A stretch of 64,000 nt of DNA from Hyphococcus sp. (lineage in GTDB: Bacteria > Pseudomonadota > Alphaproteobacteria > Caulobacterales > Parvularculaceae). Position numbers and translations under genes: made by a program. The stretch spans positions 620,001 through 684,000 of the forward strand of contig JANQRY010000008.1 of assembly GCA_028284345.1 (NCBI GenBank). The letters are read 5' to 3'. Below the pieces are notes generated by a model that saw only the letters and a program-made list of their open reading frames with translations, had not been told where the DNA came from and ran no database searches. This document shows positions 1 through 64,000 of this stretch, one piece after another; the stretch's first letter is position 1; every line of letters starts with the position of its first letter.

Positions 1-447
1 GGCGCGATAGCTCATCCAGCCGCCAAGGGCGTTATCGCCGATGGAGCCGACCCGCGCCGACAGGGTTGCAAACACTGCGCGCCGGTCCGGAGCGAGCAGC
101 GGCAGGAAGTGTTTTAAAAACAGCGCTCCGCCGACGGCGTTGATTTCAAAGGCGCGCAGCATCGTTGCCGGGTCGATATCGCGAAACGCTTTTTCCGGCC
201 CCGCGCCGTAGACCTCCAGCGCCCCCGCGGCGTTGATGATGAGGTCGAACGCGCCGCCCTCATTGGCGAAACGGTTGGCCGCGGCGGCCAGCGATGTCTC
301 GTCGGTGATGTCGACGCCGTCGCCGCTGCGCGACAGCGTCACGATCTTTTCGCATCGCTTATCTGCGGAAAGCGCATCGGCGAGCGCCCCGCCGATCCCG
401 CCCGATGCGCCGTAGACAAGCGCGTGATATGTCCCGCCAGGTTTCAT
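1..447 (-). CDS. SDR-family oxidoreductase, CsgA-like (partial, C-terminus cut by window edge)
   Basis: The minus-strand frame from the ATG at 445-447 runs off the left edge as 149 codons. It shows a Rossmann nucleotide-binding motif GASGGIGGAL at about residue 14, a DGVDITD strand, the NAAGALE (NAG-type) motif, and near the cut a SARVGS segment followed by YRA, which should be the start of the YxxxK active site. This order is typical of short-chain dehydrogenases resembling the Myxococcus C-signal protein CsgA. The substrate cannot be predicted. The gene lies 44 bases downstream of the patatin gene on the same strand, so the two may be co-transcribed. Confidence 0.85.
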   Translation of the reverse strand, partial: MKPGGTYHALVYGASGGIGGALADALSADKRCEKIVTLSRSGDGVDITDETSLAAAANRFANEGGAFDLIINAAGALEVYGAGPEKAFRDIDPATMLRAFEINAVGGALFLKHFLPLLAPDRRAVFATLSARVGSIGDNALGGWMSYRA

Positions 448-491
448 GGCCGCATTTCTCTGAGGTTGCAGAAGAAATACGCGCGCGCCCG

Positions 492-1427
492 CTATACAGA
501 TTGATCGCCGGCCGTTAGCGCCTCGATTTTCGGCCCCGCTGCGAGCATGACCTTGCGGCCCTCCTCGATGAATTCGTCGGCGCGGTCGAAGGCGTTGGGG
601 AGGGCGTCGCGCATATTCGGGCGCAGCAGGATGTCGGGGGCGTCAACGGCAGAGCGCGCACGGGCGAGTTGCATCTGGAAGATGTCCGCCGCCGCAAGGG
701 CGGTTTCAAAAAGATGCGGGGTCGCGGCGGCGCGCGCTTTCGCCAGATCAAACTGGCGCTTGATGGCCGCTTGCGTGTCGTCGATCAGTTTTGCCACCGC
801 GCCCGTGACGCCCGGTTCGGCCGGCGGCGCCGGTTCGATCACGGCGGGCAGGCCGGCCTTCTCGCCAAAGCGGTCTAGGGTTTTCGGGACCGCGTTGACG
901 TCGACGCTTAAAACGATGTCCGCGCCGAGGGCGCGCGCCAGGGTCACCGGCGTCGGGTTTGAGAGCGCCCCGTCGAGCAGCCAGCGATGGTCCCGGCGCA
1001 CGGCGTGAAAGACGACAGGGATGGCGCTCGAGGCGCGCACGGCCTCCAATATGGAGCCAGAGGTCATCGTCACTTCCTCGCCCGAGGCGAGGTCCGTGGC
1101 GACGGCCCCGAATTTAACCGGCAGATCCTCGATGTTCTTGTCGTATTTGGCAAAGGCCTTGAAGGCAGGCCCGACGTCGATAAGGCCGCCGCGGTGAACC
1201 TTTAAGGAAAAGCTGTCGAGCGCCGACAGGGGCGTGAGCGACCGCCCCCATTTTTCAAGATCGTCAAGGGCGCCGATCAAATGCGCGCCGCCGACCAGGG
1301 CGCCGACCGAACACCCGGCGATGACGTCCGGTTTGACGCCCAGTTCCGCAAGACCGCGCAGGACCCCCACATGGGCCCAGCCGCGCGCCGCGCCGGAACT
1401 CAACGCCAGGCCCAGCTTCTTCGTCAT
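492..1427 (-). CDS. Patatin-like phospholipase (RssA-type)
   Basis: This 311-residue protein begins with the patatin oxyanion motif (SSGAARGWAHVG, residues 10-21). It has the nucleophile elbow GCSVGA with Ser40 and the partner aspartate Asp152 in LLDGALSNPTPV, so the Ser-Asp catalytic dyad is intact. There is no signal peptide, so it is probably a cytoplasmic or membrane-associated lipid acyl hydrolase. It is divergent from flgB across about 107 bases and is followed by the SDR gene. The physiological substrate is unknown. Confidence 0.9.
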   Translation of the reverse strand: MTKKLGLALSSGAARGWAHVGVLRGLAELGVKPDVIAGCSVGALVGGAHLIGALDDLEKWGRSLTPLSALDSFSLKVHRGGLIDVGPAFKAFAKYDKNIEDLPVKFGAVATDLASGEEVTMTSGSILEAVRASSAIPVVFHAVRRDHRWLLDGALSNPTPVTLARALGADIVLSVDVNAVPKTLDRFGEKAGLPAVIEPAPPAEPGVTGAVAKLIDDTQAAIKRQFDLAKARAAATPHLFETALAAADIFQMQLARARSAVDAPDILLRPNMRDALPNAFDRADEFIEEGRKVMLAAGPKIEALTAGDQSV

Positions 1428-1481
1428 CGCTTGCTCCGTGTAAGGATTTGTTAATCATTCGCCGCACGCGGCCTCAAACCG

Positions 1482-1497
1482 TCAACGCGCGCTTAAC
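1482..1497 (+). promoter_or_regulatory. Candidate CtrA box upstream of flgB
   Basis: TCAA, seven bases, then TTAAC: one mismatch from the CtrA full site TTAA-N7-TTAA. It ends 37 bases before the flgB ATG, inside the patatin/flgB divergent region. CtrA control of flagellar basal-body genes is established in Caulobacter. Its use here is inferred. Confidence 0.5.
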
Positions 1498-1534
1498 CAT
1501 AAAGGGAGAAAATGCCCGCCCGAAAGGCCCTGAC

Positions 1535-1927
1535 ATGGATTTAACGAAACTGCCGCTGCTGGCCGGTCTTGCGCAACGCCTTGATTTTCTGGGCGCGCGG
1601 ACATCCGTGATCGCGGAAAACATCGCCAATGCGGATACGCCGGGCTACGCCGCCCGCGACCTCGAAAAGCCCCATTTCGGGGAAATGACAAAGGCGGCGG
1701 CGCTGCGGGTTTCCGATCCGAAACATATTGCGGCCCCGGCGAGCACAAGCGCGACGTCCTATCGGGTCGTTTCGGCCCCGGACGGGGAGGCCTCGCTCAC
1801 CGGCAATGAGGTGAGCCTCGAGACCCAGGCCATGAAGCTTTCGGAGACGCGTCAGGACTATGCGCTGGCCGCAAGCCTCTACCGCAAGGGCCTCGCCATG
1901 CTGCGGCTTGCCGCCAGAGGACAGTAG
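1535..1927 (+). CDS. flgB: Flagellar basal-body rod protein FlgB
   Basis: A 130-residue proximal rod protein. The N-terminal segment contains the rod/hook signature VIAENIANADTPGYAARD and the C-terminal helix carries the usual ETQAMKLSETRQDYALAASLY pattern. An upstream in-frame codon at 1448 would add 29 residues of non-conserved sequence. The ATG at 1535 gives the normal FlgB N-terminus (MDLTKLPLLAGL) and has a purine-rich stretch just before it, so I chose it. FlgB assembles on the MS ring with FliE, FlgC, FlgF and FlgG. It is the first gene of flgB-flgC-fliE. Confidence 0.97.
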   Translation: MDLTKLPLLAGLAQRLDFLGARTSVIAENIANADTPGYAARDLEKPHFGEMTKAAALRVSDPKHIAAPASTSATSYRVVSAPDGEASLTGNEVSLETQAMKLSETRQDYALAASLYRKGLAMLRLAARGQ

Positions 1928-1950
1928 AGCGGGGCAATAAGGACTGACCG

Positions 1951-2361
1951 ATGGACGACATCAACACCGCCATGCAGATCGCCGCCTCGGGCCTTCGCGC
2001 CCAATCCGCGCGCATTCGCATCACGGCGGAGAACATCGCCAACGCCAATTCCACCGCCGAGGCGCCGGGGCTCGACCCCTATCGCCGACAGGTGCCGGTC
2101 TTCACCAGCTATCTCGATCACGCGCTCGGCGCGGAAGTCGTGAAGATGACGCGCGTCACGCTTGACCCGTCGGCGTTCACCTTGCGCTTCGATCCGAGCC
2201 ATCCGGTCGCCGATGAAAACGGCTATATCGCGCTCCCCAACGTCAACCCGCTGGTGGAGATGATGGATCTGCGCGAGGCGCAGCGTTCTTATGAGGCCGG
2301 TCTCGGCGCCCTCGACACGATGCGGTCCATGGCCGCCTCGACATTGCGCATTCTGGAGTAG
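1951..2361 (+). CDS. flgC: Flagellar basal-body rod protein FlgC
   Basis: A 136-residue rod protein, the usual family length. The N-terminal [17 protein letters not shown] is the rod-protein signature with the FlgC-type extension, and [10 protein letters not shown] and the C-terminal [20 protein letters not shown] are typical FlgC segments. It starts 23 bases after flgB and ends 4 bases before fliE, so the three are almost certainly one transcript. It is exported through the flagellar type III apparatus to build the rod. Confidence 0.98.
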
Positions 2362-2365
2362 GCTG

Positions 2366-2677
2366 ATGGCGATTGATGCAACCCGGGCCGCCGAAATTTA
2401 CGCCGCCGTTGCGAAAGCCGCGGCCAATGCACCGCATACGGAAGAAGCCGCGGCGAGCGCGCCGAACTTCGCCGAGCTGGTGCAAACCGCCGTAAAAGGG
2501 GCGAGCGACAGCTTGAAAGCCGGGGAAGCCGCTGCGGCTGAGGTCGCCGCCGGCGAGGCCTCGCTCGTCGATGTGGTGACGGCCGTTTCCGCGGCCGAAG
2601 TGACGCTGGAAACCGCAATTGCCGTCAGAAACCGTGTCATTGAGGCCTATCAGGACATCCTGCGGATGCCGATTTAA
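2366..2677 (+). CDS. fliE: Flagellar hook-basal body complex protein FliE
   Basis: Starting at the ATG at 2366 it encodes 103 residues, matching FliE. The frame is open upstream inside flgC, but that part is not FliE-like. The C-terminal half ([20 protein letters not shown] then [15 protein letters not shown]) is the conserved FliE region that packs at the MS-ring/rod junction. The N-terminal half is alanine-rich. Overlapping promoter space with flgC and 4-base spacing indicate translational coupling. Confidence 0.96.
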
Positions 2678-2737
2678 GGTAGGTTTCATCGGCCCCCTCT
2701 CGGTCTATAATCCTCCCTTTACCGGGGAGGATGTCAG

Positions 2738-3178
2738 ATGAAACAACTCTCAGTAATCGCAGCGCCCGTGTTGCTCATCGCCTGTAGCGCCGACGGCGAG
2801 GGCGCGCCGGGCGAAGGAACGCCCATCAACAAGCCGGCCATGGCGGACTGTCCCGTGATCGACAGCCGCGACTGGACGGCTTGGGTCGACGCAGAGCCCG
2901 GCCCTGATGCGCCGACGCTGCATATTCGCGGGACCGTGGAGCTGCCGACGCCCGGTTACGACTATGCGTGGCGCGTCGGGCTCGCCGACCGCGCCCTGCC
3001 GCCGGGTCAGCACATGCATCTCGATTTCACCGCGCCGGACGGCATGGTCGCGCAGGTTATCACGTCTGTCGATGTCGCCTATGAAGGGGACGCAACGTTT
3101 GCGGAATACCGCATGATCCGCGTCAAATGCGGCGACAAGGCGCTGGCGGAAATCACCGACGTGCCGGTGGCGCGGTAG
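2738..3178 (+). CDS. Small putative lipoprotein
   Basis: A 146-residue protein with a signal peptide and the lipobox LIAC (cysteine about residue 17), preceded by a strong ribosome binding site (GGGGAGGAT). The mature part has two further cysteines (DCPVIDSRDW and IRVKCGDK) that could form a disulfide, and a central beta-rich segment. I do not recognise the family. It lies 60 bases after fliE on the same strand and before the repeat pair that separates it from fliQ, so a flagellar role is possible but not shown. Confidence 0.75.
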   Translation: MKQLSVIAAPVLLIACSADGEGAPGEGTPINKPAMADCPVIDSRDWTAWVDAEPGPDAPTLHIRGTVELPTPGYDYAWRVGLADRALPPGQHMHLDFTAPDGMVAQVITSVDVAYEGDATFAEYRMIRVKCGDKALAEITDVPVAR

Positions 3179-3193
3179 GCGCAGGGGCTCCTT

Positions 3194-3340
3194 ACCTCCC
3201 CCTTGAGGGGAGGTGGAAATTCGCTTGCGAATTTCGGGTGGGGGGTAACCTCGCGTCATGTTGCGCTGGTAAAAACCTCGGGAACCGAACCCCCTCCCGA
3301 AAGCGCTGTCGCGCTTTCGACCTCCCCTCAAGGGGGAGGT
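3194..3340. repeat. Inverted pair of palindromic intergenic elements
   Basis: Two roughly 50-base copies (3194-3246 and 3290-3340) lie in opposite orientation about 43 bases apart. Each has an outer hairpin made from ACCTCCCCCTTGAGGGGAGG and an inner hairpin. The inner hairpin differs between copies (GAAATTCGCTTGCGAATTTC versus a GAAAGCG/CGCTTTC stem) but remains self-complementary in both. The layout resembles a REP/BIME-type element. It sits between the lipoprotein gene and the fliQ promoter. Confidence 0.85.
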
Positions 3341-3353
3341 GAAAACACGTCCT

Positions 3354-3369
3354 TTAACCCGCCCTTAAC
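3354..3369 (+). promoter_or_regulatory. Candidate CtrA box upstream of fliQ
   Basis: A perfect TTAA-N7-TTAAC match (spacer CCCGCCC) ending 66 bases before the fliQ ATG at 3436. Another TTTTAACC lies at about 3385-3392. CtrA activation of the fliQR operon is known in Caulobacter. Here the match is seen and the regulation is inferred. Confidence 0.65.
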
Positions 3370-3435
3370 CCAATCCTCACGGGGTTTTAACCACGCGCCC
3401 GGCAATATCTGCCCAGTTTGGGAGCCGGGTCCGAC

Positions 3436-3711
3436 ATGGGCGCAGAGATACTGGAAATTGCGCGCGAAGCCTTCTGGGTAACGCTGCTGGTCGCCGGGCC
3501 CGCCATGCTGGCGGGGCTGGTCGTCGGTCTCGCCATTGCGCTTCTTCAGGCCCTGACCCAGGTGCAGGAACTGACCCTCGTTTTCGTGCCGCGCATCGTT
3601 GTGATGTTCATCGTCATCGCCATTTGCCTGCCCTTCATGGGCGGCGCGCTGGGGCGGTTTGCGATTGAGCTTTACGGGCGCATCGCCGCGGGCGGCGTCG
3701 GCGCGGGATAG
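3436..3711 (+). CDS. fliQ: Flagellar biosynthesis protein FliQ
   Basis: A 91-residue protein with two hydrophobic hairpin segments (about residues 12-34 and 48-70) and the FliQ signature in between (ALLQALTQVQELTLVFVPRI). The frame opens at a TTG at 3418. I prefer the ATG at 3436, with GGAG 11 bases upstream, which gives the family length. FliQ forms part of the FliPQR export gate in the inner membrane. Gene order fliQ-fliR-flhB follows with 7- and 4-base spacings. Confidence 0.97.
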   Translation: MGAEILEIAREAFWVTLLVAGPAMLAGLVVGLAIALLQALTQVQELTLVFVPRIVVMFIVIAICLPFMGGALGRFAIELYGRIAAGGVGAG

Positions 3712-3718
3712 CGCGCCC

Positions 3719-4489
3719 ATGACCTTCAACCTCACCGCCCTTCCCGTCGACGCCTTCATCATCTTCGCCGTGTTCGCCCGGGTCGGCGCGCTGTTCATGA
3801 CGGCGCCGGCGCTCGGCGATTTCACGCTGTCCCCGCGCATTCGCCTCGCTGCGGCGCTCGCCGTCACCGCCGCGCTGGCGCCGGTGGCCGCGCCCATGTT
3901 TCCCGACTGGGCGCGCTCGGGAAGCGTCGGCCCCATGGCGGCCCTCATTATCGGCGAGGTTCTCGCCGGCGTGTTTCTCGGTCTTGCGGCGCGGATCGTT
4001 ATGGCGGCGCTTAACGTCGCCGGACAGATCATCGCCTTTCAGATGGGCCTGTCGCTCGCCCAGATTTTCGATCCGACGCAGGAATTGCAGGGCGCCATTA
4101 TCGGCGGCTTTCTCGCCGTTCTCGGCACGACGATGATCTTCGCCACGGACCTCCATCACATGTTGCTGGCGGCCCTTGGGGATTCCTACACGCTGATGCG
4201 CCCCGGCGCGCTGCCGAATTTCGGCGACATGTCGACTGTCATGGTCGACACGCTGTCACAATCCTTCTCGCTGGGCTTGCGCCTTGCCGCGCCTTTCGTC
4301 CTGTTCGGCATCGTCTTCTACGTGGGCGCCGGCGTGCTCAACCGGCTGATGCCCCAGGCGCAGGTTTTCTTCATGCTGATGCCGGCGAATATCGTGCTGG
4401 GCATTGTGCTCCTGATGCTGACGACCGGCCTCGTCATGACGCTGTTCCTCGAACGGTTCGAAGCCCACCTCGCGCAGTTTCTGAAGTAA
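3719..4489 (+). CDS. fliR: Flagellar biosynthesis protein FliR
   Basis: A 256-residue, six-segment membrane protein with the typical FliR start (NLTALPVDAFIIFAVFARVG), central AFQMGLSLAQIFDPTQELQG and C-terminal LMLTTGLVMTLFLERFE. The open frame begins earlier at 3659 inside fliQ. The ATG at 3719, 7 bases after the fliQ stop, gives the normal length. FliR is the outermost subunit of the FliPQR export gate and contacts FlhB, encoded 4 bases downstream. Confidence 0.97.
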   Translation: MTFNLTALPVDAFIIFAVFARVGALFMTAPALGDFTLSPRIRLAAALAVTAALAPVAAPMFPDWARSGSVGPMAALIIGEVLAGVFLGLAARIVMAALNVAGQIIAFQMGLSLAQIFDPTQELQGAIIGGFLAVLGTTMIFATDLHHMLLAALGDSYTLMRPGALPNFGDMSTVMVDTLSQSFSLGLRLAAPFVLFGIVFYVGAGVLNRLMPQAQVFFMLMPANIVLGIVLLMLTTGLVMTLFLERFEAHLAQFLK

Positions 4490-4493
4490 CGCC

Positions 4494-5573
4494 ATGGCTG
4501 AGCAACAGGACAATGCACAGCGTACGGAGGAGCCGACCCCGAAGCGGCTCGCCGACGCGCGCAAGAAAGGTGACGCGCCGAAAAGCCAGGAGGCGATCGC
4601 CGCGGCCATGCTCGCCGCCGGCGCGCTGGCGCTTGCCCTGTTCGGCGGCCCGGCGGCGAAAGACGTGATGGCGGCGGGTGCCTCGTTTCTGGATCATCCG
4701 CACCAGTTTCTCGCCGACGGTGCGTCGCTGCAGCGGTTGTGGGCCGCGGTCGCCTGGCGTCTCGCGGCGGCCCTCGGCCTCATCGGCGCAATGGTTTTCG
4801 CTATCGCTATTCTCGCCAATGTGGGACAGGCGCGGCCCGTCTTCACTGCAAGCCGCATCAAGCCGGAACTGTCGAAAATCTCGCCCATGGCCGGCTTCAA
4901 GCGGATATTCGGGCCCTCGGGGCTTTTCAATTTCGCCAAGGGCGTCGGCAAGCTGGCGATTGTCGGCGCGCTCCTCTTCTTCGCCCTGTGGCCGGAGCGG
5001 GATTTGCTCGCCGCGTCCCTCGCTGCCGATGCGAAAACGCTCCTGATCCTGGTGAAAGACCTGTCGCTGCGCCTGATCGGTCTTGCGGTCGTCGCCATGA
5101 TCGTCATCGCCGCGTTCGACTACGCGTTTCAGCGCCACACTTGGAAACAGCGCCTCAGGATGACCCGGGACGAAGTGCGCCGGGAGCTGAAAGAAACCGA
5201 AGGCGATCCGCAGGTCAAAGGCCGGTTGCGCCAGATGCGCGAAAGCCGGATGCGCAAGCGCATGCTTGCGGCGGTCAAGGACTCAACCGTCCTCATTATG
5301 AACCCGACCCACTACGCCGTGGCGCTTGGCTATGAGATGGGGTCGGAAACGGCGCCGGTCTGTCTCGCCAAGGGCGTCGACGATCTTGCGCTGCGCATGC
5401 GAGAGACGGCGGAAGAGCACAGCGTGCCAGTTGTTGAAAACCCGCCGCTCGCCCGCGCGCTCTACGCGTCGGCGGAAGTGGACGAGGAAATCCCCCTCGA
5501 TCATTTTGAGGCGGTGGCCAAGATTATCGGCTTTATTATGACGAAGGCCAGCCTGGGGTCATCCCGGGGCTGA
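4494..5573 (+). CDS. flhB: Flagellar biosynthesis protein FlhB
   Basis: 359 residues, the normal length. It has the FlhB N-terminus (AQRTEEPTPKRLADARKKG), four hydrophobic segments between about residues 30 and 220, the linker MTRDEVRRELKETEGDPQVK, and the autocleavage site NPTH at residues 270-273 (codons 5301-5312). The cytosolic half then continues with the CLAKGVDDLALRMRE and NPPLARALY motifs. FlhB switches export from rod/hook to filament substrates. The last few codons and the stop lie inside a palindromic repeat (5558-5680), so the C-terminal tail GSSRG is repeat-encoded. Confidence 0.98.
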   Translation: MAEQQDNAQRTEEPTPKRLADARKKGDAPKSQEAIAAAMLAAGALALALFGGPAAKDVMAAGASFLDHPHQFLADGASLQRLWAAVAWRLAAALGLIGAMVFAIAILANVGQARPVFTASRIKPELSKISPMAGFKRIFGPSGLFNFAKGVGKLAIVGALLFFALWPERDLLAASLAADAKTLLILVKDLSLRLIGLAVVAMIVIAAFDYAFQRHTWKQRLRMTRDEVRRELKETEGDPQVKGRLRQMRESRMRKRMLAAVKDSTVLIMNPTHYAVALGYEMGSETAPVCLAKGVDDLALRMRETAEEHSVPVVENPPLARALYASAEVDEEIPLDHFEAVAKIIGFIMTKASLGSSRG

Positions 5574-5680
5574 CGAAGTCAGAACCCGGGATCCATGGCG
5601 CCAAGTCTCGGCAGTTTGGAAGGGTTGAAAAGTTGCACCATGGATTCCGGGTTCGCGACGTTGTCGCGCCCCGGAATGAC
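5558..5680. repeat. Palindromic intergenic repeat overlapping the flhB stop
   Basis: GTCATCCCGGGGCTGACG...AACCCGGGATCCATGG on the left and CACCATGGATTCCGGGTTCG...CCCCGGAATGAC on the right form a large imperfect inverted repeat with internal hairpins. The outer arms (GTCATCCCGG/CCGGAATGAC) match those of two other loci in the window (11061-11098 and 16581-16675), defining a dispersed REP-like family. It may also act as a terminator between convergent flhB and the barrel gene. Confidence 0.8.
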
Positions 5681-5690
5681 CGGCGCAGCG

Positions 5691-6782
5691 CTAAAAAGCC
5701 TTCTGCCACCCCACTGTCAGGGTCAAATCCGTTTCAAGCTGCGGGCCGTTGAGCTTGCGGTAAAGGGGTTTGCCGACTTCGATGGCGAGGCGGTGGCCTT
5801 TCAGAAGGCCCTCCTGTCCCGCGAGATTGATCCCGACAAGAGCCTCGATCACTTCGCCGCCGTGGTTTTCCGGATCCGCCGTCTGCACCGGCGCGGCGAT
5901 CATCGGGTCTCGCCCGTCGATCTCGCCAATGGTCGCGCCGCGCAGGCGCGCGGAAACGGAAATCCATGGGGCCGGTTCATAGGCCGCCCAGGCGGTCGCT
6001 TCGTATTTGTCGCCGAAGGCGTAGCCGGCGTCGTTGCGCTCAAGGCGGATAACGCCGGAGACCTGACCGCCAATGCTTGCTTTGCCGATGCGCGTGCGCG
6101 CCGTCGCCGACGGTTTGAGATCGAACGTGCCGGAGCCGAGCTGCATCGGATAGGGCAGGCGCGGCGACGGCGTAGTTCCCATGGGCGTCAGGATCTGGTC
6201 GTGCTCGCCGATGGAGCCCGTGGGAATGGAAAGGCCAAGCGCGATATTGATCTGGCGATGCTCGTATGAGCCGTCGTCGAGGCCGACAATGGCGGCAAGC
6301 GTGGTATCGCCGAAGCCCGCCGTCTCCGTGGTGAAGCCGCCGAGGCGCGTTGTCCCGGCCGGCCCCTGAAAGGTGACGTGGTCCATCTCCTGGGTCATGT
6401 ACATGCCCATAGCCATGAGCGTGATGCGGTCGGTGAGGCCGTACATGACGCCGGCCATGTGCATCTTCATGGTCATGTCGGTGGGAACGACGCGCAGGGT
6501 CGGCGGCGGCGCGAACGGGTTGGGCGCCGTTGTGACAATATCTTCCGGACTCAGACGATCGGTCCCGTCGCGGTTGCCGGCCATATCCATAAAGCCGAAA
6601 CGATAGGAGGTCATCCATTCGCCTTGCTTGTGGCGATGGTCGGCCATGACGCCGATGGGCGCGTGATCGGTTGCGTAGGTAACATTGCCGCCGTCGCCGT
6701 CATGGGCGTTGGCGGGCGCGAATACAGGCAGGCACAATAGGGCAAAAAGCGCCGCTCGGGGCGCTGCGGACAGGGGTTTCAT
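5691..6782 (-). CDS. Putative outer-membrane beta-barrel protein, Met/His-rich
   Basis: A 363-residue protein with a clear signal peptide (cleavage after FAPANA, about residue 26), alternating beta strands and a C-terminal aromatic residue (VGWQKAF), all typical of outer-membrane barrels. Residues about 30-60 and 100-135 are rich in His and Met (for example DMTMKMHMAG and MAMGMYMTQEMDHV). It follows a DUF2946 gene in the same direction after 61 bases. The resemblance is to barrels annotated as transporters in metal-related loci. A role with copper or another soft metal is an inference from composition and neighbour. Confidence 0.75.
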   Translation of the reverse strand: MKPLSAAPRAALFALLCLPVFAPANAHDGDGGNVTYATDHAPIGVMADHRHKQGEWMTSYRFGFMDMAGNRDGTDRLSPEDIVTTAPNPFAPPPTLRVVPTDMTMKMHMAGVMYGLTDRITLMAMGMYMTQEMDHVTFQGPAGTTRLGGFTTETAGFGDTTLAAIVGLDDGSYEHRQINIALGLSIPTGSIGEHDQILTPMGTTPSPRLPYPMQLGSGTFDLKPSATARTRIGKASIGGQVSGVIRLERNDAGYAFGDKYEATAWAAYEPAPWISVSARLRGATIGEIDGRDPMIAAPVQTADPENHGGEVIEALVGINLAGQEGLLKGHRLAIEVGKPLYRKLNGPQLETDLTLTVGWQKAF

Positions 6783-6843
6783 GAAAATCTCTCAAAGCAA
6801 TAGGCGCATCGGGACGGCCCCGATGCGGGGGAAGGCGACGAAA

Positions 6844-7257
6844 CTAGATTGCGGTGAGAGAGATCGGCGGCGCGCGTAAGCCCAGCGGCGGTCCGTGTAC
6901 GGAAGAGTGGGCATTGTCGCGCGCTTTCGCGGGCTCGCGGCGGGCGTCGGCGAATGCAATCGCCAGCGCAAGCTGCGGGCCGGGCGCCAGGGCGCAGGTG
7001 GAGACAACGCAGGCGCCGCAATGGCCCTTGGCGCCGGTTTCCTCCGTCTCCCCGGAGACGTCTTCCCCGGCGAGGCGGAGCATGTCCTCAAGCGCGGCTT
7101 TCGCCTCGGGCGATACCTTGCCGGTCGGCGCGCAGATCAGGGACGCGATGTCGAAGGTCGCCGGCGCTGCGGCGGTCGCAATGGGCAGCAGCACATGGGC
7201 GGCCAGCCCCGCGACAAGCGCGAGCTTTTTCAGAACATATAGCGACGGCGCGGTCAT
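6844..7257 (-). CDS. DUF2946-like small secreted/membrane protein
   Basis: From the ATG at 7255-7257 it encodes 137 residues. The N-terminal hydrophobic segment (about residues 10-32) is followed by a Cys-containing stretch (HCGACVVSTC, about residues 92-101) and a C-terminal GPPLGLRAPPI, the layout of DUF2946 proteins. The open frame extends to 7314, but the extra residues are charged and unlike a signal sequence. It is paired with the Met/His-rich barrel. Family members are often found next to TonB or copper genes. The biochemical role is unknown. Confidence 0.65.
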   Translation of the reverse strand: MTAPSLYVLKKLALVAGLAAHVLLPIATAAAPATFDIASLICAPTGKVSPEAKAALEDMLRLAGEDVSGETEETGAKGHCGACVVSTCALAPGPQLALAIAFADARREPAKARDNAHSSVHGPPLGLRAPPISLTAI

Positions 7258-7435
7258 GACGGTGCGACTAGCGCATCCGGCGCGCCGTCCGTCAAGACGC
7301 GGGCCCTTGCGCATATCGTCGCCGTTCCTTGCGGAAAACTAACCCGGCGGGGGGCCTGGAACCGGTAGTCTCGGCCTCCGAGTCGCCCCATAGTCGCCGG
7401 TCGGAATCAGCTTTAGCTATCGCGAGAGAATCCCC

Positions 7436-10252
7436 GTGACGCCCACGGACGCCGCCCGCGCCGCCGCCGACAAGGAAGCGGAAGACATCGTTAGCGCCCT
7501 GCGCCAGAAGGCGAAGGAGGAGGCCGCCGCCGCCGATGCTGGCGGCAATCCTTTTTCGCGCAAGCGGGACAAGGCCGTAAGGAAAGAGGCGAAAAGCCCC
7601 GCGGCGCCTGCAGCGGCGTCCTCTGAAAAGCCGAAGCGGCCGCCGACGCCTGATGAAATCGTCAAGATGATGGACGAGGCCGCGGCGGCGCGCGCCAGCG
7701 AGCACGGGGGCCAGAAGCGCGCCCGCCCGGCGGCCAACGTCGCCTCGTTCTGGTTGCTCTGGGGATTTATTTTCGCCGGCCTCGGCGCCGTCGGCTATGT
7801 CGTGCTGACCGCCCGCGACACCGGCGGGCCCGGCCTTTTCATCGCCGCCGGCATCGCCCTCTTGGTCGCGCTTTTTGTCGCTGCCGCCGCCGCGCGCATG
7901 TTCTCGCCCATGCTGCTTGCGGGCGCCATGCTGCAGCGGGCCGGCGGCAAGACCGCCGAAGAGGCGGCGGAACTCGCCGGCGCGGAGATTCTCGGCGCTC
8001 TCGGTCTCGCCGAACGCGTCCTCGACGCCGACAGCGACGCCCGGCTCGTCACCCGCCGCGACGGCGTCGTCACCTACGCCAACCGCGCCTATTTCGATCT
8101 CGCCCGGGAGGCGGGCGTCATGGGCCCGGCCGGCTTGCCGCCGCGTATCGACCGGCTGTTCGCGCAACAGGGCGCGGAAGCGACCAAGGTCTTTCGCCTG
8201 TGCAAGGCGGCGAAAAGCGGCGAGGCGGCCGAAGAGGTCATCTATCAGGTGATGGGCGTCAAGGCTGGCGGCGTGCGCCGGCGCTTTGCCGTCAGCACAC
8301 GTCCTATTCGCGGCTCCGATGATCACGTCGCATGGCGTCTCGCCGAACAGCCGATCGAGGAAGACCAGCACGACGTTCTCGCCGCGTCCTATGCGGATTT
8401 TCCTGAGGCTGTCTTTGCGCTGGAAAAATCGGGACAAATCCCCTGGGCCAACGCCGCCATGCGCGACCGCCTCGGTGCCGACCGCGGCGACATTCAGCAC
8501 ATCGACGACGTGGTGCTCGGCGAGACGGGCGAGATGACGCGCGCGCTCTGGGCCGTTGACCGGACGGAGAACGCCGCGACCGTGCGCCGGCGCGACGCAG
8601 ACCCGGCGGACGCGCATCTCGTCGCCTTTCGCCGCGGCGGCGTCGGCGAGGGTTTTGTCTGCGTGCAGTTGAAAATCGACGAGCCTGACGACGCGCCCGA
8701 AGAAGTGGCGCTCTCCGGCGACATATCGGAATCGCCCTTCGGCATCGCCATCATCGACGGCGAGATCAATCGCGACGGCCGCATTCTTGAGGCCAATAAG
8801 GCGTTTACGGATGTTTTCGGCGGCAAGAAGAAAAACGCCCCGCTGGCGAAAATGTTCGCGCAGGAAACGCTGGAAGAGCTGGCGGCTGAGGCGCGGCGCA
8901 AACCCCGCGCCGGCGCCGCGCCCATGGGCGTCGAGGCGAGCGTCGGCGAAGGGGCGGACGCACGAGTGTTCGCGCTGTTCCCGCGGCCCGTGAAGCGCAA
9001 ACGCGGCTCCTACGGCCAGCGCAAGACGCTGCTTTATTCTGTCGATATTTCCGACCGCAAGCGCATGGAAGAGGACTACGCCCAGGACCAGAAACTGCGC
9101 GGCATCGGCGAGCTTGCGTCGAAGGTCGCCCATGACTTCAACAATTACCTGCAGGTGGTGTTGGGGCATTGCGAACGGCTGATGCTGAAGCATCCGGCGG
9201 GCGACCCCTCTTATCAGGAACTGATCCAGATCCGCGAAAACGCCCAGCGCGCCGCGAACACGACGAAACAGCTTCTCGCTTTTTCCCGCAAGCAGACCCT
9301 GAAGCGGGAAGTCCTGTCGATTACCGAAGTCCTGCGCGATTTCTCGCGCTTCCTTACCCGCGCCATTGGCGAAAAGGTGCAGCTCGATCTCGTCAACGGG
9401 CGCGCCCTCCCCGCCATCAAGGTCGACAAGTACCAGCTTGAAACGGCGATCATGAACCTCGCCGTCAACGCTCGCGACGCCATGGCGCCCGCCGGCGGCA
9501 AGCTGACCATCCGCACCCGGCGCATCCCGGCTGAGGAAATCCCTGACCTCAAACTGCCGAGCCTGGGCGAGACCGATCACGTGATGATTGAGGTTGCCGA
9601 CACCGGCCCCGGCGTGCCGGCGGACATCCAGGCGAAAATTTTCGACCCGTTCTTCACGACCAAGGAATCGGGCCGCGGCACGGGGCTCGGGCTGTCGACC
9701 GTTTACGGCGTCATCCGCCAGATGGGCGGGGCCATCGCGCTTGAAAGCGAGGCGGGCAAGGGCGCGGCCTTCCGCATTTACCTGCCCGAACACGACCAGG
9801 CCGAAGAGCCGGAAGACCAGCCCGCAACGCGCGCCGCGCCAAGCGGCGCCGAGCCTGCGGACCTTACCGGCGCAGGGCGCATTCTCGTGGTGGAAGACGA
9901 GGATTCGGTGCGCAACTTTGTTCTCGCGACCCTCGGGGATTGCGGTTATGAAATCACCGAGGCCGAAGACGGCGAGGATGCGCTGGAAGTGCTGGAAGAA
10001 GACGGCGCCGATTTCGACCTTGTTCTCTCCGACGTGATGATGAACGTCATGGACGGGCCGACCTTCGTCGCCGAGGCGCGCGAGAAATTCGGCCTGAAAG
10101 CCAAGGTGATCTTCATGTCGGCCTATGCGGAAGCGGCCGTCCGCGACCAGCTCGACCAGATTGAGGGCGCGGGCTATATTCAAAAACCCTTCACGGTGAA
10201 GGGGCTGGCGGGCATGGTCAAACAGACGCTTTATCCGCCTGCGGAAGAATAG
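7436..10252 (+). CDS. cckA: CckA-type hybrid sensor histidine kinase
   Basis: 938 residues from a GTG preceded by GAGAGAA. The order is a charged Ala/Lys-rich cytosolic N-terminus (1-100), two membrane segments (about 103-124 and 132-152), PAS-like regions (about 190-540), and HisKA with phospho-acceptor His566 in [11 protein letters not shown]. HATPase boxes follow ([30 protein letters not shown]), then a receiver domain with Asp866 in LVLSDVMMN. The stretch [20 protein letters not shown] followed by [14 protein letters not shown] strongly resembles Caulobacter CckA, which feeds ChpT and CtrA. It is longer than the 691-residue Caulobacter protein, mainly in the N-terminal and PAS region. It lies near fliQR-flhB, as I recall for Caulobacter. 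Confidence 0.9.
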
Positions 10253-10314
10253 ACGGCGCGGAGAGAACCTCCTCCCATCGGGAAGAGGCAAATCGCAAAC
10301 ACGGGCGAAAGACG

Positions 10315-11019
10315 ATGAGACAGGTCGTTTTCGATCTTGAAACGACGGGATTTCAGTTTTCCCGGGGCCATCGCGTCGTCGAGATCGGCGCGGTGGAGCT
10401 GGTCAACGGCGCCATTACGGGCCGCAATTTTCACACCTACGTCAATCCCGAACGGGACATGCCGGAGGACGCCTATCGCGTGCACGGCCTGTCGGAAGCT
10501 TTTCTGCGCGACAAGCCGGTCTTCGCCGACAAGAGCGTGGCGCCGGCTTTTTCAGCGTTCATCGAGGGCGCCGAGCTGATCGCCCATAACGGCGTCGGCT
10601 TTGACCTTCCCTTCCTGCAGGCCGAGCTTGAGGCGGCGGGTCTTGAGCGTCTTGAAAACGAGATCACCGACACGATGCTGCTGGCCCGGCGTAAATATCC
10701 CGGCGCCCCGGCGAGCCTTGATGCGCTGTGCGCGCGCTTCGGCGTCGACACCAAGGAGCGCGAGCGCGACGGCCACGGCGCCCTTCTCGACTCGCGCCTC
10801 CTCGCGGAAGTCTACATCGAACTCACCGGCGGCGCGCAGGCGGGCCTTGATTTCGGACGCATCGGCGCGCCCGCCGACGACGAACCCGGCAGCGGCGAGA
10901 TGCGGCGCGGCCCCCGCTCCCGGCCGCGCCCGCTCCCGGCGCGCCTCACCGAGGCCGAAAAATCCGCCCACGAAGCATTGCTCGACGAAATGGGCGAGGA
11001 TTGTCTGTGGCGGGCGTGA
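10315..11019 (+). CDS. dnaQ: DNA polymerase III epsilon subunit (3'-5' proofreading exonuclease)
   Basis: A 234-residue DEDDh exonuclease. ExoI motif FDLETTG (Asp7, Glu9), ExoII around HNGVGFDLPFL, and ExoIIIe ERDGHGALLDSRL (His and Asp) are all present. The EIGAVELVNG and NPERDMPEDAYRVHGL segments are typical of DnaQ. It is expected to proofread within the replicative polymerase core. It stands alone between cckA and the convergent his operon, separated from hisE by a short palindromic repeat. Confidence 0.95.
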   Translation: MRQVVFDLETTGFQFSRGHRVVEIGAVELVNGAITGRNFHTYVNPERDMPEDAYRVHGLSEAFLRDKPVFADKSVAPAFSAFIEGAELIAHNGVGFDLPFLQAELEAAGLERLENEITDTMLLARRKYPGAPASLDALCARFGVDTKERERDGHGALLDSRLLAEVYIELTGGAQAGLDFGRIGAPADDEPGSGEMRRGPRSRPRPLPARLTEAEKSAHEALLDEMGEDCLWRA

Positions 11020-11060
11020 GGGCGGCGGTCTGTCCGCGCTCCTAAGCGATTAAATATCGA

Positions 11061-11098
11061 GTCACGGATTCCGGATCGCCTGCGGCGTCCGGAACGAC
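11061..11098. repeat. Short palindromic intergenic repeat (REP-like, single unit)
   Basis: GTCACGGATTCCGG...CCGGAACGAC with a GATCGCC/GGCGTC inner stem. It shares the GGATTCCGG/CCGGAA arms with the element after flhB. It lies between the convergent ends of dnaQ and hisE, where it may serve as a bidirectional transcription end. Confidence 0.7.
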
Positions 11099-11113
11099 AA
11101 ATGGCGCAGGCCC

Positions 11114-11446
11114 TCAGCCCTTGCGCGACGCCTTTTCATCAAGGCCCGAGGTCCCTTCTCGGGCCGCAAGCGCGGCGGCGATGTCGTTCGGCGTGACGTC
11201 GACGGCGGCGAGGACGACCAAGAGATGATAGATAACGTCGGCGGCTTCCGCCGTCAGCTCTTCGGGCTTGCCGCGGGTTGCCGCGATGATCATCTCAATC
11301 GCTTCCTCGCCGAATTTGCGCGCGCAGGCGTCAACGCCCTTGCTGAGCAATTGCGCCGTATAGGAATTATCGGGATCGGCGCGCCTGCGGGCGTCGATGG
11401 TCGCGCCTAGCCGGTTAAGAACGGCGCCGAGGGAATCCTTGGTCAT
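11114..11446 (-). CDS. hisE: Phosphoribosyl-ATP pyrophosphatase HisE
   Basis: A 110-residue single-domain HisE (no HisI fusion). It has the MazG-like metal-binding helices in [13 protein letters not shown] and [13 protein letters not shown] and the typical [16 protein letters not shown] start. It hydrolyses PR-ATP to PR-AMP, step two of histidine synthesis. Its ATG overlaps the hisF stop by four bases (ATGA), so it is the last gene of the operon and is translationally coupled. Confidence 0.97.
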
Positions 11447-12237
11447 GGGCCCGCCTTAGCGGCCGCGTCGGCGCCGGGCAAGGGCCGAACGGGAAGCCCC
11501 GCGTCGGCGAGCGCCGCGCGCACGTCGTCGATGGAGACTTCGCCGAAATGGAAGATCGAGGCGGCGAGCACGGCGTTGGCGCCGCCCGCTTTCACGGCCT
11601 CGACCATATGGGCGGCGTTTCCCGCGCCGCCCGAGGCGATCACCGGCACGGTGACGGCGTCCGCAATCGCCCGGGTGAGCGCGATGTCGAAGCCGGATTT
11701 CGTGCCGTCGCGGTCCATGGAGGTGAGAAGGATTTCCCCCGCCCCCCGCGCCACGACGTCTTTGGCAAAGGCGACGGCGTCAATGCCGGTCCCCTCGCGC
11801 CCGCCATGGGTGAAGATTTCCCAGCGTCCGTCGCCCGCCTGTTTGGCGTCGATGGCGACGACGACGCACTGGGCGCCGAAGCGGCTCGCCGCGGCGTTGA
11901 TGACGTCGGGGTTGTTGACCGCCGCGGTGTTGACCGCGACCTTGTCGGCGCCGGCGAGCAGCAGGTTGCGGAAGTCATCCGTCGAGCGCACGCCGCCGCC
12001 GACGGTGAGCGGCATGAAACAGCGCTCGGCGACGGAGCCGACCACATCCAAAAGGACGCCGCGCCCTTCATGGCTGGCGGAGATATCGAGAAAACACAAT
12101 TCATCCGCATGGGCGCGGTCATAGGCCTCGGCCGCGGCCACCGGGTCGCCGGCGTCGCGCAGATTGACGAAGTTGACGCCTTTGACGACGCGGCCGTCTT
12201 TGACGTCAAGGCAGGGGATGATCCGTGTCGCGAGCAT
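11443..12237 (-). CDS. hisF: Imidazole glycerol phosphate synthase, cyclase subunit HisF
   Basis: A 264-residue TIM barrel beginning [20 protein letters not shown], which holds the catalytic Asp11. The second catalytic Asp is in [15 protein letters not shown]. The frame is open upstream to 12417 but that part is arginine-rich shadow sequence. The ATG at 12237 gives the family start and length. The start lies 32 bases inside the 3' end of the CYTH-CHAD gene. HisF joins HisH to form the glutamine-dependent synthase. Confidence 0.98.
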
Positions 12238-13768
12238 TTTCCTCTCGCCAGAAAGGCGGCGTCTTGTCGAACAGTTCCCAGGCCCGGTCAATCTCGGCCG
12301 CCGCCGCTTCCGCCTCCGCCGCCTTGAACCCGGCGACGAAGCCGGCGGCCCGCATCGCGTCCGCGCCGGCGCCTGATCCCGTCTCTTCGGCGAGCCGCTG
12401 GGCGACAACCGCGTCATTGACCGCGCCTAGGGCCTCCTGCAGGCGCGAAAGCGCGCGCATATAGGGTTTTCGCGTCTCGCGGGGGTAAAGGGGCCCGAGC
12501 ATTTGCGCCGCGTAGCGCTGCTTTTTGAGGGCGATGCGCAAGGGATGGCGGGCGGCGAGTTCTGTCCGGTCCATGGCCGCTTCGGCCTTGCGCGCCCGTT
12601 TCAGCGCCTTGTCGAGGGCGCCGGGGGCGAAGGCGTGCAACGGGCCGAGGCCCTTCTCGTTAGCGTTCGCGCGCCAGGGCGCCAGCACCCCGGCTTCGAG
12701 GAGGTCGAGGACGAAATGGGTGAAGGCCTTGTCGGCGACAATGGCGTGGGCGTCGGCCCAGGCGGCCGCGCGCATGGCCTCGGCGCCGGCGCGCAGGGCG
12801 TCGGCGCCCGGCGGCGTGTGATAGCGCGAAAAGACGTCGGGGAGCGTTTCGCCCAAAAACACGTCGAGGTCGCGCGCCGGTCCGAGCGCATGGGCGATGG
12901 CGCGGGCGCGGCGGGTGAGCGCGTAAAGGACATCCGTCTCGACCGCGCGCCGGAAGGTGCGCTCGACGGCGCGAAACCGGCGCAGGGCGACGCGCATCTG
13001 GTGGACGCCCTCGACCGCGCGAATGTCGAGGAGCGGTTCCTGTATTTTGATGATGCGCACGGCGATGGCCGCGAGCATGGCCTGCAGCGCGTCGACCGCC
13101 GGTTCGTCGGGATCAAAGACCGGCTTTTCCAGCTTGGCGATCTTGTAAAGATCGCCCGCGCCGAGGTCCTGTGCAGTTTCGAGCTTGCTCCGCGCGGCGA
13201 GGCGCACTGGCGCGTTGTCCGCGAGCAGTCGGCCGAGATTGAACAGGTCCGACATCTCGCCGGATTTGAATTCAATCTCGATTTCCGCGATGGGCGCCCT
13301 TGCGCCGCCGACGCCGGGCGCGCTGGCGGCGCCGAGGTCAACGGCGATTTCGAATTCAGAGCCGGCGAATTTGACCGTTTGCGCCCAGCGATCGACGCGG
13401 ATTTCTGCGATTTCCGTCAAGTCGTCGGCGTGTTTGCGAATGAGTTCGTCGATATCGTCATCGCCGACGGCTTGGGGAAAGGCCGCGCCGTCCTCGATCT
13501 CGCATTCGAATTCCTCGCGCACCACCGCGCCGGCGGCGGTGGCGCGCTTGACGGTCTGAATCCGTTTTCCGGACTCTTCCCGCAAGCGAAGGGCGATCCC
13601 GTCATCTGAGAGATCGCCGCCGGCGGTGTCGTAATAGACGGATCTAAGGCGCGCCCAGCGCCCCTCGCCGGCAGCCAGAGCCTTCAGAAAACGGGCGTTT
13701 TGCAGGCCCGCAACGTCCTGCGGCGCGCCTGTAAACTTCAGTTCGAGCTCAAAGGCCCCACGCCCCAT
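12206..13768 (-). CDS. CYTH and CHAD domain protein
   Basis: A 520-residue fusion. The N-terminal CYTH (triphosphate tunnel) domain, residues about 1-200, has the ExExK motif (Glu7, Glu9, Lys11) and the [19 protein letters not shown] strand. The C-terminal CHAD domain, about 225-510, is helical with basic conserved patches ([42 protein letters not shown]). CYTH proteins act on triphosphates or inorganic polyphosphate, and CHAD domains bind polyphosphate. The gene sits within the histidine operon between hisA and hisF and overlaps hisF by 32 bases, so it is probably co-transcribed. Confidence 0.93.
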
Positions 13769-13851
13769 GGCCGGCTGCTACTCCACTTAACCCCTAGGCG
13801 GCCCTACCTTACAGAAACGGGCCGCTTTCCCCAATGCGAACCACGCGTTTT

Positions 13852-14583
13852 CTATCGTCGCGCCGCTTTGACGGCGGCGGCCGGGTCGATCCGGCCGTCA
13901 TAGAGCGCCCGCCCGATGATCGCCCCTTCAATACCGTCGCCGGCGCCGGCCAGCGCCGTGATATCGTCAACCGAGGCGACGCCGCCCGATGCGATAACCG
14001 GTATGGCCACGGCGTCCGCAAGCGCCGCCGTCGCTTCCACATTGACGCCCGTCAGCGCCCCGTCGCGCGAGATATCGGTGAAGATGATCGCCGCAACGCC
14101 CTGATCTTCAAAGCGCTTTGCGATCTCCGCCGGCGTATGGCTGGTGTCCCCGTCCCAGCCGTCGGTCTTGACGCGGCCGTCGCGGGCGTCGACGCCGACG
14201 GCGATGCGGCCGGGAAAGGCGCGCGCCGCCTCCGTGACAAAATCCGGGTCCTTCACCGCGGCCGTGCCGAGAATGACGCGGGTCAGCCCCATGGCGAGCC
14301 AGTGTTCCACGCCGGCCATATCGCGGATACCGCCGCCAAGCTGGGACTTAAGGCCCGTGGCGCCGAGAATGGCGCCCACGGCGTCGGCGTTCTCAGACCG
14401 GGCGGCAAAGGCGCCGTCGAGATCGACAATATGGATCCAGTCAAAGCCGGCGCCGGCGAATTGGCGCGCCTGATTGGCTGGGTCTTCATTATAGACCGTT
14501 GCGTCGTCCATACGCCCATGGAGCAGGCGCACGCACTGTCCGCCTTTGAGGTCGATGGCCGGGTAAAGAGTGAGGGCGGTCAT
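13852..14583 (-). CDS. hisA: ProFAR isomerase HisA
   Basis: 243 residues, (beta/alpha)8 barrel. The catalytic aspartates are in [18 protein letters not shown] and [13 protein letters not shown], and the phosphate-binding [12 protein letters not shown] loop is present. It isomerises the aminoimidazole carboxamide ribotide intermediate. It starts 4 bases after the hisH stop and is followed after 83 bases by the CYTH-CHAD gene. Confidence 0.98.
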
Positions 14584-14587
14584 ACCG

Positions 14588-15226
14588 TTACGGGTTCCAC
14601 TTCAGGAAACCGGCGATCACATTGACGCCGGCGGACTGACTTTTTTCCGGGTGGAACTGAACGCCGAGGAGATTATCCCGGCCCACCGCTGCGACGAGGT
14701 CTCCGCCGTGGTTCGTAACCCCATAAATATGCGCGTCATTTTCAGGTTCGAAATGAAACGAATGGGCGAAATAAAACGACTTCCCGTCAAGCCGCTTCGA
14801 GATGCGCCGGCGCGCCGGACCGGTGACCGTATTCCAGCCCATATGGGGGATTTCCACATTGGCGGCGTCGATGGGGACGACATGGCCGGGGATCCAGCCG
14901 AGGCCCGCATGTTCGCCGAACTCCAGCCCGCTTTCAGCCAGCAACTGCATGCCGACGCAGATGCCGAGGAACGGGCGTCCGCGCACGAGGGCGGCGTGTT
15001 CGAGCGCTTCGATGACGCCGTCGCGGGCTTTGAGGCCGTCCATGCAAGCCGCGAAGGCGCCGACGCCGGGCAGGGCGACGCGATCGGCCGCGCCGATGAT
15101 GTCCGCCTTGTCGGTGACGTGGATCGTTGCCGCAATCCCCGCTTCCGCCGCGGCGCGCTCAAAGGCGCGGGCGACGGAGCGCAAATTGCCGGACCCGTAA
15201 TCAATGATGGCGACGGACTGAGACAT
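14588..15226 (-). CDS. hisH: Imidazole glycerol phosphate synthase, glutamine amidotransferase subunit HisH
   Basis: A 212-residue class I glutamine amidotransferase. It has [16 protein letters not shown] at the N-terminus, the nucleophile cysteine in [14 protein letters not shown], and the His-Glu pair in VQFHPEKSQ. It supplies ammonia to HisF. The gene lies 57 bases downstream of hisB and 4 bases upstream of hisA. Confidence 0.98.
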
Positions 15227-15283
15227 GGCGCGGGTTTTAGCGCCGCCGCTTCAAAGGGCAAAGGAAATTACCCGCCCCAAATA

Positions 15284-15877
15284 TTACCCGCCCAAGACGC
15301 CCTTCGTCGACGGCGCTTCGCCGCCGGCGCGGGGGTCCGCCTCGGCAGCGTCGCGAAAAGCGCGCGCGGTCGCCTTGAAGCAGCTTTCGATAATGTGGTG
15401 GCAATTGTCGCCATAGAGATTGTCGACATGGAGACAGATCCCGGCGTTGGTCGCAAAGGCGTGGAACCATTCCTTGAACAGCTCGGTGTCCATGTCGCCG
15501 ACTTTCGGCTGCGGAAACGCCACGCGCCAGACGAGGTATGGCCGCTTTGAAATATCGATGACCGCCCGTGAGAGGGTCTCGTCCATGGCGATGTAGCTTT
15601 GCGCAAAGCGACGAATGCCGGCGCAGTCGCCAAGCGCCTTGGCGACTGCCTGTCCCATGACGATGCCGACATCCTCCACCGTGTGGTGCATGTCGATATG
15701 CAGATCGCCCTCGGCCCGCACTTTGAGGTCGACCCGCGCGTGCTTGGCGAAGGCTTCGAGCATATGGTCGAAAAACCCGATCCCGGTTTCGACGTCATAG
15801 TCGCCGACCCCGTCGATTTCGAGCGCGACGAAGATTTCCGTTTCGCGGGTCTTTCGTTCTACCGTTGCGGCGCGCAT
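15284..15877 (-). CDS. hisB: Imidazoleglycerol-phosphate dehydratase HisB
   Basis: A 197-residue monofunctional HisB. The metal-binding [13 protein letters not shown] and [17 protein letters not shown] motifs and [13 protein letters not shown] are intact. It is the first gene of the operon and divergent from hslV, a common alphaproteobacterial arrangement. The stop codon lies in a small tandem duplication: TTGGGCGGGTAAT is followed by TTGGGGCGGGTAAT just past the end. Confidence 0.98.
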
Positions 15878-15989
15878 ATGATGGTTTCCGGTTCTGTCCG
15901 TTAATGTCCGCGGACATACTATCGCAGCGAGGATAATGAAAGATGATCAATGCGTCCAATGATTTAGCGGTTTTGAGGGCGTAGGCGGC

Positions 15990-16568
15990 ATGGGCGTCAG
16001 CGCTGAGAACCGTCCGGCCATGCACGCCACGACCATCCTGACGGTCAGGCGGAACGGTGCCGTCGCCATTGGCGGCGACGGCCAGGTCAGCCTCGGCCAG
16101 ACCGTCGTGAAGGGCGATGCGCGTAAAGTTCGCCGTCTCGCCGGCGAGAAGGTGATCTGCGGCTTCGCCGGAGCGACCGCCGACGCCTTCACCTTGCTCG
16201 AACGGCTCGACGCCAAGCTTGAGCAATATCCGGGGCAGCTGACGCGGGCTTCCGTTGAACTCGCCAAGGACTGGCGCACTGACCGTTACTTACGCCGGCT
16301 CGAAGCGATGATCATTGTCGCCGACAAGGACGTCACCCTGACCCTTTCCGGCGCCGGCGACGTGATCGAACCGGAGCTTGGCGTCGCGGCCATCGGATCG
16401 GGGGGCGATTTCGCCCGCGCCGCCGCCCGCGCGCTTCTCGCGGAAACGGACTTGGGCGCCGCGGAGATCGTCAAAAAAGCCATGGGCATTGCGGCGTCGA
16501 TCTGCGTTTATACGAACGATGCGTTGACGCTTGAGACGATCCCGTCGGACGAAGTGGGCGGCTCTTAG
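15990..16568 (+). CDS. hslV: ATP-dependent protease peptidase subunit HslV
   Basis: 192 residues. The catalytic N-terminal threonine aligns with Thr14 ([19 protein letters not shown]). Thirteen residues precede it, so a short propeptide must be removed, or the internal Met11 is used. Asp17 and Lys33 equivalents (GGDGQ and ARKVRRL) and the C-terminal [17 protein letters not shown] are conserved. HslV forms a double hexameric peptidase capped by HslU. hslU follows after 222 bases containing a palindromic repeat, unusually far for this pair. Confidence 0.97.
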
Positions 16569-16580
16569 AAGCCCTACCTC

Positions 16581-16675
16581 CGTTCTTCCCGGCGAAAGCC
16601 GGGATCCAGAGCAACGCAGAGCGGCGCCTGTTTCTTTCTGGACCCCGGCTTTCGCCGGGGACATCGGAAGAAAGA
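16581..16675. repeat. Palindromic intergenic repeat between hslV and hslU
   Basis: CTTCCCGGCGAAAGCCGGGATCCAG on the left and CTGGACCCCGGCTTTCGCCG then GGGAC on the right form a long imperfect inverted repeat, each arm also folding as its own hairpin. It is related in layout (hairpin plus GGATCC/TGGA arms) to the elements after flhB and dnaQ. It may affect the hslV/hslU transcript ratio. Confidence 0.8.
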
Positions 16676-16790
16676 GAGGGTGACGAAAAGAGTGTCCTTT
16701 TCGTCGAGATATCGGTGACTGACCAATCACTATCATTTTCGCGATCGAGGCCCTAAATCGGCTCCTCGAATTCAAAAAGGCGTTCCGTCC

Positions 16791-18098
16791 ATGTCCGATT
16801 ATTCGCCGCGTGAAATTGTTTCCGAGCTTGACCGCTACATCGTCGGCCAGAAGGCGGCCAAGCGCGCCGTGGCGATTGCCCTCAGGAACCGCTGGCGGCG
16901 ACGCCGGGTCGAGCCGCCTTTGAGCGAGGAAATCACCCCGAAAAACATCCTCATGATCGGGCCCACCGGCGTCGGCAAGACGGAGATTTCGCGCCGCCTG
17001 GCGCGGCTTGCGGGCGCGCCGTTTTTGAAGGTCGAGGCGACGAAATTCACCGAGGTCGGTTATGTGGGCCGCGACGTAGATTCCATCGTTCGCGACCTCG
17101 TTGAAATCGCCGTCGGCCTTGTGCGCGAGCAAAAGCGCGAGGATGTAAGGGCCGCTGCGGCGACGGCGGCGGAGGACCGCGTGCTCGACGCGCTGGTCGG
17201 CGCGTCCGGCGGCGACGCGGCGCGCGACCGCTTCCGGAAAATGCTGCGCGCCGGCGAACTCGACGATCGTGAAATCGAACTTGAATTGCGCGACAGCCCC
17301 CGCGGCGCACCGCAATTTGAGATCCCCGGCATGCCCGGCTCGCAGATGAGCATGATCAATCTCTCGGACATGCTCGGCAAAGCGTTTCAGGGCCCGCGCA
17401 CGACGAAACGCATCAAGGTAAAGGACGCATACGAACCATTGGTTGCCGAAGAATCCGACAATCTCGTTGATGATGAAGCGCTGGCGCGCGACGCCGTCGC
17501 GCTGGCGGAAAATGACGGCATCGTCTTTCTCGATGAAATCGACAAGATCGCCCGGGGCGCGGAGCGCGGCGGCGCCGATGTTTCCCGCGAAGGGGTGCAG
17601 CGCGATCTCCTGCCGCTGATTGAAGGCGCAACGGTTGCGACCAAACACGGGCCGGTGAAAACCGACCACATTCTGTTCATCGCGTCGGGCGCGTTTCACC
17701 TGTCCAAGCCGTCCGACCTCTTGCCGGAGCTTCAGGGGCGTTTGCCGATCCGGGTCGAGCTGGACGCGCTATCCCGCGATGATCTGCGCCGCATTCTTGT
17801 CGAGCCGGAAGCGAGCCTCATCAAGCAATACAGCGCGCTCCTCAAGACCGAGGAGATCACGCTCGAATTCACCGATGACGCTGCGGACGCCCTCGCTGAC
17901 GCCGCCGCGGCGGTCAATGCGGGCGTTGAAAATATCGGCGCGCGGCGCCTGGCGACGATCATGGAGACGGTGCTCGACGACATCTCCTTCACCGCCACCG
18001 ACCGGTCCGGGGAGACCGTCACCATCGATGCGGCCTATGTGGAAACTCGCCTCGGAGAGATCAGCCGCAACGCGGATCTGTCGAAATATATCCTTTAG
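16791..18098 (+). CDS. hslU: ATP-dependent protease ATPase subunit HslU
   Basis: A 435-residue AAA+ unfoldase. Walker [11 protein letters not shown] (from residue 57), Walker [12 protein letters not shown], the pore loop GYVGRD, the intermediate I-domain (about 110-240), and the C-terminal LSKYIL tail that docks into HslV pockets are all present. It starts [20 protein letters not shown] as in other HslU proteins. It unfolds substrates and feeds them to HslV. Confidence 0.98.
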
Positions 18099-18281
18099 GG
18101 CCCGCCGCCGGATCGGCGGAAACGCCCTGATCGCCTTGCGCGCGCCGCGGCGCCCTTAGCGGCGCATTGAAAATAGCATTGATTTTCAGGAGGTTGCCGG
18201 ACGCGCGCCGGGGTCTGTGGCGCCGGGCGCGCACCGGCGTCAGAACCGCATGAAGCCCGGCGCGGCGGGCTTTCGCTAAGG

Positions 18282-18297
18282 TTAATAGCAGGTTAAT
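18282..18297 (+). promoter_or_regulatory. Candidate CtrA box upstream of the PDT-like membrane protein
   Basis: TTAA-TAGCAGG-TTAAT, the correct seven-base spacing, ending 38 bases before the ATG at 18336. The match is to the core palindrome only (no C after the second half-site). Confidence 0.45.
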
Positions 18298-18335
18298 CTC
18301 GGAGGCATTGAGGGAGACAGTGTGGGGCCTCGAAG

Positions 18336-20222
18336 ATGGCGGACGGCGCGTCAAGGTTGTTTAAACGACGGTCGATGATGGCCTATGCCGAGGACGCCGA
18401 TCCGCGGTTTTCCGATAAACCGTCGGAGGCGTCCAAACCAAGCGACAAGCCGCGTCCGCGCATCGCCTTTACCGGCGAGGAGTGGGGCTTCGGCTATCAG
18501 GCGACGGACAAGTTCCTGCGCCGGGCGCGCGCCTCGGGCACCGTGCCGGACGCCGGGTTCGGGGCCATCAACGCGAAGGTCGAGCGCGAGTTCGACGATG
18601 CGAGCAAGAACAACAAGTTTGAATACGCTGACCCGGTCACGCAGCCCTTGCGGCTGAAAGAACAGGCGTTGATGGCGGTGAAGCAGGACACCGCGGATTT
18701 TGCGCTTGTGCCGTTTTATAATCCGTATGCGGGGTATGATTACGAAACGCTCCGCGCGATGTCGAACCTCGGCACGCTGCGCGGCGTGCAGCAGGTCGAG
18801 GCGACGGACGATTTGTGTCTCGCGGTGCACGAGTCCCAGCTTTACGACATTATACAGTCGTCTCACCCGGGAACCGGCTTTTCCGCGCTGCAGCGGCGCA
18901 TCCGAAAGGACTGGGGCGCGGTCGACAACGGCAGCGGCAACAATCCCGGCGCCACCGCCGGCGAGCGTGAAAGCGCCGGTTTGCCGATCGACATGGCGGA
19001 TCAGAAACTCATCCGTGACCGGATTGATGTTGTCTTCGCCGGTCCGGAAGCGGCGCGCCGCTCCAAGTCCAAACTCGACGGCCTGCGCGCCGTTGGCGTT
19101 GACGTTCAGGAAATCGCGCAAATGGTCGAGCCCCATCGCGAGCTCGCCAAAATGGCGCGCGCGGCGACGAATTCGAGCCGCGTGACCAATACGACCTTTG
19201 ATCCGGTCAGCGGCGAAACGCGGTTCTTCTCAAGTCTTGGCGCGGAGTCTCAAGGCGCCAAACTGTTCGGCATGGTGCTTCCCTATGAGGTCGCCATGCG
19301 TTCGTCCGACTACGTCATTATCGACCACAAGTTTGATGATGCGACGCCGGCGGCGACCCGGTTCATGATTGTCGAAAACAATCCCGATCACTCGCTTTTC
19401 GAGGACAAGTACCGCACCACTGACGCCAAGACCGGCTATTGGGGCCGGCGCCTGCATGCGGTGGCCGCGCCTGACGGGTCCATCGGCGCCGGCTTTATGC
19501 AGATGATGGGCTACGCGGCGGGCCTCTTGGCGGCGTTTCTTGTCATTTTCGCGGTCTACGGCATTGGCGCAACGTCAACGTCTTTCCTTGAACTTCCCCC
19601 CGCCCTTTCGTGGATGTCATCGCTCACGGCGACCGGCGCCATGGGGTTGGGCGGCCTTGCGGCGCTTGTCGCCTGGGTGCTGCTCTCGGTGCAAAGCGCG
19701 GGAAAACGCGGCGTGCGGGTTCTCCTTGCCTTTCGCCGCGATTCAACCGCTGCGGCGATTGGCGATGTTGAGAACTATCTCAGGAATTTCGGCGTTCCGC
19801 ATAATGTCGTGCGCCTCGATGAGGATTCGAAATCCGGCAAGCCGGCCGATATCGCTCTCGATATCGAATTCGATCCGTCGGATTTCAGCTATGGTCCGTT
19901 CGCGGCGCTGTCCCGCCGCCTGCGCGGCTCCGTCGTCAACGGCGCCCTGAAAAAGTCCTTCCAGCGCTGGAAGAACCGCGGCGTGCGCGTGTTGGCGGCA
20001 ATGCCGTTCGAGCCGGACGCCGAGCGCGCAGGCGAGCGCCACATGGCGAACGCGCAGCTTGCAAAACACAAACCCCGCCGCTGGTGGCGGGAGGCGCCGA
20101 GCGCCCTGTTCGCCGATCTCACCGAAACCTATTTCATCCGGTTCTCGCGGATTGTGTTCTTCTACCTCGCGCCGGCGGCGCTTTTGGCCTTCATCATCTG
20201 GAAGACGCTGCTTAACGGTTAG
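18336..20222 (+). CDS. Membrane protein with prephenate-dehydratase-like domain
   Basis: 628 residues. Residues about 42-345 resemble the periplasmic-binding-like fold of prephenate dehydratase: IAFTGEEWGFGYQA at 43, ALMAVKQDTADFALVPF then YNPYAG at 111-132, and TRFMIVEN at 341-348, the position of the catalytic Thr-Arg-Phe. The ENS of the normal PxENSxxG motif is replaced (PFYNPYAG), and there are long insertions. No ACT domain follows. Instead there are membrane segments at about 387-410 and 430-452, a soluble domain with RRDSTAAAIGDVENYLRNFG, and a C-terminal anchor at about 606-625. Enzyme activity is uncertain. Start codon is a choice between 18336 and 18378. Confidence 0.6.
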   Translation: MADGASRLFKRRSMMAYAEDADPRFSDKPSEASKPSDKPRPRIAFTGEEWGFGYQATDKFLRRARASGTVPDAGFGAINAKVEREFDDASKNNKFEYADPVTQPLRLKEQALMAVKQDTADFALVPFYNPYAGYDYETLRAMSNLGTLRGVQQVEATDDLCLAVHESQLYDIIQSSHPGTGFSALQRRIRKDWGAVDNGSGNNPGATAGERESAGLPIDMADQKLIRDRIDVVFAGPEAARRSKSKLDGLRAVGVDVQEIAQMVEPHRELAKMARAATNSSRVTNTTFDPVSGETRFFSSLGAESQGAKLFGMVLPYEVAMRSSDYVIIDHKFDDATPAATRFMIVENNPDHSLFEDKYRTTDAKTGYWGRRLHAVAAPDGSIGAGFMQMMGYAAGLLAAFLVIFAVYGIGATSTSFLELPPALSWMSSLTATGAMGLGGLAALVAWVLLSVQSAGKRGVRVLLAFRRDSTAAAIGDVENYLRNFGVPHNVVRLDEDSKSGKPADIALDIEFDPSDFSYGPFAALSRRLRGSVVNGALKKSFQRWKNRGVRVLAAMPFEPDAERAGERHMANAQLAKHKPRRWWREAPSALFADLTETYFIRFSRIVFFYLAPAALLAFIIWKTLLNG

Positions 20223-20244
20223 CGCGGGGTTAGCGCGGCGGGGG

Positions 20245-20808
20245 TTAGCGCCGCTGCGGCCGGCTCGATTTCAGGAACACGTAAAACGCCCCGGCGCCGC
20301 CATGGCGCTGATGGGCCTGCGCGACGCGGGCGATGCTTTCGCGCACATCCCGTTCATCGACCCATTCCAGAAACCGCCGGCGCAATATTCCGGGCCCGGA
20401 TGATTTGGCGCCCTTGCCGGTGATGACGAGGACGCAGCGATGATGGCGCGCCTTCGCCCGCGCCAGAAACTGCCTGAGCGCGCCATGGGCTGCGGCCTGG
20501 TTGAACCCGTGAAGATCGAGTGTTGCGTCGATGGGTAAGCGCCCGCGCGCAGCGCGGCGGTCGAGTTTTGGGTCGCCGGCCCGGGTCGCCGGGGACTGGT
20601 TCGCCGAGTGGCTGAACGCGGGCGGTCTATGCGACGGCGGCGCTTTCGCCGGGGCGCTCGCGCCGGGCGGAACGGTCCGTTCGCTCGCCACGCCGGTGGC
20701 GCAGGCCGGGGCCGGCGCGACCGGGGACGCGTGATAGGGCTCGATGCCGCGGGTTACGGCGAACCAGGCCTCGCGGTCGTCCTTGGTGAGGTGACGCTTC
20801 GCTTTCAC
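20245..20808 (-). CDS. Smr domain protein
   Basis: 187 residues. The C-terminal Smr (MutS2-like) domain, about 95-180, has LDLHGFNQAAAHGALRQFLA, the VITGKGAKSSGPGILRR loop and the closing AHQRHGGAGAFYVFLK. The N-terminal half is proline/alanine-rich and disordered. Smr domains are endonuclease or RNA-binding modules, recently linked to ribosome rescue. The ATG overlaps the mltA stop (ATGA), so it is the third gene of the tim44-mltA-smr operon. Confidence 0.93.
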   Translation of the reverse strand: MKAKRHLTKDDREAWFAVTRGIEPYHASPVAPAPACATGVASERTVPPGASAPAKAPPSHRPPAFSHSANQSPATRAGDPKLDRRAARGRLPIDATLDLHGFNQAAAHGALRQFLARAKARHHRCVLVITGKGAKSSGPGILRRRFLEWVDERDVRESIARVAQAHQRHGGAGAFYVFLKSSRPQRR

Positions 20809-22184
20809 GATGACGGCTCGCGGGCGGCGAGCGCCTCGGCGCGGGCGCTTGGCAACAAGATGAAAAGACGCCCCTTCGCATTCATGGCGCCGGCGCGCGC
20901 GGCGGCATCGTCGCCCGCCCCCCAGAAAAAATCGCCGCGCACGGGACCGCGAATGGCCCCGCCCGTATCCTGTGCAATCATCAGCCTACGGATCGGCTCC
21001 GCGCCGGCGGTCGGGACAGGCTCAATGTCGACGAAAGCCGGCGCGCCGAGGGCGTGAAAGCGCCGGTCGACAGCGAGGCTGCGCCCGGGCAGAAGCGGCG
21101 CCCCATGCGCGCCGATGGGGCCGAAACCTTCCGGCGGCGGCTCCAGCGGGCGAAAAAAGACGTAGGATTCGTTTTCCTCGCGCAAGCCCCGCGCGTCTTC
21201 CTTGCTTGCGCCGGCCAGCCAGTCGCGGATCGACTGCATCGACGCCTCGGCGACAGTCATGGCGCCGCGCTCCACCAGAATGCGGCCGATCGCCGTGTAG
21301 GGGCGACCGTTGGCGCCGTCATAGCCGACGCGCAGGGTCTCGCCGTCGTCAAAAGCGATCCGGCCGGACCCTTGGATCTGCAGGAAAAAGAGATCGTCCG
21401 GGTCGAGCCAGGCGAGCGGCTCGGCGCGGCCGTCAAGCGCGCCGTCATTGATCGCGCGCCGCGCTGGATAGGGAACGAGACGCGCGCCCTCAAGGCGCCC
21501 GGCGACGCGTTCGCCCGCAAGGTCGGGGCGGAACTGGCCAAGCTCCACATCGATGAGGTCATCCGGACGCTGATAAAGCGGCGTTGTGAAGCGGCCCCGC
21601 GGCGCGCGGCGGCCCTTGTAAATCGGCTCGAAATATCCCGTGAAGACGCCCTGTTCCTCGATCCGCGGCGGGCTCCCGCGGGCCGGGCCGTCGCTTAACG
21701 GCGCGCGCTTGGCGAGCACCTCGACGGGGCGGAACGCCGTTTCGAAAAACCCCCGGACGGCGGCGTTCCACGCCGCTTCGTCGCTATAGGCGTCCCGCTC
21801 AAGCGCGCGCGCGGCGTCGCAGGCTTCCTTCCAGTCCGCAGCCTCGCCGGCGAGCGACCAGTTTTCATAATCGGGCCCGAGATTTTCGAGCGCGTTCGCC
21901 GGCGCGTCGGCGCGCCGTTCGGCGATCCGCTCGCATGACTGAAAAAAGGCGGGCAGCGCCGCGGCGACATTGTCCTCGCGCCAACCGGGCAGCGCATCAT
22001 AGCCGACAAGGCGAAAAACGGGCGATGGGGCTCCGTAGGCGTCGTCGTCTATCTGGCGCGGGGGCGCCAACGGAATAATCCCTGTAAAGACGATCGCGAA
22101 GGCGATCAACGCGACGCCGACGCCGACGCCGGCGAAGACGAGACTTTGTTTCAGGGTCGGGGATTTTTTGGGCGCAGCATCCAT
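20805..22184 (-). CDS. mltA: Membrane-bound lytic murein transglycosylase A
   Basis: About 459 residues from the ATG at 22184 (an in-frame GTG lies two codons upstream). An N-terminal membrane anchor (about 12-36) is followed by the MltA domain (GVFTGYFEPIYKGRR, DLFFLQIQGSGRI, GYDGANGRPYTAIG) and the 3D domain with the catalytic Asp region (AQDTGGAIRGPVRGDFFWG). It cleaves peptidoglycan to anhydro-muropeptides. It lacks a lipobox and is instead tethered by a transmembrane helix. Downstream of tim44-like by 32 bases. Confidence 0.95.
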   Translation of the reverse strand: MDAAPKKSPTLKQSLVFAGVGVGVALIAFAIVFTGIIPLAPPRQIDDDAYGAPSPVFRLVGYDALPGWREDNVAAALPAFFQSCERIAERRADAPANALENLGPDYENWSLAGEAADWKEACDAARALERDAYSDEAAWNAAVRGFFETAFRPVEVLAKRAPLSDGPARGSPPRIEEQGVFTGYFEPIYKGRRAPRGRFTTPLYQRPDDLIDVELGQFRPDLAGERVAGRLEGARLVPYPARRAINDGALDGRAEPLAWLDPDDLFFLQIQGSGRIAFDDGETLRVGYDGANGRPYTAIGRILVERGAMTVAEASMQSIRDWLAGASKEDARGLREENESYVFFRPLEPPPEGFGPIGAHGAPLLPGRSLAVDRRFHALGAPAFVDIEPVPTAGAEPIRRLMIAQDTGGAIRGPVRGDFFWGAGDDAAARAGAMNAKGRLFILLPSARAEALAAREPSS

Positions 22185-22216
22185 GGTCACGAGGGCCCGT
22201 CCCGCGAAAAAAAGGA

Positions 22217-22858
22217 TCAGGCCGCGCCGGTGGCGATCAGCATCCAGTTCGGATCGCGGCTCGCCCGTTTGCGCGCAAACGTCCAGCGGTCCCTGACGAG
22301 GTCGATGCGGTTCGGATCGCCGTCAATGACATTGCCGTCCTTGTCGCGGGTGACGCGCACCTGGTTCGAGGTGAACTCGGTGACGGCGGTCATCCACTCC
22401 TCGTCCACCGCCGCGTCAACGATGGCGGCGTGTTCGATGCCGACAAACTTCACGTCGGCGGCATGCTCGGCTTTTTCGCGCGAGATGACCGCCTGTTTGA
22501 ATGCGTCGTAGACGCTGTCGCCGAGAAAGGCCCGGATCGATTTCAGATCGCCCGAAGCGAACGCCTCGACGATCATTTCATAGGCCATGCGCGCGCCGGC
22601 GAGATACTGGTTCTCGTCGAAATCGGCGTCGGCCTCGCGCAGGACCCGGGCGTTGGTGGAAACGGCGCGCACGGGCTCGCCGGCTTCGTCCTCCTCGGCC
22701 CGGTCGGGTTCGGCGCTTACGTCATCCTCGGCGCGCCGTTGCAGGCGCGCGTCAATTTCGTGGCGCGCCTCATGCCCCGTCCGCGTGCCTAGCACGGAAA
22801 ACAAACGGAACAGCACAAAGCCCGCTACGCCAATGAAAAAGAGGAGAACTGGGTCCAT
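22217..22858 (-). CDS. Tim44/TimA-like domain protein
   Basis: From the ATG at 22858, 213 residues. One N-terminal membrane helix (MDPVLLFFIGVAGFVLFRLF), a charged linker rich in Glu and Asp, then a Tim44-like domain (ARMAYEMIVEAFASGDLKSI and FVGIEHAAIVDAAVDEEWMT to the end). Alphaproteobacterial members are thought to be ancestors of mitochondrial Tim44, but their bacterial role is not settled. It is divergent from fxsA and secB, the standard arrangement in this class. Confidence 0.93.
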   Translation of the reverse strand: MDPVLLFFIGVAGFVLFRLFSVLGTRTGHEARHEIDARLQRRAEDDVSAEPDRAEEDEAGEPVRAVSTNARVLREADADFDENQYLAGARMAYEMIVEAFASGDLKSIRAFLGDSVYDAFKQAVISREKAEHAADVKFVGIEHAAIVDAAVDEEWMTAVTEFTSNQVRVTRDKDGNVIDGDPNRIDLVRDRWTFARKRASRDPNWMLIATGAA

Positions 22859-22943
22859 AATGCTCTCAGCACACCACAAAAAGCTTAATTTTGCGCCATC
22901 GCCCCCTATATAGGCGCGAAAACACGGAATACACCAGACACCT

Positions 22944-23342
22944 ATGGCATTACTGCTTGTTATCCTCTTCGTAATCGCGCCGATCGTGGAAATTTACGTG
23001 CTTCTGACGGCCGGAAGCGCTTTCGGCGTGTTGCCGGTGGTCGCCGCCTGCGTCGCCACCGCTATTCTCGGCGGGGCGCTGATCCGGCTCCAGGGCCTTG
23101 CCGCCATGAATGCGGCGCGCCGCGACATGGATGAGGGGCGCCCGCCCGTCGCCTCCGCCGTCGATGGCGCGCTCCTGCTGGTCGCCGCCCCGTTTCTGAT
23201 GACGCCCGGTTTCGTTACGGACGCGCTTGGATTTGCGCTCCTGATCCCGCCGGTGCGGCGCTGGCTCGGACGGCGCGCGCTCGCTGCGATCAAGCGGCGG
23301 ATCGAGCGCGGCGAGGCGCGCGTCACCATTATCGAACGATAG
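22944..23342 (+). CDS. fxsA: FxsA family membrane protein
   Basis: 132 residues with three to four hydrophobic segments and the FxsA hallmarks (PIVEIYVLLTAGSAFG, GGALIRLQGLAAMNAARRDM and PFLMTPGFVTDALGFALLIP). E. coli FxsA overproduction alleviates phage T7 exclusion by F plasmid. The normal role is unknown. It lies between the tim44-like gene and secB. Confidence 0.95.
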   Translation: MALLLVILFVIAPIVEIYVLLTAGSAFGVLPVVAACVATAILGGALIRLQGLAAMNAARRDMDEGRPPVASAVDGALLLVAAPFLMTPGFVTDALGFALLIPPVRRWLGRRALAAIKRRIERGEARVTIIER

Positions 23343-23452
23343 GGACGGCGCTGCGGCGATCGGGTTGCGGGCCCGGCGCCTGACGTGTATGGAGCCGCGT
23401 TCCGGTCGCCAGCCGCTTCGCCGAGGCGACGACATCCAAAGACGGTATCCCC

Positions 23453-23980
23453 ATGTCCGAAACTCCGAACCCCAGCGGCAATGGCGGGCCCGCCGCGCCC
23501 GATAACGCCAACGCCCCCAGTTTTCTCGTCCTGGCGCAGTATCTGAAGGATCTTTCTTTCGAAAGCCCGCACGCGCCGGCCGTGTTCCAAAACGTCAAGT
23601 CGCCGAAAATGGACGTCAATGTGGACGTCAATGCGCGCAACTTTGCGCCGGACCAGTATGAGGTCGAGCTTTCCGTTTCGGCCAAGGCCAAGAATGAGAA
23701 CGATGCGGTCTTTATCGTCGAAGCGTCCTACGCCGGCGCGTTCGAGATCAAGAACATGCCGCGCGAGCAGCTCGAAGGCGTCATGTTGGTGGAATGTCCG
23801 CGCCTTCTCTTTCCCTTTATGCGCCAGATCATCGCCGATGCGACCCGGAACGGAAACTTCCCGCCACTGATGCTGGAGCCGATCGACTTCATGGCCATTT
23901 TCCTGGCCAACAAGCAACGCCAGCAACAGGCGGGGGCTGATAACGGCGCCGCTGCGGCGCCGGTCGATCAGAACGCTTAA
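23453..23980 (+). CDS. secB: Protein-export chaperone SecB
   Basis: 175 residues. The SecB core is clear: FLVLAQYLKDLSFESPHAP, VDVNARNFAPDQYEVELSVS and VECPRLLFPFMRQIIADATR then PPLMLEPIDF. SecB tetramers keep preproteins unfolded and hand them to SecA. It follows fxsA by about 110 bases and converges on the YcxB-like gene with only 8 bases between stops. Confidence 0.98.
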   Translation: MSETPNPSGNGGPAAPDNANAPSFLVLAQYLKDLSFESPHAPAVFQNVKSPKMDVNVDVNARNFAPDQYEVELSVSAKAKNENDAVFIVEASYAGAFEIKNMPREQLEGVMLVECPRLLFPFMRQIIADATRNGNFPPLMLEPIDFMAIFLANKQRQQQAGADNGAAAAPVDQNA

Positions 23981-23988
23981 GTCCACAT

Positions 23989-25368
23989 CTAACTGAGCGC
24001 TGCTGCGCGGGCTTTCGCCGCTATTCGCACGGCGTCGATGGCGCTCCCTTTCGCTTTTTTGCCCGGCGCCGCTTTTGGCGCGGCAGCTGGCGGCAGCGCT
24101 TTTGGCGCGGGGTTCCGGGGAAGCGCCTTGGCGGCGCGCCGGGCGGGCAGCGCTTTCGGCGCGCTCGCTTTTTTCGCGCCGGGGGACAGCCCCCGCGTCA
24201 GGCGCGCGCTCCTATGCGCCGCGGTCTGTTTCTGCGCGGCGTTGATCTGGGCGCGCGCATAATTTGCGAACGCCTGAAAGTGAACCTTATCCAGAAAGGC
24301 GCGCTTGGGCGCGGGCAGAACAGTCTGGGGCGTCAGCATCAGATAAGCGGTCAACGGACAATTCACGAACCGCTCAAACACCGTCCACGGATAGATTTCC
24401 TCGCCGTCGCCGCGCGTCACGCACACGCCGCTTTTAAAGAGCGTAATGCTGATCAGCTCGGACTGGGCGTAGGGCCAGCGCGCGCCCTTTCTGAACGGAT
24501 GCGCGGGCCCGCGAAAGAGTTCGCCGTTCAAGATGAAAATCAGAACGGCGGAAAACAGCGCGGTCAACGCGACGGCGCCGGCCGCAAGATTTAAGGTCGC
24601 GACATAGCCATAGGCGGCAAGGCCCGCGGCGGCGAGGGAGAAAAACAAAAGAACCGGCGGCCAGGCGGGCCACTGAAAGGTTTGCCGGAAAACCGCCAGC
24701 GGGCCGTCGAACCGATCGGCGTAGAGCCGCCGGTACTCGTCATAGTCCTGTTTTGTGCATTCAAAGGCGATCTTGTGGGGGTTGGCGCCGGCGTCTTCGC
24801 GACAGGAGAGCTTGCTGGAAATCGCCGGCCCGTGGATGCGCACGAGTTTTTCATAAAGGGCGGGATCGGCGAGCCCGTCTTTCGGCATAAAGGCGAAGAC
24901 TTCGCCGCGCCGCCAGAAAACGATGTTTGATTTTGTCTCGGCGATGCGATCGAGCCCGGCCCAGCGTATTTTTCGCGTGGCTTTCGCGCCTTTTTTGATC
25001 AGGGCCTTGTCGGTGAAAAAGAATTCAAACCGCCCGACGGTAAGGCCGTGCTTGACCCGTTCTCGCCGCGTCGCGGCGCGCAACTTGCGCCGCGCCTTGA
25101 ACAACAGCGCGCCGATGAAAATCACCGCGGCGATCAGCACGACGGAAACGCCAAGCGCCGCCGCGGGTTCGCGCAAGGGAGCGGCGTTCATACGCGCGTC
25201 GGCAAGCACCTGAAACGACCGCCAGGCCGCCGCGCCGGCGGCGGCCGCGGCGGCGGCGATAATCGCGCAGGACGCCGACAGGATGATTGTCCGGCGATTG
25301 ACGCGCTTTCCGGTTTCATTGTGCAGGCGTTGCAGATCCTGCTCGTCAATATCGACGCGTATGGCCAT
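23989..25368 (-). CDS. YcxB-like membrane protein with repetitive basic tail
   Basis: 459 residues. Two membrane segments (about 28-50 and 70-90), a YcxB-like beta region (RFEFFFTDKALIKKG ... NIVFWRRGEVFAFMPKDGL, about 112-165), a second pair of membrane segments (about 225-275) and a second similar beta region (LISITLFKSGVCVTR to LPAPKRAFLD, about 305-355). The last 80 residues are low-complexity, with repeated PKALP/AKALP units and many lysines. I do not recognise a specific function. Confidence 0.7.
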   Translation of the reverse strand: MAIRVDIDEQDLQRLHNETGKRVNRRTIILSASCAIIAAAAAAAGAAAWRSFQVLADARMNAAPLREPAAALGVSVVLIAAVIFIGALLFKARRKLRAATRRERVKHGLTVGRFEFFFTDKALIKKGAKATRKIRWAGLDRIAETKSNIVFWRRGEVFAFMPKDGLADPALYEKLVRIHGPAISSKLSCREDAGANPHKIAFECTKQDYDEYRRLYADRFDGPLAVFRQTFQWPAWPPVLLFFSLAAAGLAAYGYVATLNLAAGAVALTALFSAVLIFILNGELFRGPAHPFRKGARWPYAQSELISITLFKSGVCVTRGDGEEIYPWTVFERFVNCPLTAYLMLTPQTVLPAPKRAFLDKVHFQAFANYARAQINAAQKQTAAHRSARLTRGLSPGAKKASAPKALPARRAAKALPRNPAPKALPPAAAPKAAPGKKAKGSAIDAVRIAAKARAAALS

Positions 25369-25484
25369 GGAGCGACCTGAATTTGCCTATTCGGAATTAT
25401 TCAGCCCCGCGCAAAAGAGTCGTGAAACTCCGCGCCGATATTTTATGAAAAAACGCTTCAAAAAAACGGCGTTCCGCTCAAACG

Positions 25485-25510
25485 AAAAGGCCCCGCCGAA
25501 GCGGGGCCTT
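25485..25510 (-). terminator. Rho-independent terminator after the M2 peptidase gene
   Basis: Stem GGCCCCGC / GCGGGGCC with loop CGAA. Read on the minus strand it is followed by TTTT (AAAA at 25485-25488). It lies 26 bases past the peptidase stop. Confidence 0.9.
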
Positions 25511-25535
25511 TGCCGCGTTCATCCACAGGGCGGCG

Positions 25536-27419
25536 TTACCAGCCGCAGGTCCGCTCGGCGTTCTGGTCTTTCAGCCAGACCATCAGCGGGTCGAAATATT
25601 CAACGATCGCCGATCCGTCCATTTCGCGCGCGCCGGTGAAGGCCGCGAGGGCTTCCGGCCATGGTTCGGCCGCGCCCATTTCGAGCATGGCGTTGAAGCG
25701 CGCGCCGACCGCTTTCGATCCGTAAACGGAACAGCGGTGGAGCGGGCCTTCCCAGCCGGCAAGGTCGCAGGCCGCTTTGTGGAACTGGAACTGCAGGACG
25801 CGCGCGAGGAAATACCGCTCATAGGAAACGTTTGCGGGAATGTGATACTTCCCGCCCGGATCGAAGTCGGCGGCGCTTCGCTCCACCGGCGGGCGGATGC
25901 CCTGATATTGCGTGCGCAGGGCCCACCAGCCTTCATTGTAAGTCTCCGGCGTCAGTTCGCCGGAAAAAACCTGCCAGCGCCATTTGTCCATGAGGAGACC
26001 GAAGGGCAGGAAAGCAACGCCTTCGAGGGCTTCGGTCATCAACAGGCCGACGTCTTTTGATGCGTCCGGGACCTCGTCGATCAGGCCCACTTGCTTGAGG
26101 TAAGTCGGCGTGATCGACAGCGTGATCATGTCGCCAATGGCTTCGTGAAAGCCGCCATTGGCGCCGGTCTGAAACAGCACCGACCGATCCTGATAGGCGC
26201 GCTGGTAATAATTGTGGCCCAGCTCGTGATGCACCGTGCGGAAGTCGTCGGCGTTCACCTTGGTGCACATTTTCACGCGAATGTCGTCGGCCCAGTCGAG
26301 GTCCCAGGCCGAGGCGTGGCAGGCAACCTCGCGGTCGGCCGGCTTGGTCAGCATGGAGCGCTCCCAGAAGGTCTCGGGCAGCGGATCAAAGCCGAGGGAA
26401 GAGAAGAAATTCTCGCCGGCCTCGAAAATCTTGACCGGCGTATAGTCGTTGGCGACCAGTTGCTCCGTCAGACTATAGGACGGCGCCGCGCCTTCCGGCT
26501 CGACAAGATCGTTGATGTTGCCCCAGCTCTGGGCCCACATATTGCCGAGTAGATCGGCGCGGATCGGTTGATCGAGGGGGACAATATCATCCCCATACTG
26601 CTCGTTCAGCCTGGCGCGCACATGACAATGGAGTTCGTCGTAAAGCGGCTTCACCTGATCCCATAAACGATCCATCTCTGCGGCGAAGGCGTAGGGCGTC
26701 ATGTCGTAACGCGATCGCCACATGGCGCCGGCGTCGGCATAGCCAAGCTCCTGCGCGCCTTCATTGGCGAGGGCGACCATTTTTGCGTAATCGGACTTGA
26801 TGGAATTGCCGTCGTCATCGGCGGCGATCGGCACGTCGCGCCATTTGGTCCAGATTTCCTGTAGCCGCGCCGGATCGCGGATCTCGCCCATCATGGTTTC
26901 GAGCGTCGATCGGGGAACCTCCTCGCCGTCAAGCTCGATCTTGCCGGTTTCATAAGCCGCGCCCATGCGGGTGTTGATCTCGGCAAGCTCGGCCGCGGCG
27001 CCCGGACGCTCCGGGGCCGGAAGATTGACGCCGAGTTTGATCTTCTCAAGCTTGCGCGTCATGTCTTCGGGCAGGTCGAGCCCGTTGAAGCGTTTTGCTT
27101 CGTTAGCGAATTTGACGCCCTGTTCGGTGAATTCCGTATCCGCGTTCGTCACCAGCCAGTTGGTGTCGAAGTTGATATAGGTTGCCTGCACCCAGGAGAC
27201 GCGGGCGTAGTACTCGCCAAACTCCCGGGTCCACGCTTCTACTTTTTCGATGAACGCCTCTGCGTCCTCGCGGGTCGGCGCGGCTTCCTCGACAAGCATT
27301 TGCGTTTCGCCCTCGGCGGGCTGGCGCGGGGTTTCGCCCGACGCGTCGCCGGCCTGTTCGCCGCAGCCGGCGATGAGCGCCGCCGCGGAGGCGCTGAATA
27401 AAATGGATTTAATGCTCAT
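25536..27419 (-). CDS. M2 family dipeptidyl carboxypeptidase (ACE-like), lipoprotein
   Basis: 627 residues. A lipoprotein signal peptide ends at the lipobox LIAGC (Cys about 19). The catalytic zinc motif is HHELGH (HExxH at 398-402), with the third ligand Glu426 in GGFHEAIGD, exactly 28 residues after the first His as in angiotensin-converting enzyme. The SNIVFD-equivalent regions (SWVQATYINFDTNWL) and C-terminal YGSKAVGARFNAMLEMGAAEPWP also fit peptidase family M2. It probably trims peptides in the periplasm or at the outer membrane. Monocistronic, with its own terminator. Confidence 0.96.
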   Translation of the reverse strand: MSIKSILFSASAAALIAGCGEQAGDASGETPRQPAEGETQMLVEEAAPTREDAEAFIEKVEAWTREFGEYYARVSWVQATYINFDTNWLVTNADTEFTEQGVKFANEAKRFNGLDLPEDMTRKLEKIKLGVNLPAPERPGAAAELAEINTRMGAAYETGKIELDGEEVPRSTLETMMGEIRDPARLQEIWTKWRDVPIAADDDGNSIKSDYAKMVALANEGAQELGYADAGAMWRSRYDMTPYAFAAEMDRLWDQVKPLYDELHCHVRARLNEQYGDDIVPLDQPIRADLLGNMWAQSWGNINDLVEPEGAAPSYSLTEQLVANDYTPVKIFEAGENFFSSLGFDPLPETFWERSMLTKPADREVACHASAWDLDWADDIRVKMCTKVNADDFRTVHHELGHNYYQRAYQDRSVLFQTGANGGFHEAIGDMITLSITPTYLKQVGLIDEVPDASKDVGLLMTEALEGVAFLPFGLLMDKWRWQVFSGELTPETYNEGWWALRTQYQGIRPPVERSAADFDPGGKYHIPANVSYERYFLARVLQFQFHKAACDLAGWEGPLHRCSVYGSKAVGARFNAMLEMGAAEPWPEALAAFTGAREMDGSAIVEYFDPLMVWLKDQNAERTCGW

Positions 27420-27508
27420 GAATGCTCCCTTGACGTGACGCCCCCTTCTGTTGCCGCGGACAGTAGCCGAGCAGGGGCGCCCGCAAAAGGACGCGTTGTA
27501 GCTGGGAT

Positions 27509-28060
27509 TCAGACCTTTTCCGCGATCCGGATGGCGGCCCGGCAGCCGGCGCGGATCACGGCTGACAGCGCGCGGTAGCCGGGCGCGTCTTCGGCGCCGG
27601 CCTGTTCCGCCGTTGCCTTGTGGCCTAGCTCGTCCTCGCGAAACTCGCGCACGGTCTCGGCCAGCGCCGGTTCGTCGTCGTTCAACTCCGCGGCCTGTTC
27701 CGCGTAGTGTTTTTCAATGACGTCCTCGACGGCGGCGGTCGCGGCCATGGCGGCTTTCTCGCCCATCAGCGCCGTCGCCGCGCCGAGGCCGAACCCGGCC
27801 GCGTTCCACAGCGGCGCCAGCAAGGTCGGCCGGACTTTGCGTTCAGCGAGCAAGCGGTCAAACGTTTTCAGATGCGTTTCTTCGCCGGCTTCCATCTCGG
27901 CGATTTCTTCGGCGATGCGCGCCTTGTGGGGCAGACGGTCAAAGACCGCGCGCTGGCCGCGATAGATGGCGACGGCGCCATATTCGCCCGCATGATCGAC
28001 GCGCAGCATTTCGGCGAAGCGCGCCTCGCGCGGTCCGGGTTTTTTTGGCGCGCCGGTCAT
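27509..28060 (-). CDS. coq7: Demethoxyubiquinone hydroxylase Coq7
   Basis: 183 residues with the ferritin-like di-iron pattern: RVDHAGEYGAVAIYRGQ, EMEAGEETHLKTFDRLL, AVEDVIEKHYAEQ and REFREDELGHKATA, giving the six Glu/His ligands expected. It hydroxylates 2-polyprenyl-3-methyl-6-methoxy-benzoquinol, a late ubiquinone step, implying aerobic respiration. It overlaps the dsbB stop by four bases (ATGA). Confidence 0.97.
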   Translation of the reverse strand: MTGAPKKPGPREARFAEMLRVDHAGEYGAVAIYRGQRAVFDRLPHKARIAEEIAEMEAGEETHLKTFDRLLAERKVRPTLLAPLWNAAGFGLGAATALMGEKAAMAATAAVEDVIEKHYAEQAAELNDDEPALAETVREFREDELGHKATAEQAGAEDAPGYRALSAVIRAGCRAAIRIAEKV

Positions 28061-28611
28061 GACGGTTTTTCTCCAAAACGAACCTGGCGCGCGCGCCGCG
28101 TTTCGGCGAGCGCCGCGCCAAGGGTGAGCGCAAAGAGGCCCGCCGAGATCAGAAGATTATAGCCGGCCATGGAAACGCCGAGAAACGACCATTGCACGTC
28201 GTCGCAGGCGGGAACGTCAACGGGCCCGTCAAGGGCGGCGCCGATGTCGTCAATGTTGACGGGGCCGACGGGGCCGCCGCCGGAACACAAGGCCGGTCCG
28301 GGCCAGAACGCGTATTCAACGCCGGTGTGATAAAAGGCGAGACCGGCGCTCACCGCATAAACAAGAGCCGCCGCGCCAACGGCGGCGGCCGCGCCGAGAC
28401 GCGACCCGAAAGCCCGGGCCGCGACAAGCCCCGCCGCAGCGACGCCGAGCGCCGCCCAATGGGCCTCGCGCTGGTCGAGACAAAGGACACAAGGGACGAG
28501 ACCGAGCAGGCGCTCCGAGCCATGGGCGAGGGCAAGCAACGCCGCGGAGACCGCAAAGGCCAAAGCGAGCACGCGCTCTGAAAAGCTCAGTCCTTTAAGG
28601 GCGCTGTACAT
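28057..28611 (-). CDS. dsbB: DsbB-family disulfide bond formation protein
   Basis: From the ATG at 28611, 184 residues with four membrane helices. The first periplasmic pair is Cys41-Cys44 (PCVLC) and the second is Cys109 and Cys136 (PALCSG and PACDDV). This is the DsbB layout for reoxidising DsbA and passing electrons to ubiquinone. Co-transcription with coq7 is apt, since DsbB uses quinone. The open frame reaches 28734, but that extension has no membrane or family features. Confidence 0.92.
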   Translation of the reverse strand: MYSALKGLSFSERVLALAFAVSAALLALAHGSERLLGLVPCVLCLDQREAHWAALGVAAAGLVAARAFGSRLGAAAAVGAAALVYAVSAGLAFYHTGVEYAFWPGPALCSGGGPVGPVNIDDIGAALDGPVDVPACDDVQWSFLGVSMAGYNLLISAGLFALTLGAALAETRRARQVRFGEKPS

Positions 28612-28687
28612 AGCGGATATATAGGGGATTGGCCGGGGCGCCGCGCCGTTGCGATTCGTCACACCGCTGCGCCCGTTTCGCGGCCCG

Positions 28688-29395
28688 TCAGAGCAGGCCG
28701 CCGATCCAGGCCTTGATAAGGCTCGCGGCCTCAAAGCCGAGAAAGGCGAGCAGCGCCACCCAGGCGAGCCCGAAGAGAAGGCCGAGGATCACGAGGACGC
28801 CGTCGCGCTCAATGAGGCCGAGCGCCGCGATCGCCATGCCGATGCCGGGGATCGTGTTCGTCGACGGCAATGGGACAAGGATCGACGCCATGGGCGCGAG
28901 CATCAGGACGCCGATGAACCGCGCGCCCAGATGGCTTGTGACAGGCTTGAGGCGCGGCGTCGCCACGCGCTCGACAAAGCCCACATAGCGCGACGCCCGG
29001 GCCAGCACTTTTTCAAACGCCGGGATGGAAAAGGAGCGGTCGTGCAGGGCTTTCGGCAGCCAGGGGTGAGGCCGACCCATGGCCATTTGCGCGGCGAGCG
29101 CCAGCATGGGCAGGGCGACGATCTGCGGCAGGATGTAAACGAAGGGCAGGCAGCAGGGCAGCGCGAGGAGCAAAATGAGAAAGCCGTAAGCGCGCTCATC
29201 GAGACGATCGACGATATCGCCCAGCCGCCCGCGGGGGCCGTCGTCATCGTCGGCTTTCAGCGCCGGGTTCGCTTCCGCATTTGTGCGCAACTCCGCCAGC
29301 ACGCCGGCGAGCGCCTGTACGGCGCCGCGCACCTCGCGGTCGCGGCGGGCGTCGTCGGCGGGTTCGTCTGAGGAAGGAGCGGGCATGGCGCGCAT
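28688..29395 (-). CDS. ExoD family membrane protein
   Basis: 235 residues. The N-terminal GRLGDIVDRLDERAYGFLIL and LPCCLPFVYILPQIVALPML then AQMAMGRPHPWLP segments are characteristic of ExoD (exopolysaccharide synthesis, originally Rhizobium). Four to five hydrophobic segments follow. Function is unresolved, linked to exopolysaccharide and stress tolerance. It precedes dsbB on the same strand after about 76 bases. Confidence 0.9.
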   Translation of the reverse strand: MRAMPAPSSDEPADDARRDREVRGAVQALAGVLAELRTNAEANPALKADDDDGPRGRLGDIVDRLDERAYGFLILLLALPCCLPFVYILPQIVALPMLALAAQMAMGRPHPWLPKALHDRSFSIPAFEKVLARASRYVGFVERVATPRLKPVTSHLGARFIGVLMLAPMASILVPLPSTNTIPGIGMAIAALGLIERDGVLVILGLLFGLAWVALLAFLGFEAASLIKAWIGGLL

Positions 29396-29562
29396 GGGTG
29401 TTGATCCGGGCTTGCGGCTTTCTTAGGGCGCTTTTGGGGCGCGTTCCTAGCCGATTGTCGCGGCAAGGCGTGAAGAATTCCGAAACGCTGAAGGCCCCTG
29501 GCCGGTCTCCCGCGCTTGACCGGCCTTCGCGCGCGCCTATCATGCCGCGCTTCGACCCCGGG

Positions 29563-29648
29563 GCCCCTCTGGCGGAACTGGTAGACGCGCTGGATTCAAA
29601 ATCCAGTTTCCTTTGGAAGTGCCGGTTCGATTCCGGCGGGGGGCACCA
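29563..29648 (+). tRNA. tRNA-Leu (anticodon CAA)
   Basis: Acceptor arms GCCCCTC and GGGGGGC pair (one G-T), the D arm is TGGCGGAACTGGTAGACGC, the anticodon stem CTGGA/TCCAG holds loop TTCAAAA (CAA), there is a long variable arm as in class II tRNAs, and the T arm GCCGGTTCGATTCCGGC is followed by encoded CCA. It reads UUG. No integrase or partial duplicate of its 3' end is visible downstream. Confidence 0.96.
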
Positions 29649-29926
29649 TTATTTCGCTCACGGCGAATTCGCTTCGCTCATCGCCTCCGCGGGGGCGGCC
29701 TGACCGGCCGGCGCGCGGTCGCGCTTGCCGAACCCTTTGGGTTCGGTGGTTGCCCGCTGCGGCGCACTCATCCCTGTACGAATGAATCTGCGTATGCGTC
29801 GCCAATTGTGGCGCCGCTGGGGCGCCGCCGGCGCCATTCTCGCCGCATTTTCGCTTTAATCCGGTTAACCATCGATACGGGCTGGGGCGCGCCCGCGAAT
29901 GGCTGAGGGGGCCATGGGAGACATCG
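29649..29926. other. Intergenic region after tRNA-Leu
   Basis: 278 bases with no gene. It holds a perfect hairpin CCGAACCC-TTT-GGGTTCGG at about 29729-29747, which may end the tRNA transcript. TTTAATCCGGTTAACC near 29855 looks like a CtrA site but the spacer is five, not seven. Confidence 0.6.
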
Positions 29927-30430
29927 ATGCGAGCCATTCAAAAAATGTGCGCCGCGCTCATTGTCGCGGCCGGCGTTTTGGTTGCGACCGAAGCCGCCGC
30001 GGACCGCCGACCGGCCTATTGCCCGCGCGATCATGATCACCGCGTGCACGACGCCAATTACTACGATTATTACCAGGCGGACCGCTATTTCCGCAGCGGC
30101 GCCTACCGGCCCGCAAGCCGTTACGACCGCTATCGCGGCAGTCGCTATGATCGGCGTTACAATCGGCGGCACTATCATGACCGCCGTTACAGCCGCCGCG
30201 GCTATTACCGCCCGCGCAGCGAAGTGGTGTTCCGCCGCAATATCGATCTGCGCCGCTACCGCGCCTATGTGACGGTGGTGGAGGAAAATTACTGGACGCG
30301 ATCGGGGCGCGTGCAGCGAGTTTGTTCCATCGTGCCGAAGGGCCGGGACGCTTATGCGGTGCCGCACCGGCGCCTGTCGCGCATCGCCCGCAATCATTGT
30401 TCGCGTTACGCGCGCATTCAGTATCTGTAG
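29927..30430 (+). CDS. Tyr/Arg-rich secreted protein
   Basis: 167 residues with a signal peptide (cleavage near AAA-DRRP, about residue 24). Residues about 40-100 are dominated by Tyr and Arg in RYDRYRGSRYDRR-like repeats. The C-terminal half is more ordered and contains two cysteines (RVQRVCSIVP and RNHCSRYA). I do not recognise the family. The composition suggests a cationic periplasmic or surface protein. It is followed by a strong terminator and stands alone. Confidence 0.75.
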   Translation: MRAIQKMCAALIVAAGVLVATEAAADRRPAYCPRDHDHRVHDANYYDYYQADRYFRSGAYRPASRYDRYRGSRYDRRYNRRHYHDRRYSRRGYYRPRSEVVFRRNIDLRRYRAYVTVVEENYWTRSGRVQRVCSIVPKGRDAYAVPHRRLSRIARNHCSRYARIQYL

Positions 30431-30445
30431 GCCCCCGCGTCAAAG

Positions 30446-30477
30446 AAAAACCCCCGGCCGTGAAGCCGGGGGTTTTT
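30446..30477. terminator. Bidirectional rho-independent terminator
   Basis: AAAAACCCCCGGC, loop CGTGAA, GCCGGGGGTTTTT: a strong stem with A and T tracts on both sides. It serves the Tyr/Arg-rich protein gene on the plus strand and the beta-helix gene on the minus strand. Confidence 0.95.
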
Positions 30478-30504
30478 CCCGTTTAGTGCAGCGTAGAAGA
30501 TTGA

Positions 30505-31590
30505 TCAGCAGCGGCCCCTGCGCCGGTCGCGCTTGGAACAGTCGTCGCCGGCGTTGTTTTTGACCGTGTTGTTGGTGATCTTCGGCTCAAGGCCCTCGCG
30601 AACGAAGATCGACAGCCCGTCATTGCCGACAATGTCATTGTCTTCGATGACGCCGTTGACGCCAAAGGGGATAGCGACGCCGTCGCCGGAATTCTGCACG
30701 ATCTCATTATAGCGCACGAGCGAGAGCTTGGCGTATTTGTCGAGAATAACGCCCGAGCCCTTGTTGTTGCGGATCTTGTTGCCGATCAGCTTGGCCGATC
30801 CGAAGCCCGAGGACTTCACGCCTGAATCGAGATTGTCGAAAATCTCGTTGCCGGCGACGACGACGTCGGCGCGGCTGCCATTGGCGATGTCGACGCCGAC
30901 TTTGTTCTGCAGGATCTTGTTGTCGATAATGAAGCTCTGCGACAGGGAATGAGCCTGCTCGACAAAGACCCCTTCCGAACCGGCTGAGATGCGGTTTTTC
31001 TCAAGCATCACCGTGCCGCCGGAAATCCTGACGGCGGGGCGCACGCCGGAGCCAAGAACGTCGCTTTCCTTCAGCGTAAAGACGCCCTGATGAACGTCGA
31101 CGCAGGCGTTGGCGCTCGAATTGATCTTCGACGCGAACTGGACGTTCGCCACAACGGCGTGGGCGGTCGTCTGCTTCGGATTGAAGGTGAGGCACGGCTC
31201 GTTCATGGGCGCGGAAATCTCAACGCCGGAACCGGGGCCGCGGTCGCCCTGAATGAAGACCGACTTCGTCAGGTCGATCGATTCGGTGTAAACGCCGTGC
31301 ATGACGTAAACGACGCCGCCTTCGGCGACGTCTTTAACGGCCTTGGAAATCGTTTTGTAAGGACCCGGGCCATTGACGTCGACAATGATCTGCATGGGTC
31401 CGTTTTTGGTCGGCTTCGCGCCTGACCCGGATGACGACGACCCGGCGCCGGGTTCGCGAATGGGGAAGCCCCCGAGCGACTGCGCGTTGGCGACGTCGGC
31501 CATCAGGAGCGCGCCGGCGGCGAGCGCGCCGCCAACAATTTTGGCCCGATAGGGGGCGAATTTCATGGATACAAACCGTTTCATCTTCAT
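30505..31590 (-). CDS. Secreted right-handed parallel beta-helix protein
   Basis: 361 residues. A signal peptide (about 1-37, ending in VANAQS) is followed by a low-complexity Gly/Ser stretch and then PbH1-type rungs from about residue 65. YKTISKAVKDVAEGGVVYV starts the solenoid, and later rungs have the spaced Asn ladder (NKILQNKVGVDIAN, NEIFDNLDSGVK, NKIRNNKGSGVI, NEIVQNSGDGVA, NDIVGNDGLSIF). The C-terminus is very basic with paired cysteines. Such proteins bind or cleave polysaccharides, but no catalytic residues can be assigned. It follows the Sel1/PG-binding gene by 9 bases. Confidence 0.88.
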   Translation of the reverse strand: MKMKRFVSMKFAPYRAKIVGGALAAGALLMADVANAQSLGGFPIREPGAGSSSSGSGAKPTKNGPMQIIVDVNGPGPYKTISKAVKDVAEGGVVYVMHGVYTESIDLTKSVFIQGDRGPGSGVEISAPMNEPCLTFNPKQTTAHAVVANVQFASKINSSANACVDVHQGVFTLKESDVLGSGVRPAVRISGGTVMLEKNRISAGSEGVFVEQAHSLSQSFIIDNKILQNKVGVDIANGSRADVVVAGNEIFDNLDSGVKSSGFGSAKLIGNKIRNNKGSGVILDKYAKLSLVRYNEIVQNSGDGVAIPFGVNGVIEDNDIVGNDGLSIFVREGLEPKITNNTVKNNAGDDCSKRDRRRGRC

Positions 31591-31599
31591 CCCCTCCGA

Positions 31600-32928
31600 C
31601 TACTGAATGTCGCGCGTATATTCGAAACTGAGACGGCGCAGCGCGTCATTGGCGGGCTTGTAGCCAAGCGCGGACGCCTGCGCGAAGTGATAGGCGGACT
31701 TGCGCTCGTCGGGCGAAACCTCGTTGAGCCCCGTGGTGCCGTCTCGATAGACGACGCCAAGCGCGTAATGGGCGATGGCGAGGTCGTGATCGGCGGCTTT
31801 TTCAAGCCAGGAAACCGCCCGCGTTCCGTCCTGGGCGACGCCGATGCCGCGCACATGCATGATGCCGTAAACATATTCCGACATCGGATGCGCGACCTTT
31901 GCGGCGTCCGCAAAGAGGTCGACCGTCTGGCGCGGCGTCAGCACGCCGGTGACGACGGCGTCCTTTTCCTCGCTGGTCATCGTCGTGTCGCGGGCGACCG
32001 ACGCGGCCTGGAAGCGGCGAATGGCGGCGCGGGTCGAGGGCCCGAGCTTGTTGTCGACGGCGCCCGGCCGGAAGCCGAGAGCGGCGAGCGCGCGCTGGAT
32101 GAGTTCGACGTCGATGTCCGACACGGCTTTCAGCGCGTCGGCCATCTTCAATTCTTCATACTGACGTTTCAGCCGCTCAAGCTCTTTCTGCTGCGGCGTC
32201 TTGCCGGTGTATTCCGGCGGCAGAGGCGGCTGCCAGCCTGTCACTTTGTCGAGCGCCGTCTCGCGTTCCTTCTTGCTCATCAGCGGTTCGAGAAACTCAT
32301 AAGCCGCGGACGCTTCGCCGACGCCGCGCGCTTTGGCGAGCGCATAAAGCTGCAGCGCGCGGGTGTTGTCTTTCTTAAGCCCGGCGCCCTTTTGATACAT
32401 TTCGCCGAGGCGATAGAGATCGTAGGCGCTGCCCGCTTCAAAGGTCTGCGCCACATAGTTTTCCGCCTTGGTGACGTTGGCCGTCGACATGCGGCCGCGG
32501 ATTTCCGGCAGGCGCTGTTCGGCGAGAATGCGCGCGTTTACTTCGTGTGCGGAGGGCGTCTGATAGGCGGTAAAGTCGTGATATGCCGCCAGCGTGTACC
32601 AGACGAGGGCCTGGACATTGTCGACCGGAATTTCTTCCAGCGGGGATGCGGCGTCCTTCGCCCCTTCAAGGGGCTTGCCCGAATAGACGTCGCCGAGAAT
32701 TTTCTTGGAGCGCACGTCGCCGGCGACGGCGAAGCGCCGCCAGATATCGAGGGCCTGTTGGTACTGGCCGTTGGCGTAGGCCTGAACGCCCGCCTCATAG
32801 GTGGCGTGAGCGGGACCGGTTGCGGCCAGCGCGATCACGGACGCCGCCGCCAGCCCGCCGAGCGCGCGGCGCGCTTTGCTTGCAAAAGTCATCGGATTTC
32901 TCGTCATTCCCAGCTTCCCCTCAACCAC
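31600..32928 (-). CDS. Sel1-repeat protein with peptidoglycan-binding domain, secreted
   Basis: 442 residues (or 435 from the internal Met8). A signal peptide (cleavage near AHATYE) is followed by Sel1/TPR helices (YEAGVQAYANGQYQQALDIW, LYRLGEMYQKGAGLKKD), a charged helix, a PG_binding_1 domain (ELIQRALAALGFRPGAVDNK to RRFQA, about 285-320), and more Sel1 repeats (YVYGIMHVRGIGVAQDGTRA). This suggests a periplasmic scaffold at the cell wall. It forms a two-gene operon with the beta-helix protein. Confidence 0.88.
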   Translation of the reverse strand: MVEGKLGMTRNPMTFASKARRALGGLAAASVIALAATGPAHATYEAGVQAYANGQYQQALDIWRRFAVAGDVRSKKILGDVYSGKPLEGAKDAASPLEEIPVDNVQALVWYTLAAYHDFTAYQTPSAHEVNARILAEQRLPEIRGRMSTANVTKAENYVAQTFEAGSAYDLYRLGEMYQKGAGLKKDNTRALQLYALAKARGVGEASAAYEFLEPLMSKKERETALDKVTGWQPPLPPEYTGKTPQQKELERLKRQYEELKMADALKAVSDIDVELIQRALAALGFRPGAVDNKLGPSTRAAIRRFQAASVARDTTMTSEEKDAVVTGVLTPRQTVDLFADAAKVAHPMSEYVYGIMHVRGIGVAQDGTRAVSWLEKAADHDLAIAHYALGVVYRDGTTGLNEVSPDERKSAYHFAQASALGYKPANDALRRLSFEYTRDIQ

Positions 32929-33049
32929 TCGCCCCAGCGTCCGCCATCCATGCCAAACCGGGGCGCGGACGGGCCTTTACGACGCCAGACTACAATAACC
33001 TTAAGGGTCCGGGAAGGCAAAAGCGGGGCGCATGAAAGGCCCGTCAGCC

Positions 33050-33277
33050 TTACCCTTTGCGCCCCCGCGTGACCCGAAAGACGCAAATTTCGTCCTGGTC
33101 GGGCCGCCGCTCGCAGTCATGGCCGCCTTCGCGGCAGCTCAAGGGGATATCGATAGCCGCCACCGGATCGTCAGCGAAAACAGTAAGTTGCGCCCCGTCG
33201 GGGAGGGCCCTCAGCGCCGCCTCAAGACGGATCACGGGGATCGGACAGCGATAGCCGGTAAGGTCGAGGGTCTGCAT
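33050..33277 (-). CDS. TusA-like sulfur-carrier protein
   Basis: 75 residues, the usual TusA size. The active cysteine is Cys11 in LDLTGYRCPIPVIRLEAALR, with the CPxP motif. The C-terminal part (AIDIPLSCREGGHDCERRPD) adds two more cysteines. TusA-fold proteins relay persulfide sulfur for tRNA thiolation, molybdopterin or sulfur oxidation. The gene starts 8 bases after the stop of the TonB receptor, suggesting co-expression. Confidence 0.9.
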   Translation of the reverse strand: MQTLDLTGYRCPIPVIRLEAALRALPDGAQLTVFADDPVAAIDIPLSCREGGHDCERRPDQDEICVFRVTRGRKG

Positions 33278-33285
33278 GGGTCCCG

Positions 33286-35538
33286 CTAGAAGTCCTTTCG
33301 CAGCCGCACGCCATATTGGCGCGGCGGTCCGAGAAAGACGTTGTAGCCGATAAAGCCGAAGCCCGAGACGGCGTATTGCTCGTTCAACAGGTTATTCGCC
33401 CAGACGCCCGCCCGAAAGCCGCTTTGCGGCAGGACGATCATCGCCTCGGCGTCGAGCAGCGTGTAACCGCCCTGACGGCGTTCGGCGAGCCCCTCGGCGT
33501 CGAGGAAAAACGCGCTTTGATATTTGCCCGCAAAGCGCCAGTCGAGCGCCAGCACGTCATTCAAAGGGCGATAATAGTGCGCCGCGAACGTTGAGGAGAC
33601 TTCCGAAGCGAAGGGCAGCGGATTGCCGTCGAACTGCCCGGCGTTGCCGCCGATGTCGGTCGTTTGATCGATTTTCGTTTCCAGAGCCGTCACCGCCGCG
33701 TCGATGGTCAGCCCTTCGAAAACGGTCCAGCGCGCCTTTCCTTCAAACCCGTAGGCGCGCGCCTCGTCGAGATTGGCGAGCGAGTTGGAGACGATCGATC
33801 CGCCCCCCGGCAGCGGGAAGTTCACGAAGATGCGCGCCTGGGGCGCGTTGTAGTCCTGATAGAAGAAGGCGCCCTCAAACGAGACATTGTCCGTAGGCGT
33901 TCCTTTGTATCCCAGCTCGAAAGCATTGACGGTTTCGGCTGAAAACAGGCCCTCGTCCTGAAAATGGGTTGCGTTGTTCTGCACCTCGCCGTTGAAGCCG
34001 CCGCTTTTATAGCCGCTTGAGAAAGACGCATAGACCATGGCCCAGTCCGAGAAGCGATAACGCAGGGCAACGTCGCCGGTGAAACGGTTTTCCTTGATCC
34101 GGTTGGCGCCGATCGCGGGCCCCGCCCCGTCGCGATTGTTGAAGGCGATGACGCCGTCGTCGAAAATATGCCGGCCCGACCCCTCCCCTTTAATGGTCTC
34201 ATGGGTGAACCGCCCGCCGAGGCTGAGCGTCAGCCGCTCGGTCAAGGCGAGATCGTGATAGGTAAAGATCGCGGCGGTGACGCGGGTCTGTTCAATGTCC
34301 GTCACCAGCGTTGTGGCGACGCCGGGGGACGCGGGCGTCGGCCCGACGCGGCCGGGCGCGCCCACATAGCGGCAGGTCCCGAGCAGGGTTTGCGGGTCAA
34401 GCTCGCCGCACCAGATCGTATAGCGCTGCTCGAAATCCTCGCCGGCCGCCATGGCGCCGATGAGGCTGTGGCCGAGGGACCAGTCGCCCGACAGCCGCAG
34501 TTCTTCGCTCCATTGCAGGAAGTCGCGATCGTAGGAGAGATTGGCGTTGAGGCTCGCAACGCCGAACGGCGCCTGGCTTCCGTCGAAGTCGAAGCCGTAT
34601 TGCTGGTTATAGCCTTCAATCGCCGTGAGCGAGAACAGCGTCCAGTCGCCAAGGGGCCCCTCAGCTTCGACGCTGACCCCATAAAACTCATTGTCCGTAT
34701 CCTGAACGCCGTCGGGGCCGACGGAGATCTGGTGATCTTCAAGCGACAAAGCGCTGTTGAGCGGCGCCGGGTTGACGCCATTGTCCTCTTCGTAATGGAC
34801 GCGCAACAGGATTGTGGCCGGCGCGCCGTCCCATTCCAGCGCGCCGCGCAGGCCGAACTCGTCCCGCTTCCCGCCGGCTTCTTTCGGTCCGGTCGGAAAG
34901 GAAGGGTCCGCCGTCACATTGTTGATGACTGGGTCCTGCGCAAGATAACGCCCGGCGATCCGACCGTTGAGGTTCTGCGCAATCGGGCCGCTCAGGGCGC
35001 CGGAAGCGTCGACGCGGTCGAAGCGGCCATAGGACCAGCCCAGATAGCCCGAGGCCTCTTCGCTCGGGCGGGCGCTCAGGAAATGGATCGCCCCGCTGGA
35101 GGCGTTGCGGCCATAGAGCGAGCCTTGCGGGCCTTTCAGGACTTCAACCCGCTCAAGATCGTAAAGGAGCGGGCCGGTCTGGACGTTGGTGGCGAGAAAA
35201 ACCCCGTCGAGATAAACCGCCGCTGCGCCCGGCGTCAGGGCCTGGTGGTCGACCGCGCCGATGCCGCGGATCTGAAACGCAATCTGATTGCCGTTGGCGA
35301 CGGCGGCCTGCACGCCGGCAAGGCGTCCGACGATGTCCTCGCCGCTCGCCATGGCGTTGACGGCGTCAATCGTTGCGCCGGCGAGGATGTCGACGCTTCG
35401 GGGAACCTCCGCGAGCGCGCTTTCATACTTCGTTGCGGTGACAACGATTTGATCGGGCGTTTCTTCCGCGGCGGCGGGGCTGAGTGCGAGAATATAAAAG
35501 CAGGACGCCGTGATGGCGCACAGTCGTTGAGCGTACAT
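33286..35538 (-). CDS. TonB-dependent outer-membrane receptor
   Basis: About 750 residues from the ATG at 35538, which gives a proper signal peptide (ILALSPAAAEE). The open frame continues to 35631 but that part is not signal-like. The TonB-box region (DQIVVTATKYESALAEVP), plug domain (FQIRGIGAVDHQALTPGAAA, LERVEVLKGPQGSLYGRNAS) and a 22-strand barrel ending in ...QYGVRLRKDF are all present. The plug has the FeCIRA-like sequences of large-substrate receptors, but the ligand cannot be told. Co-oriented with the TusA-like gene downstream. Confidence 0.93.
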   Translation of the reverse strand: MYAQRLCAITASCFYILALSPAAAEETPDQIVVTATKYESALAEVPRSVDILAGATIDAVNAMASGEDIVGRLAGVQAAVANGNQIAFQIRGIGAVDHQALTPGAAAVYLDGVFLATNVQTGPLLYDLERVEVLKGPQGSLYGRNASSGAIHFLSARPSEEASGYLGWSYGRFDRVDASGALSGPIAQNLNGRIAGRYLAQDPVINNVTADPSFPTGPKEAGGKRDEFGLRGALEWDGAPATILLRVHYEEDNGVNPAPLNSALSLEDHQISVGPDGVQDTDNEFYGVSVEAEGPLGDWTLFSLTAIEGYNQQYGFDFDGSQAPFGVASLNANLSYDRDFLQWSEELRLSGDWSLGHSLIGAMAAGEDFEQRYTIWCGELDPQTLLGTCRYVGAPGRVGPTPASPGVATTLVTDIEQTRVTAAIFTYHDLALTERLTLSLGGRFTHETIKGEGSGRHIFDDGVIAFNNRDGAGPAIGANRIKENRFTGDVALRYRFSDWAMVYASFSSGYKSGGFNGEVQNNATHFQDEGLFSAETVNAFELGYKGTPTDNVSFEGAFFYQDYNAPQARIFVNFPLPGGGSIVSNSLANLDEARAYGFEGKARWTVFEGLTIDAAVTALETKIDQTTDIGGNAGQFDGNPLPFASEVSSTFAAHYYRPLNDVLALDWRFAGKYQSAFFLDAEGLAERRQGGYTLLDAEAMIVLPQSGFRAGVWANNLLNEQYAVSGFGFIGYNVFLGPPRQYGVRLRKDF

Positions 35539-35725
35539 GAAAGAGACCTGAAAGCGTACTGAGTGAAGGCGGGAAAAGAGCCTCTGCCCAATCTTGCTCC
35601 GGTAATCAATACGCTGAATGCCGCATGACATCGGTCCTGTCGACGCACTAGACGTACACTGAACGGTTTCGTTTCATTGTTTCCGCCGGTCGCTGTCGCC
35701 GCCTGCGGTTCGCCCGGGGGCGATT

Positions 35726-35758
35726 AAAAAAAGGCCCCGCCGGCGGGCGGGGCCTTTT
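35726..35758 (-). terminator. Rho-independent terminator
   Basis: AAGGCCCCGCC, loop GGCG, GGCGGGGCCTT with AAAAAAA before and TTTT after. It lies just past the stop of the second TonB receptor on the minus strand. Confidence 0.93.
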
Positions 35759-35778
35759 CTCGTTCGCTGCGATGGCGT

Positions 35779-38148
35779 CTACAGCCCGAGCTGAAGCTCA
35801 AGACCGACGATCCGGCCCTTGGTGAGCGGCGAGAAGGTGCCGCCGCCGAGGCTGCCCGGAAGCTGCGTGTCGCCGCCGAAATTGACCTCGTGCAGCAGGT
35901 TCTTGCCATAGAGCGACAGATCAACCCGGCCCTCGAACATCGACAGCGTCACGCTTGCGTCGATGATGTCGAGTTCATTGAGCACGCCGAGATTGTTGTC
36001 AGTGTAAAACGACGCGTCGCGATGCGCGTAGTTGAACCGCGTATTGACGAGCGTCGCGTCGTTGATGGGCAGCGTATGGACAAGGCCCAGCGACCACGTC
36101 CACGGCGCGAGGCGGGGGATTTCGAGGGCGAAGTCCTCCTCGTCGATCACCGTCGGCGTTGTCGGCAGACCATCATTGCTGATGTCGGCGAGGATCGCGT
36201 CATATTCGCCGTTCGTGTGCCCGAGCGAGCCTGTGAACAGGAGATTGTCGGTCAACGAGATGCGTGTTTCCATCTCGATGCCCCAGATCGTCGCGTCCGC
36301 CGTGTTATCGATGATCTGAACGACGCCGGTGACAGGGTCGGCGAGGTTGATCTCGCGCTGCATGTCGTTGATGTCGTTGTAATAGAACGAAGTGTTCAGC
36401 GTCACGCGACCGTCGGCCGGTTGCGCTTTGAAGCCGACCTCAAAGGCGTTCACCGTTTCTTCGTCAAACGGGCCGGGATCGAAGATTGTCGTCGACGTGT
36501 TGCGGAAATTGTACCCGCCGGAGCGCACGCCCTGGGTCCAATGTCCGTATACGTTTAAATCTTCCCGCGCGTCCCACTGGAATCCGACTTTCGGCGTGAA
36601 GTTCGTCCACTTTTCGCTGTCGGTGAAGTCGATGGGGCACGTGCCCTCGACAACGCCGCAGCCCGGCACGCCGAACACCGTCGTCGCAATATTGCCGTTG
36701 GCGCGGATATTGGCGATTTCGACGGATTTTTCCTCCTGGGTCCAGCGACCGCCTACGATTAATGTGAGCGTATCGGACAGGTCGTAATCAAGCTGGCCGA
36801 ACACGCCGAGCACGTCGTGGTCCTGGGCGCCGCCGCCGAAGAAGTTCTGCAGCCCGCCGAGAATGAAACGCCGCTCCGTATACGCAACATCCTGCGTGAA
36901 GTAATAGAAGCCGGCTGTCACATCGAGATCGCCGAAGCGGCCATTGTAGCGGATCTCGTTGGAGATCTGGTCCTGGCGCAGGGACGCCGGAGAGTGAAAG
37001 AGAAACAGCGGCGTTGCGTCGATATCGCCGAGCGTCTCGGAGCTGTAATCGCGCCAACCGAAGATGTTGGTGATGGCGCCGTCGCCGAACGCCACGTCGA
37101 GGGTCATCTCCGCGGTGATCTGATCGGCGGTGTTGTCATAAAAGCCCCGCTCGTCTACCGAGAAGTCGAAACTGTCGCGCGGCGCTGAGAAGAAGAAATT
37201 CGGAAGACCGTTGCCGGCGACGTGGTTCTGTGACGCCGGGCCGTCGCCTTCGCTTTGGAAATGTTCATAGCTGACAAACAGCTCAAATGTGTCGGTCGGC
37301 CGGAACGTGATGGACGGCCGGATGATGAAGGTTTCCGCGCGGCCGAAATCCTCAAAATCGTTGACGCCGGGCCCTTGCACCAGCGCGCCCACGACAACGC
37401 CGGTGCCTGGTCCCAGAACCGGATCAAGCGCGGCCGTATAAAACGGCTCGGCGAGGGCGTTCGGAACCGGTCCGCCGAGATAATTGCGGTGATAGCCCTC
37501 GTCCTTGTTGTAGTAGACCGAGACCCTTGCGGCGAGCACGTCCTCTGCGATCGGGCCGCCGACTGCCCCCATGGCGTAATAATTGTAGCCGGTTGAACGA
37601 AGGCCGCTTTCCACCGCGCCTTTGAAGGACGCTTCAAAGCCGTCGAATGTGGGGCGCTTGTTGTTAAGAAGGACGGCGCCGCCGGTGACGTTCCGGCCAA
37701 ACAGAATGCCTTGCGGTCCGCGCAGAACCTCGATCGATTCAAGGTCAAAAATATCGAACACGACGCCGCTGTTGACGCCGAGATAAACCCCGTCCTTGAA
37801 AACGCCCACGGTGGGGTCGATGGACGGGATCGACGAGTTGATGCCGACGCCGCGAATGGAGAAGTTCGCCGTGCCGCGCGCCGTGCCGATATCGTCAAAG
37901 GACACGTTCGGAATGGCGACCGTCAGCCCCTGCAGGTCGCGAACCTTCAGCGCGTCGAGCTGTTCATCGCCATAGGCGGTCACCGCGAGCGGCACGTCCT
38001 GAACGTTTTCGGCGTCTTTTTTCTTGGTGCCGGTCACGAGAATCGTGTCCGTCAAGGCGTCCGTGGCTGATTGCGCCGCCGCCTGCATCGGCAATGCGGC
38101 GCAGCCGAGCGCAATGATGGAGGCCCTAAGGGCCAATGCTTTACGCAT
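35779..38148 (-). CDS. TonB-dependent outer-membrane receptor
   Basis: 789 residues with a signal peptide (cleavage after MQAAAQ), a TonB-box-like ILVTGTKKKDAENVQDVP, the plug motifs (NFSIRGVGINSSIPSIDPTV, LESIEVLRGPQGILFGRNVT) and a barrel ending in IVGLELQLGL. It belongs to the large TonB receptor group common in oligotrophic alphaproteobacteria. It is only distantly similar to the neighbouring receptor. The ligand is unknown. The terminator behind it separates it from the next receptor. Confidence 0.94.
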   Translation of the reverse strand: MRKALALRASIIALGCAALPMQAAAQSATDALTDTILVTGTKKKDAENVQDVPLAVTAYGDEQLDALKVRDLQGLTVAIPNVSFDDIGTARGTANFSIRGVGINSSIPSIDPTVGVFKDGVYLGVNSGVVFDIFDLESIEVLRGPQGILFGRNVTGGAVLLNNKRPTFDGFEASFKGAVESGLRSTGYNYYAMGAVGGPIAEDVLAARVSVYYNKDEGYHRNYLGGPVPNALAEPFYTAALDPVLGPGTGVVVGALVQGPGVNDFEDFGRAETFIIRPSITFRPTDTFELFVSYEHFQSEGDGPASQNHVAGNGLPNFFFSAPRDSFDFSVDERGFYDNTADQITAEMTLDVAFGDGAITNIFGWRDYSSETLGDIDATPLFLFHSPASLRQDQISNEIRYNGRFGDLDVTAGFYYFTQDVAYTERRFILGGLQNFFGGGAQDHDVLGVFGQLDYDLSDTLTLIVGGRWTQEEKSVEIANIRANGNIATTVFGVPGCGVVEGTCPIDFTDSEKWTNFTPKVGFQWDAREDLNVYGHWTQGVRSGGYNFRNTSTTIFDPGPFDEETVNAFEVGFKAQPADGRVTLNTSFYYNDINDMQREINLADPVTGVVQIIDNTADATIWGIEMETRISLTDNLLFTGSLGHTNGEYDAILADISNDGLPTTPTVIDEEDFALEIPRLAPWTWSLGLVHTLPINDATLVNTRFNYAHRDASFYTDNNLGVLNELDIIDASVTLSMFEGRVDLSLYGKNLLHEVNFGGDTQLPGSLGGGTFSPLTKGRIVGLELQLGL

Positions 38149-38351
38149 AAATATCTCCCTGTATGCGGCGCCGGTCGATCGCCGGCGCGCGTCATTTGAA
38201 AGTTATGCGACGAAGCATGGTGGAAAAGCCTGTACCGGCCAATCGTCGGGTGCAGTGGAGCGCTGCGATCCGCGCGCCCCTGTTGCGTAAACTCAACAGT
38301 TTTCACGGGCGCAGCGTGAACGGACTGTCTATTACGACAAAGCGCGCGCTA

Positions 38352-38386
38352 AAAGTTAAGCCCGGCGACCGCGCCGGGGCTTTGCA
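38352..38386 (-). terminator. Possible terminator after the slipin gene
   Basis: AAGCCCGGCG-ACCG-CGCCGGGGCTT hairpin with one bulged G. On the minus strand it is followed by AACTTTTAG. It begins within 10 bases of the slipin stop. Confidence 0.55.
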
Positions 38387-38392
38387 CGGGGC

Positions 38393-39151
38393 CTATCGGT
38401 TGTCGGCGCCGATCGCTTTCGCCACCTGCTCCATGGAGAAGGGGAAGACGATGGTGTTGGTCTTGTCGCTGGCGATTTCCTGCAAGGCGTTCAGATATCG
38501 CAGCTCCATGGCGCCCGGCGACGTCGCCAGAATGGTGGCGGCCTCGGACAGCTTGGTGGCCGCCTGTTCCTCGCCGTCGGCGAGGATGACCTTGGCGCGC
38601 CGTTCCCGCTCGGCTTCGGCCTGTTTGGCGATCGCCCGGATCATCGACGGGTCGACGTCCACATGCTTGATCTCCACATTCGACACCTTGATGCCCCAGG
38701 CCTCGGTCTGCTGGTCGAGGATTTCCTGAATGTCCTTGTTGAGCTTGTCGCGCTCCTGCAGCATTTCGTCGAGATCGTGCTTGCCGAGGACGGAGCGCAG
38801 GGTCGTCTGCGCAAGCTGGCTGGTGGCGGCCATGAAGTTTTCAACCTGAACAATCGAGCGCACCGCATCGACGACGCGGTAGTAGATGACGGCGTTCACT
38901 TTCACCGACACGTTGTCCTGGCTGATCACGTCCTGCGTCGGCACGTCGTGCACCAGCGTGCGCATGTCGACTTTTCGCATCACCTGAATGATGGGGATCA
39001 GGATGACGAGGCCGGGCCCGGCGGCTTTCCTACCGACCCGGCCGAGGGTGAAGATGACGCCGCGCTCATATTCTTTCAGGACTTTGATGATCGAGGTGGC
39101 GAGCACGATCAGCGCCAGAATGATCGGAATATAAAAACCGATGCCGCCCAT
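38393..39151 (-). CDS. Slipin (SPFH/band 7) protein
   Basis: 252 residues. An N-terminal membrane segment (about 5-25) is followed by the band 7/SPFH domain (KEYERGVIFTLGRVGRKAAG, VPTQDVISQDNVSVKVNAV, YYRVVDAVRSIVQVENF) and a helical C-terminus (AIAKQAEAERERRAKVILAD). Slipins scaffold membrane microdomains and are known to be partners of NfeD proteases. It is the last gene of the nfeD1-nfeD-slipin operon. Confidence 0.95.
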   Translation of the reverse strand: MGGIGFYIPIILALIVLATSIIKVLKEYERGVIFTLGRVGRKAAGPGLVILIPIIQVMRKVDMRTLVHDVPTQDVISQDNVSVKVNAVIYYRVVDAVRSIVQVENFMAATSQLAQTTLRSVLGKHDLDEMLQERDKLNKDIQEILDQQTEAWGIKVSNVEIKHVDVDPSMIRAIAKQAEAERERRAKVILADGEEQAATKLSEAATILATSPGAMELRYLNALQEIASDKTNTIVFPFSMEQVAKAIGADNR

Positions 39152-39190
39152 GAGACTTCTCCTTTCGCCTGGCGCGCCCCGCGCGCAAGC

Positions 39191-39511
39191 CTATTTTCGT
39201 TTCACCTTTAACAGCAATCCGTCGACCGCCGCCACCGTTACGTCATCGCCCGGCGCCAGTTCGTCCGTAGACGTTGCACGCCATAATTCTCCGCCGGCGC
39301 GCACATGGCCTTCGCCGCCATCGGCGCCGTTTTCCCAGTCGACGACTTCCGCGCGCCGGACGCTCATGGCCTCGCCGACGCGGAACGGCGTTTTCCAGCG
39401 CATGAAAAAAAGCCCGTACAGCTTGGCCATGGCGACAAGGGCAAAACCGGCGATCACGGCGAGAAGCCCGAAGCCGATGGGGTTGGTCATGACGCCGCCC
39501 GAAAAATCCAT
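39191..39511 (-). CDS. Short NfeD-like membrane protein
   Basis: 106 residues. A membrane segment (about 10-35) precedes an NfeD-type OB fold (AEVVDWENGADGGEGHVRAG then GELWRA...LAPGDDVTVAAVDGLLLKV). NfeD short forms usually partner a slipin. It lies between nfeD1 and the slipin gene, in the same direction. Confidence 0.85.
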   Translation of the reverse strand: MDFSGGVMTNPIGFGLLAVIAGFALVAMAKLYGLFFMRWKTPFRVGEAMSVRRAEVVDWENGADGGEGHVRAGGELWRATSTDELAPGDDVTVAAVDGLLLKVKRK

Positions 39512-39530
39512 TGCGTCTTGCGCTTCCCTC

Positions 39531-41105
39531 TTACGCTTCCTTGGGCTGAAGCGCGCCGAGAAGGCCGCCGGCCTTCGCCTGCTTGACCACCAGCACGAGC
39601 CCGTCGACTTCGACGACGCGGATCCTGTCGCCCGGGGTCAGCGGCTTGTCAGCGCGTGCGCGCCAGCGCTCGCCCTCGATGATGACCCAGCCTTCGCGCC
39701 CGTCCCATTCGTCGACCACGCCTTCGCGGCGGCGGATCGCTTCGGCGCCGATGAGCGGTCCGTGACTGCGCGATCCGACAATGGCGAAGAGAATGAGCGC
39801 CAGAAACCCGCCGGCGACGGCGAGAATCGAGGCGATGACGCCGGGGGAGACGCGATAGCCTTCGGGAAAGAGCACGAACAGGCCGAAGCCGAACACCAGA
39901 AGGCCGGCGAGCCCCGCCAGCCCGAATGTCGGCGTAAACGCCTCTACGAGAATGAGCCCGGCGCCGGCGATCATCAGCGATACGCCGAGCCAGCTGAAGG
40001 GCAGCACCTGAAACGCGTATAGGCCGAGGATGAAACAGATGATCCCCACGGCGCCGGGGAAGATCGAGCCCGGGTTCCACATTTCGATGATGATGCCGGT
40101 GGTCGCCAGCGACATCAGGATCACGGCGACATTGGGATCGGCGATGAAACTCAAAATCTGTTCCAGGAAGGTCGGCTCGACCCGTTCGAGGATGAGGTTT
40201 TCTGTTGCAATAGTTTTTTCGCCCGAGGCGACGGCGACGGTTCGCCCGTCGATCTGGCGCAGGAGATCGTCAATATCCTCCGCAACAAGATCAATGACGC
40301 CAAGCGCCAGCGCTTCATTGGCGGTGACGGAGGCGGCGTCGCGCACGGCCTCTTCGGCCCAGTCTGCATTGCGCCCGCGTTTTTCGGCAAGGGCGCGAAT
40401 ATAGGCGACGGAGTCGTTGATGACTTTCGCCCGCAGGGCGTCGTTTGACGACAGCGGCTCGTCCTGCGCGGCGGCCGGTTCGGCCTTGTCGCCGGCCTGG
40501 CCTTCGTCCTCGGACGGTTGAGCAGTGTCTTCAGCGGCGCTTTCCTCGTCGCCTGCAGCCTCGTTCGCGGCGTCGCCAGTCTCGTTTTCCGTTTCCTCAC
40601 CCGCGCTCGCCGGGTCGCCTTGCTCGTCCTCGCTGAAGGGGTTTTCGTCCAGCGGATTGTCGTCGCGGGACGGCGCGCCGCCCACTTCGACCGGGGTCGC
40701 GGCGCCGGTGTTGGTCGCCGGCGCCATGGCCGACACATGAGCGGCGTACATGATGTAAAGGCCGGCCGACGCAGAGCGCGCGCCCTGCGGCGAGACATAG
40801 GTCGCGACCGGCGTATCGGAGGCGAGGATCGCCTTGATGATCGTCTTCATGGAATCGACAAGGCCGCCCGGCGTGTCGATCTCGATGATCACCAGTCCCT
40901 TGTCCGCGTCGGACGCGTTCTTGATTTCCCGCGCCAGATAATCGGCGACCGGCGGCGACACCGGACCGTCGATCGACAGGATGACGCCTGCGTCCGCCGG
41001 GTCGGCGGCGCTGTTCTGAGCAAACGCGGATATCGCTAACAAGGCGGCGCCCGCGAGCGCCATCACGGAAAGGATCGAGAGCCGTCGTTGTCGCTGAACG
41101 TTCAT
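39531..41105 (-). CDS. NfeD1-type membrane serine protease (ClpP-class fold)
   Basis: 524 residues. Signal peptide, ClpP-like domain with the nucleophile Ser113 region (SPQGARSASAGLYIMYAAH) and general-base Lys227 (LRAKVINDSVAYIRALAEK), then four membrane segments (about 320-425) and a C-terminal NfeD OB-fold. Between the Ser and Lys is a 75-residue acidic low-complexity insertion (about 147-222, rich in Glu, Asp and Ala). It is expected to cleave membrane proteins such as stomatin-like partners, and the slipin is encoded two genes downstream. Confidence 0.93.
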   Translation of the reverse strand: MNVQRQRRLSILSVMALAGAALLAISAFAQNSAADPADAGVILSIDGPVSPPVADYLAREIKNASDADKGLVIIEIDTPGGLVDSMKTIIKAILASDTPVATYVSPQGARSASAGLYIMYAAHVSAMAPATNTGAATPVEVGGAPSRDDNPLDENPFSEDEQGDPASAGEETENETGDAANEAAGDEESAAEDTAQPSEDEGQAGDKAEPAAAQDEPLSSNDALRAKVINDSVAYIRALAEKRGRNADWAEEAVRDAASVTANEALALGVIDLVAEDIDDLLRQIDGRTVAVASGEKTIATENLILERVEPTFLEQILSFIADPNVAVILMSLATTGIIIEMWNPGSIFPGAVGIICFILGLYAFQVLPFSWLGVSLMIAGAGLILVEAFTPTFGLAGLAGLLVFGFGLFVLFPEGYRVSPGVIASILAVAGGFLALILFAIVGSRSHGPLIGAEAIRRREGVVDEWDGREGWVIIEGERWRARADKPLTPGDRIRVVEVDGLVLVVKQAKAGGLLGALQPKEA

Positions 41106-41242
41106 GCCGTCGCCCCGCCCCTTTCGCGCTATCGTCCCCGTCCGGGTAAGATAAGCCCATATCGCTGCATTTCAACGAAGATATGCCGCAGCGAAAGGCT
41201 TGCGGGATCAGGAAAATCACGGCGGAGACGTCGCTGCCCGCC

Positions 41243-42478
41243 CTAATAGGCCGCGATTTCGACGGGATATCCGTTGTCGCGCAGGGACTGGATGATGCGG
41301 TCGAGATGGTCCTGGCCTTGCGTGTCGAGGGTCACGTCCATGCAGGTCATCTTCGCCGGCAGGTCCGAATAGGTGCGGTGGTGGCCGACGTCGATGACGT
41401 TGCCGTCCATGTCGGCGATGATCGATGAAACGCGCACTAGCTGTCCCGGTTTGTCGAGCAGTTGCACGCGCAGGCGGGCGAGCCGTCCGGCGCGGGCGAG
41501 ATCGCGCATCAGGATCATGGACAACAGCCGCGCGTCGATATTGCCGCCGCACAGGACGAGACCGACGGTCTTTCCCTTAAAGCGCGCCGGGTCCCCCATG
41601 ACCGCGGCGAGGCCCGCCGCCCCGGCGCCTTCGACCAGCAGTTTCTGTTCATTGATGATTAGGCTGAGGGCCCGCTCCAGCGTGCGTTCGTCGACCAGCA
41701 CGATGTCGTCCACTTTTGAACGGATAATCTCCTGGGTCATGACGCCGGCTTCGCGCACGGCGATGCCTTCGGCCAGCGTATTGCCGCCGATGTCCCGGTC
41801 GGTTCCGTCGACCGCGTTGGCCATGGATGGAAAGAGGTCCGTCTGTACGCCAATGATTTCGGTATCGGGCGACGCGTCCTTGAAGGCGAGCGCCATGCCG
41901 GCGATCAGGCCGCCGCCGCCGATGGGGACGACGATGGCGTCAAAGCGCGGGCCGTCCTCGATCATCTCAAGGGCGATGGTTCCCTGCCCGGCGATGACGT
42001 CCGCGTCGTCAAAGGGATGAACGAAAACGAGGTTGCGTTCCTCGCCCAGCGTTCTGGCCCGCTCGCCCGCCTCATCAAAATCGTCGCCATGGAGTACGAC
42101 TTCGGCGCCCAGCTCGCGCGTCTGGCGGACTTTGACGTCCGGCGTCGTCGTCGGCATGACGATAACCGCCTGGATGCCGATCTCGCGCGCATTATAGGCG
42201 ACGCCTTGGGCGTGGTTGCCGGCGGAGGCGGCGATGACGCCGCGCTCCTTGTCGGTGTCCGACAGCATCATCAGCTTGTTGAGGGCGCCGCGTTGTTTAA
42301 ATGCGCCGGTGTATTGAAGGTTTTCGAGCTTCAGCCAGAGATCGGCGCCGGTCATCGCCGAGAGTTTTTCCGCGCGCACGAGCGGCGTGTTGGTGACCCG
42401 GCCGGCAATGCGCGCCGCGGCCGCGCGCACGGCGCCCGCATCCGGCGTCTGGTCTCCAGCGATGGCCTCGGCTCTCAT
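41243..42478 (-). CDS. ilvA: Threonine ammonia-lyase
   Basis: 411 residues. The PLP lysine is Lys61 (YTGAFKQRGALNKL). The cofactor phosphate loop IGGGGLIAG and SxxN-type SAGNHAQG motif are present. A C-terminal ACT domain (about 335-411, DKPGQLVRVSSIIADMDGNV) allows feedback control. It deaminates threonine to 2-oxobutyrate for isoleucine synthesis or catabolism. Divergent from selO. Confidence 0.93.
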   Translation of the reverse strand: MRAEAIAGDQTPDAGAVRAAAARIAGRVTNTPLVRAEKLSAMTGADLWLKLENLQYTGAFKQRGALNKLMMLSDTDKERGVIAASAGNHAQGVAYNAREIGIQAVIVMPTTTPDVKVRQTRELGAEVVLHGDDFDEAGERARTLGEERNLVFVHPFDDADVIAGQGTIALEMIEDGPRFDAIVVPIGGGGLIAGMALAFKDASPDTEIIGVQTDLFPSMANAVDGTDRDIGGNTLAEGIAVREAGVMTQEIIRSKVDDIVLVDERTLERALSLIINEQKLLVEGAGAAGLAAVMGDPARFKGKTVGLVLCGGNIDARLLSMILMRDLARAGRLARLRVQLLDKPGQLVRVSSIIADMDGNVIDVGHHRTYSDLPAKMTCMDVTLDTQGQDHLDRIIQSLRDNGYPVEIAAY

Positions 42479-42564
42479 AACGCGCTACCTGATGGCTGAC
42501 TTCATGTTCGCAACTGCAGCGAAGCGTCGCTTCTTGGCGCCTTTTCGTAAAAAGGTCCATAAAA

Positions 42565-44034
42565 ATGGCCGAAAATTACCGTCCCGATCCCGTTTTTGCA
42601 GGACTGCGCCATGATGGCGACGGCGGACCCTTTTTCGACGTTGTCGAGGCGGCGCGCTTTCCCGAGCACATTTTGCGATATCGCAATCAGCGCTGGGCGG
42701 AAAAGGTCGGCCTGGGCGATTTGACCGACGAGGCGTGGACCGATCATTTCGGTCGCTTCGAGGCGTTGCCCGACAACCTTCAGCGGCCGCTGGCGATCCG
42801 GTATCACGGCCATCAGTTCCGCAGCTACAATCCGGAGATCGGCGACGGCCGCGGCTTCCTCTTTGCGCAACTGCGCGATGATCAGGGCCGTCTCCTCGAT
42901 CTCGGCACGAAGGGCTCCGGCCAGACGCCCTATTCCCGGTTCGGCGACGGACGCCTGACCCTCAAGGGCGGCGTGCGGGAAATCCTGGCGACGGAAATGC
43001 TCGAAGCGCTCGGCGTTTATACCTCAAAAACGTTCAGCCTGATCGAAACCGGCGAGGCGCTTCAACGCGACGACGAGCCGTCGCCGACGCGCAGTTCCGT
43101 CCTCGTGCGGCTTTCGCATTCCCATGTGCGCTTCGGCGCCTTTCAGCGTCTCGCTTTTGAAAAGAACGGCAAGGCCATTGAGGCGCTGGTCGACTATTGC
43201 ATTGAGCATTTTTATCCGGCGCTGAAATCGGAAACCGGTGAGGCGCGGATCGTTGCGTTCTTTCGCGCCGTCGTGGCGCGCACGGCGCGGCTTGCGGCGC
43301 AATGGATGGCCGCCGGTTTCGTCCACGGCGTTCTCAATACGGACAATATGAATGTCACCGGCGAAAGCTTCGACTACGGACCATGGCGGTTTGCGCCGAT
43401 CGCCGACCCGAATTTCACCGCCGCCTATTTCGATCAGACGGGTCTTTACGCCTTCGGCCGTCAGGCGGAAGCCGCGGCGTGGAACCTCGCCCAGTTCGGC
43501 GGCGCCTTATCCCACATTGCTGACGTGGACGCGCTCACTGAGACGTTGCGCCCCTTCGGCGACGAGTATGAACGGGCGATGGCGGATGAATATTTCCGCC
43601 GGCTTGGCCTCGAACGAAATGGCGATGACGACTACGGCTTGGTCACGGGGCTCCTGCGCTGGATGACGGCGACGGGCGCGCCTTATGAACAGGTTTTCTT
43701 CGACTGGTTCTGCGGGGCGGCGTCCGCCGAGCGCGCAAAGGCGAGCCGCATCGCCGAGCTTTACGAAAAGGACGAGTTTTCACCTGTCCGCGATGCGCTG
43801 ACGGCGGCGTCGCCGATGCAACCTGAACGGGTGGACCGCGCCTATTTCAAAAAACCGGCGCCCTGTACGATGCTGATCGAAGAGGTTGAGGCCATATGGG
43901 CCGGGATCGCCGACGATGACGACTGGTCGGCGTTCGAGCAAAAACTCGTCGAGATCGACGACATGCGCGCGGCGTATGGGTTCGAGGCGTCGCGTTATGA
44001 CGCCTTGCCTGTTACTTCGCCTTTGCGGGCCTGA
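42565..44034 (+). CDS. selO: Protein adenylyltransferase SelO (YdiU)
   Basis: 489 residues. The pseudokinase fold motifs are clear: GTKGSGQTPYSRFGDGRLTL, GGVREILATEMLEALGV, PTRSSVLVRLSHSHVRFGAF and FVHGVLNTDNMNVTGES then FDYGPW (catalytic Asp and Asn). SelO transfers AMP to Ser, Thr or Tyr of proteins and helps with oxidative stress. The bacterial C-terminal Cys/Sec motif is not evident here. Its 3' end overlaps a 46-residue minus-strand gene by 23 bases. Confidence 0.96.
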   Translation: MAENYRPDPVFAGLRHDGDGGPFFDVVEAARFPEHILRYRNQRWAEKVGLGDLTDEAWTDHFGRFEALPDNLQRPLAIRYHGHQFRSYNPEIGDGRGFLFAQLRDDQGRLLDLGTKGSGQTPYSRFGDGRLTLKGGVREILATEMLEALGVYTSKTFSLIETGEALQRDDEPSPTRSSVLVRLSHSHVRFGAFQRLAFEKNGKAIEALVDYCIEHFYPALKSETGEARIVAFFRAVVARTARLAAQWMAAGFVHGVLNTDNMNVTGESFDYGPWRFAPIADPNFTAAYFDQTGLYAFGRQAEAAAWNLAQFGGALSHIADVDALTETLRPFGDEYERAMADEYFRRLGLERNGDDDYGLVTGLLRWMTATGAPYEQVFFDWFCGAASAERAKASRIAELYEKDEFSPVRDALTAASPMQPERVDRAYFKKPAPCTMLIEEVEAIWAGIADDDDWSAFEQKLVEIDDMRAAYGFEASRYDALPVTSPLRA

Positions 44035-44152
44035 ATTTCCGGACGCCCGTATAGAGTAGAATGAGCGCCGAAAGCACCATGTTGAGCGTCATGAAGGCGT
44101 AGAGCACATAGACGACCGGGCTGGCCGCCGGCGCGAGTTCAATCGTCGGCAT
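44012..44152 (-). CDS. 46-residue single-pass membrane protein
   Basis: A small reading frame, ATG at 44150-44152 and stop TAA at 44012-44014, preceded by a near-perfect Shine-Dalgarno (CAGGGAGAGG, 5 bases before ATG). The sequence has a 23-residue hydrophobic segment (VVYVLYAFMTLNMVLSALIL, about 13-34) followed by a basic tail ending RKFRPAKAK, so the C-terminus is likely cytoplasmic. It overlaps the selO end tail-to-tail. No family is recognised. Confidence 0.75.
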   Translation of the reverse strand: MPTIELAPAASPVVYVLYAFMTLNMVLSALILLYTGVRKFRPAKAK

Positions 44153-44454
44153 CTTTTCCTCTCCCTGAACGCCGTCATACCCTGACGTTGACGGCGAGGA
44201 TCGGCCCGCGCCCTTAAAATTTCTTCAAATTTTACAACGCATTGGTGAAACGCCCGGTAACCCTCGAACGCCTTGCGGCGGCTGTGCTTTGCCTGTCACA
44301 GGGCGCTTTTCGCCCGGTCGCGCGCGCTGCCGCCATTGTTCCCAATGGCGGGTTTTGTGGTTAACATCGGCGAAATCCGCGCCTCGGCGCGCGCATTGGG
44401 GACGGGGCCTTTCTTGGGCCCCGCGCGCCGAGCAAGGGAAGTCGTGAGGGGTCG
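44153..44454. other. Intergenic leader of the proteasome-like operon
   Basis: 302 bases without a gene. An AT-rich stretch at about 44214-44232 could hold promoters for both directions. On the plus strand three hairpins follow: GGGCG/CGCCC at 44301-44315, CCGCCATTG-TTCC-CAATGGCGG at 44330-44351 (then GTTTTGTGG), and GGGGCC/GGCCCC at 44404-44422. The Shine-Dalgarno (TGAGGGG) is at 44444-44450. Confidence 0.6.
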
Positions 44455-45738
44455 ATGACGTCCGAAGTCGTGTTGATGAACCGCCAGGCAGTGGCGATGG
44501 CTGCGGACAGCGCCGTCACGATTTCCGGCGACCGCTATCTCAAGACCTATCAGTCGGTGGACAAGCTGTTCCCGCTGGTCGAGGGCCAGCCGGTGGCGGT
44601 GATGATCTATAACAACGCCGAAATCATGTCGACGCCGTGGGAAACGGTGATTTCCCTTTACCGCGAACAATCGCGCGGGCGGTCGATGGAAACCGTGGCC
44701 GCTTATGCGGAAGACTTTATGGCGTTCCTGTCCGGCAATCCGGACCTTTTCCCGGCGGACCATCAGGACACGGAATTTTTCAAGATGGTCGCCGTCGTTT
44801 ACACGGTGATCGCCGAGGAGTTCGACTATCAGGTCGAACAGTTCAAACAGTCGAACGCCGGGCGCACCACCGATCATGTAAGCGCGATTTTCGAATATGT
44901 GGTCGGTCAGGTGCACGCCGACTATCAGCGTTATCCCGACGACAGCCCGCGCAGCGACCTGCCCTGTTTTCCCGACGGCATGGGCGAGCAGGTTCGCCGG
45001 CGTTACGGGGCGGAGATCGACCAGCTTCTCGACAGTCTGCTCGCCTCGCTCCGCAACGAATATTCGGGACTGGAGGTCAGCGAAACGACCAAATCGAAAC
45101 TGCGCGACATCGGATGCTATGCGGTTACGAAAGACGCCTTTTTTGAGCACTATACGGGCGTTGTCTTCGCCGGCTTCGGCAGTCGGGAAAAGTTCCCGTC
45201 CATGCGCTCATACCTCGCCTCGAGCGTTGTGCTCGGCATTCTGAAACGTAAGCGCGATCGCGCCGCCGACATCAACGCCGATTCCGGCCCTGTTTTTCAG
45301 CCTTTCGCCCAGGACCGGATGATCCGGACGTTTTTGACCGGCATGGACCAGCATCTGCGCATGTTTATTTTCTCGGAGTCCCTCAAGCTCTCCATGGGTC
45401 TCGTCACCGACGTGGTCGGGCGCACGCCGAACCTTTCCGACGCCCAGCGCGACAAGATCTTTAAGGACTACAGCCAGAACAATCTGCAACACGCGCTGCA
45501 CGAGTTCTTCAGGTCCATCGACAATTATCAGTATGCAGTGCATACGCGGCCGATTCTGCGCGCGGTAAACTCGCTGCCCAAGAAAGAGCTTGGCGAAACC
45601 GCGGCGTCGCTGATCAAGCTCAACTCGTTCCAGCAGAAAGTCATGCATTCGGTCGAAACGGTGGGCGGCCCGATCGACGTTGCGGTCATTACGCGCAATG
45701 GCGGGCTTGAGTGGTCCCGCGAGAAACCGGAGCTTTAG
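44455..45738 (+). CDS. Proteasome-fold Ntn-hydrolase-like protein
   Basis: 427 residues. After removal of Met1 the chain starts TSEVVLMNRQAVAMAADSAV. Thr2 would be the N-terminal nucleophile, Asp18 sits at proteasome position 17 (AADS) and Lys37 (YQSVDKLFPL) is near position 33. A glycine loop (AGFGSREKFPS, about 239-249) resembles the C-terminal GSGG region of HslV. A long helical insertion (about 60-215) makes it twice the length of HslV. It is unlike the window's own hslV in sequence. It is translationally coupled to a 142-residue gene. The fold assignment is a prediction; peptidase activity is not shown. Confidence 0.6.
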   Translation: MTSEVVLMNRQAVAMAADSAVTISGDRYLKTYQSVDKLFPLVEGQPVAVMIYNNAEIMSTPWETVISLYREQSRGRSMETVAAYAEDFMAFLSGNPDLFPADHQDTEFFKMVAVVYTVIAEEFDYQVEQFKQSNAGRTTDHVSAIFEYVVGQVHADYQRYPDDSPRSDLPCFPDGMGEQVRRRYGAEIDQLLDSLLASLRNEYSGLEVSETTKSKLRDIGCYAVTKDAFFEHYTGVVFAGFGSREKFPSMRSYLASSVVLGILKRKRDRAADINADSGPVFQPFAQDRMIRTFLTGMDQHLRMFIFSESLKLSMGLVTDVVGRTPNLSDAQRDKIFKDYSQNNLQHALHEFFRSIDNYQYAVHTRPILRAVNSLPKKELGETAASLIKLNSFQQKVMHSVETVGGPIDVAVITRNGGLEWSREKPEL

Positions 45739-45740
45739 AG

Positions 45741-46169
45741 ATGGCGGAGCGTCTGAAAGAAATCTGGTCCGGCTTTTCGGCGCAGACCGAGCGCAAGCTG
45801 ACGGGCAAGGGCGTCGACAACATCATTGTGCCCCATCGCGCCGATTACGACGCCATCGATCGGCAATTCCTGCCCGAGGACTATGAAAGTCCGGCGGAGC
45901 GGGCCTTCGCCGTTTTGCGCGCCGACCTCAAGGCCAAGGGAAAGAAATTCGCCGCCAGGCGTGACAAGGCGGGCGCGCCGCCTGCGCTGCGCACAGACGA
46001 GGCGGCGCCCGATGAAAAGGCCTGGGGCAAGGATGATTTAAATGTCGGCCTTTTATCGACGGCCATGCGGGTTGAGCGCACCGAGATCGACTATGGGCGC
46101 TTCCTGGCCTCAGACGAAGGCCGCAAGGCGCTCAAACGCACGAAGAAAAAACGCTTCGGGATTTTTTAG
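45741..46169 (+). CDS. Basic 142-residue partner of the proteasome-like protein
   Basis: Starts at the ATG two bases after the previous stop. The N-terminus (MAERLKEIWSGFSAQTERKLTG) is amphipathic. A middle region (FLPEDYESPAERAFAVLRADL then KAKGKKFAARRDKAG) is charged, and the C-terminus ends KKKRFGIF with a hydrophobic tip. No transmembrane segment or known domain is seen. The tight coupling implies joint function. A docking tail is possible by analogy with proteasome activators but this is speculation. Confidence 0.6.
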   Translation: MAERLKEIWSGFSAQTERKLTGKGVDNIIVPHRADYDAIDRQFLPEDYESPAERAFAVLRADLKAKGKKFAARRDKAGAPPALRTDEAAPDEKAWGKDDLNVGLLSTAMRVERTEIDYGRFLASDEGRKALKRTKKKRFGIF

Positions 46170-46193
46170 AGCCTGGCGTTGGGCCGGCGGGAA

Positions 46194-46904
46194 TTACTCC
46201 CCGTCGACCGCTCCTTCCACGGCCTCAACGGCGTCCTCGACAAGCGCGCCCGCATCTTCAACCGCATCGCCGGCTGCGTCCACCGTCTCTTCGAGAACGC
46301 TTTCTTCTTCCGGCGCCGGGGCGGCCGGTTCCGGGAACGCAACCGGACTGTCCGACAGCGTGCCGAGATAGGCGAGGATATCGACCCGCTGCGCGTCTCG
46401 GGGGAAACGCTGCACCATCGCGGTGCCGGGAACATATTCCTGCGAGTTCTTGATGTAGGCGTCGAGACGCTCATAGGTCCAGACGCCGCCTATGGCCTTC
46501 AGCGCGCCCGTATAGCCGAAGTCGCCCACGACGCCGACCTCGCGGCCGACGATGTCCCAAAGGTTGGGGCCTGTGCCCGTGGCGCCGCCTTTGTCGAAGG
46601 TGTGGCAGGAGGCGCAAATTGCCGAGCGGCGCTGGCCGCTGGCGGGGTCCGCCGCCGCGAGCGCGGCGCCAAGATCAAACGGCGCTTCTTCCTCGCCGCC
46701 GCCGCCGTGGGACGCGAATTCAAGCTCCACGCAGCAATAGGCGAGATGCAGTTCGTCGCTTTTGCCGTGGTGGCCGCCGCCGATGATGGCGTTGGCCAGT
46801 TGCGGCAGGCCGAAGACAAGCAGCAGCGCCGCGAGGACGGCGCCGGCAATCTTGTTGAAGAGCAGCGGATCGCCCTGTTGGTCCCGTTGGTTTTGGTCAG
46901 CCAT
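46194..46904 (-). CDS. Membrane-anchored c-type cytochrome (CycM-like)
   Basis: 236 residues. An uncleaved N-terminal anchor (about 18-42), heme motif CASCH (Cys97, Cys100, His101), and probable distal ligand Met163 in PGTAMVQRF. The rest (GTGPNLWDIVGREVG, GALKAIGGVWTYERLDAYI) fits class I cytochrome c. The tail is acidic and alanine-rich (about 195-236). A CC pair at 57-58 is unusual. It resembles membrane cytochrome c552, electron carrier to cytochrome oxidase. Divergent from pheA. Confidence 0.92.
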   Translation of the reverse strand: MADQNQRDQQGDPLLFNKIAGAVLAALLLVFGLPQLANAIIGGGHHGKSDELHLAYCCVELEFASHGGGGEEEAPFDLGAALAAADPASGQRRSAICASCHTFDKGGATGTGPNLWDIVGREVGVVGDFGYTGALKAIGGVWTYERLDAYIKNSQEYVPGTAMVQRFPRDAQRVDILAYLGTLSDSPVAFPEPAAPAPEEESVLEETVDAAGDAVEDAGALVEDAVEAVEGAVDGE

Positions 46905-47108
46905 TGCTTCTTGCCCTGAAAATATTGAGATCCGTCGCCTGCCGGCGCGCTGCGGACGCGCGTTTTGCCGCTATCTAGCGGGCTCGGCCGGCAAGGGCAA
47001 TCACGGGGCGGGGGCCGGAAGCGCGGCCTTTTCGCGCGGCGCCGGAATTGTTTTTGCATCGCAGATTGGGCATAAGCCGCCGCTTCGGAACGGATCAGAG
47101 CGCCGCCC

Positions 47109-47963
47109 ATGACCGACAAGAACGCCAGCACCGCCCAGCGCATCGCCTTTCAGGGCGAGCCCGGCGCCTTTTCCGAGGTCGCCTGCCGCCGCTTTGCGCC
47201 GGAATTTGAGCCGGTCGCCTGCGCAACCTTCGAGGACGCGTTCGAGGCGGTAAAGTCCGGTCGCGCGGCGCGGGCCATGCTGCCCATCGAGAATTCTCTC
47301 GCCGGCCGGGTCGCCGATATTCACCATCTCTTGCCCGAGGCGGATCTGCACATCGTGGCCGAGCATTTCCTCCCCATAGAGCACCATCTGATGGTCCGGC
47401 CGGGCGTCAAGCTCGCCGACGTCAAAATCGCCCGCAGCCACGCCATGGCGCTTGGTCAGGTGCGCGGCTTCCTGCGGGACAACAAGCTGCGCGCCGAAGT
47501 CGCGGGCGACACGGCGGGCGCGGCGCGCCGGCTGTCGGAATCCGGCGGCATGGATGAGGGCGTTGTGGCCTCGGACATCGCCGCGGAGATCTACGGCCTG
47601 ACAATCCTTGCCCGGAATATTGAAGACGCCGGCCACAACACCACACGCTTCCTGCAAATGGCGGACGAGCCCGATGACGCTGCGCCCGAAGACGGGCCGG
47701 TGGTGACGAGCTTCGTCTTTCAGGTGCGCAACATTCCCGCCGCGCTCTACAAGGCGCTGGGCGGGTTCGCCACCAACAACGTCAACATGACCAAGCTCGA
47801 AAGCTACCAGCTCGACGGCGCCTTCACCGCAACGATGTTTTACGCGGACATTGAAGGCCATCCGAGCGAAGAGCCCGTGCGCCTGGCGCTGGAGGAACTC
47901 GGGTTTTTCTCAAGCTCGCTGAAGATTCTCGGCGTCTACCCGGCGGCGCCGGACCGGCGTTAG
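47109..47963 (+). CDS. pheA: Prephenate dehydratase
   Basis: 284 residues, monofunctional. PIENSLAGRV (60-68), catalytic Thr179-Arg180-Phe181 in NTTRFLQM, and a C-terminal ACT domain (about 200-280) with the regulatory MTKLESYQLDGAF. It converts prephenate to phenylpyruvate in phenylalanine synthesis. The alphaproteobacterial ACT variant ESYQ replaces ESRP. Useful as a contrast to the 18.3 kb protein, which keeps TRF but not the ENS. Confidence 0.97.
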   Translation: MTDKNASTAQRIAFQGEPGAFSEVACRRFAPEFEPVACATFEDAFEAVKSGRAARAMLPIENSLAGRVADIHHLLPEADLHIVAEHFLPIEHHLMVRPGVKLADVKIARSHAMALGQVRGFLRDNKLRAEVAGDTAGAARRLSESGGMDEGVVASDIAAEIYGLTILARNIEDAGHNTTRFLQMADEPDDAAPEDGPVVTSFVFQVRNIPAALYKALGGFATNNVNMTKLESYQLDGAFTATMFYADIEGHPSEEPVRLALEELGFFSSSLKILGVYPAAPDRR

Positions 47964-47968
47964 CGCGC

Positions 47969-48676
47969 CTAATTATCAAGCCAGGCGAACGCGCGCGCCA
48001 CATCCGCCTTGGCGCCCGTTCTGAGGCAGGCGCCGTGCGAGATGACGAGCGCGTCGAAGTCCCAAGACAAAATCTCGTCCCGCGCGCGCCTCGCCGCATC
48101 GCGGTCGGCGATCGAGGCGCGGATGTCGCGCGCCGTGCCGCCCTTTTTCCCAAGAATGCCGGCCCAGTTCTTAACCCAGCGCCAGAAAACGTTTTCGCCT
48201 GACGGGTCATGCTTTTGAATAAGGTCGGTGACAATCAGCGTGCGGCTTTTCCGGTGAAGGAAGACCACCTCGTCAAGGACGCGATGGCCGTGAAAAACCT
48301 GTTGGCGTATGTCATCGGCCCAGATTGCCGGCGCCGTGTTGGTGAGAACGCCGTCGAACGCGATTTTCGGGTGACGCTCTTCAAAACCCGGAGACACCCA
48401 GACCTCTGCCTCCGGAAACGCCGCGCGCCATGGGTCCACCCCAAGGGAGTGAATTTTGTTCGGCGCGATAATGAAACCCACATCGCCGAGCGTGCGCACG
48501 GCGTTGAGGCGCTCGGGCGTCGGCGCCACCGGCGAATGAACCCAAAGCTGGCCGCTATTCAGGCGAAGAATGCAGGCGCGGGTTTCAAACGGAATGCCGA
48601 ACATGTGAACCCGGTCGCCCTCAAGCAGCCAAATGTCCTCCCCGAAAGGCGCCGCAAGATCGCCGCTGACCGTCAT
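47969..48676 (-). CDS. DUF4336 (metallo-beta-lactamase-like) protein
   Basis: 235 residues from the ATG at 48676, which overlaps the nudC stop by four bases. The N-terminal GEDIWLLEGDRVHMFGIPFE and NKIHSLGVDPWRAAFPEAEVW segments fit DUF4336. The central NTAPAIWADDIRQQVFHGH and SHGACLR keep a few histidines, but the HxHxDH motif of classical metallo-beta-lactamases is absent. Function unknown. Second gene after nudC. Confidence 0.85.
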   Translation of the reverse strand: MTVSGDLAAPFGEDIWLLEGDRVHMFGIPFETRACILRLNSGQLWVHSPVAPTPERLNAVRTLGDVGFIIAPNKIHSLGVDPWRAAFPEAEVWVSPGFEERHPKIAFDGVLTNTAPAIWADDIRQQVFHGHRVLDEVVFLHRKSRTLIVTDLIQKHDPSGENVFWRWVKNWAGILGKKGGTARDIRASIADRDAARRARDEILSWDFDALVISHGACLRTGAKADVARAFAWLDN

Positions 48677-49584
48677 TCTTGTCCCGCCCATCTCTCCAGC
48701 AACTGCCTGGCGATGGTGAATCTCGGCGGAACCCTGAAATCAAGCTGCGCGCCGGCAAGCGCCGCCTGAATATCCGCCCTGTCGATCCACCGCGCCTCGA
48801 CGATTTCATTCGTATCGAGATGAAGGTCGCGCGACTCTGCGTCGGCGATGAAGCCCATCATCAACGACGTCGGGAACGGCCAGGGCTGGGAAAACTGATA
48901 ACGTATGTCGGTGAGCTTGACGCCGGCCTCTTCGAAAAGTTCGCGCCGCGCCGCCTCTTCCGGCGTCTCCGCCGCTTCCACGAAACCGGCGAGCGCCGAC
49001 AGAAAGCCCGGCGGGAAATGGGGCGAGCGTCCGAGAAGGCACGCGCCGTCATGGATCGCGAGGACAATGGCCACAGGGTCCGTGCGCGGGAAATGCTCTG
49101 TTTCGCAAGCCCCGCATCGCCGCTTGGCGCCGCCGTTTTTCATCTCGGTTGGCGCCCCGCAATTGGCGCAGAACTGGTGTTTGCGATGCCATTCAAACAG
49201 CCAGCGCCCGTGGCCGACAATGGCCAGATCGTCTTTTGAAATGACGGCCGCCGCTTCGCGGATGGGCGTATAGGCGCCAAGCTCTGCGAAGGGCGCGGCG
49301 TCCGGGCTTTGCGCGACGCGTGACGCGTCGATGGCGAAAACCGCCTTGTCCCCGCGCATGCCGAGCATGACGATGGGCGCGTCCGCGGGGAATTCGGTCC
49401 GCGCCGCGACGGACAAAAACCCCGCCGCGCCATCGGCCACCAGCGGATCGCCGCGCCATAACGGGATCATCACGCTCGACGGATCGGAGAGCTTTTCCGC
49501 GACAATATCGTCCAGCGCCTTTTCATTGTTGAGCCGCGCAATCGGCGAGTGGGCGAACCAGTTGGGATTGTCTTCCGGTCTCAT
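48673..49584 (-). CDS. nudC: NAD-capped RNA/NADH pyrophosphatase NudC
   Basis: 303 residues. The zinc site is two CxxC pairs (FCANCGAPTE and RRCGACETEHFPRTDP). The Nudix box is GFVEAAETPEEAARRELFEE then AGV, and the SQPWPFPTSLMMGF motif is the NudC-specific SQPWPFPxS. It cleaves NADH and removes NAD caps from RNA. Upstream it is divergent from the SRP RNA gene. Confidence 0.97.
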   Translation of the reverse strand: MRPEDNPNWFAHSPIARLNNEKALDDIVAEKLSDPSSVMIPLWRGDPLVADGAAGFLSVAARTEFPADAPIVMLGMRGDKAVFAIDASRVAQSPDAAPFAELGAYTPIREAAAVISKDDLAIVGHGRWLFEWHRKHQFCANCGAPTEMKNGGAKRRCGACETEHFPRTDPVAIVLAIHDGACLLGRSPHFPPGFLSALAGFVEAAETPEEAARRELFEEAGVKLTDIRYQFSQPWPFPTSLMMGFIADAESRDLHLDTNEIVEARWIDRADIQAALAGAQLDFRVPPRFTIARQLLERWAGQE

Positions 49585-49673
49585 GTCGCGGGTTTGGAGC
49601 AGGCGCGCGATGAGCGCAATGGCGAATGCCAGCCCCCTTGCAATTTGATCGGCGGGCGCGGATATAAGCCGGC

Positions 49674-49764
49674 GGAAGGCTGGCGGACGCGCCTCTCGCC
49701 AACCCGGTCAGGTCCGGAAGGAAGCAGCCGTAACGAGTTTCGGCGCGGGTCGTTTCAGCCTTCC
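49674..49764 (+). ncRNA. ffs: Signal recognition particle RNA (4.5S-type)
   Basis: The highly conserved apical domain GGTCAGGTCCGGAAGGAAGC then AGCCGTAACGAG lies at about 49708-49739. The ends GGAAGGCTG (49674-49682) and CAGCCTTCC (49756-49764) are perfectly complementary, giving a roughly 91-nt hairpin. It binds Ffh for membrane-protein targeting. ffs-dnaX-ybaB-recR is common alphaproteobacterial synteny. Exact ends are estimated. Confidence 0.97.
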
Positions 49765-49858
49765 ACTTCATTTTGTCACTGTCTTTCGCTGCTGGCGCTT
49801 TTCCACACGGTCCCTGATGCGCCTTTCGCTGCGCGCCCGGACCCCGCATAATGGCCCT

Positions 49859-51676
49859 ATGAGCGACTTGTTGAGCGATGTTGAAACGGCGAGCGCGCCC
49901 GCGCCCTATCAGGTGCTGGCGCGGAAATACCGCCCGCAGAATTTCGACGACCTCATCGGCCATGAGGCCATGGTCCGGACGCTCAAAAACGCCTTCGCCG
50001 CCGACCGCATCGCTCACGCCTATATCCTCACCGGCGTGCGCGGCGTCGGTAAAACGACGACGGCGCGCATTCTCGCCCGGGCGCTCAACTATGTGGGTCC
50101 TGACGGCGAAGACAACGGTCCGCAGATGGAGATGGCCGAGGAGGGCCGCCACTGCAAAGCCATCGCCGAAAGCCGCCATCCGGATGTGCTGGAAATGGAC
50201 GCGGCCTCGCGCACCGGCGTCGGCGACATTCGCGAACTGATCGAGGGCGTGCGCTATGCGCCGATCGAGGCGCGCTACAAGGTCTACATCATCGACGAAG
50301 TGCACATGCTGTCGACGGCGGCGTTCAACGCATTGTTGAAGACCCTCGAAGAACCCCCGCCCCATGTGAAGTTCATTTTTGCGACGACGGAAATCCGCAA
50401 GGTGCCGGTGACGGTGCTGTCGCGCTGTCAGCGTTTTGATTTGAAACGCATCGACCCGGAGACGCTGACCGATCATCTCAGCCATATTGCGAAACAGGAA
50501 CATGTTTCCGTCGCCCGCGACGGCTTGTTCATGATCGCCCGGGCGGCGGAAGGGTCCGTGCGCGACGCCCTGTCGATCCTCGATCAGGCCATCGTGCAGC
50601 ATAAATCCGTAGACGGAGCGAGCGAGAGCGAGATCGGGCCCGAGGCCGTGCGCGACATGCTTGGCCTTGCTGACCGCAGTCAGGTGTGGGATCTCGTCGG
50701 CGCCTGCCTCAAGGGCGACGCCAAGGCGGCGCTTGAGGCCTTCGCCGCGCAATATGACGCCGGGGCCGAGCCCGCCGTGGTGCTGCGCGACATGCTCGAT
50801 ATCGTGCACCTTTTGACCCGCGTAAAAGCGGCGGGGCCGGAAGCGGCGGCCCACGGCGCTGCGGGCGAGGCGGACGCGGAACGGGCGCGGAAACTCGCCG
50901 ACGGGCTCGAACTCAATGCGCTGACCCGCGCCTGGTCGCTCTTGATGAAGGGCCTTGCGGAAACCGCCGCCGCGCCGGACCCGGCCGCCGCCGGGGAAAT
51001 GGCGCTCATCCGCCTTTGCTTCGCCGCCGACCTTCCGACCCCGGACGACGCCTTGCGCGCCTTAAAAAAAAATTCTGAAAACGCGCAAGGAACGATGAGC
51101 GCGCGCCAAACGGCCCAGCCTGAGCCGGCGCCGTCTGCAACGATCATCAATATCGAACCGCCCTTGCGTTCCGCGCCCGCAGCGGCGGAAACGACGCTGA
51201 CCTCGTTCGAGGACGTGACGCGCCTTGCGGGGCGCATGCGCGACGCCAAGCTCCGCACCGAACTGGAATCCTACGTTCACATCGTGCGCTTCGAAGAGGG
51301 CCATATGGAAATGCGGCTCGGCGCGGGCGCGCCCGACACGCTGCCCGGCCGGCTGACGCGGCGCCTCAAAGAATGGACCGGCCGGCAATGGGTCGTCTCC
51401 GTCACCGAGCAGGAAAACGGCGCCGCCTCGGTGCGCGACGCGCGCATGGCCGAAGTGATGGCCGACCCGCTGGTCAAAAAAGCGCTCGACATGTTTCCGG
51501 GCGCCAAAGTGACAAGCGTCAGGGAGCCGCAAGCGCCGATGGAGCCCGCGCCCGACGAACTGGAAGAGGACCCGCCCGTCGATCCCGATGACGAGGCCAC
51601 CGAATTCGGGGACTTCGAAGACGACGACATTGTGCTCAGCGTTCTGCGCGAGGGCGCCGACAACCAAAAAGGCTGA
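49859..51676 (+). CDS. dnaX: DNA polymerase III subunits tau/gamma
   Basis: 605 residues from the ATG at 49859. Walker A GVRGVGKTT (59-67), Walker B YIIDEVHMLS, the arginine finger region LSRCQRFDLKR, and the C-terminal tau domain (about 410-605). The zinc module that normally has four cysteines after Walker A is lost: only Cys99 remains (GRHCKAIAES). A run of nine A at 51064-51072 could allow slippage, producing a 406-residue gamma form. It loads the sliding clamp and couples the polymerases. ybaB follows after 6 bases. Confidence 0.97.
   Translation: MSDLLSDVETASAPAPYQVLARKYRPQNFDDLIGHEAMVRTLKNAFAADRIAHAYILTGVRGVGKTTTARILARALNYVGPDGEDNGPQMEMAEEGRHCKAIAESRHPDVLEMDAASRTGVGDIRELIEGVRYAPIEARYKVYIIDEVHMLSTAAFNALLKTLEEPPPHVKFIFATTEIRKVPVTVLSRCQRFDLKRIDPETLTDHLSHIAKQEHVSVARDGLFMIARAAEGSVRDALSILDQAIVQHKSVDGASESEIGPEAVRDMLGLADRSQVWDLVGACLKGDAKAALEAFAAQYDAGAEPAVVLRDMLDIVHLLTRVKAAGPEAAAHGAAGEADAERARKLADGLELNALTRAWSLLMKGLAETAAAPDPAAAGEMALIRLCFAADLPTPDDALRALKKNSENAQGTMSARQTAQPEPAPSATIINIEPPLRSAPAAAETTLTSFEDVTRLAGRMRDAKLRTELESYVHIVRFEEGHMEMRLGAGAPDTLPGRLTRRLKEWTGRQWVVSVTEQENGAASVRDARMAEVMADPLVKKALDMFPGAKVTSVREPQAPMEPAPDELEEDPPVDPDDEATEFGDFEDDDIVLSVLREGADNQKG
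51062..51078 (+). promoter_or_regulatory. Candidate slippage/frameshift site in dnaX
   Basis: TTAAAAAAAAATTCTGA. In frame it reads Leu-Lys-Lys-Asn-Ser. A minus-one shift on the A9 run gives Lys-Lys-Lys-Phe and an immediate TGA at 51076, after residue 406. A plus-one shift ends at a TGA some 7 codons later. Position at the end of domain III matches gamma-producing sites in other dnaX genes. Confidence 0.7.
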
Positions 51677-51682
51677 AGCGAC

Positions 51683-52003
51683 ATGGATATTGGCAAGATC
51701 ATGAAACAGGCCGGCGAGATGCAGGCCAAAGTGGCGGAAATGCAGGAGAAAATCGCCGCCATGGAAGTCACCGGCGAGGCCGGCGCCGGCATGGTCAAGG
51801 TGACCTTAAACGGCAAGGGCTACGTCTCCGCCGTCGCCATCGACCCGCAGCTATTCAACGGCGACGACCGCGAAGTGGTCGAGGACTTGATCGCCGCCGC
51901 CGTCAACGACGCCCGCGCTAAGGTCGATACTCAGTCAGCGGAGCAAATGAAATCCCTGACCGAGGGCCTGCCGATCCCGCCGGGCATGAAGATGCCGTTT
52001 TAA
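51683..52003 (+). CDS. YbaB/EbfC family nucleoid-associated protein
   Basis: 106 residues. The family features are an N-terminal helix (MKQAGEMQAKVAEMQEKIAA), the beta sheet (GMVKVTLNGKGYVSAVAIDP) and DLIAAAVNDARAKVD, followed by a Pro/Met-rich end (PIPPGMKMPF). It is a small DNA-binding dimer often with recR. It begins 6 bases after dnaX and is 28 bases before recR. Confidence 0.96.
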   Translation: MDIGKIMKQAGEMQAKVAEMQEKIAAMEVTGEAGAGMVKVTLNGKGYVSAVAIDPQLFNGDDREVVEDLIAAAVNDARAKVDTQSAEQMKSLTEGLPIPPGMKMPF

Positions 52004-52031
52004 AACGCTACACAACGAATACGACTATTAA

Positions 52032-52637
52032 ATGCCCTCCTCCCCCATCGGTCCTGAACTCCAGCGTCTCATCGACCTCCTTGCAAAAATGCCGGGGCTG
52101 GGGCCGCGCTCGGCCAAGCGCGCGGCGCTTTATCTCCTTAAAAAACGCGGGGCTGTGATGGAGCCCCTCGCCTTCGCCCTTGATGATGCGGCGAAGAAAG
52201 TCAAAGCCTGCAGTATTTGCGGCAATTGGGATTCGATTGACCCCTGCGCCGTCTGCGCTGACGCAACCCGCGACAAGTCAGTGCTTTGCGTCGTGCAGGA
52301 TGTGGGCGATCTCTGGGCGCTGGAGCGCGCTGGCGCTCATAAGGGCCGATATCATGTGCTCGGCGGGCTCTTGTCGCCCCTCGACGGGATCGGCCCGGAC
52401 GATCTCAATATCGGCCGGCTCATTGAGCGCGCGAAAGAGCCTGAAACCAAGGAGGTGGTGATTGCGCTCGCCTCAACCGTCGACGGCCAGACCACGGCCC
52501 ATTATCTCACCGAGCATCTCGAAAGCGCGAGCGTCGCCATCACCCGTCTCAGCCAGGGCGTCCCCGTAGGCGGCGAGCTTGATCATCTCGATGAGGGAAC
52601 GCTGGCGGCGGCCATGAAAACACGGCGGGAGTTTTAG
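52032..52637 (+). CDS. recR: Recombination protein RecR
   Basis: 201 residues. N-terminal helix-hairpin-helix ([20 protein letters not shown]), zinc-finger cysteines ([16 protein letters not shown]), and the Toprim domain ([20 protein letters not shown] to the end). It acts with RecF and RecO in gap repair. Its stop overlaps the convergent GT87-type gene by 4 bases. Confidence 0.98.
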
Positions 52638-53848
52638 CCGCGCGCGAGCGCCCGCCGCATGGTCAGCACAAAGACCAACAGCACAATCACGAACCCGGTC
52701 GATATCCCGGCTCGCGTGTCGGCGAACATGGGCGTTGACAGGGACAGCAGCCATAGCCCCGCGAGCATCCATTGCTCGTATTTTAGCCAGCCCGTTTCAA
52801 GCGCGCGCATGACGACGACGGCGACGGGAAGCCCGAGAATAATCAGTTCGTAGTAAAATCCGTAGGGCGCTATCAGGAAAACCCCGGCGATCAGCGCCGC
52901 CGCCCGCAGGCCCGCGTCGTCGACGCGCCGCCAGACCCGCCACACGGCCGCCGCTGCGCCGATGCCGCAGATAAGATGGAACGCCCGCGCCGGCCATTCC
53001 GGCAGCCCGGCGTAAAGCGCCGCCGAATACGGCGTCGCCATCTTCGCCAGCGGCATGAGCCCCGTGCTGACGCGATCGTTGACCTCCGTTATGGACGCAA
53101 AAAACGCAAGCCACGGCTCTGCGCCATAGGCGATGAGGCTCAGCGCCGCGAGCCCCGCGGCCGTGAGCGCCGCGACGGCGATGGCGCGCCAGCAGCCCGC
53201 GGCGAGATAGGCGATCGGAATGAGCAGGCCGAGATGCGGCTTCACCGTGAGAAGACCCGCCGCGACGCCAGCGATGATTGGGCGGCGTTTCGGATCGCTC
53301 GCCGCAAGGAGGAGAAGCGCGGCGGTGAGGAACCCGTTCTGCCCGCTGGTGAGCGCGATGAACGCCGCCGGCGATGCAATGACGGCGAAGAACAGGAGAT
53401 TGCCTTTAATCTCCTTACGGATCAATGCGGCGTAAGCGCCGGCGGTCGCGGCGGAAAAAATCGAAAAGCCGAGCAAGTAAGGCAAGCCGGCAAACGCCGC
53501 GACCATGAGAAAATAGGTCGGCGGGTATTGCCAGCTCAAGGTGAGATCGTCGCGCCCCGGAAACGCCGCGTTCAACCGCGCCTGAAAGTCCGCGACAGTG
53601 TAGATGTTTGCGGCCGCGCCCTCGGCGGCGGCGTTGGCGGCGATGAAGAAGGCGGAGAAATCCCCGCCGATCATGATCCCGCTCGCCCCGGTTAAAGCGG
53701 CGGCGTACATGACCGCGCTCGTTGCAATCGAAATCGCCGCCCAGACGCCGAAGACCAGCCACAGATTGCGCCGCGTCGGGGCAAAGCGCGCCCAGCGGAT
53801 CGTCAGGGCCGAGGGGGCTTCCCTGGCGGAATGGTCGGCGGTTTCCAT
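52634..53848 (-). CDS. DUF2029/GT87-type integral membrane protein
   Basis: 404 residues with about ten hydrophobic segments and the loop [20 protein letters not shown] then [20 protein letters not shown] that is typical of DUF2029 proteins (GDF.afy...). These are polyprenyl-phosphate-mannose-dependent mannosyltransferase relatives in actinobacteria. The donor here is unknown. Monocistronic, divergent from rmuC. Confidence 0.85.
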
Positions 53849-53958
53849 GAGGGGTTTTTAGGCCGGCGCGCCTTTCCCTTTCGTTTAGGGCCGCGACGTC
53901 GCCGCCGGGGAGAAAATCTTCGGGACTCCGGGCCCCGAATCGGATAAATGTTCACGTT

Positions 53959-55395
53959 ATGATCTCATTTCTCGCCGACATCGGCCTCGCCCCCGGAACC
54001 CCCGCTTTCTGGATAGCCTTTGCGCTGCTGGCCGCGCTGATCGCCGCCGCCGCCTTCTGGCGGCAGGCCTCGGCCCAGGCCGCCGCCCTCGGCCAGTCGC
54101 TGGAGGCGACCCGGCTCAAGCTCGCGGGCGCGGAGCAGCGCGCCGACGATGCGATCAGGCTGGAAGCCGATCTCGACGAAGAACGCCGCCGCCGCGCCGA
54201 GGCGGAAAACGTTTCGGCGGCGCAAGAGGCAAGGCTCGAAGAGCGGGAAAAGGCGCTCGCGGAGATGACTTCGCGTTTTGAGACGACATTCAAAGCAACA
54301 ACCGCGGATCTCTTAAAAGACGCAAATGAAGCGTTTCTTCGAGATTCAAAAAAGACATTCGATCTCTACAAACAGACCGCGTCGAGCGAAGGCGAGCAGC
54401 GCCGCAAGGCCCTCGACGATCTCTTGAAGCCTGTGAGCGAGACCCTGACCCGCTATGAAAAAGGGCTTTCGGAAATGCGCGAAGAACAGGCGCAAGCGCG
54501 CGGCGCGCTGAAAAACCAGATCGGCGATCTGGCGAAACATACGCAGGACGTGCGCGCCGAGGCGCAGAAGCTCGCCACCGCCTTGCGCGCCGGGCCCAAG
54601 ACCCGCGGGCGCTGGGGCGAGGAACAACTGAAAAACGTTGTCGAGATCGCCGGCATGACCGCCCATGTGGATTTCATCGAGCAGGCCGCCCACGCCGACG
54701 GCGACAAGCGCAAGATCCCCGACATGGTGGTGAGCCTGCCCGGCGAGCGGGCGATTGCAGTCGATTCAAAGGTCTCCCTCGGCGCCTATCTCGATGCGGT
54801 GGAAGCGGAGACGGACGAGGCGCGCGCCGCTGCTCTTAATCGCCATGCGGACGATTTATGGAGCCATGTGAAATCCCTGTCGATGAAAGACTATGCGGCG
54901 TCCTTGCGGGACTCGCTTGATTACACAGTGCTTTTCCTGCCCGGGGAGCATTTCTTTTCCGCCGCGCTCGACGTGCGCCCCGACCTTTATCAGAAAGCGT
55001 TCGAGCAGAAGATCCTGGTGGCGACGCCGACCATCTTGATCGCTGTGTTGAAATCCGCCGCGCTGAACTGGCGCCAGGAAAAGATGACCGAGCACGCCAA
55101 CGAGGTCGCCGGCATGGCCAAGGATCTCTATGACAGCCTCGTCACCATGGCCGGCAATATGAAGGCCCTTGGCCGGTCGCTTGAAAGCGCGGTCAAGAAT
55201 TACAATGCGTCGATTGGCGGCTTTGAGGGCCGCGTTCTCCCCCGCGCGCGCAAATTCGCCGAATACCAGTTGCCGGGCGTCGACAAGGAGATGCCCGAAA
55301 CGGCGCATGTCGAAGGGGCTTTGCGGGAAATGCGCGAAGGCGCGGCGCGGCGTCTTGAATTCGACGCCGACGAGAAAAAGGACGACGCGGCTTAA
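53959..55395 (+). CDS. rmuC: DNA recombination protein RmuC homolog
   Basis: 478 residues. An N-terminal membrane segment (about 13-32), a long coiled coil (about 35-195), then the RmuC nuclease-like domain (LRAGPKTRGRWGEEQLKNVV, HADGDKRKIPDMVVSLPGER, AVDSKVSLGAYLDAVEAE, VLFLPGEHFFSAAL and ATPTILIAVLKSAALNW). RmuC limits recombination at inverted repeats, of possible relevance given the palindromic repeats in the window. It has its own promoter in the divergent region. Confidence 0.95.
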   Translation: MISFLADIGLAPGTPAFWIAFALLAALIAAAAFWRQASAQAAALGQSLEATRLKLAGAEQRADDAIRLEADLDEERRRRAEAENVSAAQEARLEEREKALAEMTSRFETTFKATTADLLKDANEAFLRDSKKTFDLYKQTASSEGEQRRKALDDLLKPVSETLTRYEKGLSEMREEQAQARGALKNQIGDLAKHTQDVRAEAQKLATALRAGPKTRGRWGEEQLKNVVEIAGMTAHVDFIEQAAHADGDKRKIPDMVVSLPGERAIAVDSKVSLGAYLDAVEAETDEARAAALNRHADDLWSHVKSLSMKDYAASLRDSLDYTVLFLPGEHFFSAALDVRPDLYQKAFEQKILVATPTILIAVLKSAALNWRQEKMTEHANEVAGMAKDLYDSLVTMAGNMKALGRSLESAVKNYNASIGGFEGRVLPRARKFAEYQLPGVDKEMPETAHVEGALREMREGAARRLEFDADEKKDDAA

Positions 55396-55401
55396 GGTCG
55401 T

Positions 55402-56922
55402 TTATGCCGCTTCCTTTTTCGCCAGACGCCAGACTTCACGCATTTTCGGCGGCGAGGCCTGCAGGATCGCCTGGCGGAAGATCCGGCCCATGGTCCGCAT
55501 GAGGAAGATCGCAAAGGCGAGCATCAGCGCCGTGGCGCCGACAATCTCCCAGAGCGGCGGATCGGCGGCGGCGCGCATCATCACCGCATAGGGCGTATAG
55601 ATCGGGATCCAGGTGAGGATGGTCGCGATCACGCCGTTCGGCTCCTGAAACACCATGATCATGAAGGGGAGCGGCGCGAACACGAGCAGCATGACCGGGC
55701 CCATATAGGATTGCGCGTCCTGCAGCGAATTTGAAATGGCGCCGATAGCGAGAAAGATCATTGCGAAGATCAGATAGGCGCAGAAGAAATAAAAGAGATA
55801 GACGAGCAGCAGGTTTGACGACGTCAGGGCGCTGACGATGGTCATGGCGATGCTTTCCTGTCCGCCCGTGTCGATGGTCGCGCTGATGCCGATGCCGCCG
55901 GCGATGAAGATGGTCGGCATGGTCAGGCCGACGGCGCCGATGCCGAGCAGCTTGCCCATCATCAACTGGTTGGCGGTGACCGACGACAGAAGAATTTCGA
56001 CAATCTTGTTTGATCGCTCCTCAATCGTATTGGTGAGGAGGAGATTGCCGACGCCGAAAATAATGACCAGCAGCATATAGGTCATGGCGGCCGGCAGGCT
56101 CGATTCGATGCGGTCCTTAAGGCCGAGTTCGGCTTCGTCCGGCGCCTTGTCCGGCCTGAACGACGCCACGGGCGCGTCAACGGATTCGATCGCCTTTACC
56201 GCGTCGTCGGCGACGCCCATCTCGTTATATTTGGCGCGTTTCAGCGCATCGGTCAGCGCGGCCGATATGCGCGATTGCAGTTCCGTATCGGTGATGTGCC
56301 GGCTCCAATACTGCGCCTCGCCCGCGTCCTCGGCGGCGCCAAAGTCGAAAGGAATGAGAATGGCGGCGAATAGCGGGCGTCCGCCCTCGGGCGTTGCGAT
56401 CCGTCTGTCTTCAAGAAGATAGGGGCGCAGCGCCGCCTCAATCTCGCTGAGGCTTGCGGCGTTCCGAGCGCTTTCCGGCAGGCCGGCGAGTTTGTATGGC
56501 AGTCTCGGTTCGGCAAAATCCGGCGCGCCGGGCTTCAACAGCGGTTTCGCCGCCGCCATCGCCGCTGAAGATCCGCCCGCGGCTTTAAATGCCGCAAGGC
56601 GCTTCTCATCGAGTTGCGCCGGCGCAAACGGCGCTGGCAATTCTGCGCCGCTTTCCGGCAAGCTGATGCGGAAATAGGCGTCAAGGGATTCGATCACCGT
56701 ATAAAGATGCCGGCGCTCAATGCGTTCGAGAATATCGTCCTTATAAAGACCAGTTTCATCGTAAACGACGAAATAGCGGACCGGTTTTGTTCGTTCGGCG
56801 ACGCCGACGGCAGCGCTGACCGCGACGAACCCTAAGGGAAACATGAATAGGAAAATCAGGAAGCCGCGGGAGAACACATATTGGCGGTATTCGCGCCAGG
56901 CGATGAGAAGGATCTGGTTCAT
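55402..56922 (-). CDS. ABC transporter permease (NatB/ABC-2 type)
   Basis: 506 residues. A first membrane segment (about 17-38) is followed by a large extracytoplasmic region (about 40-270), then five more helices (about 275-490). The motif VGNLLLTNTIEERSNKIVEI then LLSSVTANQLMMGKLLGIG is the ABC-2 NatB signature. Partner ATPase overlaps by four bases upstream. Substrate unknown; related systems export sodium or small compounds. Confidence 0.93.
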   Translation of the reverse strand: MNQILLIAWREYRQYVFSRGFLIFLFMFPLGFVAVSAAVGVAERTKPVRYFVVYDETGLYKDDILERIERRHLYTVIESLDAYFRISLPESGAELPAPFAPAQLDEKRLAAFKAAGGSSAAMAAAKPLLKPGAPDFAEPRLPYKLAGLPESARNAASLSEIEAALRPYLLEDRRIATPEGGRPLFAAILIPFDFGAAEDAGEAQYWSRHITDTELQSRISAALTDALKRAKYNEMGVADDAVKAIESVDAPVASFRPDKAPDEAELGLKDRIESSLPAAMTYMLLVIIFGVGNLLLTNTIEERSNKIVEILLSSVTANQLMMGKLLGIGAVGLTMPTIFIAGGIGISATIDTGGQESIAMTIVSALTSSNLLLVYLFYFFCAYLIFAMIFLAIGAISNSLQDAQSYMGPVMLLVFAPLPFMIMVFQEPNGVIATILTWIPIYTPYAVMMRAAADPPLWEIVGATALMLAFAIFLMRTMGRIFRQAILQASPPKMREVWRLAKKEAA

Positions 56923-57884
56923 TCCGCGGCCTCCTTCATCGCAGGGCGCGCATCCGCTGTCGCCTCTTCATCGTCGCCGGCGAGGGAAACGAAGATATCG
57001 TGCAGCGTCGCGCCGGCCTGTTCAAAGCGGGTGAGCATGACGCCCGCGGCGACGGCGCGCTCCAGAAAGGCTTGCGGGTCGGCCCCGTCCTCAAGTTCGA
57101 TCTCGTAGGTCGTTTCCGCGCCGCTTTTGTCTTCAACGCGAATGCCGGCGACGCCGCCAAGGGCGGTGAGCGCTTCCATCGGCGCGGTGGTGCGCACGTG
57201 AAGGCGCTGGGCGAAGGACGCCCGCGCCTCGCTCATCGTCCCCTCAAAGCGCTTTTGCCCATGGGCCATGATCAGGAAGCGGTCGCATAACCGCTCCGCA
57301 TGCTGCATCACATGAGTTGAGAAAATGATCGTCCGCCCCGCCGCGCGCTGGTTGCGGATCAGCGCTTCGAGCGTCTGCTGATTGATCGGATCAAGGCCGG
57401 AAAACGGCTCGTCGAGAATGAGCAGCTCCGGCTCATGGGCGATGGTCGAGAGAAGCTGCACCTTCTGCGCCATGCCTTTCGACAGGGCTTCGCATTTTGA
57501 TCGTGCAAATTCGGCAAGGCCGAACTCTTCCAAGAGCGCCATCGCCCGCTTGCGCGCGGCGCTGCGGCCCATGCCGCGAAGCTGCGAGAAATAGGCGATC
57601 GAATCGACCGCCTTCATCTTTTTATAGAGCCCGCGTTCTTCCGGCAGATAGCCGATGCGACGGCGCACGGGGATCGCCGAGTCCGATCCGAGAATGACGA
57701 TCCGACCGGAAGTCGGGTTGATGATGTCCAGCATCATCCGCAGGGTCGTCGTCTTGCCGGCGCCGTTGGGTCCGAGAAAGCCGTAAATCTCGCCCGGCGC
57801 CACCGCGAAGGAGAGATCGTCGACGGCGGTGAAGCCGCCATAGCGCTTGACCACATGCTCAAGCAGAATAACCGGTTCGGACAT
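56919..57884 (-). CDS. ABC transporter ATP-binding protein (NatA type)
   Basis: 321 residues. Walker A GPNGAGKTTTLR (39-50), the signature ALSKGMAQKVQLL, Walker B ELLILDEPFSGLDP and a C-terminal DUF4162 region (about 225-310). It energises the ABC-2 permease encoded immediately downstream with an ATGA overlap. Confidence 0.95.
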   Translation of the reverse strand: MSEPVILLEHVVKRYGGFTAVDDLSFAVAPGEIYGFLGPNGAGKTTTLRMMLDIINPTSGRIVILGSDSAIPVRRRIGYLPEERGLYKKMKAVDSIAYFSQLRGMGRSAARKRAMALLEEFGLAEFARSKCEALSKGMAQKVQLLSTIAHEPELLILDEPFSGLDPINQQTLEALIRNQRAAGRTIIFSTHVMQHAERLCDRFLIMAHGQKRFEGTMSEARASFAQRLHVRTTAPMEALTALGGVAGIRVEDKSGAETTYEIELEDGADPQAFLERAVAAGVMLTRFEQAGATLHDIFVSLAGDDEEATADARPAMKEAAE

Positions 57885-57962
57885 GAAATCGTTACCCTGA
57901 AAGGACCGCTATCTTATCGCGGCGGCGGCGTTAAGGAAGCGATAAACGCCCTTTTTCGCTTT

Positions 57963-58502
57963 CTAACGGGCGCGGATGATTTCATCGCGCAGATAGCCCG
58001 GGCGCCGGGCGTGATATCGACGCATGTAAAATGCGACGACGGCGAGCCAGGAAAAGAGAACGCCGAAGAAATAATAAAATCCGGCGAGGTCGCGAACGTA
58101 ATAGAGCGCCGCCGCCGGCGGCGTCTCCCGGAAAAAGATAAGCCGGCCGTCCTCGATGAACAATCGCTCCGCCGTGTCGACCGGGGCCGGGACGACGCCG
58201 GCCGCTTCCGCGCCGATGATGATGGCGGTGAGCGCGATAAAGATGACCGGGAGCGACAGGAAAAACGTGACAAACGCGGCCAGCGCATAGCCGGGAAACC
58301 GCGGGGCGTTGACCCGGGCGTAAATCGTGCGGAAGCCCGCTTCGTCGAGATGGGCGACGAACTCCGGCTCGTGTTTCTGGAAATGGGCCCACTCGATGGC
58401 GGCGCCCTCGGCGATCTCGGCCTCGATGCGCCGGCGCCAGCGCCAGTAGAAAAAACCGCTCGCGCAGAGCAGGATGACGACAATCAGGAAAAACAGAACC
58501 AT
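57963..58502 (-). CDS. Membrane protein of unknown function
   Basis: 179 residues. Three hydrophobic segments (about 2-20, 72-100 and 141-162), separated by hydrophilic stretches (EWAHFQKHEPEFVAHLDEAG and DTAERLFIEDGRLIFFRE). No recognised motif. Same direction as the ABC genes and the DUF2244 gene. Confidence 0.75.
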   Translation of the reverse strand: MVLFFLIVVILLCASGFFYWRWRRRIEAEIAEGAAIEWAHFQKHEPEFVAHLDEAGFRTIYARVNAPRFPGYALAAFVTFFLSLPVIFIALTAIIIGAEAAGVVPAPVDTAERLFIEDGRLIFFRETPPAAALYYVRDLAGFYYFFGVLFSWLAVVAFYMRRYHARRPGYLRDEIIRAR

Positions 58503-58544
58503 GGCGCGCGCGTTTTGGAAACTTCCGGAAGCGGGGGATGTACC

Positions 58545-59090
58545 CTAAAGGCGCGCCCGGCCCAAGGCGCCGGCAAGCGCGTCGGCGAAGCGGTCGCGTT
58601 CCTCCGGCGACAGGAAGGCGCCGAGGATCAGGGTTTCGCCCTTTGACGTGACGCGGACCTGGCTTTCATGGGCGAGGGGGCGGTCAATGGAAACGCGGGT
58701 CCAGGCCGGCTGTAGCCGCCAGCGCGTTTCGTGGCCCGAGGGCAGGATGCGCGACACCCACATCTCGTCCTCGTCGATGCGCACGCGCTCGCGCAGCCGA
58801 CCCTGACGGTAGGAAAGCTTGAATGCCAGCCAGACGAGGAAGACGTCGAGCCCGCAAAACCCGATCACCGGCCAGGCGCCGATGGCGTAAAAATAAATCC
58901 CGAACAGGAAGTTCGCGCCGATCACCACGGCCATCACGGCGATGAAGCCGGCATTGGGCAGCGACCGGTTTGGATAAAGGACCGCGTCGAACAGGGCGTC
59001 TTCGTCTCTTGTCGCCGGCGGCGGGCCGAGATCGCGGGCGCGACCCTTCATGATCGGCGTCATGGTCTCAATGTCGCGAAGCCTTTTCAT
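58545..59090 (-). CDS. DUF2244 membrane protein
   Basis: About 181 residues from the ATG at 59090 (the frame is open to 59126). The FDAVLYPNRSLPNAGFI start and two membrane helices (about 50-95) are typical of DUF2244, followed by the RVRIDEDEMWVSRILPSGHE part. Neighbouring nth is divergent, a common arrangement in alphaproteobacteria. Function unknown. Confidence 0.88.
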   Translation of the reverse strand: MKRLRDIETMTPIMKGRARDLGPPPATRDEDALFDAVLYPNRSLPNAGFIAVMAVVIGANFLFGIYFYAIGAWPVIGFCGLDVFLVWLAFKLSYRQGRLRERVRIDEDEMWVSRILPSGHETRWRLQPAWTRVSIDRPLAHESQVRVTSKGETLILGAFLSPEERDRFADALAGALGRARL

Positions 59091-59211
59091 GAGGGTTATG
59101 ATAGGCCCGCGCGCCGGCGCTCGCAATTGCGCCGCCGGTCAACTTTCAACGCGCGCAATGACCGGCTATGGTCGCGTCGCTCCGCCGCCACGATGGATCG
59201 CCCGCCGCCTC

Positions 59212-59967
59212 ATGCCCCGCAAAATGACCCGCGCCAATGCGGCGCTCCTTTATGAACGCCTGTCGCAATCGCGCCCCGACCCGACGACCGAACTTCATTT
59301 CAAAAACCCCTATACGCTCCTCGTCGCCGTGGCCCTGTCGGCGCAGGCGACCGATGAAGGCGTCAACCGGGCGACGGGTCCCCTGTTCAAGATCGCCGAC
59401 ACGCCGGAGAAAATGGCGGCCCTCGGCGAGAAAAAACTCGGGGGCTATATCAAGACCATCGGCCTCTGGCGCAACAAGGCGAAAAACGTGATCGCGCTGT
59501 CGAACATGCTGATTGACGAGCATGACAGCGCCGTGCCGCGGGACCGCGACGCGCTCGAAGCGCTGCCCGGCGTCGGGCGCAAAACCGCGAATGTGGTCCT
59601 CAACGTCGCCTTCGGCGAGCCGACCATTGCTGTCGACACGCATATTTTCCGGGTTTCCAACCGCACGGGGCTTGCGCCCGGCAAGAACCCGCTGGAGGTT
59701 GAACTGGGACTGGAGAAATCGACCCCGGCGGACTATCGCCAGCACGCCCATCACTGGCTGATCCTGCACGGCCGCTATGTCTGCAAGGCCCGCACGCCCG
59801 AATGCTGGCGCTGCGTCATCACCGATATTTGTGGGTTCAGGGATAAAACGACCGAGCCGAAGGCGGCGAAAAAGACTGTTAAAAAGACACCCACCGCGGG
59901 GAAGCTGAAAACGGCGACGCCGAAAAGGAAGACGGCGAAAAGGAAAACAGCAAGGGCGAAAGCATGA
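59212..59967 (+). CDS. nth: Endonuclease III
   Basis: 251 residues from the ATG at 59212 (59224 is also possible). Helix-hairpin-helix LPGVGRKTANVVLNVAFGEP with catalytic Lys, then catalytic Asp in TIAVDTHIFRVSNR. The 4Fe-4S loop is C-X6-C-X2-C-X5-C (CKARTPECWRCVITDIC). A C-terminal tail of about 35 residues (KTPTAGKLKTATPKRK then TAKRKTARAKA) is lysine- and alanine-rich, unlike the 211-residue E. coli enzyme. It excises oxidised pyrimidines. pyrF follows with an ATGA overlap. Confidence 0.95.
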   Translation: MPRKMTRANAALLYERLSQSRPDPTTELHFKNPYTLLVAVALSAQATDEGVNRATGPLFKIADTPEKMAALGEKKLGGYIKTIGLWRNKAKNVIALSNMLIDEHDSAVPRDRDALEALPGVGRKTANVVLNVAFGEPTIAVDTHIFRVSNRTGLAPGKNPLEVELGLEKSTPADYRQHAHHWLILHGRYVCKARTPECWRCVITDICGFRDKTTEPKAAKKTVKKTPTAGKLKTATPKRKTAKRKTARAKA

Positions 59968-60656
59968 CCGGAGATGATCGCCTGATCATCGCGCTTGATC
60001 TTCCCGATACGGATAAAGCGCAGCATATTATCGACCGCATCGGCGACGCCGGACGGTTTTACAAAATCGGCTACCAGTTGATGCCCGTAGGGGGGCTCGA
60101 CCTTGCCCGGCGTCTGTCGGGAGAGGGCAAGAAGATCTTTCTCGACTTCAAGTTTCATGACATCGGCGCCACGGTCGAGCGCGGCGTTAAAAGCGTCTGT
60201 AAACTCGGCGGCGATTTTCTCACCGTCCATGCGGAACCGGATGTGCTGAAAGGCGCCGTCGCCGGCCGCGGCGACGATACGCGGCTCAAAATTCTCGCCG
60301 TGACGGTGCTGACCAGTCTTGACGCGGCGGCGCTGAAAAAATCCGGCGTCGACATCGCCCTCCCCGATCTTGTTCTTCGCCGCGCGGAGTTTGCGGCGGA
60401 AGCGGGCGCCGACGGCGTCGTCGCCTCGGCGCAGGAAGCCGCCGCTATCAAGGCGCGCTTCGGCGACGCGCTCGCCATTGTCACCCCCGGCGTCCGGCCC
60501 GCCGGCGCCGCGGCCAATGATCAAAAACGCATTGTCACGCCGGCGGCCGCCGTTAAGGCGGGGGCCGACTATCTCGTTGTCGGTCGTCCGATCGTCAACG
60601 CCGACGATCCGGCGGCGGCGGCGGCGGCGATTGCGGTTGAAATCACCGGCGCCTGA
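59964..60656 (+). CDS. pyrF: Orotidine 5'-phosphate decarboxylase
   Basis: 230 residues. Catalytic DFKFHDI (Asp61, Lys63, Asp66), TPGVRPAG phosphate-binding loop, and C-terminal VVGRPIVNADDP are all intact. Last step of UMP synthesis. Its ATG overlaps the end of nth. Confidence 0.98.
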   Translation: MTGDDRLIIALDLPDTDKAQHIIDRIGDAGRFYKIGYQLMPVGGLDLARRLSGEGKKIFLDFKFHDIGATVERGVKSVCKLGGDFLTVHAEPDVLKGAVAGRGDDTRLKILAVTVLTSLDAAALKKSGVDIALPDLVLRRAEFAAEAGADGVVASAQEAAAIKARFGDALAIVTPGVRPAGAAANDQKRIVTPAAAVKAGADYLVVGRPIVNADDPAAAAAAIAVEITGA

Positions 60657-60743
60657 CGCGCTTTGCGAGGGTCCGGCCTTGCTATAGGCTTGCGCGCAAA
60701 GTCGAAAACGACGCCGCAAGATTTCAGGGATGAAACGCAAGCC

Positions 60744-62516
60744 ATGAGCGATCCGGAAAAACGGTCGGAAAGGCGCGTTGAGCGACGCTCCAGACGTACG
60801 ATTTTCGACGCCTATCTCGCCAGCGCGCGCAAGAACGGCGCAAGCGCCGTCGCATTGACCGATGGCGACGGCAAGAAATTCACCTTCAAGGATCTGACCC
60901 GCGCCGCCTTTGCCCTTGGCGGCGCCCTCGGCCGCATGACGAAGCCGAAAGAACGGGTCGGCGTTCTGTTGCCCACGGGCGCCGGCGCCATGATCGCGTT
61001 CTTCGCCTTGCTGTCGCGCGGGCGCGTGCCGGCGATGCTGAACTTTACGTCGGGCTCGCGAAACCTTCTGGCGGCATGCAGGGCGGCGGAAGTCACGAAG
61101 ATCGTCACGGCGAAGAAATTTATCGACGTTGCCGGTCTCGAAAAACTGATCGAGGAATTGTCCGCTGGCGCTGAAATCATTCAGCTCGAAGACGTGCGCG
61201 AAATGCTAACCTGGCGCGATAAGGCGCTGGCCGTCATCGGCCCCTTCATCCCGAGCCTCACAACCGCGCGCCCTCATTTCGATGAGCCGGGCGTCATTCT
61301 CTTTACGTCGGGCACGGAGGGCGCGCCGAAAGGCGTTGCGCTGTCGCACCGGAATATTCTGGCGAACACCGAACAGATATCTGCTCATGTAACGCTTTTG
61401 CCCACGGATATCTTTTTCAATCCCCTGCCGACGTTTCATTGTTACGGTCTCACCGCCGGCGCGCTCTGGCCGATCCTCAACGGCCATCCGGTGGTACTGC
61501 ACCCGTCGCCGCTGCAGGTGAAAATCATCCCCAAGCGGATTTTCGAAACCGGCTCAACAGTGATGTTCGCGACCGACACGTTCCTCTCGCAATATATGCG
61601 GGCGAGCGCCGACGGCGCCATGTCGTCCCTGCGCATCGCCGTCTGCGGCGCGGAACGGGTCCGCGACGAGACCCGCCAGGCGGCGGAAAAACGCTTCGGA
61701 TTTGAAGTGCTTGAGGGCTACGGCGTGACGGAAGCCTCGCCAGTCCTCGCCGCCAATCAGCCGGGCGATATTCGCTCCGGCACGGTGGGCCGGATGCTGC
61801 CCGGGATCGAGACCCGGCTCGAACCGGTCGAGGGGCTGGAGAATGCGGGCCGCCTCCATGTCAGGGGCCTCAACATCATGAAGGGCTACCTCACCGCCGA
61901 CGCGCCCGGCGTCATCAAGCCGCCGAAAGACGGCTGGCACGATACGGGCGACGTCGTCGCCATCGACGAGCGCGGCTATGTTTCGATCCGCGGGCGCCTC
62001 AAACGTTTCGCCAAGATCGGCGGCGAGATGGTGTCCCTGGCGGTCGTTGAAAACTGCGCGTCGGCGGTCTGGCCGGACAATCTGCACGCCGCGGCGATCC
62101 TGCCGGACCCGAAGAAGGGCGAACAGATTATTCTTGTTACGGATTGCCAGGAAGCGCCGCGGGGCGTGCTGCTCGCCTGGGCGCAAGGGCACGGCGTTGC
62201 GGAACTCGCCGTGCCGAAAAAAATCGTCTCGGTCGAAACCATCCCCGTCCTTGGCACCGGCAAGATCGACTATCTGAAAGTGAAAACCCTCGCCGAAGAG
62301 GCGCTCATTGCGCGCGAAGCGGAAGCCGCGGCCGCGCCGGCGCCGGAACTCACCAAAAAAGAGCTGAAACAAAAGGCCGCGGCGGAACGGGCCGAGAAAA
62401 AGCGCCTTGAGAAAGAAGCCAAGGCGGCGGCGAAAGCGGAAAACGCCGCGGAGACAACGCCGGCGCAGCCGGAAGTTTCCAACGACAATGTGGAACGAAA
62501 AGACGCGGCGGAATAA
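60744..62516 (+). CDS. AMP-dependent acyl-ACP/CoA synthetase (Aas-like)
   Basis: 590 residues from the ATG at 60744. The AMP-binding motifs are ILFTSGTEGAPKGVALSHRN (about residue 189), YGVTEASPV, and KGYL...DGWHDTGDVVAIDERG. The N-terminal part and loops such as VMFATDTFLSQYMRAS resemble the C-terminal domain of Aas (2-acylglycerophosphoethanolamine acyl-ACP synthetase). No acyltransferase domain is present. The last 60 residues form a charged Lys/Ala/Glu tail. Substrate not certain. Confidence 0.88.
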   Translation: MSDPEKRSERRVERRSRRTIFDAYLASARKNGASAVALTDGDGKKFTFKDLTRAAFALGGALGRMTKPKERVGVLLPTGAGAMIAFFALLSRGRVPAMLNFTSGSRNLLAACRAAEVTKIVTAKKFIDVAGLEKLIEELSAGAEIIQLEDVREMLTWRDKALAVIGPFIPSLTTARPHFDEPGVILFTSGTEGAPKGVALSHRNILANTEQISAHVTLLPTDIFFNPLPTFHCYGLTAGALWPILNGHPVVLHPSPLQVKIIPKRIFETGSTVMFATDTFLSQYMRASADGAMSSLRIAVCGAERVRDETRQAAEKRFGFEVLEGYGVTEASPVLAANQPGDIRSGTVGRMLPGIETRLEPVEGLENAGRLHVRGLNIMKGYLTADAPGVIKPPKDGWHDTGDVVAIDERGYVSIRGRLKRFAKIGGEMVSLAVVENCASAVWPDNLHAAAILPDPKKGEQIILVTDCQEAPRGVLLAWAQGHGVAELAVPKKIVSVETIPVLGTGKIDYLKVKTLAEEALIAREAEAAAAPAPELTKKELKQKAAAERAEKKRLEKEAKAAAKAENAAETTPAQPEVSNDNVERKDAAE

Positions 62517-62517
62517 A

Positions 62518-64000
62518 TTACGGCGTTAGTCGCGCCGCGGCGGCGGCGCGTTCGCCGTCTTCATCACTTTCAATCCTGTGTTCTTCGCCTTCGTCGCGCG
62601 CGGCGGGCGCCGGTTCATCGGGCATTTCCTCCGGCTCGCTTGCCGCGGCGGCGGGTTCATCCGCCGGTTCAACATCCGGCTCCACATCCGGCGCCGCCGC
62701 GACGGGCGGTGCGATCAGGAGGCGCAGTTCTTCTGCGGAAATCGCCTCGCCGGCGTCTTCCAGCGGCGGCGGGCTGAGGCGGCCATGCTCCATATATTCG
62801 CGCACCAGCCGGACCCATCCGGCGCGGGTGAAATGAAAGGCGCCGTCGGCGCCGGGGCGCGGGTCGCGTGGCGCCGCGGCGGCGCGCTCAAGCCAGCCGC
62901 GACCGGCTTCCTCGCCGTGAAGATGCGTCGCCGCGGTCGCCATCAGCGCATAGGCGTGGGCGTTGGGCGCCGCCGTCAACAGCGCTTCGAGTTTCGTCAT
63001 GGCGGCTTCATGATCGCCGACAAGATTGGCGGCGCGCGCCTCAAGGAGAGCCGCCTCGTCCGTATCCGGATTTTTCGCCGCCAGTTTCCTTAATTTCTCC
63101 GCGCGCTTTTCCGCCGATTCCTGCGCGTAGACCTTGTCGTACATTCTGATCAGCGCCGGGTGCGCGTCTTTCGCAAACGCGGCTTCAAGAATGTTTGCGG
63201 CCTTGCCGGTCTTGCCGTTTTCGCGGCTGAGGTCCGCGGCGAGGACGGCGGCCGGGGCGAAGGACGGCGCCAGTTTGAGCGCCGCCTCGGCTTCGGAAAG
63301 GGCAAGGGTTTTGTCGCCGGAAAGGCGCGCCGCGTCGGCGTCCGCGGCGTAGAGCGCGGCCGTTGCGCGATCAGCCTTTTCCGGGTCGATCAGTTTGTTG
63401 CGTTTGCCTTTGGCGATCGCCTCGCGCGTGTCGCCCCAGGCGCCGCGCTCTAGGCCGAGATCGACCACAGACTGAAACGCCCATCCGGCATTGGCGCGCA
63501 AGGCAAAGGCGCGCTCGGCATAGTCGCGCGCTTCGTCCTGGGCGCCGCGTTTGATGGCCTGGGCGTAAAGGCCTTTAAGGCCGAGAAACTCGGTCTCCGG
63601 CGCTTCCAGCATGGCCGAAAAACTCTGCGTCGCCGCGACCTCGTCGCCCGAAAGCTGCGCCGCCTGCGCCGACAAGAGGCGCGTTAGCGCCAGATTTTCA
63701 AGGTGCTTTTGCGCCACCTTGGCGTGATGGGACGCGTCGGCGGCGTCGCCGACGGCGACCGCCTCAAGGCCGCGGGTGAGCGCCGCGACGCCGCGCTCGC
63801 GTTTCGTTTCGGCGTCCTTCGCGCGGATCTTCGCCGGCAACGCTAGAACGTCCTTGATCTTGTGCGTTGCATAAACAGCGATGAAAAACACGAAAATCAG
63901 CACGCCGAGAATAAGCCATGACGGGCTGTCGAAACGGACGCCGAAAGCCTCGCCGCTGATGCGGCTGTCGAAGGTCATCAGCACCGTGATCGTTCCGGCG
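62518..64000 (-). CDS. HemY-like TPR membrane protein (partial, N-terminus cut by window edge)
   Basis: At least 493 residues, with the frame still open at the right edge, so the true start and probably the first membrane segment lie beyond the window. Visible parts are SGEAFGVRFDSPSWLILGVL then IFVFFIAVYA (HemY_N membrane segment, with the FDSPSW wing), TPR-like helices (about 65-400), and an acidic, proline/alanine-rich C-terminus. HemY proteins are linked to late heme synthesis, but the function is not settled. A GTG at 63984 could be taken as the start, but it would cut the HemY_N domain. Confidence 0.85.
   Translation of the reverse strand, partial: AGTITVLMTFDSRISGEAFGVRFDSPSWLILGVLIFVFFIAVYATHKIKDVLALPAKIRAKDAETKRERGVAALTRGLEAVAVGDAADASHHAKVAQKHLENLALTRLLSAQAAQLSGDEVAATQSFSAMLEAPETEFLGLKGLYAQAIKRGAQDEARDYAERAFALRANAGWAFQSVVDLGLERGAWGDTREAIAKGKRNKLIDPEKADRATAALYAADADAARLSGDKTLALSEAEAALKLAPSFAPAAVLAADLSRENGKTGKAANILEAAFAKDAHPALIRMYDKVYAQESAEKRAEKLRKLAAKNPDTDEAALLEARAANLVGDHEAAMTKLEALLTAAPNAHAYALMATAATHLHGEEAGRGWLERAAAAPRDPRPGADGAFHFTRAGWVRLVREYMEHGRLSPPPLEDAGEAISAEELRLLIAPPVAAAPDVEPDVEPADEPAAAASEPEEMPDEPAPAARDEGEEHRIESDEDGERAAAAARLTP

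Follow-up and report, generated by a model that had tools for sequence, protein, structure and literature searches.

A predicted PMI-4-like proteasome-fold hydrolase and its small co-occurring partner, which ends in a nearly constant C-terminal tail in Parvularculaceae

The window (the whole stretch of 64,000 nucleotides analysed here) contains a two-gene unit at 44455-46169, in which a gene encoding a 427-residue enzyme is followed, 2 bases after its stop codon, by the ATG of a gene encoding a 142-residue partner; the open reading frames are as the first-pass annotation of this DNA had described them. The unit and the features discussed with it are:

44455..45738, + strand: enzyme gene, an ORF of 427 aa that starts MTS; predicted proteasome-fold Ntn hydrolase, PMI-4-like
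45741..46169, + strand: partner gene, an ORF of 142 aa with its ATG at 45741
46134..46166, + strand: codons of the partner's C-terminal tail (KRTKKKRFGIF), a basic cluster and then an aromatic/aliphatic tip
44330..44351, + strand: terminator-like hairpin 5' of the enzyme gene, after the upstream gene; weak, from a pattern scan only
15990-16568, + strand: resident hslV, an ORF with its family match at 16023-16541; outside the two-gene unit
16791-18098, + strand: resident hslU, an ORF after hslV with the C-terminus LSKYIL; outside the two-gene unit

The ORF behind hslV is one that we take to be hslU, from sequence reading and from its position. Among the window ORFs no ATPase adjoins the two-gene unit: its upstream neighbour is presumably SelO-like and its downstream neighbours presumably encode a cytochrome c and a prephenate dehydratase, names given by sequence reading rather than by family search. 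In the window's own genome, the proteasome family PF00227 matched the resident hslV only, which rules out the enzyme as a duplicate of it. The earlier statements that a normal hslVU lies elsewhere in the window, that the enzyme is not the resident HslV and that no ATPase is adjacent thus stand. The hairpin at 44330..44351 weakly suggests that enzyme and partner may form their own transcription unit (the pattern scan found 5 hairpins, against a mean of 3.4 in shuffled sequence). Another hairpin with a T-run, resembling an intrinsic terminator, overlaps the partner's tail codons at 46141-46158, in a region that lies within shuffled expectation. The nearest named relatives of the enzyme gene are those of Marinicaulis and other Parvularculaceae (Alphaproteobacteria).

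The proteasome fold that had been read from the sequence by the first-pass annotation was recovered in an AlphaFold model of the enzyme (pLDDT 88.5, pTM 0.84; 77 homologs). Foldseek returned 248 PDB matches to this model at E <= 10 (35 at E <= 0.001), and the best 50 of the 248 are all proteasome entries (probability 1.00, E 1.4e-4 to 2.5e-3), led by a 20S proteasome at E 1.4e-4 and probability 1.00. The target-normalised TM-scores are low (0.40-0.55), as would be expected if long insertions split the proteasome fold. In a profile search of the PDB with 37 relatives, the top three matches were Thermoplasma proteasome beta at E about 0.1, which is not significant alone, and a designed protein came next at E 0.12; the alignment is collinear at both ends. 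Since the profile evidence reaches only E 0.1 with a designed protein close behind, the claim rests on the AlphaFold model, according to which the enzyme is a proteasome-fold Ntn hydrolase. The enzyme had no significant match in Pfam or NCBIfam, and single-sequence search found no solved chain; Pfam matches at E 0.07 (DEAH11 KH) and 0.12 (DUF6853) were judged to be chance, like other scattered weak matches. It does match PHROG 5990, a family without assigned function, at E 1.4e-75, and a phage relative weakly matches a PHROG labelled 'peptidase HslV family' (E 0.0033). PHROG 5990 could be annotated as a proteasome-fold Ntn hydrolase (PMI type).

The putative catalytic centre of Thr2, Asp18 and Lys37, at the positions named earlier, is invariant in the 37 aligned relatives, as are G240, G242, G404 and G405. 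Conservation of Thr2 and Asp18 had been put forward as a check: in a set of 77 aligned homologs Thr2 is present in 77/77 and both Asp18 and Lys37 in 76/77, where the single exception is a row masked at these two positions. The glycine loop noted near residue 240 is equally constant, with G240 and G242 invariant in this larger set too. These catalytic positions are assigned by sequence order, not by active-site geometry. All 12 order-level enzymes tested keep the triad, and two of them (L298 and L305, from a family designated f2) are without the G404-G405 pair. A stretch tentatively matched to the oxyanion-hole Gly47 contains no invariant glycine in the 37 sequences.

The model also places the large helical insertion that had been predicted. 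Helices 101-133, 138-158, 176-202 and 210-225 form a first insertion, which follows the first helix pair and precedes strand 234-240, and a helix at 329-372 forms a second between the C-terminal helices 299-323 and 376-398, for which the labels H3 and H4 are our own assignment. Strands 21-24 and 29-32 lie close together, without an insertion of the S3/S4 kind, and the modelled chain ends in a strand (417-422) and a short coil. Fuchs, Alva and Lupas described 22 new clusters of proteasome homologs in 2021 and used the name PMI for proteasome homologs with multiple insertions, which may hinder ring assembly (PMC8665760). Their PMI-4 (501 uncharacterised sequences from many phyla and phages) has a longer insertion after H1/H2 and a further one between H3/H4; PMI-3 carries both of these as well, and PMI-5 and PMI-6 have an insertion between S3 and S4 (PMC8665760). 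PMI-4 is the best fit for the modelled enzyme because both insertions are present, none occurs at S3/S4 and relatives occur in phages, though PMI-3 shares both insertions and the match was made by description, not against the reference HDY66466.1. The enzyme thus very likely belongs to a kind that has been described though not characterised, and a wholly new Ntn family was rejected because the 2021 description fits (PMC8665760). The first-pass suggestion of a distinct Ntn hydrolase accordingly holds with respect to the resident HslV but not in the sense of an undescribed kind. Self-compartmentalisation, which was suggested too, stays hypothetical, given that the 2021 paper sees in such insertions a possible hindrance to ring formation (PMC8665760).

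The partner gene follows this enzyme with great regularity. In a sample of 60 Parvularculaceae genomes (own genome included), it was found in 56 of the 56 that have the window's type of enzyme, a co-occurrence that had been proposed as a check on the unit. The enzyme search matched 57 of the 60 genomes, one of which (G038) was matched only by a distant cis-type copy, giving the 56. A single-sequence search found the partner in 55 of the 60, including 54 of the 56 with window-type enzymes, and the remaining two, G023 (locus L094) and G044 (L150), were recovered beside the enzyme by a profile search. Neither gene was found in G018 (66% complete) or G035, and the partner is missing from G038. The G028 assembly contains no enzyme but does have a piece of the partner where a contig ends, and G054 has enzyme fragments together with the partner. 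The partner lies 1-59 nt downstream of the enzyme in 71 measured loci, which do not represent 71 genomes because the series L083-L107 and L108-L161 overlap (same genomes); these loci come from the 78 of L083-L160, with L129 and L160 dropped and L094, L112, L150, L154 and L157 without a BLAST partner hit. In 12 of 25 family loci (25 of the 60 genomes, chosen by the analyst), the partner is present while none of nine other window neighbours was detected in the fetched stretch.

In five pairwise comparisons dN/dS was 0.03-0.12 in the enzyme gene against 0.08-0.38 in the partner gene, with dS > 1 in seven of the ten values, indicating that the partner is under purifying selection and evolves faster than the enzyme. 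Co-occurrence and purifying selection led us to reject the partner as a spurious ORF and, on these genome comparisons, enzyme and partner are a genuine two-gene unit, linked in evolution. As the first-pass annotation had stated, the partner has no known domain: it matched nothing in Pfam, NCBIfam, PADLOC or PHROG. A known defence system is not supported, as PADLOC matched neither protein.

In Parvularculaceae partners the two ends are conserved, as an N-terminal stretch (RLKxIWxGF) and a C-terminal tail, and the middle varies. The window's partner ends KRTKKKRFGIF, the hydrophobic tip after a basic stretch that had been spotted earlier and left uninterpreted. While the body of the protein diverges fast, this C-terminus (KKRFGIF / RKKFLG[IL]F) is nearly unchanged. 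A G[ILM]F end occurs in 45 of 51 Parvularculaceae partners and a final F in 49 of the 51 (L157 and L161 were left out of this set, and L112, whose partner is cut by a contig end, had no profile hit), whereas none of the 548 other ORFs in the fetched loci ends G[ILM]F.

Searches beyond the family indicate that the kind of tail is more widespread than its exact wording. In a class sample, the enzyme was present in 14 of 289 genomes (own included). Eight of the other 13 have enzymes that end soon after the last strand, and five have enzymes with a C-terminal extension of the KRKHYF type (one of these, L078, is a broken copy and another, L080, a partial one). Each of the eight short enzymes has a small gene directly next to it; seven of these genes are complete and encode a basic-aromatic C-terminus, and one runs off the contig end. 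Next to the five extended enzymes, no tailed neighbour was found among the ORFs listed. In all seven complete class-level partners further residues follow the last aromatic/aliphatic one (...GFFGLFRRK, ...GFLRRLFGAR); what is shared is thus the kind of tail and not the exact word. Two of the cis-type copies, L076 (7785-10425) and L081 (7089-9816), belong to two alphaproteobacterial families and have a common context unlike that of the window's unit: a gene of ~100 aa (NPKRPRDxNxLAKRxxDxATG) lies just upstream, and a similar gene, which we take to be HTH/IS1-like, lies downstream in both. The broken copy L078, also found as plasmid hit H22 (Hyphomicrobiales UR115), is split over two frames with internal stops and is decaying.

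We searched 200 genomes of the order after the idea of a conserved tail had formed, and among them family f226 is the sole out-of-sample test of it. Ten f226 genomes matched. Eight of these have short enzymes, 28.5-30.3% identical to the window's, and in 8/8 the enzyme is followed by a gene ending RKKFLG[IL]F or a near form (for example KKRRKFLGIF, KKKRKLFGLF and PQRKKFLGLF), at offsets from -56 to +27 nt when the first start codon is used. Four of the eight f226 partners were compared with the Parvularculaceae partner profile: without their last 12 residues they score at most 0.2 bits, and in full copies the best stretch is the tail (2.2-8.0 bits). The other two f226 genomes, of one genus (L294, L303), have cis-type enzymes (GFKWVKRKAP) beside an unrelated 99-aa neighbour. 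Among the sequences compared, only Parvularculaceae and f226 have partners with a free terminal phenylalanine.

At the DNA level, a pattern for K-R-F-G-x-F-stop had one match in the window's whole own genome, at the partner's end. A pattern for K-F-L-G-x-F-stop had one match each in nine of ten genomes and none in the tenth, and reversed-pattern controls gave 0. These ten genomes (four of f226, six of the own family) were picked for such tails, so the informative part is that nothing else in them matches: every match coincides with the 3' end of the gene that follows the enzyme, and synonymous codons differ between matches. We rejected the idea that the tail is kept merely as a DNA-level terminator because synonymous codons vary elsewhere, despite the hairpin-like overlap at 46141-46158 in the window.

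Several more distant relatives depart from this arrangement. Family f2 contributes four loci in three genomes, where the enzyme has no tail of its own and the small ORF that follows it does not end in this tail either. At these loci (L298, L305, L307 and L308), the enzymes are divergent and the small ORFs are coupled to them; in L307 and L308 these ORFs encode a basic-tryptophan stretch in their interior (RRSLWAILSGK, RRSRPLWARLTRR). In a phylum sample, 11 of 398 genomes matched, own and G001 included: G248, G495, G675 and G449 are cis-type, G514 ends KRKDM..., G512 is neither, G476 and G581 belong to f2, and G498 is a fragment. At the level of loci, the phylum relative L254 has neither a cis tail nor a partner and L251 ends KRKDM... 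without HYF. Left out of the locus reading were G778, the second match in G006, G137 and G498.

The enzymes read from phages and plasmids carry a basic-aromatic C-terminus in cis. Relatives occur in 13 of 50,697 phage records (E 0.01) and 10 of 72,556 plasmid records (E 0.001), and 167 confirmed relatives were found on viral contigs. The C-termini of 80 of these 167 were read, 72 by regular expression and 8 by eye (KRKQYF, KRKHFF, RRKQYF), and all 80 are basic-aromatic; no tailed partner was noticed beside the phage and plasmid enzymes that were read. In a tree of 50 enzymes, which holds no f226 row, the cis-tailed rows and L254 group together behind a strongly supported branch (100/99). Since the cis-tailed rows share one branch, the contrast between tails in cis and in trans reflects one deep split rather than repeated gains and supplies few independent observations.

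The surroundings of the mobile copies vary. Two plasmid relatives, L162 (Mesorhizobium, 1733-6437) and L163 (Rhizobium, 4001-9187), lie about 1.2-1.5 kb from a gene annotated with a multiubiquitin domain. An E1-like gene of the ThiF family is found at a distance of 2-2.6 kb, and the ThiF proteins match PADLOC E1-E2 models. Such a ubiquitin-like conjugation set was seen in 2 of 4 plasmid regions and 0 of 3 phage regions viewed and could be there by chance. In three tailed-phage regions, L165 (4001-5296), L166 (4001-5203) and L167 (3001-4251), a cis-type enzyme lies near holin/lysis genes. In Streptococcus satellite phages (among phage hits H6 and H8-H13), the match stops 54-233 bases short of the record end in 6 of the 7 records listed. 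The vicinity of holin/lysis genes and the ends of elements are frequent sites of cargo genes. An accessory or defence role for the phage-borne enzymes is possible.

Our preferred reading, which we hold tentatively, is that the unit may pair a PMI-4-type N-terminal-threonine hydrolase with a dedicated small regulator that docks by its tail. Removal of Met1 would leave Thr2 as the nucleophile. The partner's tail (the basic cluster and, in two families, the terminal F-L-G-[IL]-F) would fit into a groove, either on the enzyme itself or on an adjoining subunit, in the manner of the HslU tail at HslV and HbYX tails at the 20S proteasome, on which this step is modelled. Docking would activate the enzyme or else keep the partner on it, activation by the partner being plausible, and the variable body would select the substrate or the location. 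In phage and plasmid relatives, the enzyme's own RKHYF-type C-terminus would serve the same need in cis. As no ATPase motor would be needed, the enzyme would act on unfolded segments, on peptides or on one particular protein.

Several observations lead us to favour docking. The strongest regularity is that the tail stays with the enzyme even where the remainder of the partner has changed beyond recognition, for which the simplest reading is that the enzyme, or a constant binder of it, recognises the tail. The tail is kept in f226, where no other likeness between the partners was detected; the partner is constant in 56/56 genomes, also where other neighbours were not detected; and tail-less class enzymes have a tailed neighbour, while viral relatives have the tail in cis. 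Weighing against docking are the f2 loci without a tail, L254 without tail or partner, and the class-level tails that run on past the tip. We also modelled a read-through fusion of enzyme and partner from L117 (pLDDT 80.3, pTM 0.70), in which the partner is mostly of low confidence (block means 36-80, no error matrix), so the model gives docking no structural support. It is also conceivable, if somewhat doubtful, that the tail is part of a plug-in code, in which an RKKFLG[IL]F chain end would fit an ATPase-free proteasome-fold hydrolase, small carriers with no other detectable likeness would be swappable in evolution, and phages and plasmids would carry the plug in cis.

The main rival holds that the partner is a membrane tether, with a MinD-like membrane-targeting C-terminus and an N-terminal part that holds the enzyme at the inner membrane, and we consider it unlikely. 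The class-level tails (RKKGFLRRLFGAR, KKKRGFFGWLFGR and KKKRRGFFGLFRRK) are close to the E. coli MinD tag KGFLKRLFGG, as given in a passage of PMC5471200. Like that tag, the partner tail is a basic and aromatic C-terminal peptide of matching composition, and such composition is rare, occurring in 8 of 542 background ORFs (549 ORFs minus 7 partners) versus 7/7 class-level and 24/24 family partners, by criteria set after the tails had been inspected. Parvularculaceae and f226, however, use an almost invariant tail word that has no second match in the genomes searched, a specificity beyond what an amphipathic anchor calls for. For the window's tail, the helical moment comes to a modest 0.31, and the stretch that scores best does so through its charge and omits the hydrophobic tip. 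The tether would also require the enzyme-binding part to be the unalignable part of the partner.

A second rival, in our judgement rather improbable, makes the partner the enzyme's own substrate, with the tail as a recognition or cleavage sequence comparable to that of connectase. A processing site does look like this, one short constant word in a protein that can vary elsewhere, and connectase is a proteasome homolog that acts as a specific protein ligase (PMC8665760). Yet phage and plasmid enzymes bear the basic-aromatic word themselves, with no tailed partner seen alongside, and in Parvularculaceae conservation of the partner extends to an N-terminal stretch. That the genes are merely co-transcribed, the partner working elsewhere and its tail binding another protein, would agree with the want of physical support for contact in the L117 fusion model but is very unlikely, because the linkage persists where other window neighbours were not detected and in families whose partners cannot be aligned.

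What is new here is the partner and its tail word. The main text of PMC8665760 gives the PMI types no genomic context hinting at function and no function or interactor, and no dedicated partner or tail word for them came up in that paper or in searches of the open-access literature (preprints outside their scope). If the plug-in reading is true, this would be the first dedicated partner for PMI types, as far as the searched open-access literature shows. A conserved partner with a short peptide tail would offer a first handle on PMI-4, among the most numerous PMI types. If the tail docks, a proteasome relative would be under ATP-independent control by small proteins that can be exchanged for one another, which would bear on the origin of ATPase-driven proteolysis from simpler forms.

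HslV is typically about 175-200 residues long, matches PF00227 and has hslU adjoining. The enzyme shares the predicted fold and the catalytic residues of the resident HslV, which is less than half as long, matches PF00227 and has an AAA+ ATPase as its partner; the enzyme, in contrast, has 427 residues, no PF00227 match, no adjacent hslU and a 142-residue partner in which no domain was detected. Passages of PMC6429459 and PMC4106860 report that HslV is activated by C-terminal HslU peptides, that five of the last six residues of the Leishmania HslU tail are essential for this (PMC6429459) and that an aromatic residue of the tail matters (PMC4106860). Activation by a partner's C-terminal tail is thus a fact for HslV and HslU and a proposal for the enzyme and its partner. 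Anbu differs from the enzyme in having a proteasome family match and a C-terminal helix H5, neither of which was found for the enzyme or in its model. HbYX activators of the 20S proteasome likewise present a short C-terminal word, read with its free carboxylate according to excerpts of PMC13022661 and PMC11475706, as we infer for the partner; HbYX denotes a hydrophobic-Tyr-X end, whereas the partner is without a penultimate Tyr and ends G-I-F (the family word being G-[IL]-F after a basic cluster). Connectase is likewise a proteasome-fold enzyme outside the ring proteases and is highly specific, but it is archaeal, is without the first helix pair that the enzyme model has and bears its insertion elsewhere (PMC8665760). 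The best fit remains PMI-4, which has the same Thr/Asp/Lys proteasome core, an insertion after the first helix pair, another between the second pair and a distribution over many phyla and phages; and whereas PMC8665760 found no informative context for that kind, the window's unit adds a conserved partner gene.
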